DNA of 64,000 bases, from positions 1-64,000 of the forward strand of contig JAPONY010000051.1 in NCBI GenBank assembly GCA_026713705.1. Direction: 5' to 3'. The stretch comes from Gammaproteobacteria bacterium (GTDB taxonomy: Bacteria > Pseudomonadota > Gammaproteobacteria > Poriferisulfidales > Poriferisulfidaceae). Below are positions 1 to 64,000 of the stretch, in pieces. Made by a program: the position numbers and the translations under genes. Position 1 is the first letter of the stretch. Each line of letters starts with the position of its first letter. Under the pieces are notes generated by a model. The model saw only the letters and a list, made by a program, of their open reading frames with translations. It was not told the origin of the DNA and made no database searches.

Positions 1-154
1 ATCTTTACCCCTCTTGTGCAGTTGGAGAAAGGCACATTGTGGCAGGGGCGCGTCAAATCAGGGACACTTCAATCTTGCTATAATCCTTTGAAATACTTGG
101 CTCTTTGCTCTGTAGGCCGAAAGTTAACCGGACACTAGTGATGTTAAACGAAGT

Positions 155-1144
155 ATGCGTGTTCCATTCACATTACAGGCCGAATACATCTTTATTGAGA
201 AGAATCTATCGAACTACGAGCACCTAAACCAATACTTGTCAGAACAAGGCCTTACTCCCCGTTTTGACAAAGATATTCATTTATTACATGGTGAATTCAC
301 ACAGAAACTTGATGAAATTATCGCGCGCATTAAAAGGTCCCGGCGTTGTATTTTCTTGCTGGATCAATATGGGTATAGCGAGGTTCCATTTGGCGATATC
401 CGCGCCATTTTTCATAAGCTTCCTAATGCAGAAATAATCCTTACTTTTGCCACGGATTGGCTTATTGACTATATGGCTAACACACCTGAGTATTGGAAAG
501 CACTCCAACGTACTGGGATAGACCAAGTGTTGGATGTCGGCCGCCTGTTGGCAGAAAAGAGTGACAACAAAGACTGGAGGCGACTGGCTCAGTTTGAGCT
601 ACACCGTGTAATCAAGTCGCAGAGCAACGCGAAGCACTACACGCCTTTTTTCATTGTGTCCAAGGAAGCAAATCGAACATTTTGGCTTGTTCACTTGTCA
701 AACCACCCTCGTGCACGTGATGTTATGACAGAACTGCACTGGCGTTTAAAAAACCACTTCGCTCATTACGGCGGACCCGGGATACGAATGTTTGGCTATG
801 ACCCAGCAAAGGATGAACACGTAACCGGCGTAGCTGATCTATTTAGTGAAACCGAATATTCCTTTGACGAAACTGCGAAGAATAGAACTTTGCAAAGTAT
901 GGCCGTAGAACTTCCTGAGGTTATCCACCAGTCTCCGGATGGTATCCAATTCTCAGAACTTTACAGATTGATCGCTAACACTACACCAGCTACATCGCAA
1001 CATATCAAGGAAGCTATTACCCGTTTATCTGATGCAAAAGAATTAGAAATTCTAGGGCCCAATGGCGAACGTCGGCGCAAGGCAAACCGTGTGAGCAATG
1101 CCGATGTTTTGCGGCTTCCTCAACAGAAGACATTTACTTTTTAG
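155..1144 (+). pseudogene. Three-Cys-motif partner (TcmP)-like protein, N-terminally truncated
   Basis: The protein opens directly at a TcmP-like 'AEYIFIEKNLSNYEHL' segment followed by 'CIFLLDQYGYSEVPF'. The expected upstream FxGPG-type N-terminal domain is absent, with an in-frame stop (TAA) at 125-127. Confidence 0.55.
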
Positions 1145-1188
1145 TGAGAATCACATACAAAGGTTACAAATTACGAATGAAACTAATC

Positions 1189-1446
1189 TTAGGTGTGATC
1201 CGATAGGGCGTTTACTATTTGTTCTGCTTGATGGGGCAAGAGGTATACCTCGATTGAATCTTGAAGAGGGATTGAAGCGCGGTCAGAATTATTTTTATCT
1301 GACGTCCGAAGATCGTAGTGTTCGAAAGACAGGCTAAGTCTCAATATAACATTGGAGGGGTTGTTTTTCTGTTGAAGAGGCGTTTCTTCCTTACGAGTCT
1401 TATTTGCACGGATTTCATGAATCTCACGTATAGCAAAAGTATGCAT
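1189..1446 (-). CDS. Hypothetical small protein (start at MHTFAIREI...)
   Basis: ORF with protein-like composition and internal Met start; no recognised family. Confidence 0.4.
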   Translation of the reverse strand: MHTFAIREIHEIRANKTRKEETPLQQKNNPSNVILRLSLSFEHYDLRTSDKNNSDRASIPLQDSIEVYLLPHQAEQIVNALSDHT

Positions 1447-1481
1447 GACTGTTTCTCCGATGTTGTGTGGTTTGAAAAGAA

Positions 1482-1835
1482 TTAGCGACAGAAATACCAA
1501 GCAGTAGCGCCGTATTTACCTAGCGCTTGGTCTAATTGCGCTTTTGTTCCCGGCCAGTGTTTATCGCACTCGCCTTGTGCCGCTGCGTCCCATTCGGCTC
1601 TGGTTTCAGGCGTAAACGGCAGACTTCCCAGCCCACCAGAATATAACCTGATCTTGCCTGTCTCCCCGAAGTTCTTAATTCCAGTAGCCGAAGGCGGTAT
1701 GCAGCCCGCGACCAGCAGTCCTGCTATAGCGAGCATTGCATAAGCAGGCCGGAAGCAAACCCGCATCTCAGATTTTCTGTTTCCAGAAGTTTTTGCAACG
1801 GCTTGGCTCCACTCCTCAAATCTAGACTTCCGCAT
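1482..1835 (-). CDS. Small putative lipoprotein
   Basis: N-terminal hydrophobic segment followed by lipobox-like 'LLVAGC'. Confidence 0.6.
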   Translation of the reverse strand: MRKSRFEEWSQAVAKTSGNRKSEMRVCFRPAYAMLAIAGLLVAGCIPPSATGIKNFGETGKIRLYSGGLGSLPFTPETRAEWDAAAQGECDKHWPGTKAQLDQALGKYGATAWYFCR

Positions 1836-1904
1836 GGCGCATCCCCCTGTCTTGTAAGGCGATTTTACTAAACCAACGACAGGTCAAGCCATATTCCCAT
1901 AAAA

Positions 1905-1930
1905 AAAGCGCCGCACAAGTGCGGCGCTTT
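1905..1930 (-). terminator. Intrinsic terminator downstream of fae
   Basis: Perfect inverted repeat AAAGCGCCGCAC-AA-GTGCGGCGCTTT; on the minus strand it is followed by a T run. Confidence 0.85.
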
Positions 1931-1948
1931 CTCGGGCATGATGCCTGA

Positions 1949-2473
1949 TTAGAAGCCCTGGAACGGATGGTCGGTGCTGTCCTTTTGGGAAAGCATGTCG
2001 TCCACGGTGGGAAATCCGTTTACGGCGTTGGCGATCGCCTGCTTGGTTGCTTTGTAATTGTTTTCATAGATCGCCGCATCGCTGTCAGCCTCCCAATGGA
2101 TGAACACGCCAACACAAACGTACAGGTTGCCGCTTTCTTCCTTCGGGATAACCCCAGCCTCAACTGAATCCGCAACAGCCATGGCGACAGCCTTCTGGGC
2201 GGGTCCGAACATCTGGACGGCCTGTTTGGCGCCCTTGATCGTGACCTTGTTGTACATCATGGTGTCCGGCTTACACTGAAGATTCGGTGCCACTACAGCG
2301 AGCAGTGTCGTGAATCCATCCTTGTTGTTGACCATACCGTTGCAAAAAGCCGTTTCCACGGCAGAGCCACGCGGGCCAATAAGAAGATCGATGTGAGCGA
2401 TTTCAGCCATTGTCCCCGAAGGGTCATTATCATTGACCAAAGCCTCTCCAACGAGAACTTTATCGATTGCCAT
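1949..2473 (-). CDS. fae: Formaldehyde-activating enzyme (5,6,7,8-tetrahydromethanopterin hydro-lyase)
   Basis: [43 protein letters not shown]... is characteristic Fae sequence; start assigned at MAIDK. Confidence 0.95.
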
Positions 2474-2526
2474 TGTTGATTTACTCCAGTTTTTGTTTTT
2501 TGTTTGCAAACAACGGATCCGTCAAA

Positions 2527-3462
2527 TCACACAGACGCACCCGGTGGGTTTCGGGAATTATCTCCCTGTGACAAGGACGTCCCGCCCTTGTCGTCACTCC
2601 ACCCGTCGAGCCGTGCGGCGAGAACCCCCGCTAGGGTCAGATCCGCCGTGGTCCCCGGGCTGAGACCGGAGCTTTTCAAAGAAGCATCCAGTTCCAGGAG
2701 CCTGGGCCGATAATTTTCCGGAGACTCAGCCCCGCAGAATTCATCGGCTAACTTTTTAATCTTACCACTAACTGACCTTGCTATCTCTTCGCCATGCACA
2801 CGAGCGATGTGAGAATCTGGATAACGACCGAGAAGAGTCAGAAAAACTCCGGCCATCGCCCACCGCTCATCGCCCCAGCGAAGGCACAGTGCTTCCCACT
2901 GTGGGCGGGCTTCATTGAAGATGATCGGAAACCCATCCCGATACTCCGCTGCGACCCGGTCCCGCTCAGCGGCCAAGGCCATGGCCTCACGCAACGCGAT
3001 CTTTGGGCGATCACGGACATCGGCTTGTGGCACCCGCCCTAGTCCTGCCGGCTTCATCAACTGGATGGCCCGGTATACGTCCCGCGCGTCGTCGACCGTA
3101 GTTTCAGCCAGGACCTCTTCCACTCGCTGATTTAGAACCGGAGGGTTTTCCCGGTAATAGGCGGAAACAAGCGGTGCGGTCAAGAGCAGGACACCGATAT
3201 TGGTATTACAGCCCGCCACGCTCCAACTTGCCCGGGCCGCTTCACGCACTCGGCGGCCCAAGCTCCAATCCGGATGGGTGATGAGCTCGGCCGCTGCTTG
3301 GGCGCTTCGTCGGAAGTCCTGAGTGGTCTTTCCGTGCCCCTCCCCGTGCAGCCCGACATTACCCGGCTTCAAGGCTTGCATATCTAGCAGGCAAGCGTAA
3401 AGGAACTGTCGCGAGGCAAAACGCCAGGGAGGATCGTAGTAGGCACGCAAGTACTTGGCCAT
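2527..3462 (-). CDS. Triphosphoribosyl-dephospho-CoA synthase (CitG)-like protein of the H4MPT cluster
   Basis: KPGNVGLHGEGHG...SWSVAGCNTNIGVLLLTAPL CitG/MdcB-like motifs; position between fae and the RimK-like gene. Confidence 0.75.
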   Translation of the reverse strand: MAKYLRAYYDPPWRFASRQFLYACLLDMQALKPGNVGLHGEGHGKTTQDFRRSAQAAAELITHPDWSLGRRVREAARASWSVAGCNTNIGVLLLTAPLVSAYYRENPPVLNQRVEEVLAETTVDDARDVYRAIQLMKPAGLGRVPQADVRDRPKIALREAMALAAERDRVAAEYRDGFPIIFNEARPQWEALCLRWGDERWAMAGVFLTLLGRYPDSHIARVHGEEIARSVSGKIKKLADEFCGAESPENYRPRLLELDASLKSSGLSPGTTADLTLAGVLAARLDGWSDDKGGTSLSQGDNSRNPPGASV

Positions 3463-3474
3463 CGAAATCTCCGT

Positions 3475-4386
3475 TCAGGCAGGCGAAGCTCCTCCGTGGC
3501 AGTGGTCCAGAAATCCCTCGATCAGGAGATCCGCGATATTCTCCGAGTGTACCCCCTGTAAGCCTCGCCACGCCGGAATGCTGTTGACTTCGGTGACCCA
3601 AGCGGTCTCCTGCCGATCGCGCATCAGATCCACTCCAGCGTACGGCATCGCGACTGCAGCCACTGCACGCTCCGCCAACCGGGTCAATTCCGGCTCCAGC
3701 GGTGCTGGATGACCTTGACCGCCATTGGCAATGTTGCTAATCCAATCCTCGCCTTCCCTTCGCATGGTCGCCACCGCCTGGCCCTTGATGACCAGTCCCC
3801 GCCAGTCGCAGCTGCGGGACGCAATCGGTTCGATATATTCCTGCAGATAGTAGACTCCACGGGACAGATCATAATCGGGATGAGGGTCGTCTCGCGACAA
3901 AAGCTTTAACCCTTTGCCCTGAGAACCGAAAATGGGCTTTGCCACCACATGGCGGTGATTCTCGAACCAGTCGTGCAGGAACTCGCGCATCTGCCCAACA
4001 TCCCGTACCGCGAAAGTCCGAGGGGTTGGAACGCCATGGAGTGCAAACAGAAAACTGGCGCGGACTTTATCGACACTGCGCTCAATCGCGCCAGCATCGT
4101 TGTAGACTTGAATGCCCAAAGCTTCCAGGGCGTGCAGGATATCCAGATAGAAAATCACTTCTTCGAGGCTTCCCCCTGGCACCTCGCGGATAAACACTCC
4201 CGATGGCAGTTCGTCCTCAAAACCGGGAATGCCGATTTTTGGTGCGCCGTTTTGCACTTCCAGACGACATTCCTGCAAACGCACGAAGTCGCTTTCCAAG
4301 CCCTTGGCTTCCAGAGACCGACGCAGCTGGTGGCCGTGCCAGCCCGGCTGATCGGTCACGATGGCATAACGCCCGTGCGCGATCAT
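3475..4386 (-). CDS. RimK-like ATP-grasp protein of the H4MPT cluster
   Basis: ATP-grasp motifs (VVAKPIFGSQGKGL, AMPYAGVDLMRD, WVTEVNSIPAWRGLQ). Confidence 0.8.
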   Translation of the reverse strand: MIAHGRYAIVTDQPGWHGHQLRRSLEAKGLESDFVRLQECRLEVQNGAPKIGIPGFEDELPSGVFIREVPGGSLEEVIFYLDILHALEALGIQVYNDAGAIERSVDKVRASFLFALHGVPTPRTFAVRDVGQMREFLHDWFENHRHVVAKPIFGSQGKGLKLLSRDDPHPDYDLSRGVYYLQEYIEPIASRSCDWRGLVIKGQAVATMRREGEDWISNIANGGQGHPAPLEPELTRLAERAVAAVAMPYAGVDLMRDRQETAWVTEVNSIPAWRGLQGVHSENIADLLIEGFLDHCHGGASPA

Positions 4387-5345
4387 TCCTTGAATGACTG
4401 CTCTAGTAAGTCGAGATCGATGGCGCCGGCGGAAAAGGAGCGACCCGTCCGGATATTGTTGACCAAAACCCGGGCCGGGCTGAACAGCATTGGATCGATC
4501 TGAAAGAAGTCGTGGTCATGCTCCTTGAAAACTTCAGCGAAGGGTTTGCCGTAATCTCGGGACGTACTGCTGGGCAACTCCGTGGCGAGCCGTTCCGCTT
4601 CCTCGTCGCTGGACTGGACGAACAGCTTGATCTGTCCACCGAACAGGATGGCGTCGTTGGTGCGGCCCATCATCCGCACCATGTCCGAATTATCCAGCGG
4701 CGGAATCGGCGCGCTGCCAATGCCGTCCACCACGCAGTTCAGGTCGAAACCCAATTCATGTGCCTTGTGCAGCCCGACCTCCAAGACCCGGCCGACCACC
4801 TGTACCGTTCCGGCGAGGCTTGTGGTGGGGGTCAGAATTAAAGTCAGGTTGTACGGTTCGACTCCACAATCCTGGCAGATTTTCTCGCGCACCGCGCGTG
4901 GCGGCACCTTGTCGACTTCCATCACCAACGTCGTGTAGATATATGAATCCTTGTAGCCGATCTTCTCGAACAAGTCTTCCTTTTGTGCCATGCTGCGGGC
5001 CGGTCCGGAACCCAGCGCATGAAACCCGCTTTCCTTGTCGCTTAGAGACCATCCCGCGTATTGGCTTGCCAGACAGGCCAAGACCGGATGCTGGGGGTGG
5101 ACGTGTATGGTGAGGGGCCACTCTGCCGACCCGCCATAGGTCAGCGTGGCCTGTCCCATCCCGCCCATGCAGATTTCCGCAATTTGGCGCCCTGCCTCGA
5201 TGCCTCCGATCGCATTAATGCCGGCATCCACCACCCAGACCCCTTCTTCCGTAGGGGATTCCACGATGCGCAGGCTCCATGCCTGATCAGACAGAGAGCG
5301 AACTAGAGGTTCAACCTGGCGGTTGAGGCTAATGGGCAACTTCAT
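4383..5345 (-). CDS. mch: Methenyltetrahydromethanopterin cyclohydrolase
   Basis: MCH-like sequence including GGIEAGRQIAEICMGGMG and FAEVFKEHDHDFFQIDPMLFSPA; overlaps the downstream ATP-grasp gene by 4 nt. Confidence 0.9.
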   Translation of the reverse strand: MKLPISLNRQVEPLVRSLSDQAWSLRIVESPTEEGVWVVDAGINAIGGIEAGRQIAEICMGGMGQATLTYGGSAEWPLTIHVHPQHPVLACLASQYAGWSLSDKESGFHALGSGPARSMAQKEDLFEKIGYKDSYIYTTLVMEVDKVPPRAVREKICQDCGVEPYNLTLILTPTTSLAGTVQVVGRVLEVGLHKAHELGFDLNCVVDGIGSAPIPPLDNSDMVRMMGRTNDAILFGGQIKLFVQSSDEEAERLATELPSSTSRDYGKPFAEVFKEHDHDFFQIDPMLFSPARVLVNNIRTGRSFSAGAIDLDLLEQSFKE

Positions 5346-6498
5346 GGGCTAGGCATCCGGAGGAAATCGAGTGGAGGGAATCGGGGTTTAGGAGTGTCAG
5401 AATTTGATGGTGAAGATCCTGCAGGCCGGCATGAGCCTCGTCTGCATCGTGGTAATGGCCTCGCACGGTACACAGGGGTTGCCCGGCATCAATACTGGTT
5501 TTGGCATTTGGCAGGTCGGCAGTTCCGGCCGGCCACGCCCAATTTTCCGCGCCAGCAACCGGGCATGGAGCATAGATGACCTGCATTCCCCGAACGTTCT
5601 GCCCCCGTTCTGAGGCGGGAGCCAAGTGTCCGTCCGGGTTTCCGGTGAGGCAGGTTTCAATGTGCGCGCTCATGTAGTCGGAGGTAAAAGAATCCGCGTA
5701 AAGCTCGCAGGTGGCCACCAATCTTGGATTAAGATCCACAACTTGTACTTCTTTCTTGGAATCAACTATAAAATCAATACCGCAGAGGCCGAGAAGATCA
5801 AGATCGCGTGCTAGGATTTGTGCCATCCATTGTACTTGCTTGAAAACCTTAGGCAAAACCTTGATCGGGCCGATTGCACCACTCCAGGCATAGGGCGCGT
5901 CTGCCTTTCCGGAAGGCAATAATTCGCTGATTCCGACGACTTGGGCTTTCCTTCCCCCTGCCAAGAACAGTGCAGAATGCGGTGTGCCGGCACATTGGCG
6001 CTGCCAATAGCAGGAACTCGGACTGTCTGGGGTTCGCGAGGCCGGATGCACGTGACATCCTCCCGAGCGCCCTTCTTTCTTGACCAGCCAGCCTTTCAGA
6101 GAATCCGGCAGCTGGCTTCGGGTTTCCGGGCCGGCTATCCCAAGTTTCGCAAAACGGTCCGACAACCGTACAGGGTCGGCACACAGGCGAATGGCATCGG
6201 GGGCATTGCCCAGAACCTGGGCGGAGGCTTGCAATCGCTCCAGCAGTTCCGGATGGGCTTCGAAGCCGGAACCGTAGGCCAGCAGATCCCCTGGACGGCT
6301 TCTCTTGGAGATGATTTCCAGGATTTCCAAAGGGAACTGGCCGTCTTCCAGAGTTGCTTGAGCAACCTCGTCGGCGTTCAGATCCGCATCGAGAAATCCA
6401 TCGACCGCCACAACCGGGCGCTGACGATGCATGGCCGCTTGCGCATGCGCCCGCGCCGAAGCAGACAGCAGGAACAGTTTTCTGCTATTCCGCGGCAC
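5329..6498 (-). CDS. ATP-grasp domain protein of the H4MPT cluster (GTG start VPRNSRKL...)
   Basis: ATP-grasp-like motifs (GLCGIDFIVDSKKEVQVVDLNPRL); located between mtdB and mch with short overlaps. Confidence 0.7.
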   Translation of the reverse strand: MPRNSRKLFLLSASARAHAQAAMHRQRPVVAVDGFLDADLNADEVAQATLEDGQFPLEILEIISKRSRPGDLLAYGSGFEAHPELLERLQASAQVLGNAPDAIRLCADPVRLSDRFAKLGIAGPETRSQLPDSLKGWLVKKEGRSGGCHVHPASRTPDSPSSCYWQRQCAGTPHSALFLAGGRKAQVVGISELLPSGKADAPYAWSGAIGPIKVLPKVFKQVQWMAQILARDLDLLGLCGIDFIVDSKKEVQVVDLNPRLVATCELYADSFTSDYMSAHIETCLTGNPDGHLAPASERGQNVRGMQVIYAPCPVAGAENWAWPAGTADLPNAKTSIDAGQPLCTVRGHYHDADEAHAGLQDLHHQILTLLNPDSLHSISSGCLAHEVAH

Positions 6499-7384
6499 AC
6501 TGACGCGCCACTTCAAAGGCGTGTTCGAAATGGAAATAGACCGGTTCTTCCGTTTCCCGCATCTGTTGGAGCAACCGATGCTGGGTTTGATATTTCACAT
6601 TTCCGATGGCAAGCGCCCCAATGCCGACAGCCCCGCTCTGGGAATCCTCGATCGGGCTGGCGTCGTCCATCACCCCGAGGCCGTGAATGCCGGAAGGTGG
6701 GACTGCATTGACATCCGCCGCCACCTTCAGTTTCGGGGCATTCGACATCTGCTCCTTCGACACCAATTGGATCCCGGCAGCGGCCGATGCGAACACGACA
6801 TCGGTATCGCCCAGCAACTGGTCGAGCTGGTCGTTGGCTTCTCCGTCAACGGCCGGATCCGCACCGTATTTCTGGTTGCATAACTCAGCGGCTTGGTCGC
6901 TTTTCTCTTTCTTGCGTCCCAAGATGGTGACGCGGGCTCCCGCATTCGCAGCAATCACCGCTGCTGCCGAACCGACCGGTCCGGTCCCGCCAAGTGCCAG
7001 GATGCGCTGTCCCGAAAGCTCCGTGCCATGTGTATCGCGTAATGCTTTCTCAACTTTAGCGACCATGGCCGCTGCCGTCGTGAATGCCCCGCTGGGATCG
7101 GCAAACGCCGAGACCACGAACGGAGGAACCATGGATTTCTGGCAAACTTCCAGCGCTTCCATGGCTTGGTGCATGTCGCGCCCGCCGATAAACAAGCCGG
7201 TGCGCTTGACGCCATTCGGCCCCCGCGAGAAGATCGCGTCCTCCACCAGACCCTTAACTTCGTCAGTTTCCACCTGGATATAGGGGATACAGGCATCCCA
7301 GCCTGCGTCGTAGGCCATGTTGGCATCAAACGGACTCAGGTTCTTCGCCGAAGTCAGCATATGCAAAAGGTATTTTTTCTCCAT
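6485..7384 (-). CDS. mtdB: NAD(P)-dependent methylene-tetrahydromethanopterin dehydrogenase
   Basis: MtdB-like sequence with Rossmann motif ALGGTGPVGSAAA and HMLTSAKNLSPFDANMAYDAG. Confidence 0.92.
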   Translation of the reverse strand: MEKKYLLHMLTSAKNLSPFDANMAYDAGWDACIPYIQVETDEVKGLVEDAIFSRGPNGVKRTGLFIGGRDMHQAMEALEVCQKSMVPPFVVSAFADPSGAFTTAAAMVAKVEKALRDTHGTELSGQRILALGGTGPVGSAAAVIAANAGARVTILGRKKEKSDQAAELCNQKYGADPAVDGEANDQLDQLLGDTDVVFASAAAGIQLVSKEQMSNAPKLKVAADVNAVPPSGIHGLGVMDDASPIEDSQSGAVGIGALAIGNVKYQTQHRLLQQMRETEEPVYFHFEHAFEVARQCAAE

Positions 7385-7397
7385 GAAATTTCCTTCA

Positions 7398-8402
7398 TTA
7401 GGTTTTTGTTTGAGATCCCAGTTCTTTATAGTCGGATCCCGTTTCCTCCATTCCTGCCATGACGGTCAATTGATGGCCATGGTTGGAGGCGCCGACGATT
7501 CGGAGTTCCAGTCCTACATCAATAGGCTGAAGCTTCCGAACGAGTGCATGAGCCTGAGTTTCGCTGTCCGTCAAGATGAATCCAGTCGGACCCCAGGAAC
7601 TTTGCCCAACCCCTTGAAAACCAAGTTGTTTCGCTTGTTTCAGGAGGTGCCTGATATTCAGGTGTGAAAATTGCCCGCCTTGGGCAGGGGCGAAATAATC
7701 TCCGATCTTGTCCTGCAGTTCGCCGATCCCCTGGGCGAACCCTGACAAATCCGATTCCAGCAACGATGGCAGGATGCGCATGAGGATCAGGCGGCATAGA
7801 TGCGCCGCGTCCGAAGCGGGAAATTCGGGAAGAGTGCCAAAAGCCCGACGTTCTGCCTCTCCTGATAGTCCTTCTTTGTCGCTTCGCGCCATCAACAGCA
7901 CGATCCGCCAATGTTCAGGGAAAGGATGCCGAGCAATAATCGGCGGGAGCTGGTTGCCGTCCCCTCTTCCGCCATCGACCAGGAAACCGCCCTGCTCGAA
8001 CGAGCCAATACCGATCCCGGAACGTCCTCCCCGGGCAAGTTTCTCCGCAATTTCGTAGGGAGTCAGGCCCAATTTGAACAGGTGATTGATGGCGGTGCCG
8101 ACGGCCAGGGCCATCTGTGTGCCAGATCCTAGCCCCGCATGCTGCGGGATCGCCTGGCGAACCTCGATACTGACCGTATCCTCGCACCCCATCATGCTCA
8201 GCAGGCGCTGGGCATATTTGAGTGCGCGCTCTGAGTCAGGTCCTTTGGCGGAGAATTCCTTGCTGCGGGCACATTCCACGCAGGTCTGGATTTCATTCAG
8301 GCTGACCCCGACTCCGCCGAAACGCCGCCCGAGGTCTCCTTGGATATCCAGGAAACCGAGATGCAGACGCGCTGGCGCCTCGATTTGGATGATTTGATCC
8401 AC
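7398..8402 (-). CDS. Beta-ribofuranosylaminobenzene 5'-phosphate synthase (beta-RFAP synthase)
   Basis: GHMP-type N-terminus ARLHLGFLDIQGDLGRRFGGVG and QHAGLGSGTQMALAVG; in the H4MPT cluster. Confidence 0.9.
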   Translation of the reverse strand: MDQIIQIEAPARLHLGFLDIQGDLGRRFGGVGVSLNEIQTCVECARSKEFSAKGPDSERALKYAQRLLSMMGCEDTVSIEVRQAIPQHAGLGSGTQMALAVGTAINHLFKLGLTPYEIAEKLARGGRSGIGIGSFEQGGFLVDGGRGDGNQLPPIIARHPFPEHWRIVLLMARSDKEGLSGEAERRAFGTLPEFPASDAAHLCRLILMRILPSLLESDLSGFAQGIGELQDKIGDYFAPAQGGQFSHLNIRHLLKQAKQLGFQGVGQSSWGPTGFILTDSETQAHALVRKLQPIDVGLELRIVGASNHGHQLTVMAGMEETGSDYKELGSQTKT

Positions 8403-8444
8403 CTGTCGGCTTGGGAATGGTTGGCCGAAAAAGTATACAGGAAA

Positions 8445-12302
<3,858 letters not shown>

Positions 12303-12366
12303 GAATGCGATGGTTGGCGGATCGGTTCGTGCTGGCAGGCAGGGAACTCTACATCGTATTATCCCG

Positions 12367-12372
12367 TATAAT
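12367..12372 (+). promoter_or_regulatory. Candidate -10 box of ssrA
   Basis: TATAAT about 16 nt before the mature tmRNA 5' end. Confidence 0.5.
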
Positions 12373-12387
12373 GACCAGAGATGACTT

Positions 12388-12744
12388 GGGGGTGACCTGG
12401 CTTCGACGGCGGTTACTGAATCCAAGGCGCATGCCGAGGCGGCAACGACCTCGTAAAAAAGGGTTGCGAAAAAATAGTTGCCAACGACGACAACTACGCA
12501 CTAGCCGCTTAATCCCGGTTAGTCATCCTTTCGGGAGATGCTTGTGGACCCCGATATGGATGTCGACTACACAAGATCGCCGTTCGGTCTGTCTGGAGCT
12601 GAAAGGTTAAATTCAACATGCAGGCTGGTGGTCATCGGGCCTTGTCCGTCGGGTGTTGACCATAAGACTAAAGACGGTGCTAAGCATGTAGGGCCGAAGA
12701 GGATGAACTGCCGGACGCGGGTTCGATTCCCGCCACCTCCACCA
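12388..12744 (+). ncRNA. ssrA: Transfer-messenger RNA (one-piece tmRNA)
   Basis: 5' GGGGGTGACCTGGCTTCGACGGCGG and 3' GGTTCGATTCCCGCCACCTCCACCA; tag reading frame GCC AAC GAC GAC AAC TAC GCA CTA GCC GCT TAA encodes (A)ANDDNYALAA. Confidence 0.97.
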
Positions 12745-12746
12745 CG

Positions 12747-13493
12747 TTATTGCTTTCTCGCTGCTTCAGCAGCTATATGACCAGCAAACTCTGTCACAAA
12801 AGTACCCAAGCTCGTCATTTCGCCCATTTCCGAGTATTTGCCGCTGTCCACAGCGTCCCGGGGAGACGTCAGCAGACACGCGGAGGAATACAACTGCTCC
12901 TGGATGAGTTTTTTACACAAGATGTGATATCGACCCGCATAGGTGGTGTCGCGGAAATCGTCGAAAACCGGGAAATGGTGAGACTGGTTCTTAACCGGCG
13001 TACGTGATTTGGGCGCATCTTCCAGCAACATCAACCAACCAAGGAAAGGACGCGGCTGTTCCCCGAAAGATCCTTCCCGGTATGCGGTCCATAGATCTAC
13101 GGCGGATCCGATTGCCTCTTCCGTTCGATTGTTGAAATTATTGCCGAATGAAGGTCCGACTTGTGATTTGAACTCCAGGGCCGCGATTAATCGATCATTC
13201 CGAAATACCAGAAAATCCCAAAGCTTGGTGGGCCGAAAGTAGCCAGGAAGAGTCAAGACACGGCCTTCATGCAATACGACCGCGTCGGACAGCCCATTTC
13301 GATAGACCAGTTCTTCCATTAAGGCCACAAAACCGTCCATGTTTTTCCCGGCCGTCACACCGGCCCGCTCCCCTTGGTCGGCTTTTCCGGTACTAATTTG
13401 CCGCTGTCGAGCCTTCTCGCGGCTAGCCCAGAACACTTGAACAGCACGTCGGGCTTTGGGCTCGTAGTTCGCAAGATCAAGAGGCATGGTCAA
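12747..13493 (-). CDS. Type II restriction endonuclease, PaeR7I/XhoI-like
   Basis: Resembles the PaeR7I/XhoI family ([60 protein letters not shown]); paired with an adjacent adenine methyltransferase. Confidence 0.88.
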
Positions 13494-15182
13494 TCACCTT
13501 CCGTTAGTATCAAAAGCGAATCGTTCGGTCTTCTTTATTCCGTATAACTCAAAGACTGCTTGGTTGCGGCTATCGATATCCCCGCGTTCAATTGCAGTTG
13601 CGAGTTTTTTCCTCAGGTTTTTTGGCACGTCCTTCCAGAATGGGATACGAATGCGTCTCAAGTATTGCGCCTGGAAGCGAAGGTATCCGCCACGCATTTT
13701 CGTCGAGTAGGCACCTACGAATAATTTAGCAATACCGGAAAGCAAAACAGCCTGCAATATCCGGAGGTTCCATTCGTCTGATGTGATGTAGTAAAGGTTG
13801 TGGTGGGGATAGTACCGCCCATCTTCATAAACGACATGAGCCTCCCCTTTGATGTCTGGAATAAGAAGTTTCGGTTTGCTGGCCAAGGTCGGGTCGATGC
13901 GGTCGATCGTCCGGTACCAATTATTGGGATTCTTTTGTGAGATATGACGTTTTCTCAATGCGTCCCCGAAGCCGTTCAGGTAGGCACTCAGCTTGGGATA
14001 GCGACCTAGGGAAACCAAATTGCCTTCGTCGTCGAAAGGGTTGATGACACCGTCTCCACGCCAGCGTACTTCTCCCGAGCGAATGTCGCGGGTGGTCACG
14101 AGAGGCAATTTTCGGTCTACTTCCACGTCAAGTTCATCGAATGGCGCAACATAGAGCTTGTCTGCGCCTGTAGCGACTCCGATGCCGACTTTACAGCCTG
14201 CCTCCTCTAGTGTTGGAAATTCGTGTTCAAGACGGCGCACGACCTCCAAACGATCCAGTGAATCCAGAATCCAAGGATCGGCCCCAGTTGCGACCGCTGA
14301 GATCTCCTCGATATCTCCGCGTTTTGGGGCTTTTTTCGCCAACATTTCTCTGGCTAAAGCCGCCAGATTGCCCGCTTCGATCTCGGGCCTACGGGTCACA
14401 CGGGTCGAACCTGCTGGAGCCCTGGAGATCACGGTTATTGCCGGATAAGCGGTCACTTCGGAATGGAATGCCGGGGTGTCCACCATGTCTACATAAAACT
14501 TCAAATGGTGGCTCTCGCCCACCCACTTGCGTAACGGGGCTCCGTAGCGGTTTTTCATCCAGCGATCGGAACAAATGAACCCCAATGTCCCGCCCTCACG
14601 CAAGAGAGATAGAGATTTTTCTATAAAGGGGATGTAAATGTCTGCACGGTCATGGATGGTTCGGAATCGATGCCGATACTCTGTCATCAATTCGGCGGGA
14701 ATTGCTTCATGCCGAATATATGGGGGATTTCCAACTACATAATGAAAACAATCGGGAAGGGTTTCCAGCAGAAAATCGCCTTGAATCAGCCAGCTTTCTA
14801 ATAAATCAGACCGAGTTTCCAGAGAGAAGCCCCCTTGGGCAAGAAGGTCATCCAGTCGGTTTCGGGTTTGTTGAAAAGAATCGTTGTGCAACTCGACCGC
14901 ACGAATCGCGTCCGTCAATTGCGGCAGAGTGCCCTCTCGATTACGCCAAGCCTGCAGAAGGCGTTCTACAGCCGCAAGAAGAAAATCCCCATTGCCGAAA
15001 GAAGGCTCAAGGAGACACTGCTTGTAGAGTGTCTTGTGGGCAGCATATCCGGTTAGATCAAGTATAAAGTCGACTACTTCGCGTCGCGTAAATACGGCCC
15101 CCCTCTCCTCCGTATTGCTCATGGCCATCCTTGCCACGGCTGCTTCGGTGGGTGACAAACCAGACAAAGACGCTTGACGCAC
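13494..15182 (-). CDS. Type II adenine-specific DNA methyltransferase, partner of the PaeR7I-like enzyme
   Basis: N6-adenine MTase signature NPPYIRHE and N-terminal [34 protein letters not shown]-binding motif. Confidence 0.88.
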
Positions 15183-15687
15183 AGAAAGGATCCCCTATCG
15201 GCCAATGATCCCAGCTCTAAGCACATGCATGCCTCCAATCGGCATGTGCGCTTCTGGCACATCATAGTACCCTATTTAAACGCGAGTAACTTGCAGCTCC
15301 TCCTCTCTTCGCTGAAATATTTGTTTTCTCAAGATTTATCTGGCGCATCGCGGTTTTGTATGGAATCTCATCATGCTCTGGTCTGTCGCGAGCACGCTCA
15401 CGGCGAATTCGCTCCGCCTTTCATTCTCTTCGGCCAGGCCGGCGAAAGATTCTTGGCCATAGTCGGAAACGCTTGTAGGCCAGCCCTCCTCACCCGCCAA
15501 CCCCACCTTGGAAAACCAGGTGTTACAGGAACCTGCGCGAGACCTGCGGCAGACGCCATGGCGAGAGACCTTTCGGGACTTTCCGCACACTTCCGCGAAG
15601 AGCTATTTATCTGCTTACGGACTCTAAGCCCTAGCAATCCGATATACTGTCCGCACTCCAAATTTCATGCGTAATCCTGCCTGACCC

Positions 15688-16011
15688 ATGACTTTCGTCG
15701 TTCTTGAAGACTGCATCAAATGCAAATACACCGACTGCGTGGAAGTCTGCCCCGTTGAGTGTTTCCATGAGGGTCCGAATTTCCTGGTGATCGATCCGGA
15801 AGAGTGTATCGACTGCGCCTTGTGCGTGCCGGAATGCCCAATCGATGCCATCGTGCCTGAAAAAGATGTTCCTGAGGATCAACAGGAATTCATCCAGATC
15901 AACGCCGACCTGTCTGGGGAATGGCCGGAAATCAGCCGCCAGAAGCCTCCTCCGCCCGATGCGGACGAGTGGCGCGGCAAACCCGGGAAGAAAACACTGC
16001 TTGATCTCTAA
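15688..16011 (+). CDS. fdxA: Seven-iron ferredoxin
   Basis: [55 protein letters not shown]: two Fe-S cluster motifs. Confidence 0.95.
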
Positions 16012-18818
16012 TGAGACGGACTGTCTGCCCCCTGCATGTCCCGCTGGGCGATTATTGCGCCGAAGTCATCCTGGAGCGCCATGCGGAAACCCTTCCGGAT
16101 CTAACCAATCTCGCGATCCTGACGCCGAACGCCACCTCGGGTCGGGCTTTGCGCTCGGAACTAATGCATCGCGCCGAGCAGCGAGGACACCAAGGACTGC
16201 TACTTCCACCCATTCTCCCCTTTCCGTTGTGGGCGCACCAAAACAGCCCATACAGCGGTTCGGAAAACCACCTGTCCGAGCTATTGGACCTAGTAGAGGT
16301 CCTGCATCAAAATAAAGTCCTCCGGGCCCTGAGCCAGGCAGACTCTTGGTCCGTGGCCCGCGAAATGATGAGCCTGTTCGATCAACTATGGCTCAACGAA
16401 ACCTCGTTGCCGTCAGACCGGGAAGAGTTAACGTCTCAGCTACAGGAGGCCTACCGTATTGAAGGTAAACCGCCCGATCAGTTGGGCGATGAAGCTCGCA
16501 TCATCCATCTTCTCTGGACCGCTTGGAGCGAAGACTCAGGAGATCTCCTCAGTTCCGGGAAATGCTACCGCGAAGCCTTGCGGCGTCTCCGCCTTCCCCC
16601 GGAAACGGAAGCCATCTACGTTTGCGGGCATGACCGGCTCACGCGCGCCGAAATTGAAGCATTGACACGGATGGGCGAGGAGGTTCCGGTTTCCATTCTC
16701 ACCCGTCCGCAGGCCCTTATTCCGCTGGATACGGACCCACTTCCTGCAAGCAGCCCATGCCCCCCCTACGCTGCCGTCTTAGAGGAAGCCTTTGCGTGTG
16801 AACAAGCCACCGTAGTGGAACGCGCACGTGCCTGCCGCGCGGATCACCCCGAAGATCCCTTGAAAGGCCGGCTCTTCACTTTCATTGCCGAACAGGCGGA
16901 GCCTCACGCCCGCGGAATCGACATCCAGATCCGGCGCTGGCTGAACGAGGGGCACCGAAACATTGGATTGGTCACGGAGGACCGTAAGCTGGCGCGCCGG
17001 GTACGCGCCTTGCTGGAGCGTGCCGGCATTCAGATTCAGGACTATGCCGGTTGGGCCCTGTCCACCACCAGCGCCGCCAGCACAATCGAACGATGGCTCG
17101 AATGCTTGGATCAGGATTTTCACTATTTGGCGCTGCTGGACATCCTTAAATCGCCATTCGTGCGTTTGACGGCATCTCCCGACCACTTGAACCAAGTTGG
17201 GGATTTTGAGCAATCGCTGCATCGAAACAATATTCACGGTGGCTTGCAGAACTATCGGAAAATTGCGGAAGAAGAACCTGAATGGCTGGATTTTCTGGAT
17301 CAGGTCGAGGAAGCCTCTCGCCCCCTTCTGGCACTTCAAGACCAGCCAACCGGCAGAGAATACATGGAAGCGTTGCTGAAAAGCTTGGATTCGCTAGGTT
17401 GTCGGCCTGGCCTGGCCGATGATGAGGTCGGAGAAAAAGTGCTATCGGAACTGGACCGGATGTATTTCCAGTTGGAACAAAACGAAACGCGACTGCCCAA
17501 ATCCCAGTGGCGCGCCTTGCTGCGCCGGGCATTGGAACAGCATAACTATCGGCGAAAATCATCCCAGAGCGCGGTCTCTTTGATCAATCTGGGCCAAGCC
17601 CACCTGACTCGCTTCGATTGCCTGATCGTCGCCGGGATGGACTCCCGCCACTATCCGGGTACGGATTCCTCCTTTCTCGTCTTCAACGACTCGGTGCGCA
17701 GCGATTTGGGGTTGCCAACCTGCGCCGAACTGAGAAAATTAGGTCTTCAGAGATTCCTGTCCCTGATTTTGTCCTCCGGACAGGTTCTCCTGACCTACCA
17801 GAAGACTGATCAGGACGAACCGCTCTTGCCCAGCAGCTGGTGGACTCAGGTCGCCGTATTTCACCGCTTGGTTTACGGAACTTCACTCAAAGAACTCTCT
17901 CTGCCTGTACTCAGTCTGCACCCGGACGCCTGGGTGCGCCCTCCTGGCCTCCAAACCCGTGAACCTGCCCTTGATGTCATGCCCAATCCCTCTGTCCGCC
18001 GGGAATTGCTGCCGAATCGGATCTCAGCCAGCGGACACCAAGCTCTGGTCGATTGCCCGTATCGTTTCTATGTCCGGTACATGCTACGCATTCGGGAAGC
18101 CGACATCATCCGCGAGGAAATGGACAATCTGGAGTTTGGAGGCTACGTCCATCGGTGCCTGGAGGCCTTTCACACGGGGATTTCCGGTGCTCCGGGGCCT
18201 TGGCCAGGTCGAATCGCCGAAAACGAGGCTTCCGCGCTTAGCTTGTTGCGGGAAATTGGTGAGCATCTTATGGAGCAACTTGCCCCGAGTCCTTCGAACA
18301 TCGTATTCCTCGAGCGATGGAAGACCATTGCCCGACGTTATGTTCAGCGTCAGAAATCCATGGAAAATCATCAAGCCCCTATTGAAAGCGAGCAAGTGAT
18401 GGAATGCAAAATCGATGAAAACCTGGTGCTGGACGGACGCATTGACCGGGTGGATCAAGACGAAAATGGCGATTGGGTCGTAATCGACTATAAAACCGGC
18501 ACTCACAAAATTTCCAAGGATGAGGTGCAAAACGGAGAACAGGTCCAATTGCCCAGCTATGCGTTGATGGCGGAATCCATCCAGCGGGCGGAATACTGGT
18601 GGCTGAGCCAAGCCTCCCAGAAAGATATCCCGCTGACTTCTCTGAGTGGAAAGGATCTTTCAGACCTCAGCCGGAAAGTGCACGCCCGGCTACATGACGT
18701 ATTCCAGAATCTGTATGCGCGGGGCGGAATGCCAGCCAACGGGAATGAGGAAGCCTGTAAGCACTGCTACGCCCAGGGAGTGTGCCGCAAGGATCTGAGC
18801 GAAATTGAGAGAGTCTAG
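16011..18818 (+). CDS. AddB-like PD-(D/E)XK nuclease family protein
   Basis: C-terminal nuclease motif (DGRIDRVDQDENGDWVVIDYKTG), preceding conserved region YRFYVRYML, and terminal Cys cluster CKHCYAQGVC; TAATG overlap with the ferredoxin gene. Confidence 0.8.
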   Translation: MRRTVCPLHVPLGDYCAEVILERHAETLPDLTNLAILTPNATSGRALRSELMHRAEQRGHQGLLLPPILPFPLWAHQNSPYSGSENHLSELLDLVEVLHQNKVLRALSQADSWSVAREMMSLFDQLWLNETSLPSDREELTSQLQEAYRIEGKPPDQLGDEARIIHLLWTAWSEDSGDLLSSGKCYREALRRLRLPPETEAIYVCGHDRLTRAEIEALTRMGEEVPVSILTRPQALIPLDTDPLPASSPCPPYAAVLEEAFACEQATVVERARACRADHPEDPLKGRLFTFIAEQAEPHARGIDIQIRRWLNEGHRNIGLVTEDRKLARRVRALLERAGIQIQDYAGWALSTTSAASTIERWLECLDQDFHYLALLDILKSPFVRLTASPDHLNQVGDFEQSLHRNNIHGGLQNYRKIAEEEPEWLDFLDQVEEASRPLLALQDQPTGREYMEALLKSLDSLGCRPGLADDEVGEKVLSELDRMYFQLEQNETRLPKSQWRALLRRALEQHNYRRKSSQSAVSLINLGQAHLTRFDCLIVAGMDSRHYPGTDSSFLVFNDSVRSDLGLPTCAELRKLGLQRFLSLILSSGQVLLTYQKTDQDEPLLPSSWWTQVAVFHRLVYGTSLKELSLPVLSLHPDAWVRPPGLQTREPALDVMPNPSVRRELLPNRISASGHQALVDCPYRFYVRYMLRIREADIIREEMDNLEFGGYVHRCLEAFHTGISGAPGPWPGRIAENEASALSLLREIGEHLMEQLAPSPSNIVFLERWKTIARRYVQRQKSMENHQAPIESEQVMECKIDENLVLDGRIDRVDQDENGDWVVIDYKTGTHKISKDEVQNGEQVQLPSYALMAESIQRAEYWWLSQASQKDIPLTSLSGKDLSDLSRKVHARLHDVFQNLYARGGMPANGNEEACKHCYAQGVCRKDLSEIERV

Positions 18819-18934
18819 ATCAGAAAGTAATACATGCAATATCAAATATATAAATTTAGTACCTTATAAACATATAGAAAACAGATTTTTTGAAGAGGAG
18901 CCGCGTCAGAAGTGACTACTTTGGCCTTTTTCGA

Positions 18935-19711
18935 CTACGTGGTCGAGACGCCCAAATCCTCAAGCAAGTCGCACAATAGCATAAGGTCTTCGAACGCCTG
19001 GGCTTTGCCTTGGGGGCGGCGCAACAGGTAGGCCGGGTGATAAGTCGGAATCACAGGAATCCCAGATCCTGACATTTCATGGACAGCCCCGCGCAACCGA
19101 CCGATCGGCGTCTCCACGTCCAAAAGATTATGGGCTGCTACAGCCCCCAGCGCCAAAATTGCCTTGGGCTGGATCAATTCGATCTGGCGATTCAGATACG
19201 GTCGACATTTCTCCGCCTCATTCGGTGTCGGGTTTTCGTTGTTTGGCGGGCGGCACTTCAGAATATTTGCGATAAATACGCGTTCCCGGCTCATTCCAAT
19301 CGCTGCCAGCATGCTATCCAACAGTTTCCCAGCGCGGCCGACGAATGGTTCTCCTTGGGCATCCTCATCCGCCCCCGGCGCCTCGCCAATCAGCATAAGG
19401 TCTGCGTCTTCGGCCCCTACCCCGAAGACTGTGTTCTTTCGAGTCCGGTGCAATTCGCACAGGACACACTCCGAAACCTCCTTGCGTACGATCCGCCATT
19501 GACGCAAATACCGTCCTTCGGCGTTCAGCGTCAGCGTCGTGGTACTGATTTTCTCCTCTTCCACGTTTCCCGCGACTCCAGCTGTCGGAGCATTCGTTTC
19601 CCCTGCTTCGTTCCCTGATTCTTCCATCTCATTCGAATCCCGATGGCGCCATTGGCCCAAGCCCAGCTCCTTAAGATGCGCGTCGCTGGGTGTGGTTCTG
19701 CCGTTCGACAT
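18935..19711 (-). CDS. Uracil-DNA glycosylase, family 4
   Basis: [49 protein letters not shown] and [13 protein letters not shown] are typical of this family. Confidence 0.92.
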
Positions 19712-19722
19712 CGAATCCCACG

Positions 19723-21261
19723 TTATATATGGTCCAGTTGCGGATGCATTCGCCCTGATTCCCGAATCAACTTGCCTAGTGCGTTCAGGTACGCGTGTGC
19801 GGAAGCAATGACGATATCCGTATGGGCGCCTTGCCCGTTGACCACCATGCCGTTCTTCCGCAGGCGAACGGTAACTTCTCCCTGGGCATCTGTTCCGGTC
19901 GTGATGTTGTTGACCGAATACAGCTGCAATTCGGACTCCGAGTTGACGATGTTTTCAATAGCGCGGAATGAGGCGTCCACCGGTCCGCCCCCGGAGGCTT
20001 CTCCCTCGAACTGCTTGCTGCCCTGCGCCAAGGTGACCCGTGCCACAGGCGTCGTACCTATTTTCGAGGTTACCTCAAGATCGACCAATTGGTAGACCTC
20101 CTCGTCTGTCGCCTCTGTTTCCATCAGCGCCAGCCTCCTCAGGTCGTCATCATAGATCTCATGTTTTCGGTCTGCCAGCCCCTTGAAATGGGCGAAAAAA
20201 GCATCCATCTCGTCGTCCCCGATTCTGAGGCCAAGTTTCTGGATGCGATCCATGATAGCGCGTCGTCCGGAATGTTTGCCCAAAACGATCCGATTGTCGG
20301 ACCAGCCCACATCCTGAGCACGCATAATCTCATACGTCTCGCGATATTTGAGCACCCCATCCTGATGAATGCCGGATTCGTGCGCGAATGCATTGGCCCC
20401 CACGATCGCTTTGTTTGGCTGCACCGGGAATCCGGTCACGCTGGAAACCAAGCGCGACGTTGGAACGATCCGGGTGGTGTCGACCTCGCTATCGCAATCG
20501 AATACGTCCTGCCGCGTACGCACGGCCATGACGATTTCCTCGAGCGAGGCATTTCCGGCCCGCTCCCCCAAGCCGTTGATGGTGCATTCGACTTGGCGGG
20601 CACCATGGCGTACTGCGGACAGGGAATTGGCAACGGCCAAGCCCAAGTCGTTATGGCAGTGCACCGAAAACACAGCTTGATCCGAATTCGGGACCCGTTC
20701 GATTAACTCTCCGACCAACTCGCCGAATTGGAATGGAAGGCTGTATCCCACGGTATCCGGAATGTTGATGGTCCGCGCCCCGGCCGTGATCACCGCTTCG
20801 ATGACCCGGCAGAGGAAATCCCGGTCCGACCGCCCGGCATCCTCGGGAGAGAATTCCACATCATCAGTATATTGCCGGACCCGTTTTACCGCGGCTACGG
20901 CATGTTCTACCACCTGCTCCGGTTGCATGCGGAGCTTTTGTTCCATATGAATCGGGGAGGTTGCGATGAAGGTATGGATGCGCGGGCGCGCAGCCGCCCT
21001 CAGTGCCTCGGCCGCCCGATCGATGTCCTTGTCCAGGGCGCGCGCCAATCCGCAAACGGTGCTGTCAGTCACCTCTTGGCCGATTCGCCGCACGGATTCG
21101 AACTCGTCCGGACTTGCGATCGGAAACCCGGCTTCAATAACATCGACACGCATTCCTTCCAAGGCACGAGCGATGTTTAGTTTTTCGTCTCGCGTCATGG
21201 AAGCCCCGGGACTCTGCTCGCCATCCCGAAGCGTGGTGTCAAAAATGATCAACTTGTCCAT
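19723..21261 (-). CDS. leuA: 2-isopropylmalate synthase
   Basis: [35 protein letters not shown] and C-terminal regulatory domain. Confidence 0.96.
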
Positions 21262-21286
21262 TTCTGGATTTTCCCTTGGCTTTGGC

Positions 21287-21427
21287 CCCTTGTTTCAAGG
21301 GCATGGGGTCAACTTGTTGGTGTCAGGCGTTTTATGCGCCAAATCAATTGTCAAAGTAGTAAATCATGCCGCTACCGCGGCAGGAGGAAAGCAGCCCGAA
21401 GCAGAGCAACACGGCGCGTCGCCGTGT
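21287..21427 (-). promoter_or_regulatory. Hairpin-rich leuA 5' leader (possible attenuator)
   Basis: Inverted repeats ACACGGCG-CGT-CGCCGTGT (21409-21427), TGCCGC-TACC-GCGGCA (21367-21382), GGCG-N7-CGCC (21326-21340) and CCCTTG-TTT-CAAGGG (21287-21301) between leuA and an upstream Leu/Val-containing 29-aa minus-strand ORF. Confidence 0.35.
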
Positions 21428-21557
21428 CGGGAGAGGAGAAATCGCGCGAAATCTTCATCATGATGTTCAATTGGTACGGTTCCTAGAATAACCGAATTTC
21501 GACTTTTCCGCTAATGGAAATTGGGCACGAACCCGTTCGCGGCAAAAAGGATCTGTA

Positions 21558-22364
21558 TCAGGCGAACGAAGGCCGCCGCCGGTGATAATGCTTTACGTCG
21601 CGGAAACTTTCACCACCCTCGTCGGTTGAGGCTCCCAAATACAACTCCTGCACATCTGACCGCCCCATCAGTTCCTTGGAGGGACCGTGCAGCATGACTC
21701 GCCCGTTTTCAACCACATAGGCTTCGGTCGCATAGTTAAGCGCGATCCTGGCGTTCTGCTCGGCAACCAAGAAACTCACCCCTTCATTCTTGTTGAGGCT
21801 CTGTACGATTTCGAAGACCTCTTCAACCAGCTGCGGGGCAATACCCATGGACGGTTCGTCAAGCAGAATGAGCTTCGGGCGCGACATCAAGGCCCGACCG
21901 ATGGCGACCATCTGCTGCTCCCCGCCAGAGGTGTAGCCAGCCTCGCTTTTCCTGCGTACTTTGATGCGCGGAAAATATTCATAGACCAATTCAAGGTCCT
22001 TTTTCGCCTGAGCTCGGTCTTCATGGATGAATGCGCCGGTCATCAGGTTCTCTTCCACCGTCAGGTGTGCAAAGCAGTGTCGCCCTTCCAGCACCTGCGA
22101 GACACCGCCTTTCACCAGATCGTATGCGCTCATTCCCGCAGTGTCTTCGCCCATAAGTTCAATCGAACCCTTGCTGATCTGTCCGCGTTCAGCCGGCAAC
22201 AGGTTGGAACATGCCTTGAGGGTTGTCGTCTTGCCTGCTCCGTTGCCGCCCAGCAACGAAACGATGTCACCTTTCTTTACCTGCAGACTGATGCCGCGCA
22301 AAGCCAGAATCACCCGGGCATAGGTGACTTCGATATTGTTGATTGATAGCAAGACATCAGTCAT
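21558..22364 (-). CDS. Branched-chain amino acid-type ABC transporter ATP-binding protein (LivF-like)
   Basis: Walker A GGNGAGKTTTLKA, signature SGGEQQMVAIGRALM, Walker B LILLDEPS. Confidence 0.92.
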   Translation of the reverse strand: MTDVLLSINNIEVTYARVILALRGISLQVKKGDIVSLLGGNGAGKTTTLKACSNLLPAERGQISKGSIELMGEDTAGMSAYDLVKGGVSQVLEGRHCFAHLTVEENLMTGAFIHEDRAQAKKDLELVYEYFPRIKVRRKSEAGYTSGGEQQMVAIGRALMSRPKLILLDEPSMGIAPQLVEEVFEIVQSLNKNEGVSFLVAEQNARIALNYATEAYVVENGRVMLHGPSKELMGRSDVQELYLGASTDEGGESFRDVKHYHRRRPSFA

Positions 22365-22426
22365 GATTCTAGTTCCAGTCGTATGGGGCTGAGTCTGAGG
22401 CGAAGCGAAGCACGCTTGGCGTCAGA

Positions 22427-22489
22427 GGCAACCTTTTGCCAAATCACCCCCCGGAGGGGGAAGAGGTCAGGCGGGGGTTGCCCCCCGCC
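22427..22489. repeat. Three consecutive short hairpins between the SBP gene and livF-like gene
   Basis: GGCAA-CCTT-TTGCC (22427-22440), CCCCC-CGGA-GGGGG (22447-22460), GGCGGGGG-TTGC-CCCCCGCC (22470-22489). Confidence 0.7.
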
Positions 22490-22515
22490 GTCCCTCAAAT
22501 ACAAACCGCTCCGAA

Positions 22516-23862
22516 TTAGACTTCGAAGTCGTCGCGCTGTGCGGGGTCGTTGCAATCACGCGGGGTAATCCCCTCGTTTGCGATTGCGTTTTCCGCTTTG
22601 GCATCGATGATGGCTTGAGAAAGCTCAACGTCACCGTCAATCCAGTCACTTGCGACTTCCCACTTCGTCTCGGCATACACCCACCGCATGAATTTGGCCT
22701 GGTGGCCGCCTACATGGTCCATGCAGTTGGTTTTGATCTCCGGAACTAGACCGTTAGCGCCCAACTCGGTCAGGCGTGCAGTATCCAGGTTCAGGTTCTC
22801 AAAGCCCCAGCGTACCTGAGCGGAGTTGACGTCAGCCCCGAAACGAGCCTGAGCGACACGAACCGCTTCCAAGTGAATGACACCAGCCATCACGCCGAGG
22901 TTCCAGTAGTTGGAACCGATGCGGGATTTGTCTTCCAGGTCACCCTTGCCCTGCTCATACAGGTTTGCAACGATCTCGTCAATTACCTTAGCCACGCGGC
23001 CCGTCGGGTGCGTGGTGATGGCCTGATAACCGTTGGCGGAAGAGCCAGCCGGCTTCACGTCACCGTCGTCGTTGCTCCAAATGTTACCGATCAGGTTGGA
23101 AATCGGGAAGCCCATGCGGACACCAGTCTGCATAGCCACCGGATTCATTACACCCCAACCGCGCAGCACCACGTAGTCAGGCTTCGAGCGGCGGATTTTC
23201 AGCCACTGTGAAGTCTGCTCGTTGCCCGGGTGAGGAACTTCGATCGCTTCAGATGAGCAACCATGCTTCTCGCAAAGCATGTGCGTGAATTCAACTGCCT
23301 CACGGCCATAGGTTGAACCGTGGAACAGAAGGACAATCTTCTTGCCCGCCAGATTCTCCATGCCGCCTTCCAACTGGCCGATGTAGGCCGTGATGATGGA
23401 ATGCTCGTCATAGGTGTTAATACCTGGCATGAAGTAGTACGGGAAGACGTCTCCACGCTGACCTTCGGTACGACCGTGGTTGACCGCGATGATAGCGATC
23501 TTGTCCTTACGGCCCTGCGCGACTAGAGAGGTGGAAATACCCACGGACAGAGGATCGAAAAACAGAGCTTGTTTGCCCTGGAATTCTTTCTGCCGGTGAT
23601 AACACTCCACGCCCTTCTGGTCGTTGTAGTTGGTCTCACACTCATTCCAGATGATATTCATGCCACCAACACCGCCTTCCTTCATGTTCATCAATGTGTA
23701 GTAATCGATGATTCCACCGAAGTAGCCGGTGCCACCTGTCGCGTACGGTCCCACTCGATAGACCGGCATGGGAATGTAGACGTCCCCTTCGGCCATCACT
23801 GGAGCGGTTACGGACATGGCGGTAGCCATAGCGAGACCCGTTATCCAAATTTTGGTTTTCAT
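22516..23862 (-). CDS. ABC transporter substrate-binding protein (LIV-type)
   Basis: Signal peptide MKTKIWITGLAMATAMSVTAPVMA; periplasmic binding protein-like domain; encoded inside the LIV transporter operon. Confidence 0.88.
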   Translation of the reverse strand: MKTKIWITGLAMATAMSVTAPVMAEGDVYIPMPVYRVGPYATGGTGYFGGIIDYYTLMNMKEGGVGGMNIIWNECETNYNDQKGVECYHRQKEFQGKQALFFDPLSVGISTSLVAQGRKDKIAIIAVNHGRTEGQRGDVFPYYFMPGINTYDEHSIITAYIGQLEGGMENLAGKKIVLLFHGSTYGREAVEFTHMLCEKHGCSSEAIEVPHPGNEQTSQWLKIRRSKPDYVVLRGWGVMNPVAMQTGVRMGFPISNLIGNIWSNDDGDVKPAGSSANGYQAITTHPTGRVAKVIDEIVANLYEQGKGDLEDKSRIGSNYWNLGVMAGVIHLEAVRVAQARFGADVNSAQVRWGFENLNLDTARLTELGANGLVPEIKTNCMDHVGGHQAKFMRWVYAETKWEVASDWIDGDVELSQAIIDAKAENAIANEGITPRDCNDPAQRDDFEV

Positions 23863-24035
23863 AATTTCTTTTGCCCTCCTATAAGAGGCTTTTTAGTTAT
23901 AGCTTGCAGTTAACTGCTTTTCAGCAAGCCCGTTTTACACCCAAACTTCCCTTTTAGCAAGTATGCTGAGGAAAATTCGCGAGTAATCTTGAAAAATCAA
24001 GGAATTAGATTTCACTGCTCCGGGTCCGGCACAGG

Positions 24036-25127
24036 TCAGTGCGGAAATGGCCAAGTTCGCAGTTTCTGCTTGGCCGTCAGCCACAGCGCGGCCAGTCCAC
24101 CCGGTTCGCGAATCAGCAACGCGATAATCAGGATGCCATATAAGATCTTGGCGACGTTGTCCACCACCGCAGTGTCGAATGCCCCGCCTAACAGGTAGTC
24201 GCCTGCCCAGGAAAAGAGGATCGGGAACTCGTACACCAGGACAGTGCCGTAGAACGACCCGGCGATCGAGCCGAGCCCGCCGATAATCACCATGAACAGG
24301 ATCTCGAACGAGCGGTTCATCTCGAAGGTGCGAATCCCAAGCACCTGCAGGTAGGCGTAGCAGAACAGCGCTCCGCCCACGCCGCAATAGAAGCAACTGA
24401 CGAAGAACGCCAGCATCTTGGTGCGTATCACAGGGATGCCGATCACGCTGGCTGCGATGTCCATGTCGCGGACCGCCATGAAATTTCGTCCGGTCGAACT
24501 TCGCATAAGGTTCTTGGCAAATAGCGCGAGTGCGCAGACAATCCCGAGGGACAGCAGGTATTTGGCCTCAAAGCTAGCCATATCCACGCCGAAGGCATCC
24601 CCGATCCCGAAGAGGTCGAAGTGATGATCCGGCAGGGTGACCGTGGCCGTCGCATAGTTCAGGAAGTACGGGTAGGAGCGGAAGAACCACAGCGCGAAAT
24701 ATTGCGCCGCCAGCGTCGACACCAGCAGATAGAAGCCTTTAATCCGGATGCTGGGTAGGCCGAAAATGACGCCGATCACGCCGGTCACCGAACCTGCCAA
24801 CACCATTGCCAGCGGCAGATTCATCCATTCCGGGCTGCGCAGCATGATGTTGAACGTAAAGAATGCGCCAAAGCACATGAAGCCCGCCGTGCCGAGCGAC
24901 AACTGCCCGGTCATGCCGGTGAGGAGGTTCAGGCCGAGTGCGGCACAGCCGTAGGCCAGGATCGGGATCAGGTGGGCAGCCAGCCAATAGTCGCTGGCGA
25001 TAAGGGGCACGACGAATACCATGAACAACAGGAACACGCCCATCGCCCATTTGTCGAAAGGAATCGGGAAGAGTTTCCGATCCTCGATATAGCTGGTGCT
25101 GAATGTGCCGGTTTCGCGATAAATCAT
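24036..25127 (-). CDS. ABC transporter permease (LivM-like)
   Basis: Multi-TM LivM-like protein (LNLLTGMTGQLSLGTAGFMCFGAFF). Confidence 0.92.
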   Translation of the reverse strand: MIYRETGTFSTSYIEDRKLFPIPFDKWAMGVFLLFMVFVVPLIASDYWLAAHLIPILAYGCAALGLNLLTGMTGQLSLGTAGFMCFGAFFTFNIMLRSPEWMNLPLAMVLAGSVTGVIGVIFGLPSIRIKGFYLLVSTLAAQYFALWFFRSYPYFLNYATATVTLPDHHFDLFGIGDAFGVDMASFEAKYLLSLGIVCALALFAKNLMRSSTGRNFMAVRDMDIAASVIGIPVIRTKMLAFFVSCFYCGVGGALFCYAYLQVLGIRTFEMNRSFEILFMVIIGGLGSIAGSFYGTVLVYEFPILFSWAGDYLLGGAFDTAVVDNVAKILYGILIIALLIREPGGLAALWLTAKQKLRTWPFPH

Positions 25128-25129
25128 GG

Positions 25130-26071
25130 CTAAACTCTCTCGATGGCTTTCAGCCCGAACAGCCCGGAAGGTTTAAACAGTAGGAAAACCAAGGCGATGA
25201 AGTAGGAGAACCAGGTCTCGATGCCTTGCACGCCCATCAAGTCGCCCAGATAAATCTCACCCATTTTTTCACCGACCCCAATGATCAGGCCGCCGACAAT
25301 GGCGCCAGGAATCGAGGTCAGGCCCCCGATCAGGATTACCGGCAACGCCTTGAGTACCGCCTCCACCAGCGTGAACGACACGCTAACCCGCTCGGCCCAC
25401 AGCAGACCCGCGATCAGCGCGATGATGCCGGTCACGGCCCACACCAGTGCCCACACCCGGGACAGCGGGATACCGACCGCCATGGCCGCCAAGTGGTCGT
25501 CGGAGACGGCGCGCAGCGACATCCCGGTTCGGGTCTTCTGGAAAAAGACTGCCAGTACCAGAATCATGGTGCCGGCCACAATCGTGGCAAAGACATCGAA
25601 TTTGGAGATCAGAATGTCCAGCCAATCAATGTAGTCGACGACGAAAACCGTCATATTGACTGGATCCAGCAGGGCCAGATCCAAGAAGTCTGCCAGCTGC
25701 AGGCCATGAATGGCGGAATCCCAGATATATTGGGACATGCCCTCGATCAAGATCGCCAGGCCGACCGTTGCCATGAACAGCGATAGCAAAGACTGGTTGG
25801 CCAGCGGGCGCATCATGAACCGCTCGACGAGAATCCCGAACACCACCATGGTGGCCATCGTGACGGCTAGCGCCACCCAGAAGTTCACGCTGCCCTCGGT
25901 CAGCTTCACGAAAGTCAACGCCGCAAACAGCAGCATGGTGCCCTGCGCGAAGTTGAAGATCCCGGAGGACTTGTAGATCAACACAAAGCCGATCGCCACC
26001 AGCGAGTACATGACGCCGGACATCAGCCCGCCGACAATCAGCTCGATGAAAAAGACCCAGTCGAAATCCAT
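25130..26071 (-). CDS. ABC transporter permease (LivH-like)
   Basis: LivH-like sequence (LMSGVMYSLVAIGFVLIYKSSGIFNFAQG). Confidence 0.92.
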   Translation of the reverse strand: MDFDWVFFIELIVGGLMSGVMYSLVAIGFVLIYKSSGIFNFAQGTMLLFAALTFVKLTEGSVNFWVALAVTMATMVVFGILVERFMMRPLANQSLLSLFMATVGLAILIEGMSQYIWDSAIHGLQLADFLDLALLDPVNMTVFVVDYIDWLDILISKFDVFATIVAGTMILVLAVFFQKTRTGMSLRAVSDDHLAAMAVGIPLSRVWALVWAVTGIIALIAGLLWAERVSVSFTLVEAVLKALPVILIGGLTSIPGAIVGGLIIGVGEKMGEIYLGDLMGVQGIETWFSYFIALVFLLFKPSGLFGLKAIERV

Positions 26072-26081
26072 GCTCGTTCCC

Positions 26082-26858
26082 TCAGTGCGTCACGCCCAGA
26101 TAGGCATCGATGACTTCCTGGTTGTTCTTGACCTCATCCGGAGTGCCGTCCCCGATTTTCGCGCCATAGTCCAGCACCACCACATGATCGGAAATATCCA
26201 TCACCACGCTCATGTCGTGCTCGATCAGCACAATGGTGGTCCCGTACTCGCGATTGATCTCAAGCGCGAAGCAGGACATGTCTTTCTTCTCTTCCAGATT
26301 CATGCCGGTCATCGGTTCGTCCTGCAGTAGCAAGGTCGGTTCGGCCACCAAGGCCCGGGCCAACTCAACGCGTTTCTGCAGGCCGTACGGCAACTTGCCG
26401 ACCGGTGTCTTCCGGATGCTCTGCAGGTGCAGGAATTCGATGACTTCCTCAACTAGTGCGCGGTTTTCCACTTCTTCGCGCCGGGCGCGGCCGATGTTGA
26501 GGCCCTGTTCGATCCAGGTCGAACGGATCTTCAGGCTGCGGCCAGTCAGAATGTTCTCCAATACGGTCATGCCTTGGAAAAGCCCGATGTTCTGGAATGT
26601 TCGCGCCATGCCCAATTTGGCAATCTGCCTGGGTCGCATCTGGGTGCAGTCTTGCCCCCTGAAGATGACTCGGCCTGACTGCGGAACGTAGACGCCGTTG
26701 ATGACGTTCAGCATGGAACTCTTGCCAGCGCCATTGGGGCCGATGACCGCACAGATCTCGCCTTCCGCCACATCGAAACTGATGCCGTTCAGCGCGGTTA
26801 CACCGCCGAACGCCAGATTAATGTCATCAATTTGCAGGATCGAATTTCCAGAAGCCAT
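26082..26858 (-). CDS. ABC transporter ATP-binding protein (LivG-like)
   Basis: GPNGAGKSSMLNVINGVY Walker A; LIV-family ATPase motifs. Confidence 0.92.
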   Translation of the reverse strand: MASGNSILQIDDINLAFGGVTALNGISFDVAEGEICAVIGPNGAGKSSMLNVINGVYVPQSGRVIFRGQDCTQMRPRQIAKLGMARTFQNIGLFQGMTVLENILTGRSLKIRSTWIEQGLNIGRARREEVENRALVEEVIEFLHLQSIRKTPVGKLPYGLQKRVELARALVAEPTLLLQDEPMTGMNLEEKKDMSCFALEINREYGTTIVLIEHDMSVVMDISDHVVVLDYGAKIGDGTPDEVKNNQEVIDAYLGVTH

Positions 26859-26859
26859 T

Positions 26860-28716
26860 TCAAACGTTCCCCAAGGGCACGGTGTAGGGTTCCTCGTCCA
26901 CCGGATCAGTATAAGTGTACTCTAACGCGTCGCTGTACAGCGCGTTGATCAGACCCCGGTGCTTCTCCTCTACTTCATGGCAGCGTACCTTCCGGGTCGG
27001 CGTCACTTCGCCGGCCGAGGCCATGAATTCACGGTTCAGGACAGCGAAGCGGCGTAATTGCATGCCGGAGGTTTCCGGGTCTTCCGCGAGGCGCTCATTC
27101 ACTGTCTGGATATATTCGCGCACCAATTCCTGCACTGAAGCGTGAGCCGACAGGTCGGCGTAGCCCGTATAACGCAAACTGCGCCGGTCCGCCCAGGTGC
27201 GGGTAATCGTGCCGTCAACCGTCACGATGGTGACCGGATAATCCCGGCCTTCCCCGACGACAATCGCCTGCTTGATGTATTCAAAGGAGCGCAGGAGGGT
27301 TTCCAACATATCCGGCGCAAACGCACCGCCATCGCCCAGCTTGCCCGTGCGGGCGATCTGCCCGTGCACATGGAGGCGCCCCTGATCGTCCAGATGGCCG
27401 GCGTCATGAGTCCGCACCCAGCCGTCCTTGATGCTGTCGGCCGTTGCCTCGGGGTTCTTGTAGATTCCTTTCATCTGGCCCGGCCCGCGGAACCAGATCT
27501 CGCCATCTTCAATGCGCACTTCCGTGTCATCGAGCGGCTGACCGACCGAATCTGAATTCCAGTCTTCGGACGATTGCAGAGTCACGCAGGCGCAGCCTTC
27601 AACCTGTCCGTACGTCTCACGCAGGTCAATGCCGATCGCCCGGAAGAAGTTGAATACCTCCGGCGAGATTGCGTCGCCGCCGGTCAGCGCCAGGCGCAGG
27701 CGGCTCAGGCCGTAGATGTTGCAGAACGGGCTGAACGTGGTGGCGCGTGCGAACATGAAGCGCAACCAGTCGGTGAAAGTGGCTTTACCCCCTTCGGCCC
27801 GATGGGAAGCGACCGTCATCACAGCTTGCAGGGCCGCCTTGTAGATCTTGGTGTCGAACGTCTTGGCGCTTTCGATCCGGTTGGAGGCGTGGGTATAGAT
27901 GTACTTGTAGACGTAGGGCGGCCCGAACAGGATGGTGGGGCCGATTTCCTGCATGTTTTCCAGTACCGTGTCGTCACTCTCCGGGCAGTTCATGGTGCAA
28001 CCGGTCACCATGGACAGAGAAAAGGAAAACAGGAAGTCGCTGGAGACCGACAATGGCAGGTACGCCAGCAGGCTGTCCTTCTTGGTGATCCTTTCACGCC
28101 GTGCAATGCTGCGGGCCGTGGAAATCAAGGCGCCATGCGACAATTCGACCGGACGTTCCGCCCGGCCAGTCCCGGACGTGAGCAGGATGGTTGCGGTCTC
28201 ACCCGGGTCCCGCTGTCCTTCCATCTGTTCCAGGAATGCGGTTGAAGCCTCAATCCCTTCCAGACTCTCCGGAAACGACATCAGTTCCGGCTGAGCGTAG
28301 TTCTCCATGCCCCGCCGATTGATGTATAAAATTCTCTTCACACAAGTCTGCCCACACTCCAGCAAGGCATCCACATGCTGCTGCTCGAATGAGAGGATGT
28401 GTTCAACGTCGGAACTGTGGACCTGCCGCTTGAGATCCTCGCCGAACAGGTTCGAGTCGATCGGCACCACGATCCCCCCGAGGCTGTGCACCGCGAGGTA
28501 GGTCAGATACATTTCGGTGCGGTTAGGGCCGAAGACCCCGAACGGGGTTCCTGCCCCGACGCCCTGCTGGCTCAGCATCTGGGCCAAAACGGAAACTTGG
28601 TCGCAAGCCTGCCCCCAAGTGGTCGTGTCCCAGATACCCAAGCACTTGGTGCGCAGGGCCGGGTGATCCGGATTCTTTCTTGCTTGCTCCAGCAATAGCG
28701 CGAGGAATGTATCCAT
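26860..28716 (-). CDS. AMP-dependent synthetase/ligase (long-chain acyl-CoA synthetase-like)
   Basis: AMP-binding motif ILLTSGTGRAERPVELSHGALI, YGQVEGCA and C-terminal GWVRTHDAGHLDDQGRL; first gene of the ABC operon. Confidence 0.9.
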   Translation of the reverse strand: MDTFLALLLEQARKNPDHPALRTKCLGIWDTTTWGQACDQVSVLAQMLSQQGVGAGTPFGVFGPNRTEMYLTYLAVHSLGGIVVPIDSNLFGEDLKRQVHSSDVEHILSFEQQHVDALLECGQTCVKRILYINRRGMENYAQPELMSFPESLEGIEASTAFLEQMEGQRDPGETATILLTSGTGRAERPVELSHGALISTARSIARRERITKKDSLLAYLPLSVSSDFLFSFSLSMVTGCTMNCPESDDTVLENMQEIGPTILFGPPYVYKYIYTHASNRIESAKTFDTKIYKAALQAVMTVASHRAEGGKATFTDWLRFMFARATTFSPFCNIYGLSRLRLALTGGDAISPEVFNFFRAIGIDLRETYGQVEGCACVTLQSSEDWNSDSVGQPLDDTEVRIEDGEIWFRGPGQMKGIYKNPEATADSIKDGWVRTHDAGHLDDQGRLHVHGQIARTGKLGDGGAFAPDMLETLLRSFEYIKQAIVVGEGRDYPVTIVTVDGTITRTWADRRSLRYTGYADLSAHASVQELVREYIQTVNERLAEDPETSGMQLRRFAVLNREFMASAGEVTPTRKVRCHEVEEKHRGLINALYSDALEYTYTDPVDEEPYTVPLGNV

Positions 28717-28776
28717 TAACTCCAGCCTTGTAGAAAGTTCGAGACAGGTGTCGTACTCATCTGCTTTCCGCGAATA

Positions 28777-28802
28777 TCCGCATGATGCGGAAACGCATTA
28801 TA
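28777..28802 (-). promoter_or_regulatory. Candidate promoter -10 and adjacent operator palindrome for the acyl-CoA ligase/ABC operon
   Basis: Minus-strand TATAAT (28797-28802) followed by inverted repeat TCCGCAT-C-ATGCGGA (28777-28791). Confidence 0.45.
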
Positions 28803-28854
28803 CCTAATGTTGAGTATGGCCCATCTAGGGGGATTTGAGGGAAACACCCCAACA

Positions 28855-29316
28855 TCACCGGCGCTCCCGGAAGAACTCCCGAAGCAATTCTCCGCACTGC
28901 GCCGCGCGGACTCCCGAGGTCACCGAGAAATGATGATTCAGGAAAGTCAGCCCACCTGCATCATATGCCCCTCCGAGGCAACCCGCCTTGGGATCTGCGG
29001 CACCAAAGACCAACCGTTCCACGCGCGCCGCGACCGCCGCGCCGACGCACATCAGGCAAGGTTCAAGCGTCACGTACAGGGTGGCGCCCGGCAAACGGTA
29101 GTTGCCGACCTTCCGTCCAGCCTCTCTCAGTGCGACGATTTCAGCGTGCGCACTGGGGTCGTTTCGCTCAATGCTGAGGTTGTGCCCGGTGCCGACCACG
29201 GAGCCTTCCAGCATCACCACCGCACCGACCGGCACTTCCCCGGCGTCGGCCGCCTGTCCCGCCAGTTCCAGGGCCCGGCCCATCATCTCTTCGTCGAGTG
29301 CGCCCGCTTCCGTCAC
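28855..29316 (-). CDS. tadA: tRNA-specific adenosine deaminase (GTG start [10 protein letters not shown]...)
   Basis: Deaminase motifs [10 protein letters not shown] and [10 protein letters not shown]. Confidence 0.93.
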
Positions 29317-30872
29317 TCCCACTCCACGGTCGCAGGCGGCTTGCCGGAAATGTCGTAGCAGACCCGGGCGATGCCGTCGATCTCGTTGATGATGCGCCGT
29401 GCGCACCGATCCAGGAACTCGTCCGGCAAGCGCGCCCAGCGGGCAGTCATGAAGTCCTGCGTCTCCACCGCGCGCAGGGTCACCACGTAATCGTAGCGTC
29501 GGCCGTCGCCCATGACGCCAACCGCCCGCACCGGCAGGAACACCACGAACGCCTGCGCCACCTTGTCGTACAGATTCCAGGCGCGCAATTCCTCAATGAA
29601 GATATGGTCCGCCGCGCGCGCCAGTTCCACGTATTCGCCGCGCACCTCGCCCAGGACGCGGACGCCCAAGCCTGGCCCCGGGAATGGGTGGCGGCCGATC
29701 AGTTCCTGCGGCAGGCCCAGCGCCCGGCCGACCCGGCGCACTTCGTCCTTGAACAGTTCACGCAGAGGTTCGACCAGTTTCAGGTGCAGCGTTTCCGGCA
29801 GGCCGCCCACATTGTGGTGCGACTTGATCAGGTGCGCCTTGCCGGTCGCGGCGGCCGCGGACTCGATGACGTCCGGATAGATGGTGCCCTGGGCCAGCCA
29901 GCGCACGTTCGTCAGCTGTTCGGCCTGCTCCTGGAACACGTGTATGAATTCGCGCCCGATCACTTTCCGCTTGTCCTCCGGGTCTGTCACCCCGATCAGG
30001 GCGGACAGGAATCGCTCCCGGGCATCCACCTGGATCATCTGTATGCCTGGATGCTCGGCGAAGGCCTCGCGCACCTGTTCCGCCTCGCCGGCCCGAAGCA
30101 GGCCGTTGTCCACAAAAACGCAGGTCAGCTGTTCTCCGATGGCCCGCGCCAGCAGGGCCGCCACCACCGACGAGTCGACGCCTCCGGACAGCGCCAGCAC
30201 CACGCCGTCTTCCCCCACCTGCGCACGTACCGCCTCGATGCGGTCCTCGATGATCGCACTGGCCTCCCACAGGCCTTGACAGCCGCAGTACTGCCGCACG
30301 AAGCATTCGATCAACCGCTGCCCGCCCGGGGTATGCGTCACTTCCGGGTGGAACTGCAAGCCGAACCAGGGGCGCGACTCGTGCGCGAGCGCCGCGATCG
30401 GGACGCTCTCGGTGGATGCCACTACTCGGAACCCTTCCGGCACCGTGTCCACATGGTCGCCATGCGACATCCACACCTCGGCTTCCGGGCCCTCGCCCAG
30501 CGCCTCTATTAAAGGGTGTGATCCGTCGCGGCGCAGGGTGGCCAGGCCGAACTCCCTGCGTTGCCCGGCATGCACCTCGGCGCCATGCCGGCGGGCCAGC
30601 GCCTGCATGCCGTAGCAAATCCCGAGTACCGGAACGTCCAGGTCGAGCACCGCGTCCGGCACGGGCGGATGGGTCTCGTCGGTGGTGGTCTCAGGCCCCC
30701 CCGACAGGATCACGCCGCGGGGATCGAAGTCCCGGATTTGTTCCCCGGACGCGTCGCAGGCGTATATCTCGCAGTAGCAGCCGGCTTCGCGCACCCGGCG
30801 TGCGATTAATTGAGCATATTGCGAGCCGAAGTCCAGTACTAGGATTCGCTCGGAATGGATGTCCGCGGTCAC
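29313..30872 (-). CDS. guaA: GMP synthase (glutamine-hydrolysing)
   Basis: [20 protein letters not shown], glutaminase [21 protein letters not shown]. Confidence 0.98.
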
Positions 30873-30875
30873 CGA

Positions 30876-32342
30876 TTAGATCTCGGTCCGGTAGTTGGGT
30901 GCCTCTTTGGTGATCAGCACGTCATGCGCGTGGCCTTCCCGCAGGCCTGCGAGCGTCACCCGGATCAGCCGGGCGTGACTGTGCAGTTCGCCCAGGGTGC
31001 GGGCGCCCACGTAGCCCATTCCGGAACGTACGCCGCCGATCAGTTGATGGAGTACATCGGACAGCGGCCCCTTGTAGGGGACTCGTCCCTCGATTCCTTC
31101 CGGCACCAGTTTCGAGGCTTCCCGCTCCTCGCCCTGGAAGTACCGTTCCCGGGAACCGTGCTGCATGGCGCCAAGCGACCCCATGCCGCGGTAGAGCTTG
31201 TACGACCGGCCCTGATAGAGTTCCACCTCGCCAGGCGCTTCGCTCGTGCCGGCGAGCAGGCTGCCGACCATCACGGTCGAGGCCCCGGCCGCCAGCGCCT
31301 TGACCGCATCGCCAGAATAGCGGATACCGCCATCCGCAATCACGGGAATCTCCCGATCCTTCAGGGCCGCGCAGGCGTCGCCGATGGCGGTGATCTGGGG
31401 CACTCCGACCCCGGCCACCACCCGCGTGGTGCAGATCGAACCGGGTCCGACTCCGACTTTGACCGCACTCGCCCCGGCATCCGCCAGCGCCAAAGCGCCC
31501 TCCTTGGTCGCGACATTGCCTGCGATCAGCTCCAGATTCGGGTGGGTGGCACGGATCTCCCGCACCCGCTGCAGCACCCCTTCCGCGTGTCCGTGCGCGC
31601 TGTCCAGCGTCACCACGTCCGCACCGGCCTCAACCAGCGCCTCCACGCGTTCCATGCCTCCCGCCTCGGCGCCCACCGCACCGCCGACCCGCAGCCGGCC
31701 CTGCTCGTCCTTGCAGGAGTTCGGGTAGTCGGTTGACTTCTGGATGTCCTTGACGGTCACCATCCCGCGCAGGTGGAAGTCCGGGTCCACGATCAGGAGC
31801 TTCTCGATGCGGTGTTCCCGCAGCAGTTCCTGGACAACCTCGAGGCTAGTCCCCTCCGGCGCCGTGACCAGGCGATCCTTCGGCGTCATGATGGTGCTCA
31901 CCGGTTGATCGAAGTGCGTCTCGAAACGCAGGTCGCGGTGCGTGACGATTCCGACCAGGTCCTCGCCGTCCACCACCGGCACGCCGGAGATGTTGTGCGC
32001 GCGGGTCAACTCCATCACCTCGCCCACGCTGGCGCCCGGATGGATGGTCAAGGGCTCGCGGATCACGCCGCTTTCGAATTTCTTGACCCGTCGCACCTGT
32101 TTGGCCTGTTCGTCGACGCCCTGATTCTTGTGCACCACGCCCAATCCGCCTTCCTGGGCCATCGCGATGGCGAGGTCCGCCTCGGTCACCGTATCCATGG
32201 CGGCCGAGATGAAAGGAATGCGGAGTTCGATGTTCGGGGTCAGCCGCGCCGTCAGCTCGACGTCCCGCGGCAAGACTTCTGAGTGGCCCGGCACCAGAAG
32301 CACATCATCAAATGTCAGCGCTTCTTCGATCGAGACGGCCAT
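30876..32342 (-). CDS. guaB: Inosine-5'-monophosphate dehydrogenase
   Basis: [22 protein letters not shown] domains, catalytic loop [20 protein letters not shown]; start at MAVSIEEA. Confidence 0.98.
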
Positions 32343-32410
32343 CAGGCTTCGGAGATATCTGAAATGTCCATACACTATCATAATGTATTGCCCTTAAAAA
32401 TTCAAAATTA

Positions 32411-33298
32411 ATGTCTCCTCCCCGGTCCTTTTCCGCTCTCCAAACCCGGCTCGAAATCTACGCCCGGCTGATCCGCCTGGACCGCCCGGTCGGCATCTGG
32501 CTGCTGTTGTGGCCGACCTTGTGGAGCCTGTGGCTGGTCTCCGGTGGCCTCCCCGCGACCCGCCTGCTGCTGATCTTCATTGCGGGGGTGATCCTGATGC
32601 GCTCGGCCGGATGCGCCATTAACGACTATGCGGACCGGGATCTGGACCGACAGGTCGACCGGACCCGCAACCGCCCACTGGCGCAAAAGGAGATTCCACC
32701 GCGCGAGGCGCTGTGGGTCACCGCCGCCCTGCTCGCCGGCGCGCTGGGGCTGGCCCTGATGCTGCCCCCGCTGACCCTGGCGCTGGCCGTGCCGGCTGCG
32801 CTGCTGGCCGCCACCTACCCGTTCGCCAAGCGCTGGCATCACCTGCCGCAACTGCATCTCGGCCTGAGCTTCGCCTGGGCCGTGCCGATGGCCATCAGCG
32901 CGTACACCGGAGGCTGGCCCGAAGCTTGGGGGTGGCTCGCGTTCATCGCCACCGTGCTGTGGGTCGTCGCCTACGACACGCTGTACGCGATGTCGGATCG
33001 GGAAGAAGACCTGGCGGCCGGCAATCGATCCACCGCCATCCTGTTCGGCTCCGCCGACCTCTTCATGGTGGGGCTGCTGCAGGGGCTATTCCTGCTGGCG
33101 CTGCTGCTGGTCGGAATTCGGCTCTCCCTGCCCCTCGCCTATTACGGAGGATTGGCGGCAGCCCTTACGCTGATCGCGAACCAGATGTGGCGGATCCGCG
33201 ACCGGAATCCGGAAGCCTGTTTCTGGGCCTTCAACAACAATGTCTGGGTCGGGGTGGCGGTCTGGGCAGGCATTGTTTCAGCAACATCCAGCCTATAG
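32411..33298 (+). CDS. ubiA: 4-hydroxybenzoate polyprenyltransferase
   Basis: RLDRPVGIWLLLWPTLWSLW, INDYADRDLDRQVDRTRNRPLA, YDTLYAMSDREED. Confidence 0.96.
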   Translation: MSPPRSFSALQTRLEIYARLIRLDRPVGIWLLLWPTLWSLWLVSGGLPATRLLLIFIAGVILMRSAGCAINDYADRDLDRQVDRTRNRPLAQKEIPPREALWVTAALLAGALGLALMLPPLTLALAVPAALLAATYPFAKRWHHLPQLHLGLSFAWAVPMAISAYTGGWPEAWGWLAFIATVLWVVAYDTLYAMSDREEDLAAGNRSTAILFGSADLFMVGLLQGLFLLALLLVGIRLSLPLAYYGGLAAALTLIANQMWRIRDRNPEACFWAFNNNVWVGVAVWAGIVSATSSL

Positions 33299-33390
33299 GA
33301 TGGAGAAAAAAGTAGTATGTAGACTGGAGTATTTGACAGCAACTAAAACTTGCTTTGAGAGCCAGGAGATTTCTCTCCGCAACTATTTAT

Positions 33391-34086
33391 TCAACATCTG
33401 TCCGTCCAAGCGTACAAGTTCCATAAGGGACCAATATAGTTATCATTACTTGGATACACCCTTTTTATTAGTTCTCGGATTTTTCTTACGTGTGATGCCT
33501 GCATAGTTTTAATCAGGTCAATCTGATCGTCATACCTATGTCCCAAGTCTGAGTGGTGTAGACGTAATTGTCTTGGCCCATGCCCTCCTGGGCCAGGTAT
33601 GTCATACAGGACTAATTCCATCGCCAGTTCACAAGACGCTTTACCAGTTTGAAGAAACTTGTTGACTTTTTTCGAGGAGGTCAGAGCTGGGAGAATTGGT
33701 TGCCGAGAGATTGAAGATTTGTGTTCTGTATTTTGCTGTTTGTGGATTTGACGCTTTTGATCTGCTAATTCTCGTTCACGGCGTTTTAATTCCTCTGTAC
33801 GGTGCCGCATCTCGGATTCCAGTTCTTGTTCACGTTTGCGGAGCAGCGTTTCTCGTTCATAGACTTGACGCTCTCTGCGTTCTAATTCTTGTTCACGGCG
33901 CTCCAAATCCTGCTCACGTTCGCGAAGCGTCTCTTCTTGCTCGCGGGTCTGACGTTCCTGTTCAGCTTGTTGACCAACTACGTCATCCAATATCCTCAAA
34001 ATAGTTCCCGCTTCACTTCCGACACTGATCTTCATTGGTAATAATGACATTACCAGCACTAAGAACAACGCAAATAGGGATTTCAT
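33391..34086 (-). CDS. Predicted exported coiled-coil protein of unknown function
   Basis: Signal-peptide-like [24 protein letters not shown] followed by a long Glu/Arg/Gln heptad-like region ([20 protein letters not shown]) and a distinct C-terminal domain. Confidence 0.65.
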
Positions 34087-34153
34087 CTCAGACAGAGATT
34101 CGAGTGATTTAATGCAAATTATAATGTCCCGTTCAAGCACTCAACTTACTTTC

Positions 34154-35122
34154 ATGTCCCTTACTCCTCGCCACGACTGGACTCTCGCCGAAGTCCACGA
34201 TCTTCTGAACCGCCCGTTCAGCGATCTGATCCATCAGGCGCAAACCATCCATCGTGCCTGCCACGACCCCAATCAGGTGCAGGTCAGCACCCTGCTGTCG
34301 ATCAAGACCGGGGGGTGCCCGGAAGACTGCGCCTATTGCCCGCAGAGCGCGCATTACCAGACCGGATTGGACCGCGAGAAGCTGCTGGACCTAGATGCGG
34401 TTCGGGAAGCCGCCCGCCACGCAGTAGAAAGCGGCGCGACCCGGTTCTGCATGGGGGCGGCCTGGCGCGCACCGACCGACCGCGACCTGGACGGCGTGGT
34501 GCAGATGATCGAGGTGGTTCGCGAACAGGGACTCGAGACCTGCGTGACGTTGGGAATGCTGAGTTCCGAACAGGCAAAACGACTCTCAGACTGCGGCCTG
34601 GACTACTACAACCACAACCTGGACACGTCGCCGGAGTTCTACGGCGAGATTATCACCACCCGGACCTACCGGGATCGACTGGAAACCTTGCAGCATGTCC
34701 GAGACGCCGGCATCCGGGTGTGCTGTGGCGGCATCCTCGGGATGGGCGAATCGCGGCAGGACCGCGCTGGCCTGCTGGTTCAGCTCGCCACCCAGGACCC
34801 GCATCCGGAATCGGTTCCGATCAACCTCCTGATCCGGGTTCCCGGCACCCCGCTGGGCGAAACAGAGGCGCTGGACCCGCTCGAGTTCGTACGCACCATC
34901 GCGGCGGCACGAATCACCATGCCCTATTCCATGGTCCGCCTCTCCGCAGGCCGCGAAGACATGACCGATGAGCTGCAGGCACTGTGCTTCGTGGCTGGCG
35001 CCAACTCCATCTTCTACGGCGAAATCCTGCTGACCACGCCCAACCCCGACACCGCTCGCGATCAGGCGCTGTTTTCCCGCCTGGGCCTGACCGCACAACC
35101 CAACTCCTCTCCGGCTTCCTGA
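34154..35122 (+). CDS. bioB: Biotin synthase
   Basis: Radical SAM motif [11 protein letters not shown] and [15 protein letters not shown]; start likely MSLTPRHDW. Confidence 0.97.
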
Positions 35123-35130
35123 GCCCTCCC

Positions 35131-36264
35131 ATGAAGGATTGGCGCCGCCCGCGCCCGGTGACTCTTCGGCGGCAACGGATCCTACGCGGAGAAGGTTCCC
35201 TGGATGGCCGCACGCAGTCGATCTGGTGCGACAACGACTATCTAGGCCTGAGCCACGAGCCCCGGGTTCGTGAAGCGCTGACTGTCGCGGCCAGCCTCTA
35301 CGGTACCGGCGCGGGCGCCTCGCCGCTGATCACCGGCTACACCGAAGCCCATCGGCACCTGGAGGAACGCCTGGCCACCTTCACCGGGCGCGACCGTGCA
35401 TTGGTTTTCAGTGCTGGCTACCTCACCAATCTCGGGACCGTGCAGGCGCTGGCCGAGCGTGGCGACACCCTGATCGAGGATCGCCTGAACCACGCCTCGC
35501 TGCTCGATGCCGCTCGCCTGTCTCGCGCCAAATGCCTGCGCTATCGCCATGCCGACGCGGCCGATGCAGCCAGGCTGTTGCAGGAGCACCCCGCCCGGCT
35601 GATTCTCACCGACGGTGTCTTCAGCATGGATGGCGACACTGCGCCGGTCGCCGAACTGGCAGCCGCTGCCCATGCGCACGACGCCCTATTAATGTGCGAC
35701 GACGCTCACGGCATCGGGGTCCTCGGAAACCAGGGCGGCGGCCTGCTTGAGGAAGCCGGGCTTTCGCAGGCGGACGTGCCGCTGCTGGTGGGAACCCTGG
35801 GCAAGGCGCTTGGCGCCCAAGGGGGATTCGTCGCCGGGCCTGCCGACCTGATCGAGTACTTGCTCCAATACGCCCGCAGCTATGGCTACAGCACCGCGCT
35901 GGCCCCGCCGCTTGCGGCCGCCGCCGACCGGGCTTTGCAACTGCTGACCGAGGAACCGGAACACCGGGCGCGCTTGCGCGACAACATCGACTACTTTCGC
36001 CAATGCGCGGATCAGCAAGGATTGCCGCTGCAGCCTTCGCGCACGGCCATCCAGCCCTTGGTCCTCGGTGATCCCGAATCCGCGCTCGCAACAAGCCGGT
36101 CCCTGTCGGAACGGGGTTTCGCCGTGAGCGCCATCCGCCCTCCTACCGTCCCCGAAGGCACATCCCGGTTACGCATCACCCTGTCAGCGCGTCACACGCG
36201 CGGGCAAATCGAATGCTTCTGCGAGGCGTTGGCCGCCTTCTGCTCTGTTAAACTGGCGCAATGA
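35131..36264 (+). CDS. bioF: 8-amino-7-oxononanoate synthase
   Basis: IWCDNDYLGLSHEPRV, GTGAGASPLITGY, PLP lysine region GTLGKALGAQGGF. Confidence 0.96.
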   Translation: MKDWRRPRPVTLRRQRILRGEGSLDGRTQSIWCDNDYLGLSHEPRVREALTVAASLYGTGAGASPLITGYTEAHRHLEERLATFTGRDRALVFSAGYLTNLGTVQALAERGDTLIEDRLNHASLLDAARLSRAKCLRYRHADAADAARLLQEHPARLILTDGVFSMDGDTAPVAELAAAAHAHDALLMCDDAHGIGVLGNQGGGLLEEAGLSQADVPLLVGTLGKALGAQGGFVAGPADLIEYLLQYARSYGYSTALAPPLAAAADRALQLLTEEPEHRARLRDNIDYFRQCADQQGLPLQPSRTAIQPLVLGDPESALATSRSLSERGFAVSAIRPPTVPEGTSRLRITLSARHTRGQIECFCEALAAFCSVKLAQ

Positions 36265-37505
36265 CCCTTAGACACAGAAAAGTCCTGCTCGGCGTTACCG
36301 GCAGCATCGCCGCCTACAAGGCCTGCGAACTGGTGCGCCTGCTGGTCCAGGACGGGGCCGAAGTGCAGGTCGTGATGAGTCCGGCCGCGGAACAATTCGT
36401 CGGCGCCATGACGTTCGAGGCGTTGAGCCGCAAGCCCGTACGCACCGCCTTGTTCGACCGCGAGGCGGAAATGGCGATGAGCCATATCGAACTGGCTCGA
36501 TGGGCGGATGCCGTGGTCATTGCGCCAGCCTCCGCCAACTGCCTGGCCCGGCTCGCGATGGGCCTGGCCGACGATCTGCTGACGACCTTGTGCCTGGCTA
36601 CGCGCGCTCCGGTCGTAATTGCCCCGGCCATGAACACGGCGATGTGGGAGAACCCTGCGACCCAGGCGCATGTCCATGTCCTGATTGAGCGTGGCGTTCA
36701 GGTGGTCAGCCCGGATGTTGGAGAGCAGGCATGCGGAGAAACCGGCCCGGGCCGCCTGCCCGACCCGGAATATCTGCGTGCAGTCATCGAGGATCTCGGC
36801 ACGGACCGCGCCCTGCAGGGCATCCATGCCATCGTCACTGCAGGACCGACCCGGGAGCCCATTGACCCGGCCCGCTTCATCAGCAATTTCAGCACCGGCC
36901 GGATGGGCTGCGCGCTCGCCGACGCACTACTGGAGCGTGGCGCCCGCGTCACCCTGATCCACGGACCGATCGACATCCCGCCGCCCTCGGACGCCGACTG
37001 CGTGGCCGTCACGACCGCTGCCGAAATGCTCGAAGAAACCTTGAAGCGCTCGGAAGACTGCCAGTTGCTGGTCGCGAATGCGGCCGTGGCAGACTGGCGC
37101 CCCTGTGCGCCCACCGACCGCAAGACCAAGAAGGCCCAGGAGGTGCGGACCCTAGAACTGGAGCCCACTCCCGACATCCTGGCCACTCTCGGGCAGCAGG
37201 CATCGCGGCCGTATCTTGTAGGGTTTGCGGCGGAGACCGAAGATTTGGAAGAGAACGCACGCGCCAAGCTGCGTGCCAAGAATGCGGATCTCATGGTTGC
37301 CAACCGAATCGGCCTGAATCACGGGTTTGGAGATACGGACACCACGCTTGAGGTGGTGGACGCCGATTCCGCCACGCGGCTTGGCCCCGACTCCAAGAAC
37401 ACCCTGGCGCGACAGCTGGTCGATCACATCACGACCCGACTGTCCCCCGCCTCTTCGGTGGTCGACTTCCTCCATGCTGCCCGTCGAACTACGCATTCTG
37501 GATAA
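36261..37505 (+). CDS. coaBC: Bifunctional phosphopantothenoylcysteine decarboxylase/phosphopantothenate-cysteine ligase
   Basis: [58 protein letters not shown]-like region. Confidence 0.97.
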
Positions 37506-37929
37506 ACGGCTCGGTGATTCCATCGAGCTTCCGACCTGTGCGACCGAAGGCTCGGCCGGGCTGGACCTTCGTGCATGCCTCAAAGAGCCCCTGGCGCTCG
37601 AACCCGGTCAGTCCGAACTGATTCCAGCCGGATTCGCCATCCACATCGAAGACCCCGGGTATGCCGCGCTGATCCTGCCGCGTTCCGGGCTTGGCCACAA
37701 GCACGGCATCGTGCTCGGCAACCTGGTCGGGCTGATCGATTCCGACTACCAGGGCGAGATCATGATTTCATGCTGGAACCGCGGCCACGAGGTTTTCACG
37801 GTCGAGGTCGGCGAACGCATCGCGCAACTGATTGTCGTGCCGGTGCAACAAGTCGACTTTAAAATTGTCGATGAATTCCCGCAAAGCGCACGCGGTGCGG
37901 GCGGATTTGGACATAGCGGGAAACAATGA
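37474..37929 (+). CDS. dut: dUTP diphosphatase
   Basis: [52 protein letters not shown]. Confidence 0.97.
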
Positions 37930-39299
37930 ACGCCATTCCGGAACACATTTTTCGAGCCTACGACATCCGAGGCATTGCCGGCAGTGAACTGGATGAGGCG
38001 TTCGCCCGGAGACTCGGCCAGACCGTCGCCGCCGAATACCCTGGCGCCCAAGAAGTCGCCGTCGGGCGTGACGGGCGACATTCGAGCGATGCCCTGGCCG
38101 CCGCCCTGATCGAGGGGCTTGCTGATGCCGGCGTGACGGCCCATGACGTCGGACGGGTCCCGACTCCGGTCCTGTATTTCGCGACCCACGAACTCGGCCA
38201 TGGTTCCGGCATCATGGTGACCGGGAGCCACAACCCTCCCGAATACAACGGATTCAAGATGGTCTTCCAAGGCCACACCCTGGCGGGAGACGACATCCAG
38301 GCCCTGCGCGCCCGCATGTTGCAGGACCTGCCCTGCCCCGGCGGAGGCCAGCGGCTTGAGAAAAACGTGTCGAGGGCTTATGTCGAGCGGATTGCCAGCG
38401 ATATCCAGGTGGCCCGCCCCATGCGCATCGCGCTGGATGCCGGCAACGGCGTCGCCGGCCCCATCGCCGCCGAAGTGCTGCGCGCCTGCGGCGTGGAAGT
38501 GACGGAGCTGTACTGCGACGTGGATGGCGATTTCCCGAACCACCATCCAAACCCCAGCGACGCGAAGAATCTGCAAGACCTGAGGACCCGGGTGCTGGAA
38601 GACAAGCTGGATTTGGGACTGGCGCTGGATGGCGACGGTGACCGGTGCGGCGTGGTCGATGACCAAGGAGAGATTCTGTGGGCGGACCGCCAGCTGATGG
38701 TCCACGCCGTCGACGTGCTCGATCGCGAACCGGGCGCCACCGTGGTGTTCGACGTCAAGTGCTCCAGCCTGCTGCCTCGCGTCATTGAGGAATCAGGCGG
38801 CGCGCCGGTAATGGCACGGACCGGGCACTCGTTCATCAAGGCGAAAATGAAGGAGACCCAGGCCGCCCTGGCGGGCGAGATGAGCGGGCACCTGTTCTTC
38901 CAGGAACGCTGGTACGGATTCGACGACGGAATCTACGCCGGCGCACGGCTCCTGCAGATCCTGGCCGAGAAGGAGGAGCCGGCCAGTGCGGTTTTTGCCG
39001 CCCTGCCGCAGGCCTGCGTGACACCGGAAATCAACATCCCGTTCGAAGTCGACGGGGATCAGCACCGGTTCATCGAGAAATTCTCGGCCTGCGCCGAATT
39101 CCCCGGAGCACGCCTGACCAAGATCGACGGCGTCCGCGCCGACTTCGAAGACGGTTTCGGGCTAGCACGGGCATCCAATACCACTCCGTACGTGGTGACC
39201 CGATTTGAAGGAACGACCTGGGATGTCATCGAACGAATCCAGGCCGAGTTCCGCAGGCAAATGCTCGCCGTGGACCCTGGGCTAGAACTTCCGTTTTAA
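37926..39299 (+). CDS. Phosphomannomutase/phosphoglucomutase
   Basis: [16 protein letters not shown], phosphoserine loop [26 protein letters not shown]. Confidence 0.95.
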
Positions 39300-39309
39300 C
39301 CTTCCAGCT

Positions 39310-39813
39310 ATGTCTGAAAACCCTCCTTCGGAAACCGCCCCCTTTTCAGTCCTGTTCATTTGTACGGGAAACATGTGCCGCAGCATCATGGCGGAGGCCC
39401 TTCTCTCCCACCATGGCCGCGATCGCGTCCGCGCATGCAGCGCCGGCAGTCATCCTGCCGGAGTCGTCCATCCCCTAGCCCTGGAAGTGCTGGCTGAACT
39501 CGGCATTGATGCAAGTGATGCCCACAGCAAATCCTGGGACGAGTTCGCCGGCCAACCTTTTAATACGATCTTGACCCTCTGCGACTCCGCGGCAGGCGAA
39601 GCCTGCCCCTGGTTTCCTAGTTCCGTCATCCGGGCGCATTGGGGGACCCGGGATCCTTTCACCTTCACTGGAAACGAAGAGGAAACCCTTGCCTGTTTTC
39701 GAGAGGTCCGAGGCCATCTGGAGGCCCGTATCCGGGCTCTGCTGGCTCTGCCGCTGGAAATCCTGGACCCGTCGGAGCTACAGAAAGAACTGTCTGCGAT
39801 CGGACTGAGCTGA
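39310..39813 (+). CDS. Arsenate reductase / low-molecular-weight phosphatase family protein
   Basis: VLFICTGNMCRSIMAEALL P-loop; ArsC/LMW-PTP-type sequence. Confidence 0.85.
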   Translation: MSENPPSETAPFSVLFICTGNMCRSIMAEALLSHHGRDRVRACSAGSHPAGVVHPLALEVLAELGIDASDAHSKSWDEFAGQPFNTILTLCDSAAGEACPWFPSSVIRAHWGTRDPFTFTGNEEETLACFREVRGHLEARIRALLALPLEILDPSELQKELSAIGLS

Positions 39814-39861
39814 CGTGCCTACCCCTATAATGGCGCCGTCTCAAATCTGCCGGATTAATTC

Positions 39862-40341
39862 ATGACGCTCGCCACTGCCGACATTTCCGACCAACACCCA
39901 GACGAAGTCCAGATTGCTGAACCGGGGTTTCGCGATTACGGAGGAATCCCTGCATTCGCGGGTCCGATTTCCACGGTGAGTTGCCAGAATGACAACTCCA
40001 AGGTCCGGGAAGCGCTGGAAGAGGAAGGAAATGGCCGTGTCCTGGTTGTGGACGGGTCCGCTTCCATGCAGTGCGCGTTGCTCGGCGACATCCTCGCCGC
40101 CATGGGACACGAACACCACTGGGCTGGTGTCATCGTCAACGGCTGCATCCGCGACTCCGCAGTCATCGCCACCATTCAGATCGGTGTCAAGGCCTTGGAC
40201 ACGAACCCTTTGAAAAGCGTGAAGCGGGGAATCGGGGACCGTGATGTTCCAGTCCGCTTTGCCGGAATCGACTTTACGCCCGGCCACTGGGTCTGCGCCG
40301 ACCCGGACGGCATCCTGGTCTCGCCCCGGGCACTTGTCTGA
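39862..40341 (+). CDS. rraA: Ribonuclease E activity regulator RraA
   Basis: TADISDQHPDEVQ, GGIPAFAGPISTV, GVIVNGCIRDSAVI. Confidence 0.95.
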   Translation: MTLATADISDQHPDEVQIAEPGFRDYGGIPAFAGPISTVSCQNDNSKVREALEEEGNGRVLVVDGSASMQCALLGDILAAMGHEHHWAGVIVNGCIRDSAVIATIQIGVKALDTNPLKSVKRGIGDRDVPVRFAGIDFTPGHWVCADPDGILVSPRALV

Positions 40342-40362
40342 TCGTCCGGAAGTCCGTTCCGG

Positions 40363-41127
40363 TCAGGATTCGATATCGCCCCGGCGCCCACCCCGGCGCC
40401 TCAACCGGATCAGGTACAGCACTGGCCCTGACAGCGCATAGCCACCGAACAGCAGAAGCAACACGTTAGGCGGATTGATCGAAAATAGCAGCAGCCCCCC
40501 CAGAATAATCAGCCAGGTGACCAGGCCGACGCGGAATTTAGGCTGGGTTTCCTTGAAGCTGTAGTAGCTGAACCGGCTAACCAGCAAGACGGCAATCAGC
40601 AGGGTCGCCGCCAATGCCGCTTCCTTGAGTTCAACGCCGGTATAACCGTAGCTGTCGGCAACCCACATTCCCGCCATCAGGATTCCTGCCGCAGCCGGGC
40701 TCGGCAATCCTCGGAAAAAGGCCCGGTCCTGAGAGTGGGCATGCGTGTTGAAGCGTGCTAGGCGCAGGCCGACGGCCGCCATGTAGAAAAATGCACCTAG
40801 CCAGCCGAGCTTGGCCCATTCACCTCCGACCGGTTGCATGAACTGCAGGGACCACTCGTACATCACCAGTGCCGGCGCCACCCCGAATGCGAGCATGTCG
40901 CTCAGGCTGTCGTAATGCAGGCCGAATTCGCTGGCAGTGTGGGTAAGGCGGGCGACCCGCCCATCCAGCGCATCAAGAACCATGGCGACGAAGATCGCCA
41001 ACGCGGCCGGCTCGAAACGCTGTTCGATGGCGAAGATCACCGCGGAGAAACCGGCGAACATCGCCGCCGTGGTAAACAGGCTCGGCAGCAAATAGATGCT
41101 GCGGCGATAGCGACGGGGACCCTTCAC
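40363..41127 (-). CDS. pssA: CDP-diacylglycerol-serine O-phosphatidyltransferase (GTG start VKGPRRYRR...)
   Basis: CDP-alcohol phosphatidyltransferase motif DALDGRVARLTHTASEFGLHYDSLSD (DG..AR....G..(Y)D). Confidence 0.9.
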   Translation of the reverse strand: MKGPRRYRRSIYLLPSLFTTAAMFAGFSAVIFAIEQRFEPAALAIFVAMVLDALDGRVARLTHTASEFGLHYDSLSDMLAFGVAPALVMYEWSLQFMQPVGGEWAKLGWLGAFFYMAAVGLRLARFNTHAHSQDRAFFRGLPSPAAAGILMAGMWVADSYGYTGVELKEAALAATLLIAVLLVSRFSYYSFKETQPKFRVGLVTWLIILGGLLLFSINPPNVLLLLFGGYALSGPVLYLIRLRRRGGRRGDIES

Positions 41128-41194
41128 GGGATGGGGGTTTGAGGAGATGGCGTCGCGGCGGGAAATCGCCGCGACATAAGCGTTTGGCTTTGGC

Positions 41195-41275
41195 TTAGAC
41201 GAGGTTGACGACGCACCACGCGAGCAATGCGTATATCGCCCAAAACACAACCATCGATACGAGGTTGCCGATCAT
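41195..41275 (-). CDS. Unannotated small membrane peptide MIGNLVSMVVFWAIYALLAWCVVNLV
   Basis: 26-codon ORF with ATG, TAA stop, single hydrophobic helix, and GGAGGA Shine-Dalgarno 7-8 nt upstream; lies between ilvC and pssA on the same strand. Confidence 0.6.
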   Translation of the reverse strand: MIGNLVSMVVFWAIYALLAWCVVNLV

Positions 41276-41366
41276 CTTTGTTCCTCCAGAGTTGCCAGAG
41301 TATTGTCATCGCGCAAATTTTCTGCGCTCTTCAATTCTAACATGACATCAGTCTAGCAAGTGCCCC

Positions 41367-42927
<1,561 letters not shown>

Positions 42928-42928
42928 G

Positions 42929-44656
42929 TCAGGACAAAATCATTTCGTTATGCGCCGCGCCCGGGGCGATCATCGGGAACACGTTCTCGCGCGGGTCGGT
43001 TATGAAATCGGCAAAGACCAGCCGGTCCTTGAGGCTAAGGATCTCGCGCAGAGCCGGCTCCACGTCTTTCGGCTTCTCGATCTTCATGCCGACATGCCCA
43101 TAGCTCTCCGCCAGTTTCACGAAGTCCGGCAACGCATCCATGTACGACATGGCGTAGCGGGAATCATAGAAGAAATCTTGCCACTGGCGAACCATCCCCA
43201 TATACCGGTTGTTCAGGTTGATGATCTTGATCGGCAGGCCGTATTGCCGGCAAGTCGACAGTTCCTGGATGCACATCTGGATACTCGCCTCGCCGGTCAC
43301 GCAGCACACCAATTCATCCGGATGGGCCAGTTGCACGCCCATCGCCGCCGGCAGCCCAAAACCCATCGTGCCAAGCCCGCCGGAATTGATCCAGCGTCGC
43401 GGTTGAGTGAATTTGTACAGTTGCGCCACCCACATCTGGTGTTGCCCCACGTCGGATGTCACGAACGCATCGCCGCCCGTCTGTTGGTACAGCTGATCCA
43501 GAACATACTGCGGCTTGATCTCTCCGTCCATGTCCTGTTGGTACGCAAAGGAATCCTTTTTCGCCCACTCACGGATTTGCCCCCACCACGGGGAAACGTC
43601 GGGCAGTGAATGCTTGCCGTCGCGCAACTCGTCCGTCAGTGCACGCAATACCTTTCGGGCATCGCCCACGACCGGGATATGCGCTCGGAAGTTCTTCGAG
43701 ATGGACGACGGATCGACATCCACGTGGATCACCTTGGCGTAGGGGCAGAAGCCATCCAGTCGCCCCGTAATCCGGTCGTCGAAGCGGGCTCCGACGGCAA
43801 TCAGGACATCGCTGTGGTGCATCGCCATGTTTGCTTCGTAAGAGCCGTGCATGCCCAGCATCTGGATGAACTGCGGGTCAGTGCCGGGGAAGGCACCAAG
43901 GCCCATCAGCGTGTTGGTGATGGGAAATCCGGTCAATCGCGTGAATTCGGCGAGTTCCTCATGGGCGCCGCTGGAAATCACCCCGCCGCCACTGTAGATG
44001 ATCGGGCGCTCGGCCTTCGCGATCAACTTGGCTGCCCGCTTAATCTGCCCCGCGTGCCCTTCCAGAGTTGGTTGGTAGGAGCGCATGTCCGGATCCTGCG
44101 GGTAGGAAAACACCCTGGACTGTTCCGTCACGTCCTTCGGGATATCCACCACCACCGGCCCCGGCCGCCCGGTCCCCGCGATATGAAACGCCCGCTTGAC
44201 CGCCAGCGGCAGATCCTCCACCTTCTTCACCAGAATGTTGTGCTTCACGCAAGGCCGCGTGATGCCGACGGTGTCGACTTCCTGGAAGGCGTCGTTGCCG
44301 ATCAGCGCAGTGCGCACCTGCCCGGTGAACACCACCAGCGGCACGGAGTCCATGTAAGCATCAGCAATACCGGTCACGGCGTTGGTCGCACCTGGACCGG
44401 AGGTCACCAGAACCACCCCGACTTTTCCGGTCGATTTGGCATAACCCTCGGCCGCATGTACCGCGCCTTGCTCGTGCCGGACCAGGATGTGATCCACTTC
44501 CTGTTGCTTGTGCAGTTCGTCGTAGATATGCAGCACGGCGCCGCCAGGGTAGCCGAACACGGTGGTGGCCCCTTCCTCAACTAGGCAGCGGATGAAGATC
44601 TCCGCGCCGTTCAGTTCCTGCGTCTCAGGATTCGAGCTTTGTTTCAAGTTGTCCAT
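42929..44656 (-). CDS. ilvB: Acetolactate synthase large subunit
   Basis: TPP enzyme: VFGYPGGAVLHIYDELHK, RHEQGAVHAAEGYAKSTGKVGVVLVTSGPGATN. Confidence 0.97.
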   Translation of the reverse strand: MDNLKQSSNPETQELNGAEIFIRCLVEEGATTVFGYPGGAVLHIYDELHKQQEVDHILVRHEQGAVHAAEGYAKSTGKVGVVLVTSGPGATNAVTGIADAYMDSVPLVVFTGQVRTALIGNDAFQEVDTVGITRPCVKHNILVKKVEDLPLAVKRAFHIAGTGRPGPVVVDIPKDVTEQSRVFSYPQDPDMRSYQPTLEGHAGQIKRAAKLIAKAERPIIYSGGGVISSGAHEELAEFTRLTGFPITNTLMGLGAFPGTDPQFIQMLGMHGSYEANMAMHHSDVLIAVGARFDDRITGRLDGFCPYAKVIHVDVDPSSISKNFRAHIPVVGDARKVLRALTDELRDGKHSLPDVSPWWGQIREWAKKDSFAYQQDMDGEIKPQYVLDQLYQQTGGDAFVTSDVGQHQMWVAQLYKFTQPRRWINSGGLGTMGFGLPAAMGVQLAHPDELVCCVTGEASIQMCIQELSTCRQYGLPIKIINLNNRYMGMVRQWQDFFYDSRYAMSYMDALPDFVKLAESYGHVGMKIEKPKDVEPALREILSLKDRLVFADFITDPRENVFPMIAPGAAHNEMILS

Positions 44657-44878
44657 GCGATTGCTTAAAAGCCTCACGGAGAGCACGTCATGCCCTCGCG
44701 CGCTATTGTGCTCCAAAAGCCTTTATTTTTCAAATTGAAATGGCGATAAATACTTATTCCTCATCTAGAGAAAACGTTTCTTGTACTGCTTTGGTCAACC
44801 TATATACTCGGTTAACACTACACTTTATTTCTAACGGGCAAAAATCAAGCAGGTTCACCCTCTTACCAATAGCAGGTA

Positions 44879-46213
44879 TTATTCCTGATCAGGTATAGCA
44901 GCCCAACATTGAATCCATCTTTGTGTATCTGTACTTTCACCTGAATCAGCGCCATTAATTTCCACGTATAAATCCGGAGACCACTTTTGTTCCCATACTT
45001 TAATCGAAACCTTTTCTCCTGAGGCTTGTTCTTTTTCCGCCATCAGACTACACACCCACGTTTCATCCTTCGCTTGTGGACTGCGGAATCCATTCTCTTT
45101 TACATCAAAACCATCTTTGTACATTCTTTGCAACAACCCATTACGCATCTCAGCCTTTTCCCCGTCCATCCTTATTGCTGAGTCGGGAACCTCTTCCTGC
45201 ATAATTTCTTCTAAATTCCATGGAATATCTTCGAATCGAGTCTTGTCAGCATTCCATCGTATCCCGAGCCCAGACATCGTATTCCCTTTTGCGCGTTCAA
45301 TGAAGTACGCTAAGCTCGTTTGATTGCTGCTCTCGCGCAAACTTTTGATTCTTTCCAGCCATACACGCAACAAGTTTGCTAACCAGTCAGGATCAGCCGT
45401 CTCTTCTGGCGGTATCCCCCGATAGTCATTCCAAATCAATTGGGCAAATGCATTTAGCGGATGTCCGTGTTCTTCATACCATTTTTGCAAATCTCCTGTA
45501 CTATCAGCCGGTCTTCCATCGCTACTCTTGCGCCACAATCTTGGCTCCCGATATATTCTTTCCAGAATGTCTTCAAATTCCTTCAATAATTTCAGTTCGG
45601 GCATCCAAATTCTTTGCTTAGGGTGTTGTTGATGTGTCATCCACTGTACACATGCATCCCAAATAGCCAGCATGCAATCCACGCTATTGGGAGGGATTGG
45701 GCCTGGCTCGATTAGTGCATATCTCCATTGCTCATACCCCTTTCCTCCTGTCCCCGATACTTCTTTTAAGAACTTTTGCAAAGTCTTAATCCTTATGTAA
45801 TTGTGCAGTGACTGGAATCTTTTGTAATACTCGCTCAATACTCGCTTTGTTCTCTTGTCCATTTGCCCAAAAAGGCGGCTCAAATTGTGAGTGCGTAAGT
45901 TCGATTCTTCATCACTTAATAGGCATTCAATAGTTACCCCTCTTTCCATTGCAATCATGAATTTGAAACTCTGTTCAATTCCTGAATAGCCTGCAGCGAC
46001 AAATGCCCACCAGCTTGCTATTTGCGTTCCAGAATGTAGGTCCCATCCCCTTTCAGTTTTTTCGAATGCTTCTTGGCTTCTCTTTTGAGCACTTTTTAAT
46101 CGTTGAAATATTTCCCGCTGTTCATCCTGGGTCATCACATTTCCATTTTTTCTTTTACCTTTCGTCCTCTTGTGACGCGTGATCTTCAAGAGTATCGTCT
46201 TGAAAATTCTCAT
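44879..46213 (-). CDS. Uncharacterised protein, last gene of the Type III-like defence operon
   Basis: 444-codon ORF; 4-nt ATGA overlap with the preceding Res gene; no family recognised. An alternative start at MTQDEQREIF (46135) is possible. Confidence 0.7.
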   Translation of the reverse strand: MRIFKTILLKITRHKRTKGKRKNGNVMTQDEQREIFQRLKSAQKRSQEAFEKTERGWDLHSGTQIASWWAFVAAGYSGIEQSFKFMIAMERGVTIECLLSDEESNLRTHNLSRLFGQMDKRTKRVLSEYYKRFQSLHNYIRIKTLQKFLKEVSGTGGKGYEQWRYALIEPGPIPPNSVDCMLAIWDACVQWMTHQQHPKQRIWMPELKLLKEFEDILERIYREPRLWRKSSDGRPADSTGDLQKWYEEHGHPLNAFAQLIWNDYRGIPPEETADPDWLANLLRVWLERIKSLRESSNQTSLAYFIERAKGNTMSGLGIRWNADKTRFEDIPWNLEEIMQEEVPDSAIRMDGEKAEMRNGLLQRMYKDGFDVKENGFRSPQAKDETWVCSLMAEKEQASGEKVSIKVWEQKWSPDLYVEINGADSGESTDTQRWIQCWAAIPDQE

Positions 46214-49200
46214 ATTGCAGCACGCATGTTGGCCTGCGCCAACACTTCGATTGAATCATTAATTTCAGATACCTCTTCGACCATGCGATAACACCATCTA
46301 CCATGACGATCATCCGCATTGACAGCTCCAACCCAACGTTCTGCAGCTGCCCTCTTGATCTCTTTCAAGTCATCATAAAACAACTTAGTCTCCAAAATTA
46401 GAATCAATTCTGCATCAGTACACTTCAGCCGAACTAAGAAATCTGGAATGTAGTCATGCATTTCGCCGTTGTGAAAATAAGGAATGCCGAAGCCCATCCC
46501 CTCATTCTTAGCGAATGCCAAAACCTTGGGGTGGTTATCCAAACAGTAGGCCGCTTTCCGTTCAAGCCCGCTGTCCGGCACCACCGCATTGATGTGACTC
46601 TTGAGTACAGGATAAGGCTCCCGTTTGGAGTAGAAATCGACATCGCCCGTTGATCCCATTTCACGCTGCCGCTCACAGCGCGGCAACTCAGGAATATCTC
46701 CGGCAGACGCATCCGGCTTAATGTATTGACACAAAGTTTCAACAATCCATCCATAGTAAGGGGCAAGGAAAACATCTTTTTTATCAGAAGGATGAGAGGC
46801 AGTGACTTTCCGTTCAATGTACGCGCACACTATTGGGAACAATTGCTGGAACAGAATGTTTGGAGGCAATTGGCAGCTAGCCTCTTCCGCATAGAACTTG
46901 GCTAGGGTTCCGGTGAGCTCATAGGCTCTTTGCTGCAGGCGGGTTTGACGAAAGCTTTTTAGATCTACTCCGCGCAATTCCCCGGGTCCGCTGATCGAGG
47001 GGATTCCCGAATTGGATGGCAGGCCGGCTTTCATCTGTACCTCTGGCGGGATTTTCTCGGCATTGATACACACGGGGGGTATCTTCTTCATATCGCAACT
47101 TAGCCCAATTCTTATGCTTTGGTAATACCCTTCCACACGCGGAAAACTGATTGCCAGGTCTTGTCTGTCTGGTAGGGCATGGATGTGGTGCCGTGCAACT
47201 TTCTTCGGAGAGTCCCCTCCTTTTTTCACTTTGACCGTAAAGGCAGATAGCGGAACACCCAGTACTGTCGCGATTTCCTCGGGCAAGTGTCCGTTTTTGC
47301 CTATTTCGTAGGAAGTGCGCCGCAAGCCCCGTCCAATCACCTGTTCGCATAGCAACTGCGACATGAATGGGCGCAATCCGATTATGTGCGTCACCGTATT
47401 GCAATCCCAACCTTCGGTCAGCATCCCAACACTCACGATGCAACGGACGTCACGGCCTGGCGGATATTTCTCACGCCCCAGTTTGTCGGCCAATTCCACG
47501 AAACCCTCAGGGTATTGCTCTCTGCCTTGCCTGTCACGAGGCCAATTACCTCGGCCAATCGTGTCGAGCGTGTGCCGCATCCAACGGGTCTCGTCGGTTC
47601 TCGCGACGCCACTCTCAATCTCCACCTGCATATCCGAGTACACGCAGATGGTGTTTTCTTGATTCAGAGCATTCTTAAGTTCGGGCAGGCCAGCCCGTGG
47701 GATGGTCGGCGTTGGAGGCTGATCTTCGGCAATCCAGTCATACACGATGTTTGCCAGTTTTTTCGTCTTGCAGATGACGATCAGAACCGGCTGGTACGAA
47801 TCTTCCAGTTGACCCAGTTCCTGATGCAGGTCCTGCCACATGCCTCCCATCATGGCGATTGGAGTATGAGCGTATTTGAGGGTTGCTTCCGGCTTAGCGC
47901 CTGCCTTCTTCCCCCCACGCTCGGTCGCCGTGAGCTTTGGCAGTATCCATTTCCAGATGTTGAAATAACCAGGCACGGTGGCTCCGCTGGAGTCGCGTGC
48001 CGCAAGTTGCGGGATTTTCACCAGGCCAGATTCGATGGCGTCCTGCAAACCGAAGCTGCTCGCAGTCCATGGAAATATGCGGTTGGTGTTCGCACCTGCC
48101 TGACCCAAAAAGTACGGTGTAGCAGAAAAGTCCACGCAGAAATTTATGCCACGTAGATTATTGATCTTATCCAGCCCATCTACCCAGGTGGTCGCCTCTC
48201 TATAGTAGTACTCGGCGGCCTCGTCCTCTTCGTCGATAATGCCGTTACCTTCTCCAGAGGACTGTAGTCGGTAGGCATGGTGCGCCTCGTCATTGAGCAC
48301 GAGAATGTTCTTCTTGGAGCCGAGTTCCTTCTCCAATACGCGCCTCACCAAGGCGGCATCAGTTTCCATGTATTTCTCCGATTCAACCTCGACTTTTTTC
48401 AAACTGCCGCTTGAGTCGCGATGTTCGTTCCGCACTCGCAGCAGATTCAGCGCCTGTTGCTGGCGAAGGTGGTCCTCAGTCATGTATCGTTTGCCACGTG
48501 CCGTCATGGCCTTGTCGCCAATGAAAACAGTTTCCTTTACGAGAACGCGCTGACCCGCCTTGACCACCTTGCTGCCCCCCTGAGTGCTACGTGGCTCGAA
48601 TATGTGCCAGTTGGTAGTAAAAAATTTCCCTTTCGTCAAATCAGCCATCATGGCTGGTGGAACCAAGTCTCGGGTTTGGTAGATGCTCGCGTCTCCCCTT
48701 TGCGGGTTCAATTCTGCCAAGCGATCTCGGATAGTTACATTCGGACACACTACCAGGATGGCATCCGAAAACCTCGTGTCACCCTTGTTTGCCACCTTGT
48801 TCAATATGCTCCATGCCGTCAGCATGGCCATCACCGTAGTCTTGCCTGTGCCTGTGGCCATCTGGCAACAATACCTTTTGAAAGCCTTGAATCCGTCCCG
48901 CTGTTTTTTCTCCCCCATCTCCTCAAGCGGAATGTTGATGCCCTGCTGAAAATCCAGTCTGGCCTCGGTCAAGAAGATGATGGCTTCGGCCGCTTCCAGT
49001 TGGGCGAAGAACAACGGCTGCTCACGCCCTTCGCGCCGCCAGTATTTCAGCAGGTCCATGGTCGTGCGGCTCACCCCCCCCTCACCCTGCAGGGCATGGG
49101 GGCGCCAGTCAGCCAATCGTTGCCGAATCAGGGCGACTTGCTCTAATTTTATTTCATAACCGACATCCTGTTCCTCGTCGTCGTCTGCCACTTTTCCAGT

Positions 49201-49335
49201 CGGCAGGTACATGTAGGTCGGTTCGCGCCGGCTGTTGATTAACTCTGGTGGCTCGTGTTCATGGATTTTCCAATGCCGCGAGGGCTCTTCGTAGGGAGAG
49301 CTGATAATCGGCTCATTGACTTCGTGTGCAGGCAT
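46210..49335 (-). CDS. Type III-like restriction endonuclease/helicase (Res)
   Basis: Walker A MATGTGKTTVMAM, DEAH box LNDEAHHAYR, FSATP, motif VI EQVIGRGLRR, C-terminal PD-(D/E)XK-like IPDFLVRLKCTDAELILILETK. Confidence 0.9.
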   Translation of the reverse strand: MPAHEVNEPIISSPYEEPSRHWKIHEHEPPELINSRREPTYMYLPTGKVADDDEEQDVGYEIKLEQVALIRQRLADWRPHALQGEGGVSRTTMDLLKYWRREGREQPLFFAQLEAAEAIIFLTEARLDFQQGINIPLEEMGEKKQRDGFKAFKRYCCQMATGTGKTTVMAMLTAWSILNKVANKGDTRFSDAILVVCPNVTIRDRLAELNPQRGDASIYQTRDLVPPAMMADLTKGKFFTTNWHIFEPRSTQGGSKVVKAGQRVLVKETVFIGDKAMTARGKRYMTEDHLRQQQALNLLRVRNEHRDSSGSLKKVEVESEKYMETDAALVRRVLEKELGSKKNILVLNDEAHHAYRLQSSGEGNGIIDEEDEAAEYYYREATTWVDGLDKINNLRGINFCVDFSATPYFLGQAGANTNRIFPWTASSFGLQDAIESGLVKIPQLAARDSSGATVPGYFNIWKWILPKLTATERGGKKAGAKPEATLKYAHTPIAMMGGMWQDLHQELGQLEDSYQPVLIVICKTKKLANIVYDWIAEDQPPTPTIPRAGLPELKNALNQENTICVYSDMQVEIESGVARTDETRWMRHTLDTIGRGNWPRDRQGREQYPEGFVELADKLGREKYPPGRDVRCIVSVGMLTEGWDCNTVTHIIGLRPFMSQLLCEQVIGRGLRRTSYEIGKNGHLPEEIATVLGVPLSAFTVKVKKGGDSPKKVARHHIHALPDRQDLAISFPRVEGYYQSIRIGLSCDMKKIPPVCINAEKIPPEVQMKAGLPSNSGIPSISGPGELRGVDLKSFRQTRLQQRAYELTGTLAKFYAEEASCQLPPNILFQQLFPIVCAYIERKVTASHPSDKKDVFLAPYYGWIVETLCQYIKPDASAGDIPELPRCERQREMGSTGDVDFYSKREPYPVLKSHINAVVPDSGLERKAAYCLDNHPKVLAFAKNEGMGFGIPYFHNGEMHDYIPDFLVRLKCTDAELILILETKLFYDDLKEIKRAAAERWVGAVNADDRHGRWCYRMVEEVSEINDSIEVLAQANMRAAI

Positions 49336-50993
49336 TACAGGTTGAAATGGTCCGCGACAGTATCCAGGGTCTCAATCACATTGGGATGGATTTCATCAGG
49401 CAGCATGGCCGAGGCAATCTCATCGTAGCGGGTGTAGGAAAAACCATGCAGCCCGGCCCGATCAAGAACAAGCGGCAGAATGTCGCGGCGGGCCTTCAGG
49501 GCTACCAGCGTAGCGTGATCGCCCAGAGGGTCATTGATCGCACTTTCGGGCAGGATGCCCTCCAAGGCTTTCTTCATGGATTGAATGGAGGCCAGGGGTG
49601 AATTCTCGCCCGCTGCCATCCCCACAAATCGAGCAAGAGAGTCAGGGTGCACCAAATAACTCTCAATTTCGTAACGAGCCCAGCACAATTTCAGAAGATT
49701 GCCTCCAGCCGCCTCCTGTCGGGCTGGAATGTTTTCATTACCATCCCGGTCAACGACCTGCACTCCTCGCATTCCCTCCTGAACCAGTAAAAGTGCATCG
49801 AAATGCTCTTGAGCCTTAATCCCTTTCCCTTGGCTTCGCATTTCAAACACCACCGGCTTCCAAAACGGTCGTTGCAGGAAATCCGCCAGTGGATGTTCTA
49901 GGGACGACGCCCATTCCATCAGGATGTTCAGGTCGGTCCGCCCTTCGACATAGAGGATTCGCTCTTTTTCCTGAGCCAGCAAAATATCCGTATTCGAAAG
50001 AATGGAAAGCGAGCGAATCAGTGACGACTTACCATCTTCGCTTGCCAATTTTCGAGGGTGCCCCAGCATAGCAAGCAGGTCTCTTGGCTCAACCGCATTG
50101 ATGACCGCGTCGGAGTGAGTGGCGATGATAAGTTGGGAATTGGATTTCCGCGCGATTTTCTTCAACTGTCCATATATTGTGTCCTGCAGAATCACATGCA
50201 GGTGCGCATCCGGCTCATCCAATAACAGGACACTACCCTTTTGCTGAATCAGAAAAGTCAGCAAAAGCAGTGCCTGAAGAAACCCGCTGCCTGCCGAATT
50301 GATGTCAAGCCTAACTCCATCGGGACTCTGCCGGTACTCGGCAAGGATATGCGCACCAGTATCATCCGGCGGCAGCAACTCGTAACCGAACATGCGCTCA
50401 ATTAAGCCTGTCAGACAATCCCATGCGTCTTGGTCGCTGCTGATTTCGGCTAAGAGGTTGCGCAAAACATCGCCGGATTTCCCTTGCCCTAGCAATTGGT
50501 TGATTTTCGGCCTCTGGTATACAGGCTCATCGACCCCTAGACCACTCACGGAGGGAACAAAAAACACCTGGTAAGAATCCTTCGCTTTCTTGAGAATTTC
50601 AAGTGTCACATCCTTGGACGGTCGGACATACACCTGTTCACTGCTGTCTCTCTCCACCTCTATGCAGATTGACCCCATATCGGTCGTAATGCCTAGTTCG
50701 ATCCTGTTCTGACCATTAAATTTCCCATCACTCCACAGTAGGTCAAAGTTCCGCAACGGGACGGAATAAAATGTCTGCCGCGTGACGGGAGCCTTGGCGT
50801 AGAAGCCTCCATGTTTCTGGAAATCGTTCAGTTCAAACCAACGCTCCAGCGCCAGCGACCATGTCGCGATGGCCTGAAGCAAAGTCGTTTTTCCGGAGTT
50901 GTTGGGTCCGGCAACAGCAAGATTACCTTCAAGATCAAATCTTTCCTCATGGAAACACTTGAAATTTCGAATGACGGCTTGGGTGATTTTCAT
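49335..50993 (-). CDS. OLD-like AAA (ABC-type) ATPase with TOPRIM-like C-terminal region
   Basis: N-terminal IRNFKCFHEERFDLEGNLAVAGPNNSGKTTLLQA, Walker B SVLLLDEPDAHLH, H-loop IIATHSDAV, then ERILYVEGRTDLNIL (TOPRIM-like). Confidence 0.85.
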   Translation of the reverse strand: MKITQAVIRNFKCFHEERFDLEGNLAVAGPNNSGKTTLLQAIATWSLALERWFELNDFQKHGGFYAKAPVTRQTFYSVPLRNFDLLWSDGKFNGQNRIELGITTDMGSICIEVERDSSEQVYVRPSKDVTLEILKKAKDSYQVFFVPSVSGLGVDEPVYQRPKINQLLGQGKSGDVLRNLLAEISSDQDAWDCLTGLIERMFGYELLPPDDTGAHILAEYRQSPDGVRLDINSAGSGFLQALLLLTFLIQQKGSVLLLDEPDAHLHVILQDTIYGQLKKIARKSNSQLIIATHSDAVINAVEPRDLLAMLGHPRKLASEDGKSSLIRSLSILSNTDILLAQEKERILYVEGRTDLNILMEWASSLEHPLADFLQRPFWKPVVFEMRSQGKGIKAQEHFDALLLVQEGMRGVQVVDRDGNENIPARQEAAGGNLLKLCWARYEIESYLVHPDSLARFVGMAAGENSPLASIQSMKKALEGILPESAINDPLGDHATLVALKARRDILPLVLDRAGLHGFSYTRYDEIASAMLPDEIHPNVIETLDTVADHFNL

Positions 50994-51310
50994 TGGGAAA
51001 TTTCTTTGCGGTGAAGTATTCCGTCCGGACTTTCTGCAGCATACTCTGATCCATCAACCTTTTCGCAAGACACCGTATCCGGATTCTTCCACGGACTCAC
51101 CACAACATCCCGACCTAGACTTTGAGGTGTCGCAATATGGAATTCGTTTGATGCGATTTGACGTGCTTTGTTCTCATCGCTCGCCCGCACGATTAATTCC
51201 CCCTTGAATGTACTTGCGTTCCAATTCCTGCTCGCAGGGTCGATAGGCATCAACCTCCAGATGAATTTATCCTGCGCTATTTGCTGTGCCATCTGCCTGC
51301 CTCCTTCCAA
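50990..51310 (-). CDS. Small uncharacterised protein of the defence operon
   Basis: 106-codon ORF with 4-nt overlap with the ATPase gene and 4-nt gap from the methyltransferase gene; protein-like sequence WRLMPIDPASRNWNASTFKGELIVRASDENKARQIASNEF. Confidence 0.7.
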   Translation of the reverse strand: MEGGRQMAQQIAQDKFIWRLMPIDPASRNWNASTFKGELIVRASDENKARQIASNEFHIATPQSLGRDVVVSPWKNPDTVSCEKVDGSEYAAESPDGILHRKEISQ

Positions 51311-51314
51311 CTGC

Positions 51315-53999
51315 CTATTTTGCAGTAACCTTTTTGATCACCATCAGCTCATTCCCCCGGTCGTCGATCACCTTGACTGCGACCTGCTCCCCAGCAATAA
51401 ATGGAGCACTGACAGACCCCCGTAAGTGATCCCAAACAGTGTCGTCAAAATCTGCTTTCACTGCCTTGCGGATTTTCTCCCACGCGCCCGTACGCGGAAA
51501 AAACACCTGCCCGGCACGGAAACATTGCCCATCGTAGTCGGGATCCAGCATCCAGCAAGGCACATCGTCGCCTTGTCGTGAATCGACTTCCATGTTCGCT
51601 GGATCAAAAACGTCCAGCCCCAGCAACTCCACTTGCCATAGCTGATCTCCCTCCTCTGTCTTTTCGTCCACCTTCCTCAGTTCAATGTCGGGCAACCCGC
51701 ATACTGAGAAAATTTGACTGGAACGCATGTTCTTTAGGAGATCGGACATCACCACATCGGTGCTGGCTTGAACATACGTGGATGGTAAATCGAGACTTTC
51801 CTCACTGTGTTCAATGGTTTCGCGGGCGGCAGGCTCTATCGCAAATGCGATCACCAGCAATTGGGCGTAATCTTTATTGCGCGCCTCTCGTCCAGCATCC
51901 ACCACCGACCGCTCACTAATAGCCCCGTTGGCAGGGCCGAAAACAATAGCGAGCAATTGGCTGTCGTCGGCAGATTCGGCTTCGGCATGCAGATTCAAGG
52001 ATTTTGCGGGCGGGCGGATGTTTTTTATCTTGAAAGTCTTATTGTCCGGCAAGCGTATGGTTGGCACCAGTCTCAATATCTCGATCATTCGCTCGATATG
52101 ATCTCTTTCGCCCTCTACATCCACTCTGTTACCAGTCTGCTGTGGTTCGACGCCCTCTACTTCATCCTTCGATGCGACATCAGGCGCAACAGGTATCGGC
52201 AAAACAGCTTCCACGCAAAAAGGACCGCTAATTCGGGTCACTTTCCGATCAACTTCCGGTTGGTCCACCAGAACTTCCTCGACTGGAGGCTCATCGTTAG
52301 CAATGGATTTCAGCGTGATGCGTGGCACAATGCCCCCCACCTCTTCGCCTTTTGCGTTTTTCTTTCGTATGTACACGAAACCAGCGCCAGGCCCGCGCTG
52401 TCCATCCTTCAGCTGATAGTAGGGATACGTGGCGGTCAGCAGGCGCTGGCGAGTCAGAGCTAACGGAACTCGGGAAATGTCGCTGGTAATCCAGCGCCGC
52501 CCCCATTTTTCCGCCACAAAAGCGCTGGTGCCTCCACCGCAAGTGGGATCAAAAATAAGGTCCCCTGGGTCAGTGGTCATCAGCAAGCATCTCTGAATGA
52601 CCTTAGCGGATGTTTCGACAACATATTGTTTGTCGCTCGCATATCCTGCGATTCCCGTGTCCGGCCACATGTTGTTAATTTTTTTGCAGGGAAAGTCGTG
52701 CAGATAGCGGATATATCCAAGATTTTTTCCGACAATGCCAATCCGCCTTGCTGCAATCAGTTTGTCCATGCCTAATCGACCGGTTTTCCAACTGCCTTTA
52801 GAAATCTCGAACGTCCGCCCTTCAAACTCAATGGAATATTGTCCCCCTTTTGATGCGGTCTGGCTTCGCAAGTCGCCGTATCTGAACACCCGACACTCAT
52901 CGGGCAATGCCTTTCGCCCTTCTCTTTCTTCTTTCGTCATAGCGCGGCGAGTACCGTCCTGTAATTCAACGTGTCTATACGCGCCATCTGGTTCCATAGC
53001 CTTTCTCAACCAGATCTTTCGAGTCTTGACTTTATCTATATCTTTCGCAAACCAAACGAGATAATCCCCGGTGGTTTCCAAGTTCTTGTTGCCTAAACCT
53101 GAAGTGGTCGCATAGCTGATTAAACTGACGAAATTCTCCCGACCGAATACCTCATCCATGATGTTGCGGACGAGATGCACATTCTCGTCTGAAATCTGGA
53201 CAAAACAGGAGCCAGACTCTGTTAGCAGGTCCCTCGCTAAAAACAGACGGTCCCTCATATAAGTTAGCCAAGAATGCGTGCCTAACTCCCATGTATCCCG
53301 GTATGCCTGAACCATTTCCGGTTCGCGGCTGATGTTGTCGTCATCCCCGTCCTTTACTTCCCGATTTCGAACAAACGGCTGGAAATTACTTCCGTACTTC
53401 ACTCCGTAGGGCGGGTCCATGTAGACCATCTGCACCTGCCCTCCCATATTTTCATACTCCAAGAGTGAATTCATTATCTGGAGGGAGTCTCCGAGAATCA
53501 ACCGATTCTGCCAGCCGTTCATGTGCTCGTATGCGCCGCGGATTTTCTCGCCGATGGACTTCTCCCCTTCCCCAAACAGATCCAGCGTCTGCTGCCGGTC
53601 TCGCTTATGCCGCTTCAAAGTTTTGAGGACAGCCTCCGTGGAAAGTCGCTCATGCACGAAGAGAGGCAAGGTCGGGACGGAAATCTTTTCGCGCTCAGCC
53701 TTGCCCGCCCAATCCAAGAACGGTCGCGACATGTTTTTCAGTTTCTCTGCGGCTCGCCTAGCCTCGTTCAAACTATCGCTGTCGATAATCTCGCCTATGA
53801 GCCGCTCACCCTCGCTTCGAGCCTGCGCCTCATCCCAAGCAAGCGTTGGAGCTAATGAAGAATCGTAACGATACGATTTCGGTCCCTTTTTCTTCGAAGA
53901 CGGGAACATATCCTGAGAACCGCCCTCCGGCCTCAGTAAGGCTTTCTTGTCGCCATGACGATAGTCGCGTGGCGGCGGCTTCGGGGTTGACCTAGGCAT
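51315..53999 (-). CDS. Type III Mod-like DNA methyltransferase
   Basis: Beta-class MTase order: VYMDPPYGVKYGSNFQPF followed by LIFDPTCGGGTSAFVAEKWGRRWITSDISR; start taken as MPRSTPKPPP. Confidence 0.9.
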   Translation of the reverse strand: MPRSTPKPPPRDYRHGDKKALLRPEGGSQDMFPSSKKKGPKSYRYDSSLAPTLAWDEAQARSEGERLIGEIIDSDSLNEARRAAEKLKNMSRPFLDWAGKAEREKISVPTLPLFVHERLSTEAVLKTLKRHKRDRQQTLDLFGEGEKSIGEKIRGAYEHMNGWQNRLILGDSLQIMNSLLEYENMGGQVQMVYMDPPYGVKYGSNFQPFVRNREVKDGDDDNISREPEMVQAYRDTWELGTHSWLTYMRDRLFLARDLLTESGSCFVQISDENVHLVRNIMDEVFGRENFVSLISYATTSGLGNKNLETTGDYLVWFAKDIDKVKTRKIWLRKAMEPDGAYRHVELQDGTRRAMTKEEREGRKALPDECRVFRYGDLRSQTASKGGQYSIEFEGRTFEISKGSWKTGRLGMDKLIAARRIGIVGKNLGYIRYLHDFPCKKINNMWPDTGIAGYASDKQYVVETSAKVIQRCLLMTTDPGDLIFDPTCGGGTSAFVAEKWGRRWITSDISRVPLALTRQRLLTATYPYYQLKDGQRGPGAGFVYIRKKNAKGEEVGGIVPRITLKSIANDEPPVEEVLVDQPEVDRKVTRISGPFCVEAVLPIPVAPDVASKDEVEGVEPQQTGNRVDVEGERDHIERMIEILRLVPTIRLPDNKTFKIKNIRPPAKSLNLHAEAESADDSQLLAIVFGPANGAISERSVVDAGREARNKDYAQLLVIAFAIEPAARETIEHSEESLDLPSTYVQASTDVVMSDLLKNMRSSQIFSVCGLPDIELRKVDEKTEEGDQLWQVELLGLDVFDPANMEVDSRQGDDVPCWMLDPDYDGQCFRAGQVFFPRTGAWEKIRKAVKADFDDTVWDHLRGSVSAPFIAGEQVAVKVIDDRGNELMVIKKVTAK

Positions 54000-54102
54000 G
54001 CACTGCATTTTACGATACCCTGTGGAAACAATCACAAGTTCACTTCTCTGACCACTGGATGCCGAAATATCGGAAATACTCCTTGTTTCGACCCAGAATC
54101 AA

Positions 54103-54333
54103 ATGACCCTGCTAGCCACAGTCCGCAAGCATCTTGGAATCAAAGGCGGCGATGTCATGCTGCTGAATGGCCATGGTGGAGAAATAACCCTAAGGTCCGG
54201 TATAACCATTGAAATCCAGCACTACAGCGACGAACAAATTGCGCAATGGGACGCCAATGACCAACTGGAACCACAGGAGAAAGCCCGCATACTAGACACT
54301 GTATCCCGTCTCAAGAGTAAAACGGTTTCCTAA
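54103..54333 (+). CDS. AbrB/MazE-type (SpoVT-like) DNA-binding protein, possibly N-terminally incomplete
   Basis: Frame upstream of ATG reads ...ILLVSTQNQ-MTLLATVRKHLGIKGGDVMLL, resembling the AbrB-fold 'STKGQxTLPxxVRxxLGIKxGD' pattern, but no ATG/GTG/TTG start precedes the STQNQ strand. Confidence 0.5.
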   Translation: MTLLATVRKHLGIKGGDVMLLNGHGGEITLRSGITIEIQHYSDEQIAQWDANDQLEPQEKARILDTVSRLKSKTVS

Positions 54334-54470
54334 CCCCTGACACCATTCACTGCCGCACACAACCCGAAGCGTATGGAATCCTGGTCACGACCGTTGCGGC
54401 ATTTCTGAAGTCGCTCTCGGAATGACCGAATGCAACCTCTTGATCCCCACTTCGGCTTGCGCGCACAATG

Positions 54471-54500
54471 CTAGAATCCAAACTTCACGAAAGTTTCTAG
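54471..54500. promoter_or_regulatory. Inverted repeat upstream of RND pump gene
   Basis: CTAGAATCC-AAACTT-CACGA-AAGTTT-CTAG. Confidence 0.35.
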
Positions 54501-54567
54501 CTTTGACTAGGAGCGATCAGCGCGTCATGATCTTGGCATCCGAACCGCGAGGCGCATTCTCGAGGCA

Positions 54568-57500
54568 ATGAATCCGAGCAACGGCAATTCGGCGGAACCA
54601 GGCGGGCCGATCGCCTACATGGCGGGCAACGGTGTTGCCGCCAACCTGTTCATGGCCGCCATCCTGTTCGCCGGCCTCGTGGCGTTGACCGGCCTTGAGC
54701 GAGAAGCCTGGCCCACGCTGCCTTTCAACCAGATTGAAGTTTCCATGGCCTACCCCGGGGCCACTCCCGAGGAAGTCGAAGAATCGATCGTCGTCAAGAT
54801 CGAGGAACAGGTCGAATCGCTGGATGACGTAAAAACGGTCAAATCCATCTCGGCACCAGGCATGGCGTCCGTCAAAATCGAGGTGAAATCGGGCACGGAC
54901 ATCAACCGGACCCTGGACGACATCGAATCGGCCGTCAACCGAATCCAGTCCTTTCCAGTCAGCGCGGAACGCCCTGAAATCAGGGAGCTGACCAACCGGC
55001 AAAGCATGATTCGCCTCATCGTCTACGGTGACGTCTCCGAGCATTCGCTGAAGGAACTGGCCTACCAGATCGAAGACAGCCTTGCCTCGCTTCCCGCCGT
55101 GTCCCAAGTCGAAACCAGCGGCACGCGCAATTACGAGATATCCATCGAAGTGCCCTTGCATCGGCTGCGGGCTCTCGGCCTTACCCTCGGCGACGTCGCG
55201 AATACGATTCGCCGCAGTTCCCTTGATCTATCCGCCGGTCGCATCGAAACCCAAGAGTCCCAGGTACGCGTGCGCACCCTTGGCCAGCGCTATGACCAGC
55301 AGGACTTCGAGGAAATTGTCGTCCTCAGCCGTGATGATGGCACGGTCGTACGTCTCGGCGATATCGCCGAAGTCCACGACGGTTTCGAGGATGTCGACCT
55401 GATCGTCCGGCATCAGGGTCAGCCAGCCGCCTATATCGAGGTCTACCGGGCCGACGGCGAGAAGGTGATGGACGTCGCCACGACGGTACAGCAGCACATT
55501 GCGAATGTGATTACTCCCTCCCTCCCCGGCGGCGTGAAAATCACCATCTGGAACGACGAATCCCAGACCTATGCGGAACGAGTCGATCTTCTCCTCAAGA
55601 ACGGCCTCCTGGGGCTGATGCTCGTCTTCATCGCACTGGCTTTGTTTCTCGAGATCCGGCTCGCCCTGTGGGTGGCCGCCGGTTTGGCCATTTCGGGGAT
55701 CGGCGCCCTGGCAGTCATGCTGGTCCTCGATATTGCAATCAACACCATTTCCCTGTTCGCATTCGTTCTCGCCATCGGCATCGTCGTCGATGACGCGATC
55801 GTCGTGGCAGAGCATATCCACTATGAACGGAAGAAGGGTCGATCGGGTGTGGTCGCCGCGATCCGAGGCGCGCGGCGAATCAAGGTTCCGTTGACTTTTG
55901 CCGTACTCACTTCGGTCGCCGCCTTCATTCCCCTGCTCTTCATTCCCGGAGGCATCGGAGAAATCTGGGGCGCATTGCCGGTCATCCTCATCTCCATGCT
56001 GCTGATTTCGTTGACCGAATCGCTGCTGATCCTTCCGAATCACCTGTCCCATCTGCACGGCCCCGAGTGGTCGCCGACCGGCGCGATCGACCGGTTCTTC
56101 TCGCGAACCCAGAGTCACGTGGACCACCTGCTGCACAAGTTCGTGGAAGGCCCCCTGGACCGGGGGCTGCGATTCGCGACCGGTCAGCCCGCCATCACGC
56201 TCGCGGGCGCCATCGGAATCTTCATCCTCAGCATCTCCCTGCTGCCGGCCGGCATCGTTGCGACGACTTTCGCAGATACGGTGGAGGGCGACTTCGTGAC
56301 GGCCACGCTCGAGATGCCCGACGGAACGACGGCACAGCGGACTTCCGAGGTGGCGGCAGAGCTTGAAGCCGCCGGTTTGCGGGTTATCGAGCGGTTCTCG
56401 CGCGAGCGCCCCGAGGGGGCGCCCTCCCTGCTGTCCGGCTCGACGGTGACCGTCGGCCAGGGTCCGCGAGTCGAAGGCGGAGGGCTTGACCCCAAACTTT
56501 CGCTGAGGCCGGAGGCCAACATCGCGGCCGTCGAATTCAAACTGCTGAGCGCACAGGAGAGGGAGATTTCCACCGGAGACGTCGTGCAGGCATGGCGCGA
56601 CGAGGTCGGCACCCTGCCCTACGTCCGCGGCATCGTCTTCAGTGGTGAAATCATCGACCTGGGGAATCCTGTCGAGGCTGTACTGTCGCATTCAGACCCG
56701 GACCGACTCGGAGAAATCGCAGACGCGGTGGTCAACGGCCTGCGTGGCATCGGAGGCGTCTACGACGTGCGTTCCGACCACACGCCGGGCATCCGGGAAA
56801 TCCAGCTCGAACTGCGACCCGAAGCGCGAACGCTCGGGCTCACCCTCGAGGGGATGGCTCAGCAGGCGCGCGCCGCCTTCTTCGGCGCGGAAGCCTTGCG
56901 TGTGCAGCGAGGCCGGGAGGAAGTCCGGGTTTACGTCCGCCTGCCCGAGGACGAGCGCAATGCCATCACCGACATCGAAAGCTACTTGATTCGAACCCCG
57001 GCCGGAGCCGAGGTCCCGCTCAACCAGGTCGCCCAACTGAATTCAGGCACGTCGCCACCGACGGTCCGGCGCAAGGACGGGCAACGGGTCGTCACGGTCA
57101 CTGCGGATGTCGACGACACCGTGATTTCCGGCAACGAGGCCAACCGGATCCTGGCCGACTCCATCCTCGCGAAACTGGGCGCCTCGGATCCCGGCCTGAC
57201 ATATGCGTTCGGAGGCGAGCAACAGCAGCAGATCGAATCCCTGGATTCGCTCTACCGCGGCTTCGCGATCGCGCTGTTCATGATTTTCGTCCTGCTGGCC
57301 ATCCCTCTTCGCTCCTACACCAAGCCGTTCATTATCATGGCCGTCGTTCCGCTTGGAATCGTCGGCGCGATCATGGGCCACTGGATCCTGGGGATCGCCA
57401 TGGGCGCGGTCTCCTTCATGGGAATTTTTGGCCTCAGCGGCGTGGTGGTGAACGACTCCCTCGTCATGATGGACTTCATCGACCAGCGGCTCCGCGAGGG

Positions 57501-57780
57501 CGACCCGGCGCGAACCGCGATCATCGAGGGTGCCAAGGGACGTTTCCGGCCGATCTTTCTCACCTCCGTCACCACTTTCCTCGGCTTCACGCCCTTGATT
57601 CTTGAGCGCGCCATCCAGGCCCAATTCCTGATTCCCTTTGCCGCCTCGCTGGGTTTCGGCATCATGATTACCACGGCCATGCTGATGTTCGTAGTCCCCG
57701 CGCTCTCCACGATTCACTTGCGAGTGATTTCCCGGCGCGGAAGTCTCGGCTCCCCCGCGCAAGCCCAAACCGCAGGCTAG
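54568..57780 (+). CDS. Efflux RND transporter permease (AcrB/HAE1 family)
   Basis: 1070 aa; VEVSMAYPGATPEEVEESIVVKIEEQVESLDDVKTVKS-type region, FVLAIGIVVDDAIVVAEH, multiple TM segments. Confidence 0.95.
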   Translation: MNPSNGNSAEPGGPIAYMAGNGVAANLFMAAILFAGLVALTGLEREAWPTLPFNQIEVSMAYPGATPEEVEESIVVKIEEQVESLDDVKTVKSISAPGMASVKIEVKSGTDINRTLDDIESAVNRIQSFPVSAERPEIRELTNRQSMIRLIVYGDVSEHSLKELAYQIEDSLASLPAVSQVETSGTRNYEISIEVPLHRLRALGLTLGDVANTIRRSSLDLSAGRIETQESQVRVRTLGQRYDQQDFEEIVVLSRDDGTVVRLGDIAEVHDGFEDVDLIVRHQGQPAAYIEVYRADGEKVMDVATTVQQHIANVITPSLPGGVKITIWNDESQTYAERVDLLLKNGLLGLMLVFIALALFLEIRLALWVAAGLAISGIGALAVMLVLDIAINTISLFAFVLAIGIVVDDAIVVAEHIHYERKKGRSGVVAAIRGARRIKVPLTFAVLTSVAAFIPLLFIPGGIGEIWGALPVILISMLLISLTESLLILPNHLSHLHGPEWSPTGAIDRFFSRTQSHVDHLLHKFVEGPLDRGLRFATGQPAITLAGAIGIFILSISLLPAGIVATTFADTVEGDFVTATLEMPDGTTAQRTSEVAAELEAAGLRVIERFSRERPEGAPSLLSGSTVTVGQGPRVEGGGLDPKLSLRPEANIAAVEFKLLSAQEREISTGDVVQAWRDEVGTLPYVRGIVFSGEIIDLGNPVEAVLSHSDPDRLGEIADAVVNGLRGIGGVYDVRSDHTPGIREIQLELRPEARTLGLTLEGMAQQARAAFFGAEALRVQRGREEVRVYVRLPEDERNAITDIESYLIRTPAGAEVPLNQVAQLNSGTSPPTVRRKDGQRVVTVTADVDDTVISGNEANRILADSILAKLGASDPGLTYAFGGEQQQQIESLDSLYRGFAIALFMIFVLLAIPLRSYTKPFIIMAVVPLGIVGAIMGHWILGIAMGAVSFMGIFGLSGVVVNDSLVMMDFIDQRLREGDPARTAIIEGAKGRFRPIFLTSVTTFLGFTPLILERAIQAQFLIPFAASLGFGIMITTAMLMFVVPALSTIHLRVISRRGSLGSPAQAQTAG

Positions 57781-57850
57781 CGAATCGGTCGGGGTTTCAT
57801 TTTGCGCGCAGGCAGTCGCGCGGACCCTTTTCCGCAAACCGCTCCCTGAC

Positions 57851-59059
57851 TTACTGAACCGCGTCAGTCCCGGTCTGCACCCTCATGCCTTCGGTGGCGA
57901 ACTGGAGGCCGCCAGTGACCACCTGCTGCCCATTTTCGAGAGGCCCCGCAACATAGGCTTCATCGTTGACACGCTGCAGGACATGCACCGGGACAATATG
58001 CACGGCACCGTCGCCGTGAACCACCCAGACTTCATTGCCCGGCTGCAAGGCCGCCCGGGGAACTCGATAATACGCCCCTGAAGTGAGACCTTCGATCGCC
58101 ACTTCCACGAACTTGCCGACTAAAAGCGGCGGGGCCCCGCTGGCCCCGTTCGATGAAACATCCCTGGAGAAAGGGTTCGGCACGCGCACGATCACGTCGA
58201 TCGTTCGCGTCTGCTTATCCAGCGACACTTCCGCCCGGTCCACATAGCCTTCCCAAGTGTGGTTGCCCTCGCCATAGCGGGCAATCACGTGTGCAGGCAC
58301 CTGTTGTTCGGAATCTCCGGCCCGAAGCTCCCACAGTCCGGGAATCAAAGCCGCATTCGCATCGGACAGCGGCACGACCACCTCGACGGCATCCGTGGCG
58401 AAGATACGGCCGACAGCCTGTCCCGCAGTTAAAAATTGTCCCAAATCCACCGATTCGTCTCGCACATAGCCATCAAAGGGTGCCCGAACCTGGGTACGGG
58501 ACAGTGCCAGTTTGGCGTCAGCGACCCGGGCTTCCTCACGATCAAGCGCGGCCTCGGCCGCCTTCAACTGGGGTTCCCGCAGGGTCAGCGGATTCGCCCG
58601 GCGCGCCGAAGACTCTCCCTTGGAGCGCCGGCCGGAGAACTGTTCGTATTCGGTACGGGCAATTTCCGCTTTCTCCCTGGCCTCCAGGAGCTCCACGCGC
58701 TTGGCCTCAAGATCCGCCTCCGCTTCGCGTACGCGGTACAGGTAGTCCTCTTCCTCGATCCGGAAGATCGCCTGATCCGCTTCGACCCGGCCGCCACTCT
58801 GGAAACTCGGGTTGATCCAGACCACCTTGCCGCTGATTTGCGGAATGATGTCGACTTCCGCGCTGGGCCGCACGGTTCCGGCTCCGTACACCGGGATGGA
58901 GCCGTCGCCAAGCACGACGCGGCCGGTCTGCGCAAATGGAATCTGGGGCGGAGGCTCACGCCGCTCGGGCTCGGGCGCCAGTGACACCAATAGGGTCGCC
59001 AACCCGACAGAGGCGGCAATGATGACAACGGCAACCAGGAAACCAGTTCGTCTGCCCAT
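57851..59059 (-). CDS. Efflux RND periplasmic adaptor subunit (membrane fusion protein)
   Basis: IPQISGKVVWINPSFQSGGRVEADQAIFRIEEEDY lipoyl-like region; ALSRTQVRAPFDGYVRDESVDLGQFL. Confidence 0.93.
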   Translation of the reverse strand: MGRRTGFLVAVVIIAASVGLATLLVSLAPEPERREPPPQIPFAQTGRVVLGDGSIPVYGAGTVRPSAEVDIIPQISGKVVWINPSFQSGGRVEADQAIFRIEEEDYLYRVREAEADLEAKRVELLEAREKAEIARTEYEQFSGRRSKGESSARRANPLTLREPQLKAAEAALDREEARVADAKLALSRTQVRAPFDGYVRDESVDLGQFLTAGQAVGRIFATDAVEVVVPLSDANAALIPGLWELRAGDSEQQVPAHVIARYGEGNHTWEGYVDRAEVSLDKQTRTIDVIVRVPNPFSRDVSSNGASGAPPLLVGKFVEVAIEGLTSGAYYRVPRAALQPGNEVWVVHGDGAVHIVPVHVLQRVNDEAYVAGPLENGQQVVTGGLQFATEGMRVQTGTDAVQ

Positions 59060-59116
59060 ACTAATTCGGGGAATTGATTCGGACCAAATCGTCTGCCGCC
59101 TATCCTAGCACCCTGT

Positions 59117-60670
59117 TTAGTCGGCGGATGCCGCTGCGGACTGTGAATCCACCGTACGGGCGGAATTGCCCGGCTGAGACGTCGTTGCTCCGGAAGTCAC
59201 CCACGTACCTCCCAAGGCACGGTGCAGCGTCAGGCGCGCATAACCCAAGTCGCGCTCTGCCGCCGCGAGGGCGGAATTTGCGCTGACGAGAGTCTGCGAG
59301 GCAGTCAAGTAGTCTTCGTAGTCCGCCACCCCGGATTGATATCGCCGTTCCTGATACTCCGCTTCAGCCCGCGCCTCCTCGGCGAAAGATTTCCGCAGGG
59401 TATAGAAGCGATGACGGGTCGCCCATCCGGCCAGGGCGGCCTCGACTTCATTCACCGCAGTGACGACGGCATGTCCATAGGCGGCAACGGCCTCGTTCCA
59501 CCGGTTTTCGGCAAGCGTCACATTTTGCTGCAGGCGGGATCCCTGGAACACCGGGCCCAGCAAGTTCACGGTCAGGTTGCGGAACCATTGGTCGGGGTGG
59601 AACCAATTTTCGAAGTCTGAATTCTGTAGCCCGATGGAACCGCCCAGCGACAAGGACGGCCGCAACTCTGCGCGCCGCACGCCAACCATGTAACGGGCCG
59701 CCTCCATTCTCTGCCTTGCCGCACCCACGTCAGGACGCTGCGTTAAAAGATCCGCCGGGATTCCCGCCGGGACGGGTTCAAGCTCCCCCAAGGACGGCAA
59801 CGTCTCAGGCAGCAGATCCGTCAAGTCCTCACGGAACCCTCCCAGCAGCACCCACAGGCGCGCTTCCGCATCGGCCAGCCGTCCTTCGATGGCCGGCAGT
59901 TCGGTCTCCGCGTCCCACAGGCTTCGGCGCACCCGGTAGAGATCGCGGGCACTGTCCACCCCGCTGTCGTACCGGAACGCGGTCAGTTTTTCGCGTTCCC
60001 TGAAAATCTCCGCGATTTCTTCCGACAGTTCCCATTGGCGCCGCAGATGGGCGATTTCCAAGTACGTGCGCACGGTCTCGGCCACGACCCCGATGCGGGC
60101 AGCGCGGTAATCCCATTCCGAAGCCAGAAGCTCGGCTCCGGCAACACGCGCCTCATTGAGGTTGCGGTCCCAGAAATCGACCTCATAGGAGAAGTCGATG
60201 CTGAAGGTATAGGTCGTCAGGCCAATCCGGTCTGGGAGCTGCAGTTGAAAGTTCTGATCCAACTCGTCCACTTGTGCGCCGATCCCTGCATTCGTCGGCG
60301 CGCTGGTGTCTTCGAGGCCGGCGCTCGGCTGAATCCGTGGAGCCCTGATGGAATCCGCGATTCGCTCTCTTGCCCTCGCCTGCTCCACCCGGGCCACCGC
60401 TTCCGCCAAATCAAAGTTCGAGGTGAGGACGGTCTCGACCATCCGGTTTAAGGCCGGGTCGTTGAATGCATTCCACCATTCCGATGGGGCATATTCGCCA
60501 GATACGGCATCGACCGAGAATTCTTCGGGTAATTGCGCCACCGGCCCAGAAGCCGGAGGAACCAGCGAAGGCGAGCAAGCGGCAACGAGGCAACTGGCCA
60601 AGATCGGAAATACCGCCGCCGGTACGGTGTACCCTCGCGGTCTTATGATTGCAGTCCGAAAATCCGGCAT
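59117..60670 (-). CDS. Outer-membrane efflux lipoprotein (NodT/TolC family)
   Basis: Lipobox-like SCLVAAC; YEVDFWDRNLNEARVAGAELLASEWDYRAARIGVVAETVRTYLEI typical of OMF. Start uncertain: MPDFRTA at 60670 chosen, other Met/ORF start up to 60754. Confidence 0.9.
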   Translation of the reverse strand: MPDFRTAIIRPRGYTVPAAVFPILASCLVAACSPSLVPPASGPVAQLPEEFSVDAVSGEYAPSEWWNAFNDPALNRMVETVLTSNFDLAEAVARVEQARARERIADSIRAPRIQPSAGLEDTSAPTNAGIGAQVDELDQNFQLQLPDRIGLTTYTFSIDFSYEVDFWDRNLNEARVAGAELLASEWDYRAARIGVVAETVRTYLEIAHLRRQWELSEEIAEIFREREKLTAFRYDSGVDSARDLYRVRRSLWDAETELPAIEGRLADAEARLWVLLGGFREDLTDLLPETLPSLGELEPVPAGIPADLLTQRPDVGAARQRMEAARYMVGVRRAELRPSLSLGGSIGLQNSDFENWFHPDQWFRNLTVNLLGPVFQGSRLQQNVTLAENRWNEAVAAYGHAVVTAVNEVEAALAGWATRHRFYTLRKSFAEEARAEAEYQERRYQSGVADYEDYLTASQTLVSANSALAAAERDLGYARLTLHRALGGTWVTSGATTSQPGNSARTVDSQSAAASAD

Positions 60671-60872
60671 AGATTGCATAGGGGGGGCCAGACCGTTCCG
60701 GCTGTCTGAGACCCGATAAATGAGCGGCAAGCTGGCTCTCATCGTGATCTGCATAGCAGCGGCATGCCGTCTGCTCCCCCAAGGTTGGTGGCACTCTATT
60801 ATATGGGTCTGGATTCAACTCGTTACTGCTACAGATTGAAAAACCTCGCACGACACCCTGAATCCCTGGGGT

Positions 60873-60910
60873 TACCTTTCGTATACTTTAGTGTCTACCT
60901 TTGGTATGCT
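60873..60910 (+). promoter_or_regulatory. Tandem direct repeat upstream of the toxin-antitoxin-like module
   Basis: TACCTTTCGTATACT (60873-60887) and TACCTTTGGTATGCT (60896-60910), 23-bp period, 13/15 identical. Confidence 0.6.
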
Positions 60911-60947
60911 ATTCGGCAAGACCTGAATCACTATGGGAGATTTCGTT

Positions 60948-61346
60948 ATGCCTGCGACCCACATGACGACAACCAAAATTGACCGCGATTCTCTCGCCAA
61001 ACTTCGCATGCTTGCGGATCGCGAGAAACGTAGCCAGCCTGGCCAACTGGCCGTTTTGATCGACGCTGCGTTTCGGTCAAACCCGGCTGAACTTGCCGAT
61101 CAGGAATTCCTCGGCGGCGTCATGGATTCCCTCGTCGAAAACGCCGAAGCTGGAATGGCCGCCGAGACCGCGATTCAACATGCCAAGGAATTCTCGGCCG
61201 CCGGCCGCATTAGCTGGGGCGAAGAAGACGGGAAGATCATCGGCGTATTGCCCGATGGCTCTCGCTGCGACGTTGACGGCAACGTCTTGAACAAATCACG
61301 GTCTGCCCCGGCACAACCTATCTCTGCGACTGCGGCCGAGTCGTGA
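60948..61346 (+). CDS. Putative antitoxin (ribbon-helix-helix-like N-terminus)
   Basis: MPATHMTTTKIDRDSLAKLRMLADREKRSQPGQLAVLIDAAF followed by an acidic region; immediately upstream of a zeta-toxin-like gene. Confidence 0.55.
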   Translation: MPATHMTTTKIDRDSLAKLRMLADREKRSQPGQLAVLIDAAFRSNPAELADQEFLGGVMDSLVENAEAGMAAETAIQHAKEFSAAGRISWGEEDGKIIGVLPDGSRCDVDGNVLNKSRSAPAQPISATAAES

Positions 61347-61379
61347 CCGTCGGCCGTATTCAGGGCGGCCATTAACAAT

Positions 61380-62018
61380 ATGGCTGCTGAGAAGCCCGTA
61401 TTAATCCTCATTTGCGGCATCAATGGTGCGGGGAAAACCACGTTCTACTACGAACAGGTCAAGCCCCTCCTTGATCGGTCCGGGCGCGAGTATCCATTCG
61501 TCAATGCGGACGAAATAGAGGAAGCCAAGTTTCCCAATGAAGTCGGAGAACACGGCCCAGAGATAGGCAAGCTGACCGCTGAAATCCGCGACCAGTACTT
61601 AAAGGCGAGGCAGTCTTTCATCACCGAAACGGTTTTCTCTCATGAGTCGGAAAACCGACTCGTTGAAGATGCCCAAAAAGCCGGATTCGAAGTCATGCTG
61701 AACCATATCCATGTCAATTCCGCGAGACTGGCTTACAAGCGGGTTCGAGATCGGGTCGGCTCCGGCGGCCACGACGTGCACAAAGACAAAATCTTCTCGC
61801 GTTACGACCGCACCGTGGGCAATATCCAAAAAGCGAGCATGGTTGCCGATCGCACCTATGTTTGGGACAACTCCCGCCAATCCGGCCACTCAGGCGTGAT
61901 TTACCGGTTCGTTATGACGATGGCCATGGGCAAAATCATCAGACTTGCGGGCCCCCTACCCGACTGGGCGCATAAGATGTACCGAGCCCAGATCGAAGAC
62001 TTTAATAAAAGACGTTAG
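61380..62018 (+). CDS. Zeta-toxin-like P-loop kinase
   Basis: LILICGINGAGKTTFYYEQ Walker A; FVNADEIEEAKF; FITETVFSHESE; VRDRVGSGGHDVHKDKIFSRYDRTVGN as in zeta-toxin family proteins. Confidence 0.82.
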   Translation: MAAEKPVLILICGINGAGKTTFYYEQVKPLLDRSGREYPFVNADEIEEAKFPNEVGEHGPEIGKLTAEIRDQYLKARQSFITETVFSHESENRLVEDAQKAGFEVMLNHIHVNSARLAYKRVRDRVGSGGHDVHKDKIFSRYDRTVGNIQKASMVADRTYVWDNSRQSGHSGVIYRFVMTMAMGKIIRLAGPLPDWAHKMYRAQIEDFNKRR

Positions 62019-62183
62019 ACCAACCTGCGGACGATTACAGAAAAGGTCCGCCACCCAACGACGAGGCAGACGATGGTCTGGATTTCTGCGTCTTGCCGCT
62101 TGCGTCGTTTGGGTTTGACTAGTGTTGCCGGTTGCCACATCGCCGAATTCTGGTATCGTAAGGCAGTTTTCTCCCTGCTGATT

Positions 62184-63344
62184 ATGGAATCTAGGCCATC
62201 TGAACGCAGGATTTCGCGGGAATTGCGAGTGGACCGCATCAAACACTACGACATTGCCTCGCTTCCACCCTTTCCCGAGGGCTGGTACTTCGTTGGCAGT
62301 CGGCGGGCCATCCTGAAAGAAACACTGATCCAAAAGACCTGGATGGCCGAAAAGATCGTCGTCTGGTGCGACGATACCGGCCGTATCTGCGTAGCCGAAT
62401 CGACCTGCCCGCACTTGGGCTCCGAGCTGGGGCCTTCCGCAGGCGGCCAGGTTCGCGCCAGCTGTCTCGTCTGCCCGTTCCACGGCTACGAGTACGACAT
62501 CACCGGCGAATGCGTTGCCACGCCCTATGCCCCCCCGCCCAAATCGACTCGACTCCGAGTGTTCGAGACACGGGTGATGGATGATCTGGTCTTTGCCTGG
62601 TGGGGAAGCGGCGGACGGCCACCGCAGTGGGAGCTTCCCGAGGACCCGCCGATGGGTGCGGATTGGGATGCCATCGGGTATCGAACCATGCGGTTCCCCG
62701 GCCATCCCCAGGAGACCACCGAAAATTCCGTGGACATTGCGCACCTGCGGTACATTCACGGCTACGACAGCGTGCACCCGGTCGGCTCGGTTTCCAGAGA
62801 CGGGGCCCACCTCGAGAGTTCTTTCGATTTCAAACGAACCCGGGTCTTTGCCGGGGTCAAGACGATTTTCGACGTTTCCGCGATCGCGCACATCTATGGT
62901 TTTGGCTTCTCATACGTCGAAATCCGCGAACATTCCATCGGCATGGATTCGCGCCTGTGGGTGCTCGCCACGCCGACCGACGACCAACACCTTGAAATGG
63001 TGCTGGCCTCGCAAATGCGGATACTGCGAAAACCGAAGCGATTTGTGGCCGGTTTAGGGTTTCTCCCACCGGGATGGCGCACCCGGGCCATGAACGAAAT
63101 TATTCTGACCGCGCAAAAACGCGATGTTCTTCAGGACGTTACAATATGGGGTCAAAAGCGGTATCGCCCCCGCCCGCGGTTGTGTCAGGCTGACGGCGAG
63201 ATTGGAAAATACCGACGCTACTGCGAACAGTTCTACCCGGAGCACCCAGTCGGCAACCCAGACGAGCGTGGCAGTGAATCATCCAAGCATAGCAGCCCCG
63301 ATACCTCCGCGCAGGCATTGGACGAACAAGAGCAACTTTCATAA
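62184..63344 (+). CDS. Rieske [2Fe-2S] non-heme iron oxygenase, steroid/cholesterol-desaturase type
   Basis: Rieske motif CPHLGSELG...CLVCPFHGYEYD and mononuclear iron motif ENSVDIAHLRYIHG. Confidence 0.85.
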   Translation: MESRPSERRISRELRVDRIKHYDIASLPPFPEGWYFVGSRRAILKETLIQKTWMAEKIVVWCDDTGRICVAESTCPHLGSELGPSAGGQVRASCLVCPFHGYEYDITGECVATPYAPPPKSTRLRVFETRVMDDLVFAWWGSGGRPPQWELPEDPPMGADWDAIGYRTMRFPGHPQETTENSVDIAHLRYIHGYDSVHPVGSVSRDGAHLESSFDFKRTRVFAGVKTIFDVSAIAHIYGFGFSYVEIREHSIGMDSRLWVLATPTDDQHLEMVLASQMRILRKPKRFVAGLGFLPPGWRTRAMNEIILTAQKRDVLQDVTIWGQKRYRPRPRLCQADGEIGKYRRYCEQFYPEHPVGNPDERGSESSKHSSPDTSAQALDEQEQLS

Positions 63345-63356
63345 GGAAATCCGGTC

Positions 63357-64000
63357 GTGAGATTCGCTGAAGAAATACTCCTGATGCTGCTCGACGAGAA
63401 GACGGGGTATTTCATTCCCATTCCGGAATGGAAGATGTCCTGTGTGCTCGCGGGAGGCGTCCTGATGGACCTGGCGCTGGAGAACCGCATCGACACGGAT
63501 GTGGGTTCACTCACCCTGGTCGACGCGACCCCCACCGGCGACAACCTACTGGATCCGACGCTGGAAGAAATCGCCAAGGAAACCGACTCACACACCCCGC
63601 AATTCTGGGTCGAACGCATTGCACGGAACGCGGATTCGATCAATACGGAAGCGCTTGATCGTCTATCCAAAATAGGCATCCTGGATGCAGACGAGGCCGG
63701 GTTCTGGAACCTGTCCAGCAAGGTCGCGCGCTCAGGCCGCTATCCCCTGATGGACGGCAGGACCGGAGAAGAAATCAAGAGCCGCATCATGCGGACGCTG
63801 CTTGATGACGAGATCCCGGACCCGCGAGACATCGCCATCATCGGGCTCATGCACAGTTGCGGCGGCATCCGCGCGATGATGGAGCCCGAAGACTACGATC
63901 TTGCCGAAGAACGGATCGAACTTCTCAGCAAGATGGATCTGATCGGCCAGAACATCGGGGCGGCGGTACAAAGTTCCTATCGCCCCCCGGAGAGCATGCG
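63357..64000 (+). CDS. GPP34 family (Golgi phosphoprotein 3-like) protein, partial at window end; GTG start
   Basis: Own translation from GTG at 63357: VRFAEEILLMLLDEKTGYFIPIPEWKMSCVLAGGVLMDLALENRIDTDVGSLTLVDATPTGDNLLDPTLEEIAKE..., open to the window end; absent from the supplied ORF track. Confidence 0.75.
   Translation, partial: MRFAEEILLMLLDEKTGYFIPIPEWKMSCVLAGGVLMDLALENRIDTDVGSLTLVDATPTGDNLLDPTLEEIAKETDSHTPQFWVERIARNADSINTEALDRLSKIGILDADEAGFWNLSSKVARSGRYPLMDGRTGEEIKSRIMRTLLDDEIPDPRDIAIIGLMHSCGGIRAMMEPEDYDLAEERIELLSKMDLIGQNIGAAVQSSYRPPESM

Follow-up and report, generated by a model that had tools for sequence, protein, structure and literature searches.

Does a run of tightly packed defence genes amount to one multi-component system, or to a smaller conserved unit with local companions? 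This question is raised by a five-gene block at positions 44,879-53,999 of the 64,000-nucleotide stretch of gammaproteobacterial DNA analysed here (the window). The initial annotation read the block as a Type III-like restriction-modification (R-M) operon whose genes are separated by gaps or overlaps of 4 nt or less, and took this coupling to imply a single system. Inspection of the open reading frames (ORFs) bears out the layout, as five intact, coupled ORFs all lie on the minus strand (Table 1). The p106/ATPase and Res/444 junctions are 4-nt overlaps (ATGA), the ATPase/Res junction is a 1-nt overlap (TAATG), and the listed TTG start of p106 leaves a gap of 4 nt after the Mod stop. The ATG at 51292, with AGGAGG before it, is the more likely start of p106; on this prediction the protein would have 100 rather than 106 residues and begin 22 nt past the Mod stop. 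The ORF of Mod is open to 54,035, and alignment with homologues agrees with the annotated start at 53999.

Table 1. Genes of the block, in operon order, with positions in the window.
Product	Position	Strand	Basis
Mod, Type III-like N6/N4 DNA methyltransferase	51315..53999	-	Pfam, PADLOC, solved relatives, motifs
p106, small orphan protein, 100 aa	50990..51292	-	ATG 51292 with AGGAGG upstream (106 aa if TTG 51310)
OLD-type ABC-ATPase with TOPRIM nuclease, 552 aa	49335..50993	-	Pfam, motifs, AF2 model, Foldseek, conserved context
Res, SF2 helicase with C-terminal PD-(D/E)XK nuclease, BPTD_3080 family	46210..49335	-	NCBIfam, Pfam, motifs
444-aa accessory protein without recognised fold	44879..46213	-	homologue in one congener

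The block is an insertion, probably acquired horizontally. It is flanked by ilvB on one side and an AcrB-type RND pump gene on the other, and its G+C content is 43-55% compared with about 60% in the flanks. Two congeners carry the ilvB-RND site without the block, with the genes about 0.75 kb apart in one (G004) and separated by about 1.5 kb holding a sterol-methyltransferase-like gene in the other (G002), so the original view of an inserted island stands. In a third congener (G003), Mod-ATPase-Res-444 forms an insertion of ~9.6 kb adjoining aspS; in this genome 11.5 kb, with the block inside, separate aspS from a conserved marker ORF downstream, compared with 1.9 kb in G000, G001, G002, G004 and G005. 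The block therefore has two sites within the genus, each of them empty in other members. At the ilvB-RND site of G004, 58 aa of a Res C-terminus remain (L213:9093-9266; 62% identity to its counterpart in the window), a sign that a related R-M system once occupied the site in this operon-less genome. Beside the region upstream of Mod, a small plus-strand ORF at 54103-54333 resembles a decayed AbrB-type antitoxin by eye, an identification we rejected as Pfam gave no match; it has a counterpart in G004.

Mod matches the Pfam N6_N4_Mtase family (1.3e-24) and the PADLOC MTase_III profile (3.7e-154), and its three best solved relatives are all Mod-type enzymes (the 6k0w Mod, EcoP15I Mod 4zcf and Mbo45V 7dsu). 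The motif DPPY at residue 207 precedes the SAM motif DPTCGGGT at residue 496. In a variability profile, residues 301-450 have a mean identity to the window protein of 0.33-0.39, compared with 0.61-0.80 in the flanking catalytic stretches; the N-terminus and residues 601-700 are likewise variable. The variable central region (residues ~300-450) is probably the target-recognition domain, such that Mod combines an N6/N4-methyltransferase core with an internal recognition region, as is characteristic of Type III R-M.

Res belongs to NCBIfam family NF046055 (BPTD_3080), scoring 922.6 bits against a curated cut-off of 800; it also matches Pfam ResIII, and Pfam RE_endonuc below that profile's cut-off. 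Its SF2 helicase motifs (ATGTGKT at 160, DEAHH at 349, SATP at 404, VIGRGLRR at 666) and C-terminal PD-(D/E)XK residues (PDF at 964, ETK at 982) are again those of a Type III enzyme. They are kept across the Res clade described below, with PDF...ETK conserved wherever the C-terminus is present. Alignment with the Res of phage P1 (EcoP1I) is confined to 48 columns in the helicase motif V-VI region, and none of the papers searched names BPTD_3080. Judged by its sequence features, the core of the operon is a Type III R-M pair of Mod and a BPTD_3080-family Res; Type III enzymes methylate one strand of an asymmetric site and need ATP and two inverted sites to cut, and cleavage of this kind would be expected from what is known of the family.

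The gene between p106 and res was initially described as an OLD-like ATPase with a TOPRIM-like motif, and it qualifies as an OLD family member. The protein matches Pfam AAA_15/AAA_21 and has an N-terminal ABC-ATPase with intact Walker A (residue 29), Walker B (256) and H-loop (ATHS, 291) motifs, followed by a C-terminal TOPRIM domain whose acidic E350 and DxD residues D415/D417 are nearly invariant in the alignment; the embedded copies that were aligned retain both their TOPRIM and their Walker residues. Its AF2 model (mean pLDDT 85.8) has the Thermus scotoductus OLD nuclease (6p74) as top Foldseek match (E 7.8e-12), aligned along the chain with a high rmsd, suggesting that the domains are probably oriented differently in the two proteins.

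How far the five genes belong together can be judged from their relatives. In a scan baited with the ATPase across 85,462 species, one genome each, all eight non-self relatives of at least 45% identity (L046-L053) lie between mod and res, with gene ends mostly overlapping, although some of these loci end at contig ends within mod or res. Only one of the other 72 ATPase loci kept, all of 43% identity or less, has this position (L060). Judged by record titles, this set covers Pseudomonadota, Myxococcota, Acidobacteriota, Planctomycetota, Verrucomicrobiota and Nitrospirota. In all, the order Mod-ATPase-Res was found in 15 operons from several phyla, most of them from metagenome assemblies.

Because an ATPase bait favours ATPase-bearing loci, searches baited with Res were added, covering genome searches, plasmids and IMG/VR. 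Within a supported Res clade that spans several phyla, the ATPase is present in seven of the 11 decidable members (G003, G009, G952, G912, G844, G857 and G1038); the locus of G995 ends at a contig end and stands outside the 11. In a Verrucomicrobiota sample the Res-baited search gave no match at its strict threshold, which also missed the partial Res of the sample's centre genome. The slot between mod and res is taken by a gene for a 273-aa protein of unknown function in G960 and by an IS200-type transposase in G1136, while mod and res are directly adjacent in a Mycobacterium avium plasmid and an IMG/VR contig (L239). Res is still full-length in the members without the ATPase and, as these make up four of the 11, the ATPase is presumably dispensable for restriction. 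In the Res trees, the four members fall inside or beside the OLD-bearing rows, a position that fits an old association followed by repeated loss or replacement.

The ATPase tree places 14 of the 15 embedded ATPases in one starred clade, together with a stray free-standing member (L054) that lacks the TOPRIM residue E350. The exception is L060 from Nitrospirota, where a Res of the clade is accompanied by an ATPase from a free-standing OLD lineage, in the same slot and with a 4-nt overlap to mod, indicating that an OLD gene has filled the slot twice. The OLD gene is thus a conserved but exchangeable third gene of the operon. Co-divergence as proof of a functional ATPase-Mod-Res complex proved weak after removal of close relatives: Mod and Res still co-diverge (r 0.76, 0 of 2000 permutations as high), but the ATPase loses significance against both Mod (r 0.43, 187 of 2000 as high) and Res (r 0.54, 106 of 2000).

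With slightly more confidence than doubt, we read the block as a horizontally acquired Type III R-M operon with an embedded OLD second-line effector and two lineage-specific additions. This reading builds on the observed gene content, motifs (the catalytic motifs of Mod and Res are complete), coupling, triplet conservation, slot exchange and insertion, and we infer from these the activity, silencing and triggering of OLD. Mod would methylate a site determined by its variable central domain, protecting the host, whereas the Mod-Res complex would travel along unmodified DNA that the PD-(D/E)XK domain of Res would cut. The OLD nuclease, made from the same message as Mod-Res, would remain silent while restriction works; an anti-restriction protein, nucleotide depletion or DNA ends made by Res are candidate triggers, on which OLD, released or activated, could serve as a second line by destroying DNA or some target in the host. 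Tying OLD in this way to the status of restriction is the reading we favour, by analogy with PrrC in EcoprrI and with the OLD/TOPRIM modules of BREX.

The main rival is a helicase-nuclease partnership like that of Gabija, in which OLD would be a routine partner of the Res helicase, processing or degrading the DNA ends that the helicase supplies, and would act neither as a guard nor as a suicide effector. The class 2 OLD protein GajA does act together with a neighbouring helicase, GajB, and the two are often encoded in overlapping frames (PMC6755086, PMC10568477), and the window OLD gene is likewise coupled directly to a helicase gene, a coupling that is conserved. Res, however, has a conserved PD-(D/E)XK nuclease of its own, clade members without the OLD gene retain a complete Res, and the Gabija helicases are SF1/UvrD-like rather than SF2, such that we consider this partnership rather unlikely.

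The contents of the mod-res slot in the wider family bear on a second alternative, in which OLD would be passive cargo, an unrelated stand-alone defence gene riding inside mod-res without a functional link. In NF046055 operons the space between the core genes holds nothing, Fic, BRO-N, NYN, GmrSD-N, DUF3800, LOTUS or unknown proteins, a transposase or a ubiquitin-like module; so many unrelated inserts, together with the existence of free-standing relatives of the ATPase, are what passive carriage would predict. The recognisable inserts, however, are mostly defence- or toxin-like, and one embedded ATPase clade has been kept in the slot across several phyla with mostly overlapping ends. This persistence, and the refilling of the slot by another OLD gene in L060, make passive carriage less likely, and we regard it as improbable.

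The genome of the window itself holds a second, distant BPTD_3080-type operon (L037, G000:C92:26001-46000, 4866-14584, minus strand), with genes for Mod, an NsnB-like ATPase, a 189-aa protein, multi-ubiquitin, E2, E1/JAB, DUF6527 and Res; the same gene run occurs at L043, where the contig ends within the ATPase and Mod is out of view. Together with the varied slot contents, L037 suggests that a restriction core with an embedded, exchangeable effector forms a pattern that goes beyond one example. As a tentative extension, which we hold possible but well short of probable, BPTD_3080 Mod-Res pairs may form a shared platform for restriction and sensing whose effector bay has a fixed place between the two genes; OLD nucleases, Fic transferases, nucleases of the GmrSD-like or NYN kind and a module for ubiquitin-like conjugation would be swapped there and stay silent until restriction fails, much as effectors are exchanged in retrons or CBASS. 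Several loci show related genes in other arrangements. At L066 and L123 the gene for an OLD-type ATPase that belongs to the window family (33-38%) comes immediately after E2, E1/JAB and DUF6527, with no mod-res nearby. At L202:7755-17500 the order is Res-Mod-ATPase-helicase, an OLD/NsnB-like ATPase (28% identical) following mod, and on a Synechocystis plasmid (L157) a Res relative is broken into several ORFs and genes for NYN and LOTUS-domain proteins lie between mod and res.

The two remaining genes have a much narrower distribution. For p106 we found no family match, and searches of 133 related genomes, plasmids, IMG/VR and the fetched loci gave no relative. The 444-aa gene has a sole homologue, 54% identical and likewise directly after res, in G003; neither 369 genomes of the class nor the remaining 13 operons with an embedded OLD gene, some of them truncated at contig ends, gave another. 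Its product has no family or PDB match and a poor AF2 model (pLDDT 42); an R-x4-H at residues 132-137 is reminiscent of HEPN RNases, a candidate assignment rejected as no profile supports it. A true five-gene system with p106 and the 444-aa protein as essential subunits, suggested by the coupling of all five genes and by a 444-aa gene that travels with the triplet in G003, is very improbable and was rejected for this lack of conservation. The expectation that all three extra genes accompany mod-res elsewhere thus holds for the ATPase, even though four members of the Res clade lack it, but fails for p106, seen nowhere beyond the window, and for the 444-aa gene beyond its one congener. Of the single system proposed from the coupling, the part that survives is a unit of three conserved genes, Mod, OLD ATPase and Res, to which p106 and the 444-aa gene are local additions.

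The suggestion that the operon is an under-described system is correct in part. The Mod, Res and OLD families are each already known, NCBIfam already has a name for the Res family, and the embedding of OLD/TOPRIM effectors within modification-based defence loci has been described (PMC12839542), as it has for effectors of R-M loci more broadly (PMC3710099). We found no published account of an OLD gene inside a Type III R-M operon in the literature outside work on ABC-ATPase conflict systems, where an earlier description is possible. The operons analysed here add a recurrent further context for OLD, inside Type III R-M operons of at least six phyla, and provide a natural experiment in which near relatives have the OLD gene, another gene in its slot, or none.

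Comparison with known systems sets the operon apart from each of them. Like the Type III systems EcoP15I and EcoP1I, it has a Mod in which DPPY comes ahead of the SAM motif and which matches EcoP15I Mod 4zcf by profile, and a separate Res with an SF2 helicase and a C-terminal PD-(D/E)XK domain; it differs in its divergent Res family (NF046055) and in the OLD gene. The classic two-gene order, mod followed directly by res, is absent, a feature of layout that does not decide the enzyme type. Most sampled members of the BPTD_3080 operons are res-first, about 31% identical, and have other genes or none between. OLD proteins are divided into classes 1-4, namely P2 Old, Gabija GajA, retron OLD and PARIS AriAB (PMC10568477); the window protein shares with classes 1-3 an ABC-ATPase and TOPRIM in a single chain, but no class is defined by a position in the mod-res slot. 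Membership of Gabija was rejected as the operon lacks a UvrD-like GajB, that of PARIS as OLD is one chain inside a mod-res operon rather than a self-standing AriA/AriB (the AriAB fusion profile scores only 63 bits), and that of MADS as the MAD3 ATPase profile scores 46 bits against a cut-off of 420 bits.

The closest parallels are in function. For the OLD/TOPRIM modules of BREX and BREX-related loci, a role as backup suicidal effectors has been proposed (PMC12839542), and there too an OLD-TOPRIM effector is recruited into a DNA-modification defence operon; the window core, in contrast, is Mod-Res, and none of the five proteins is a BREX core component (PglZ, BrxC/DUF499), which places the operon outside BREX and its relatives. 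EcoprrI carries PrrC, an embedded anticodon nuclease that acts as a second line once restriction has failed (PMC12707154, PMC3710099), and both loci hold an extra ATPase-effector gene inside R-M. Whereas PrrC belongs to a Type Ic system and is an RNase of the ABC-HEPN type, the window protein is an ABC-TOPRIM protein in a Type III system with a putative guarding role, and through it the idea of guarded restriction becomes directly testable beyond Type I R-M and BREX.
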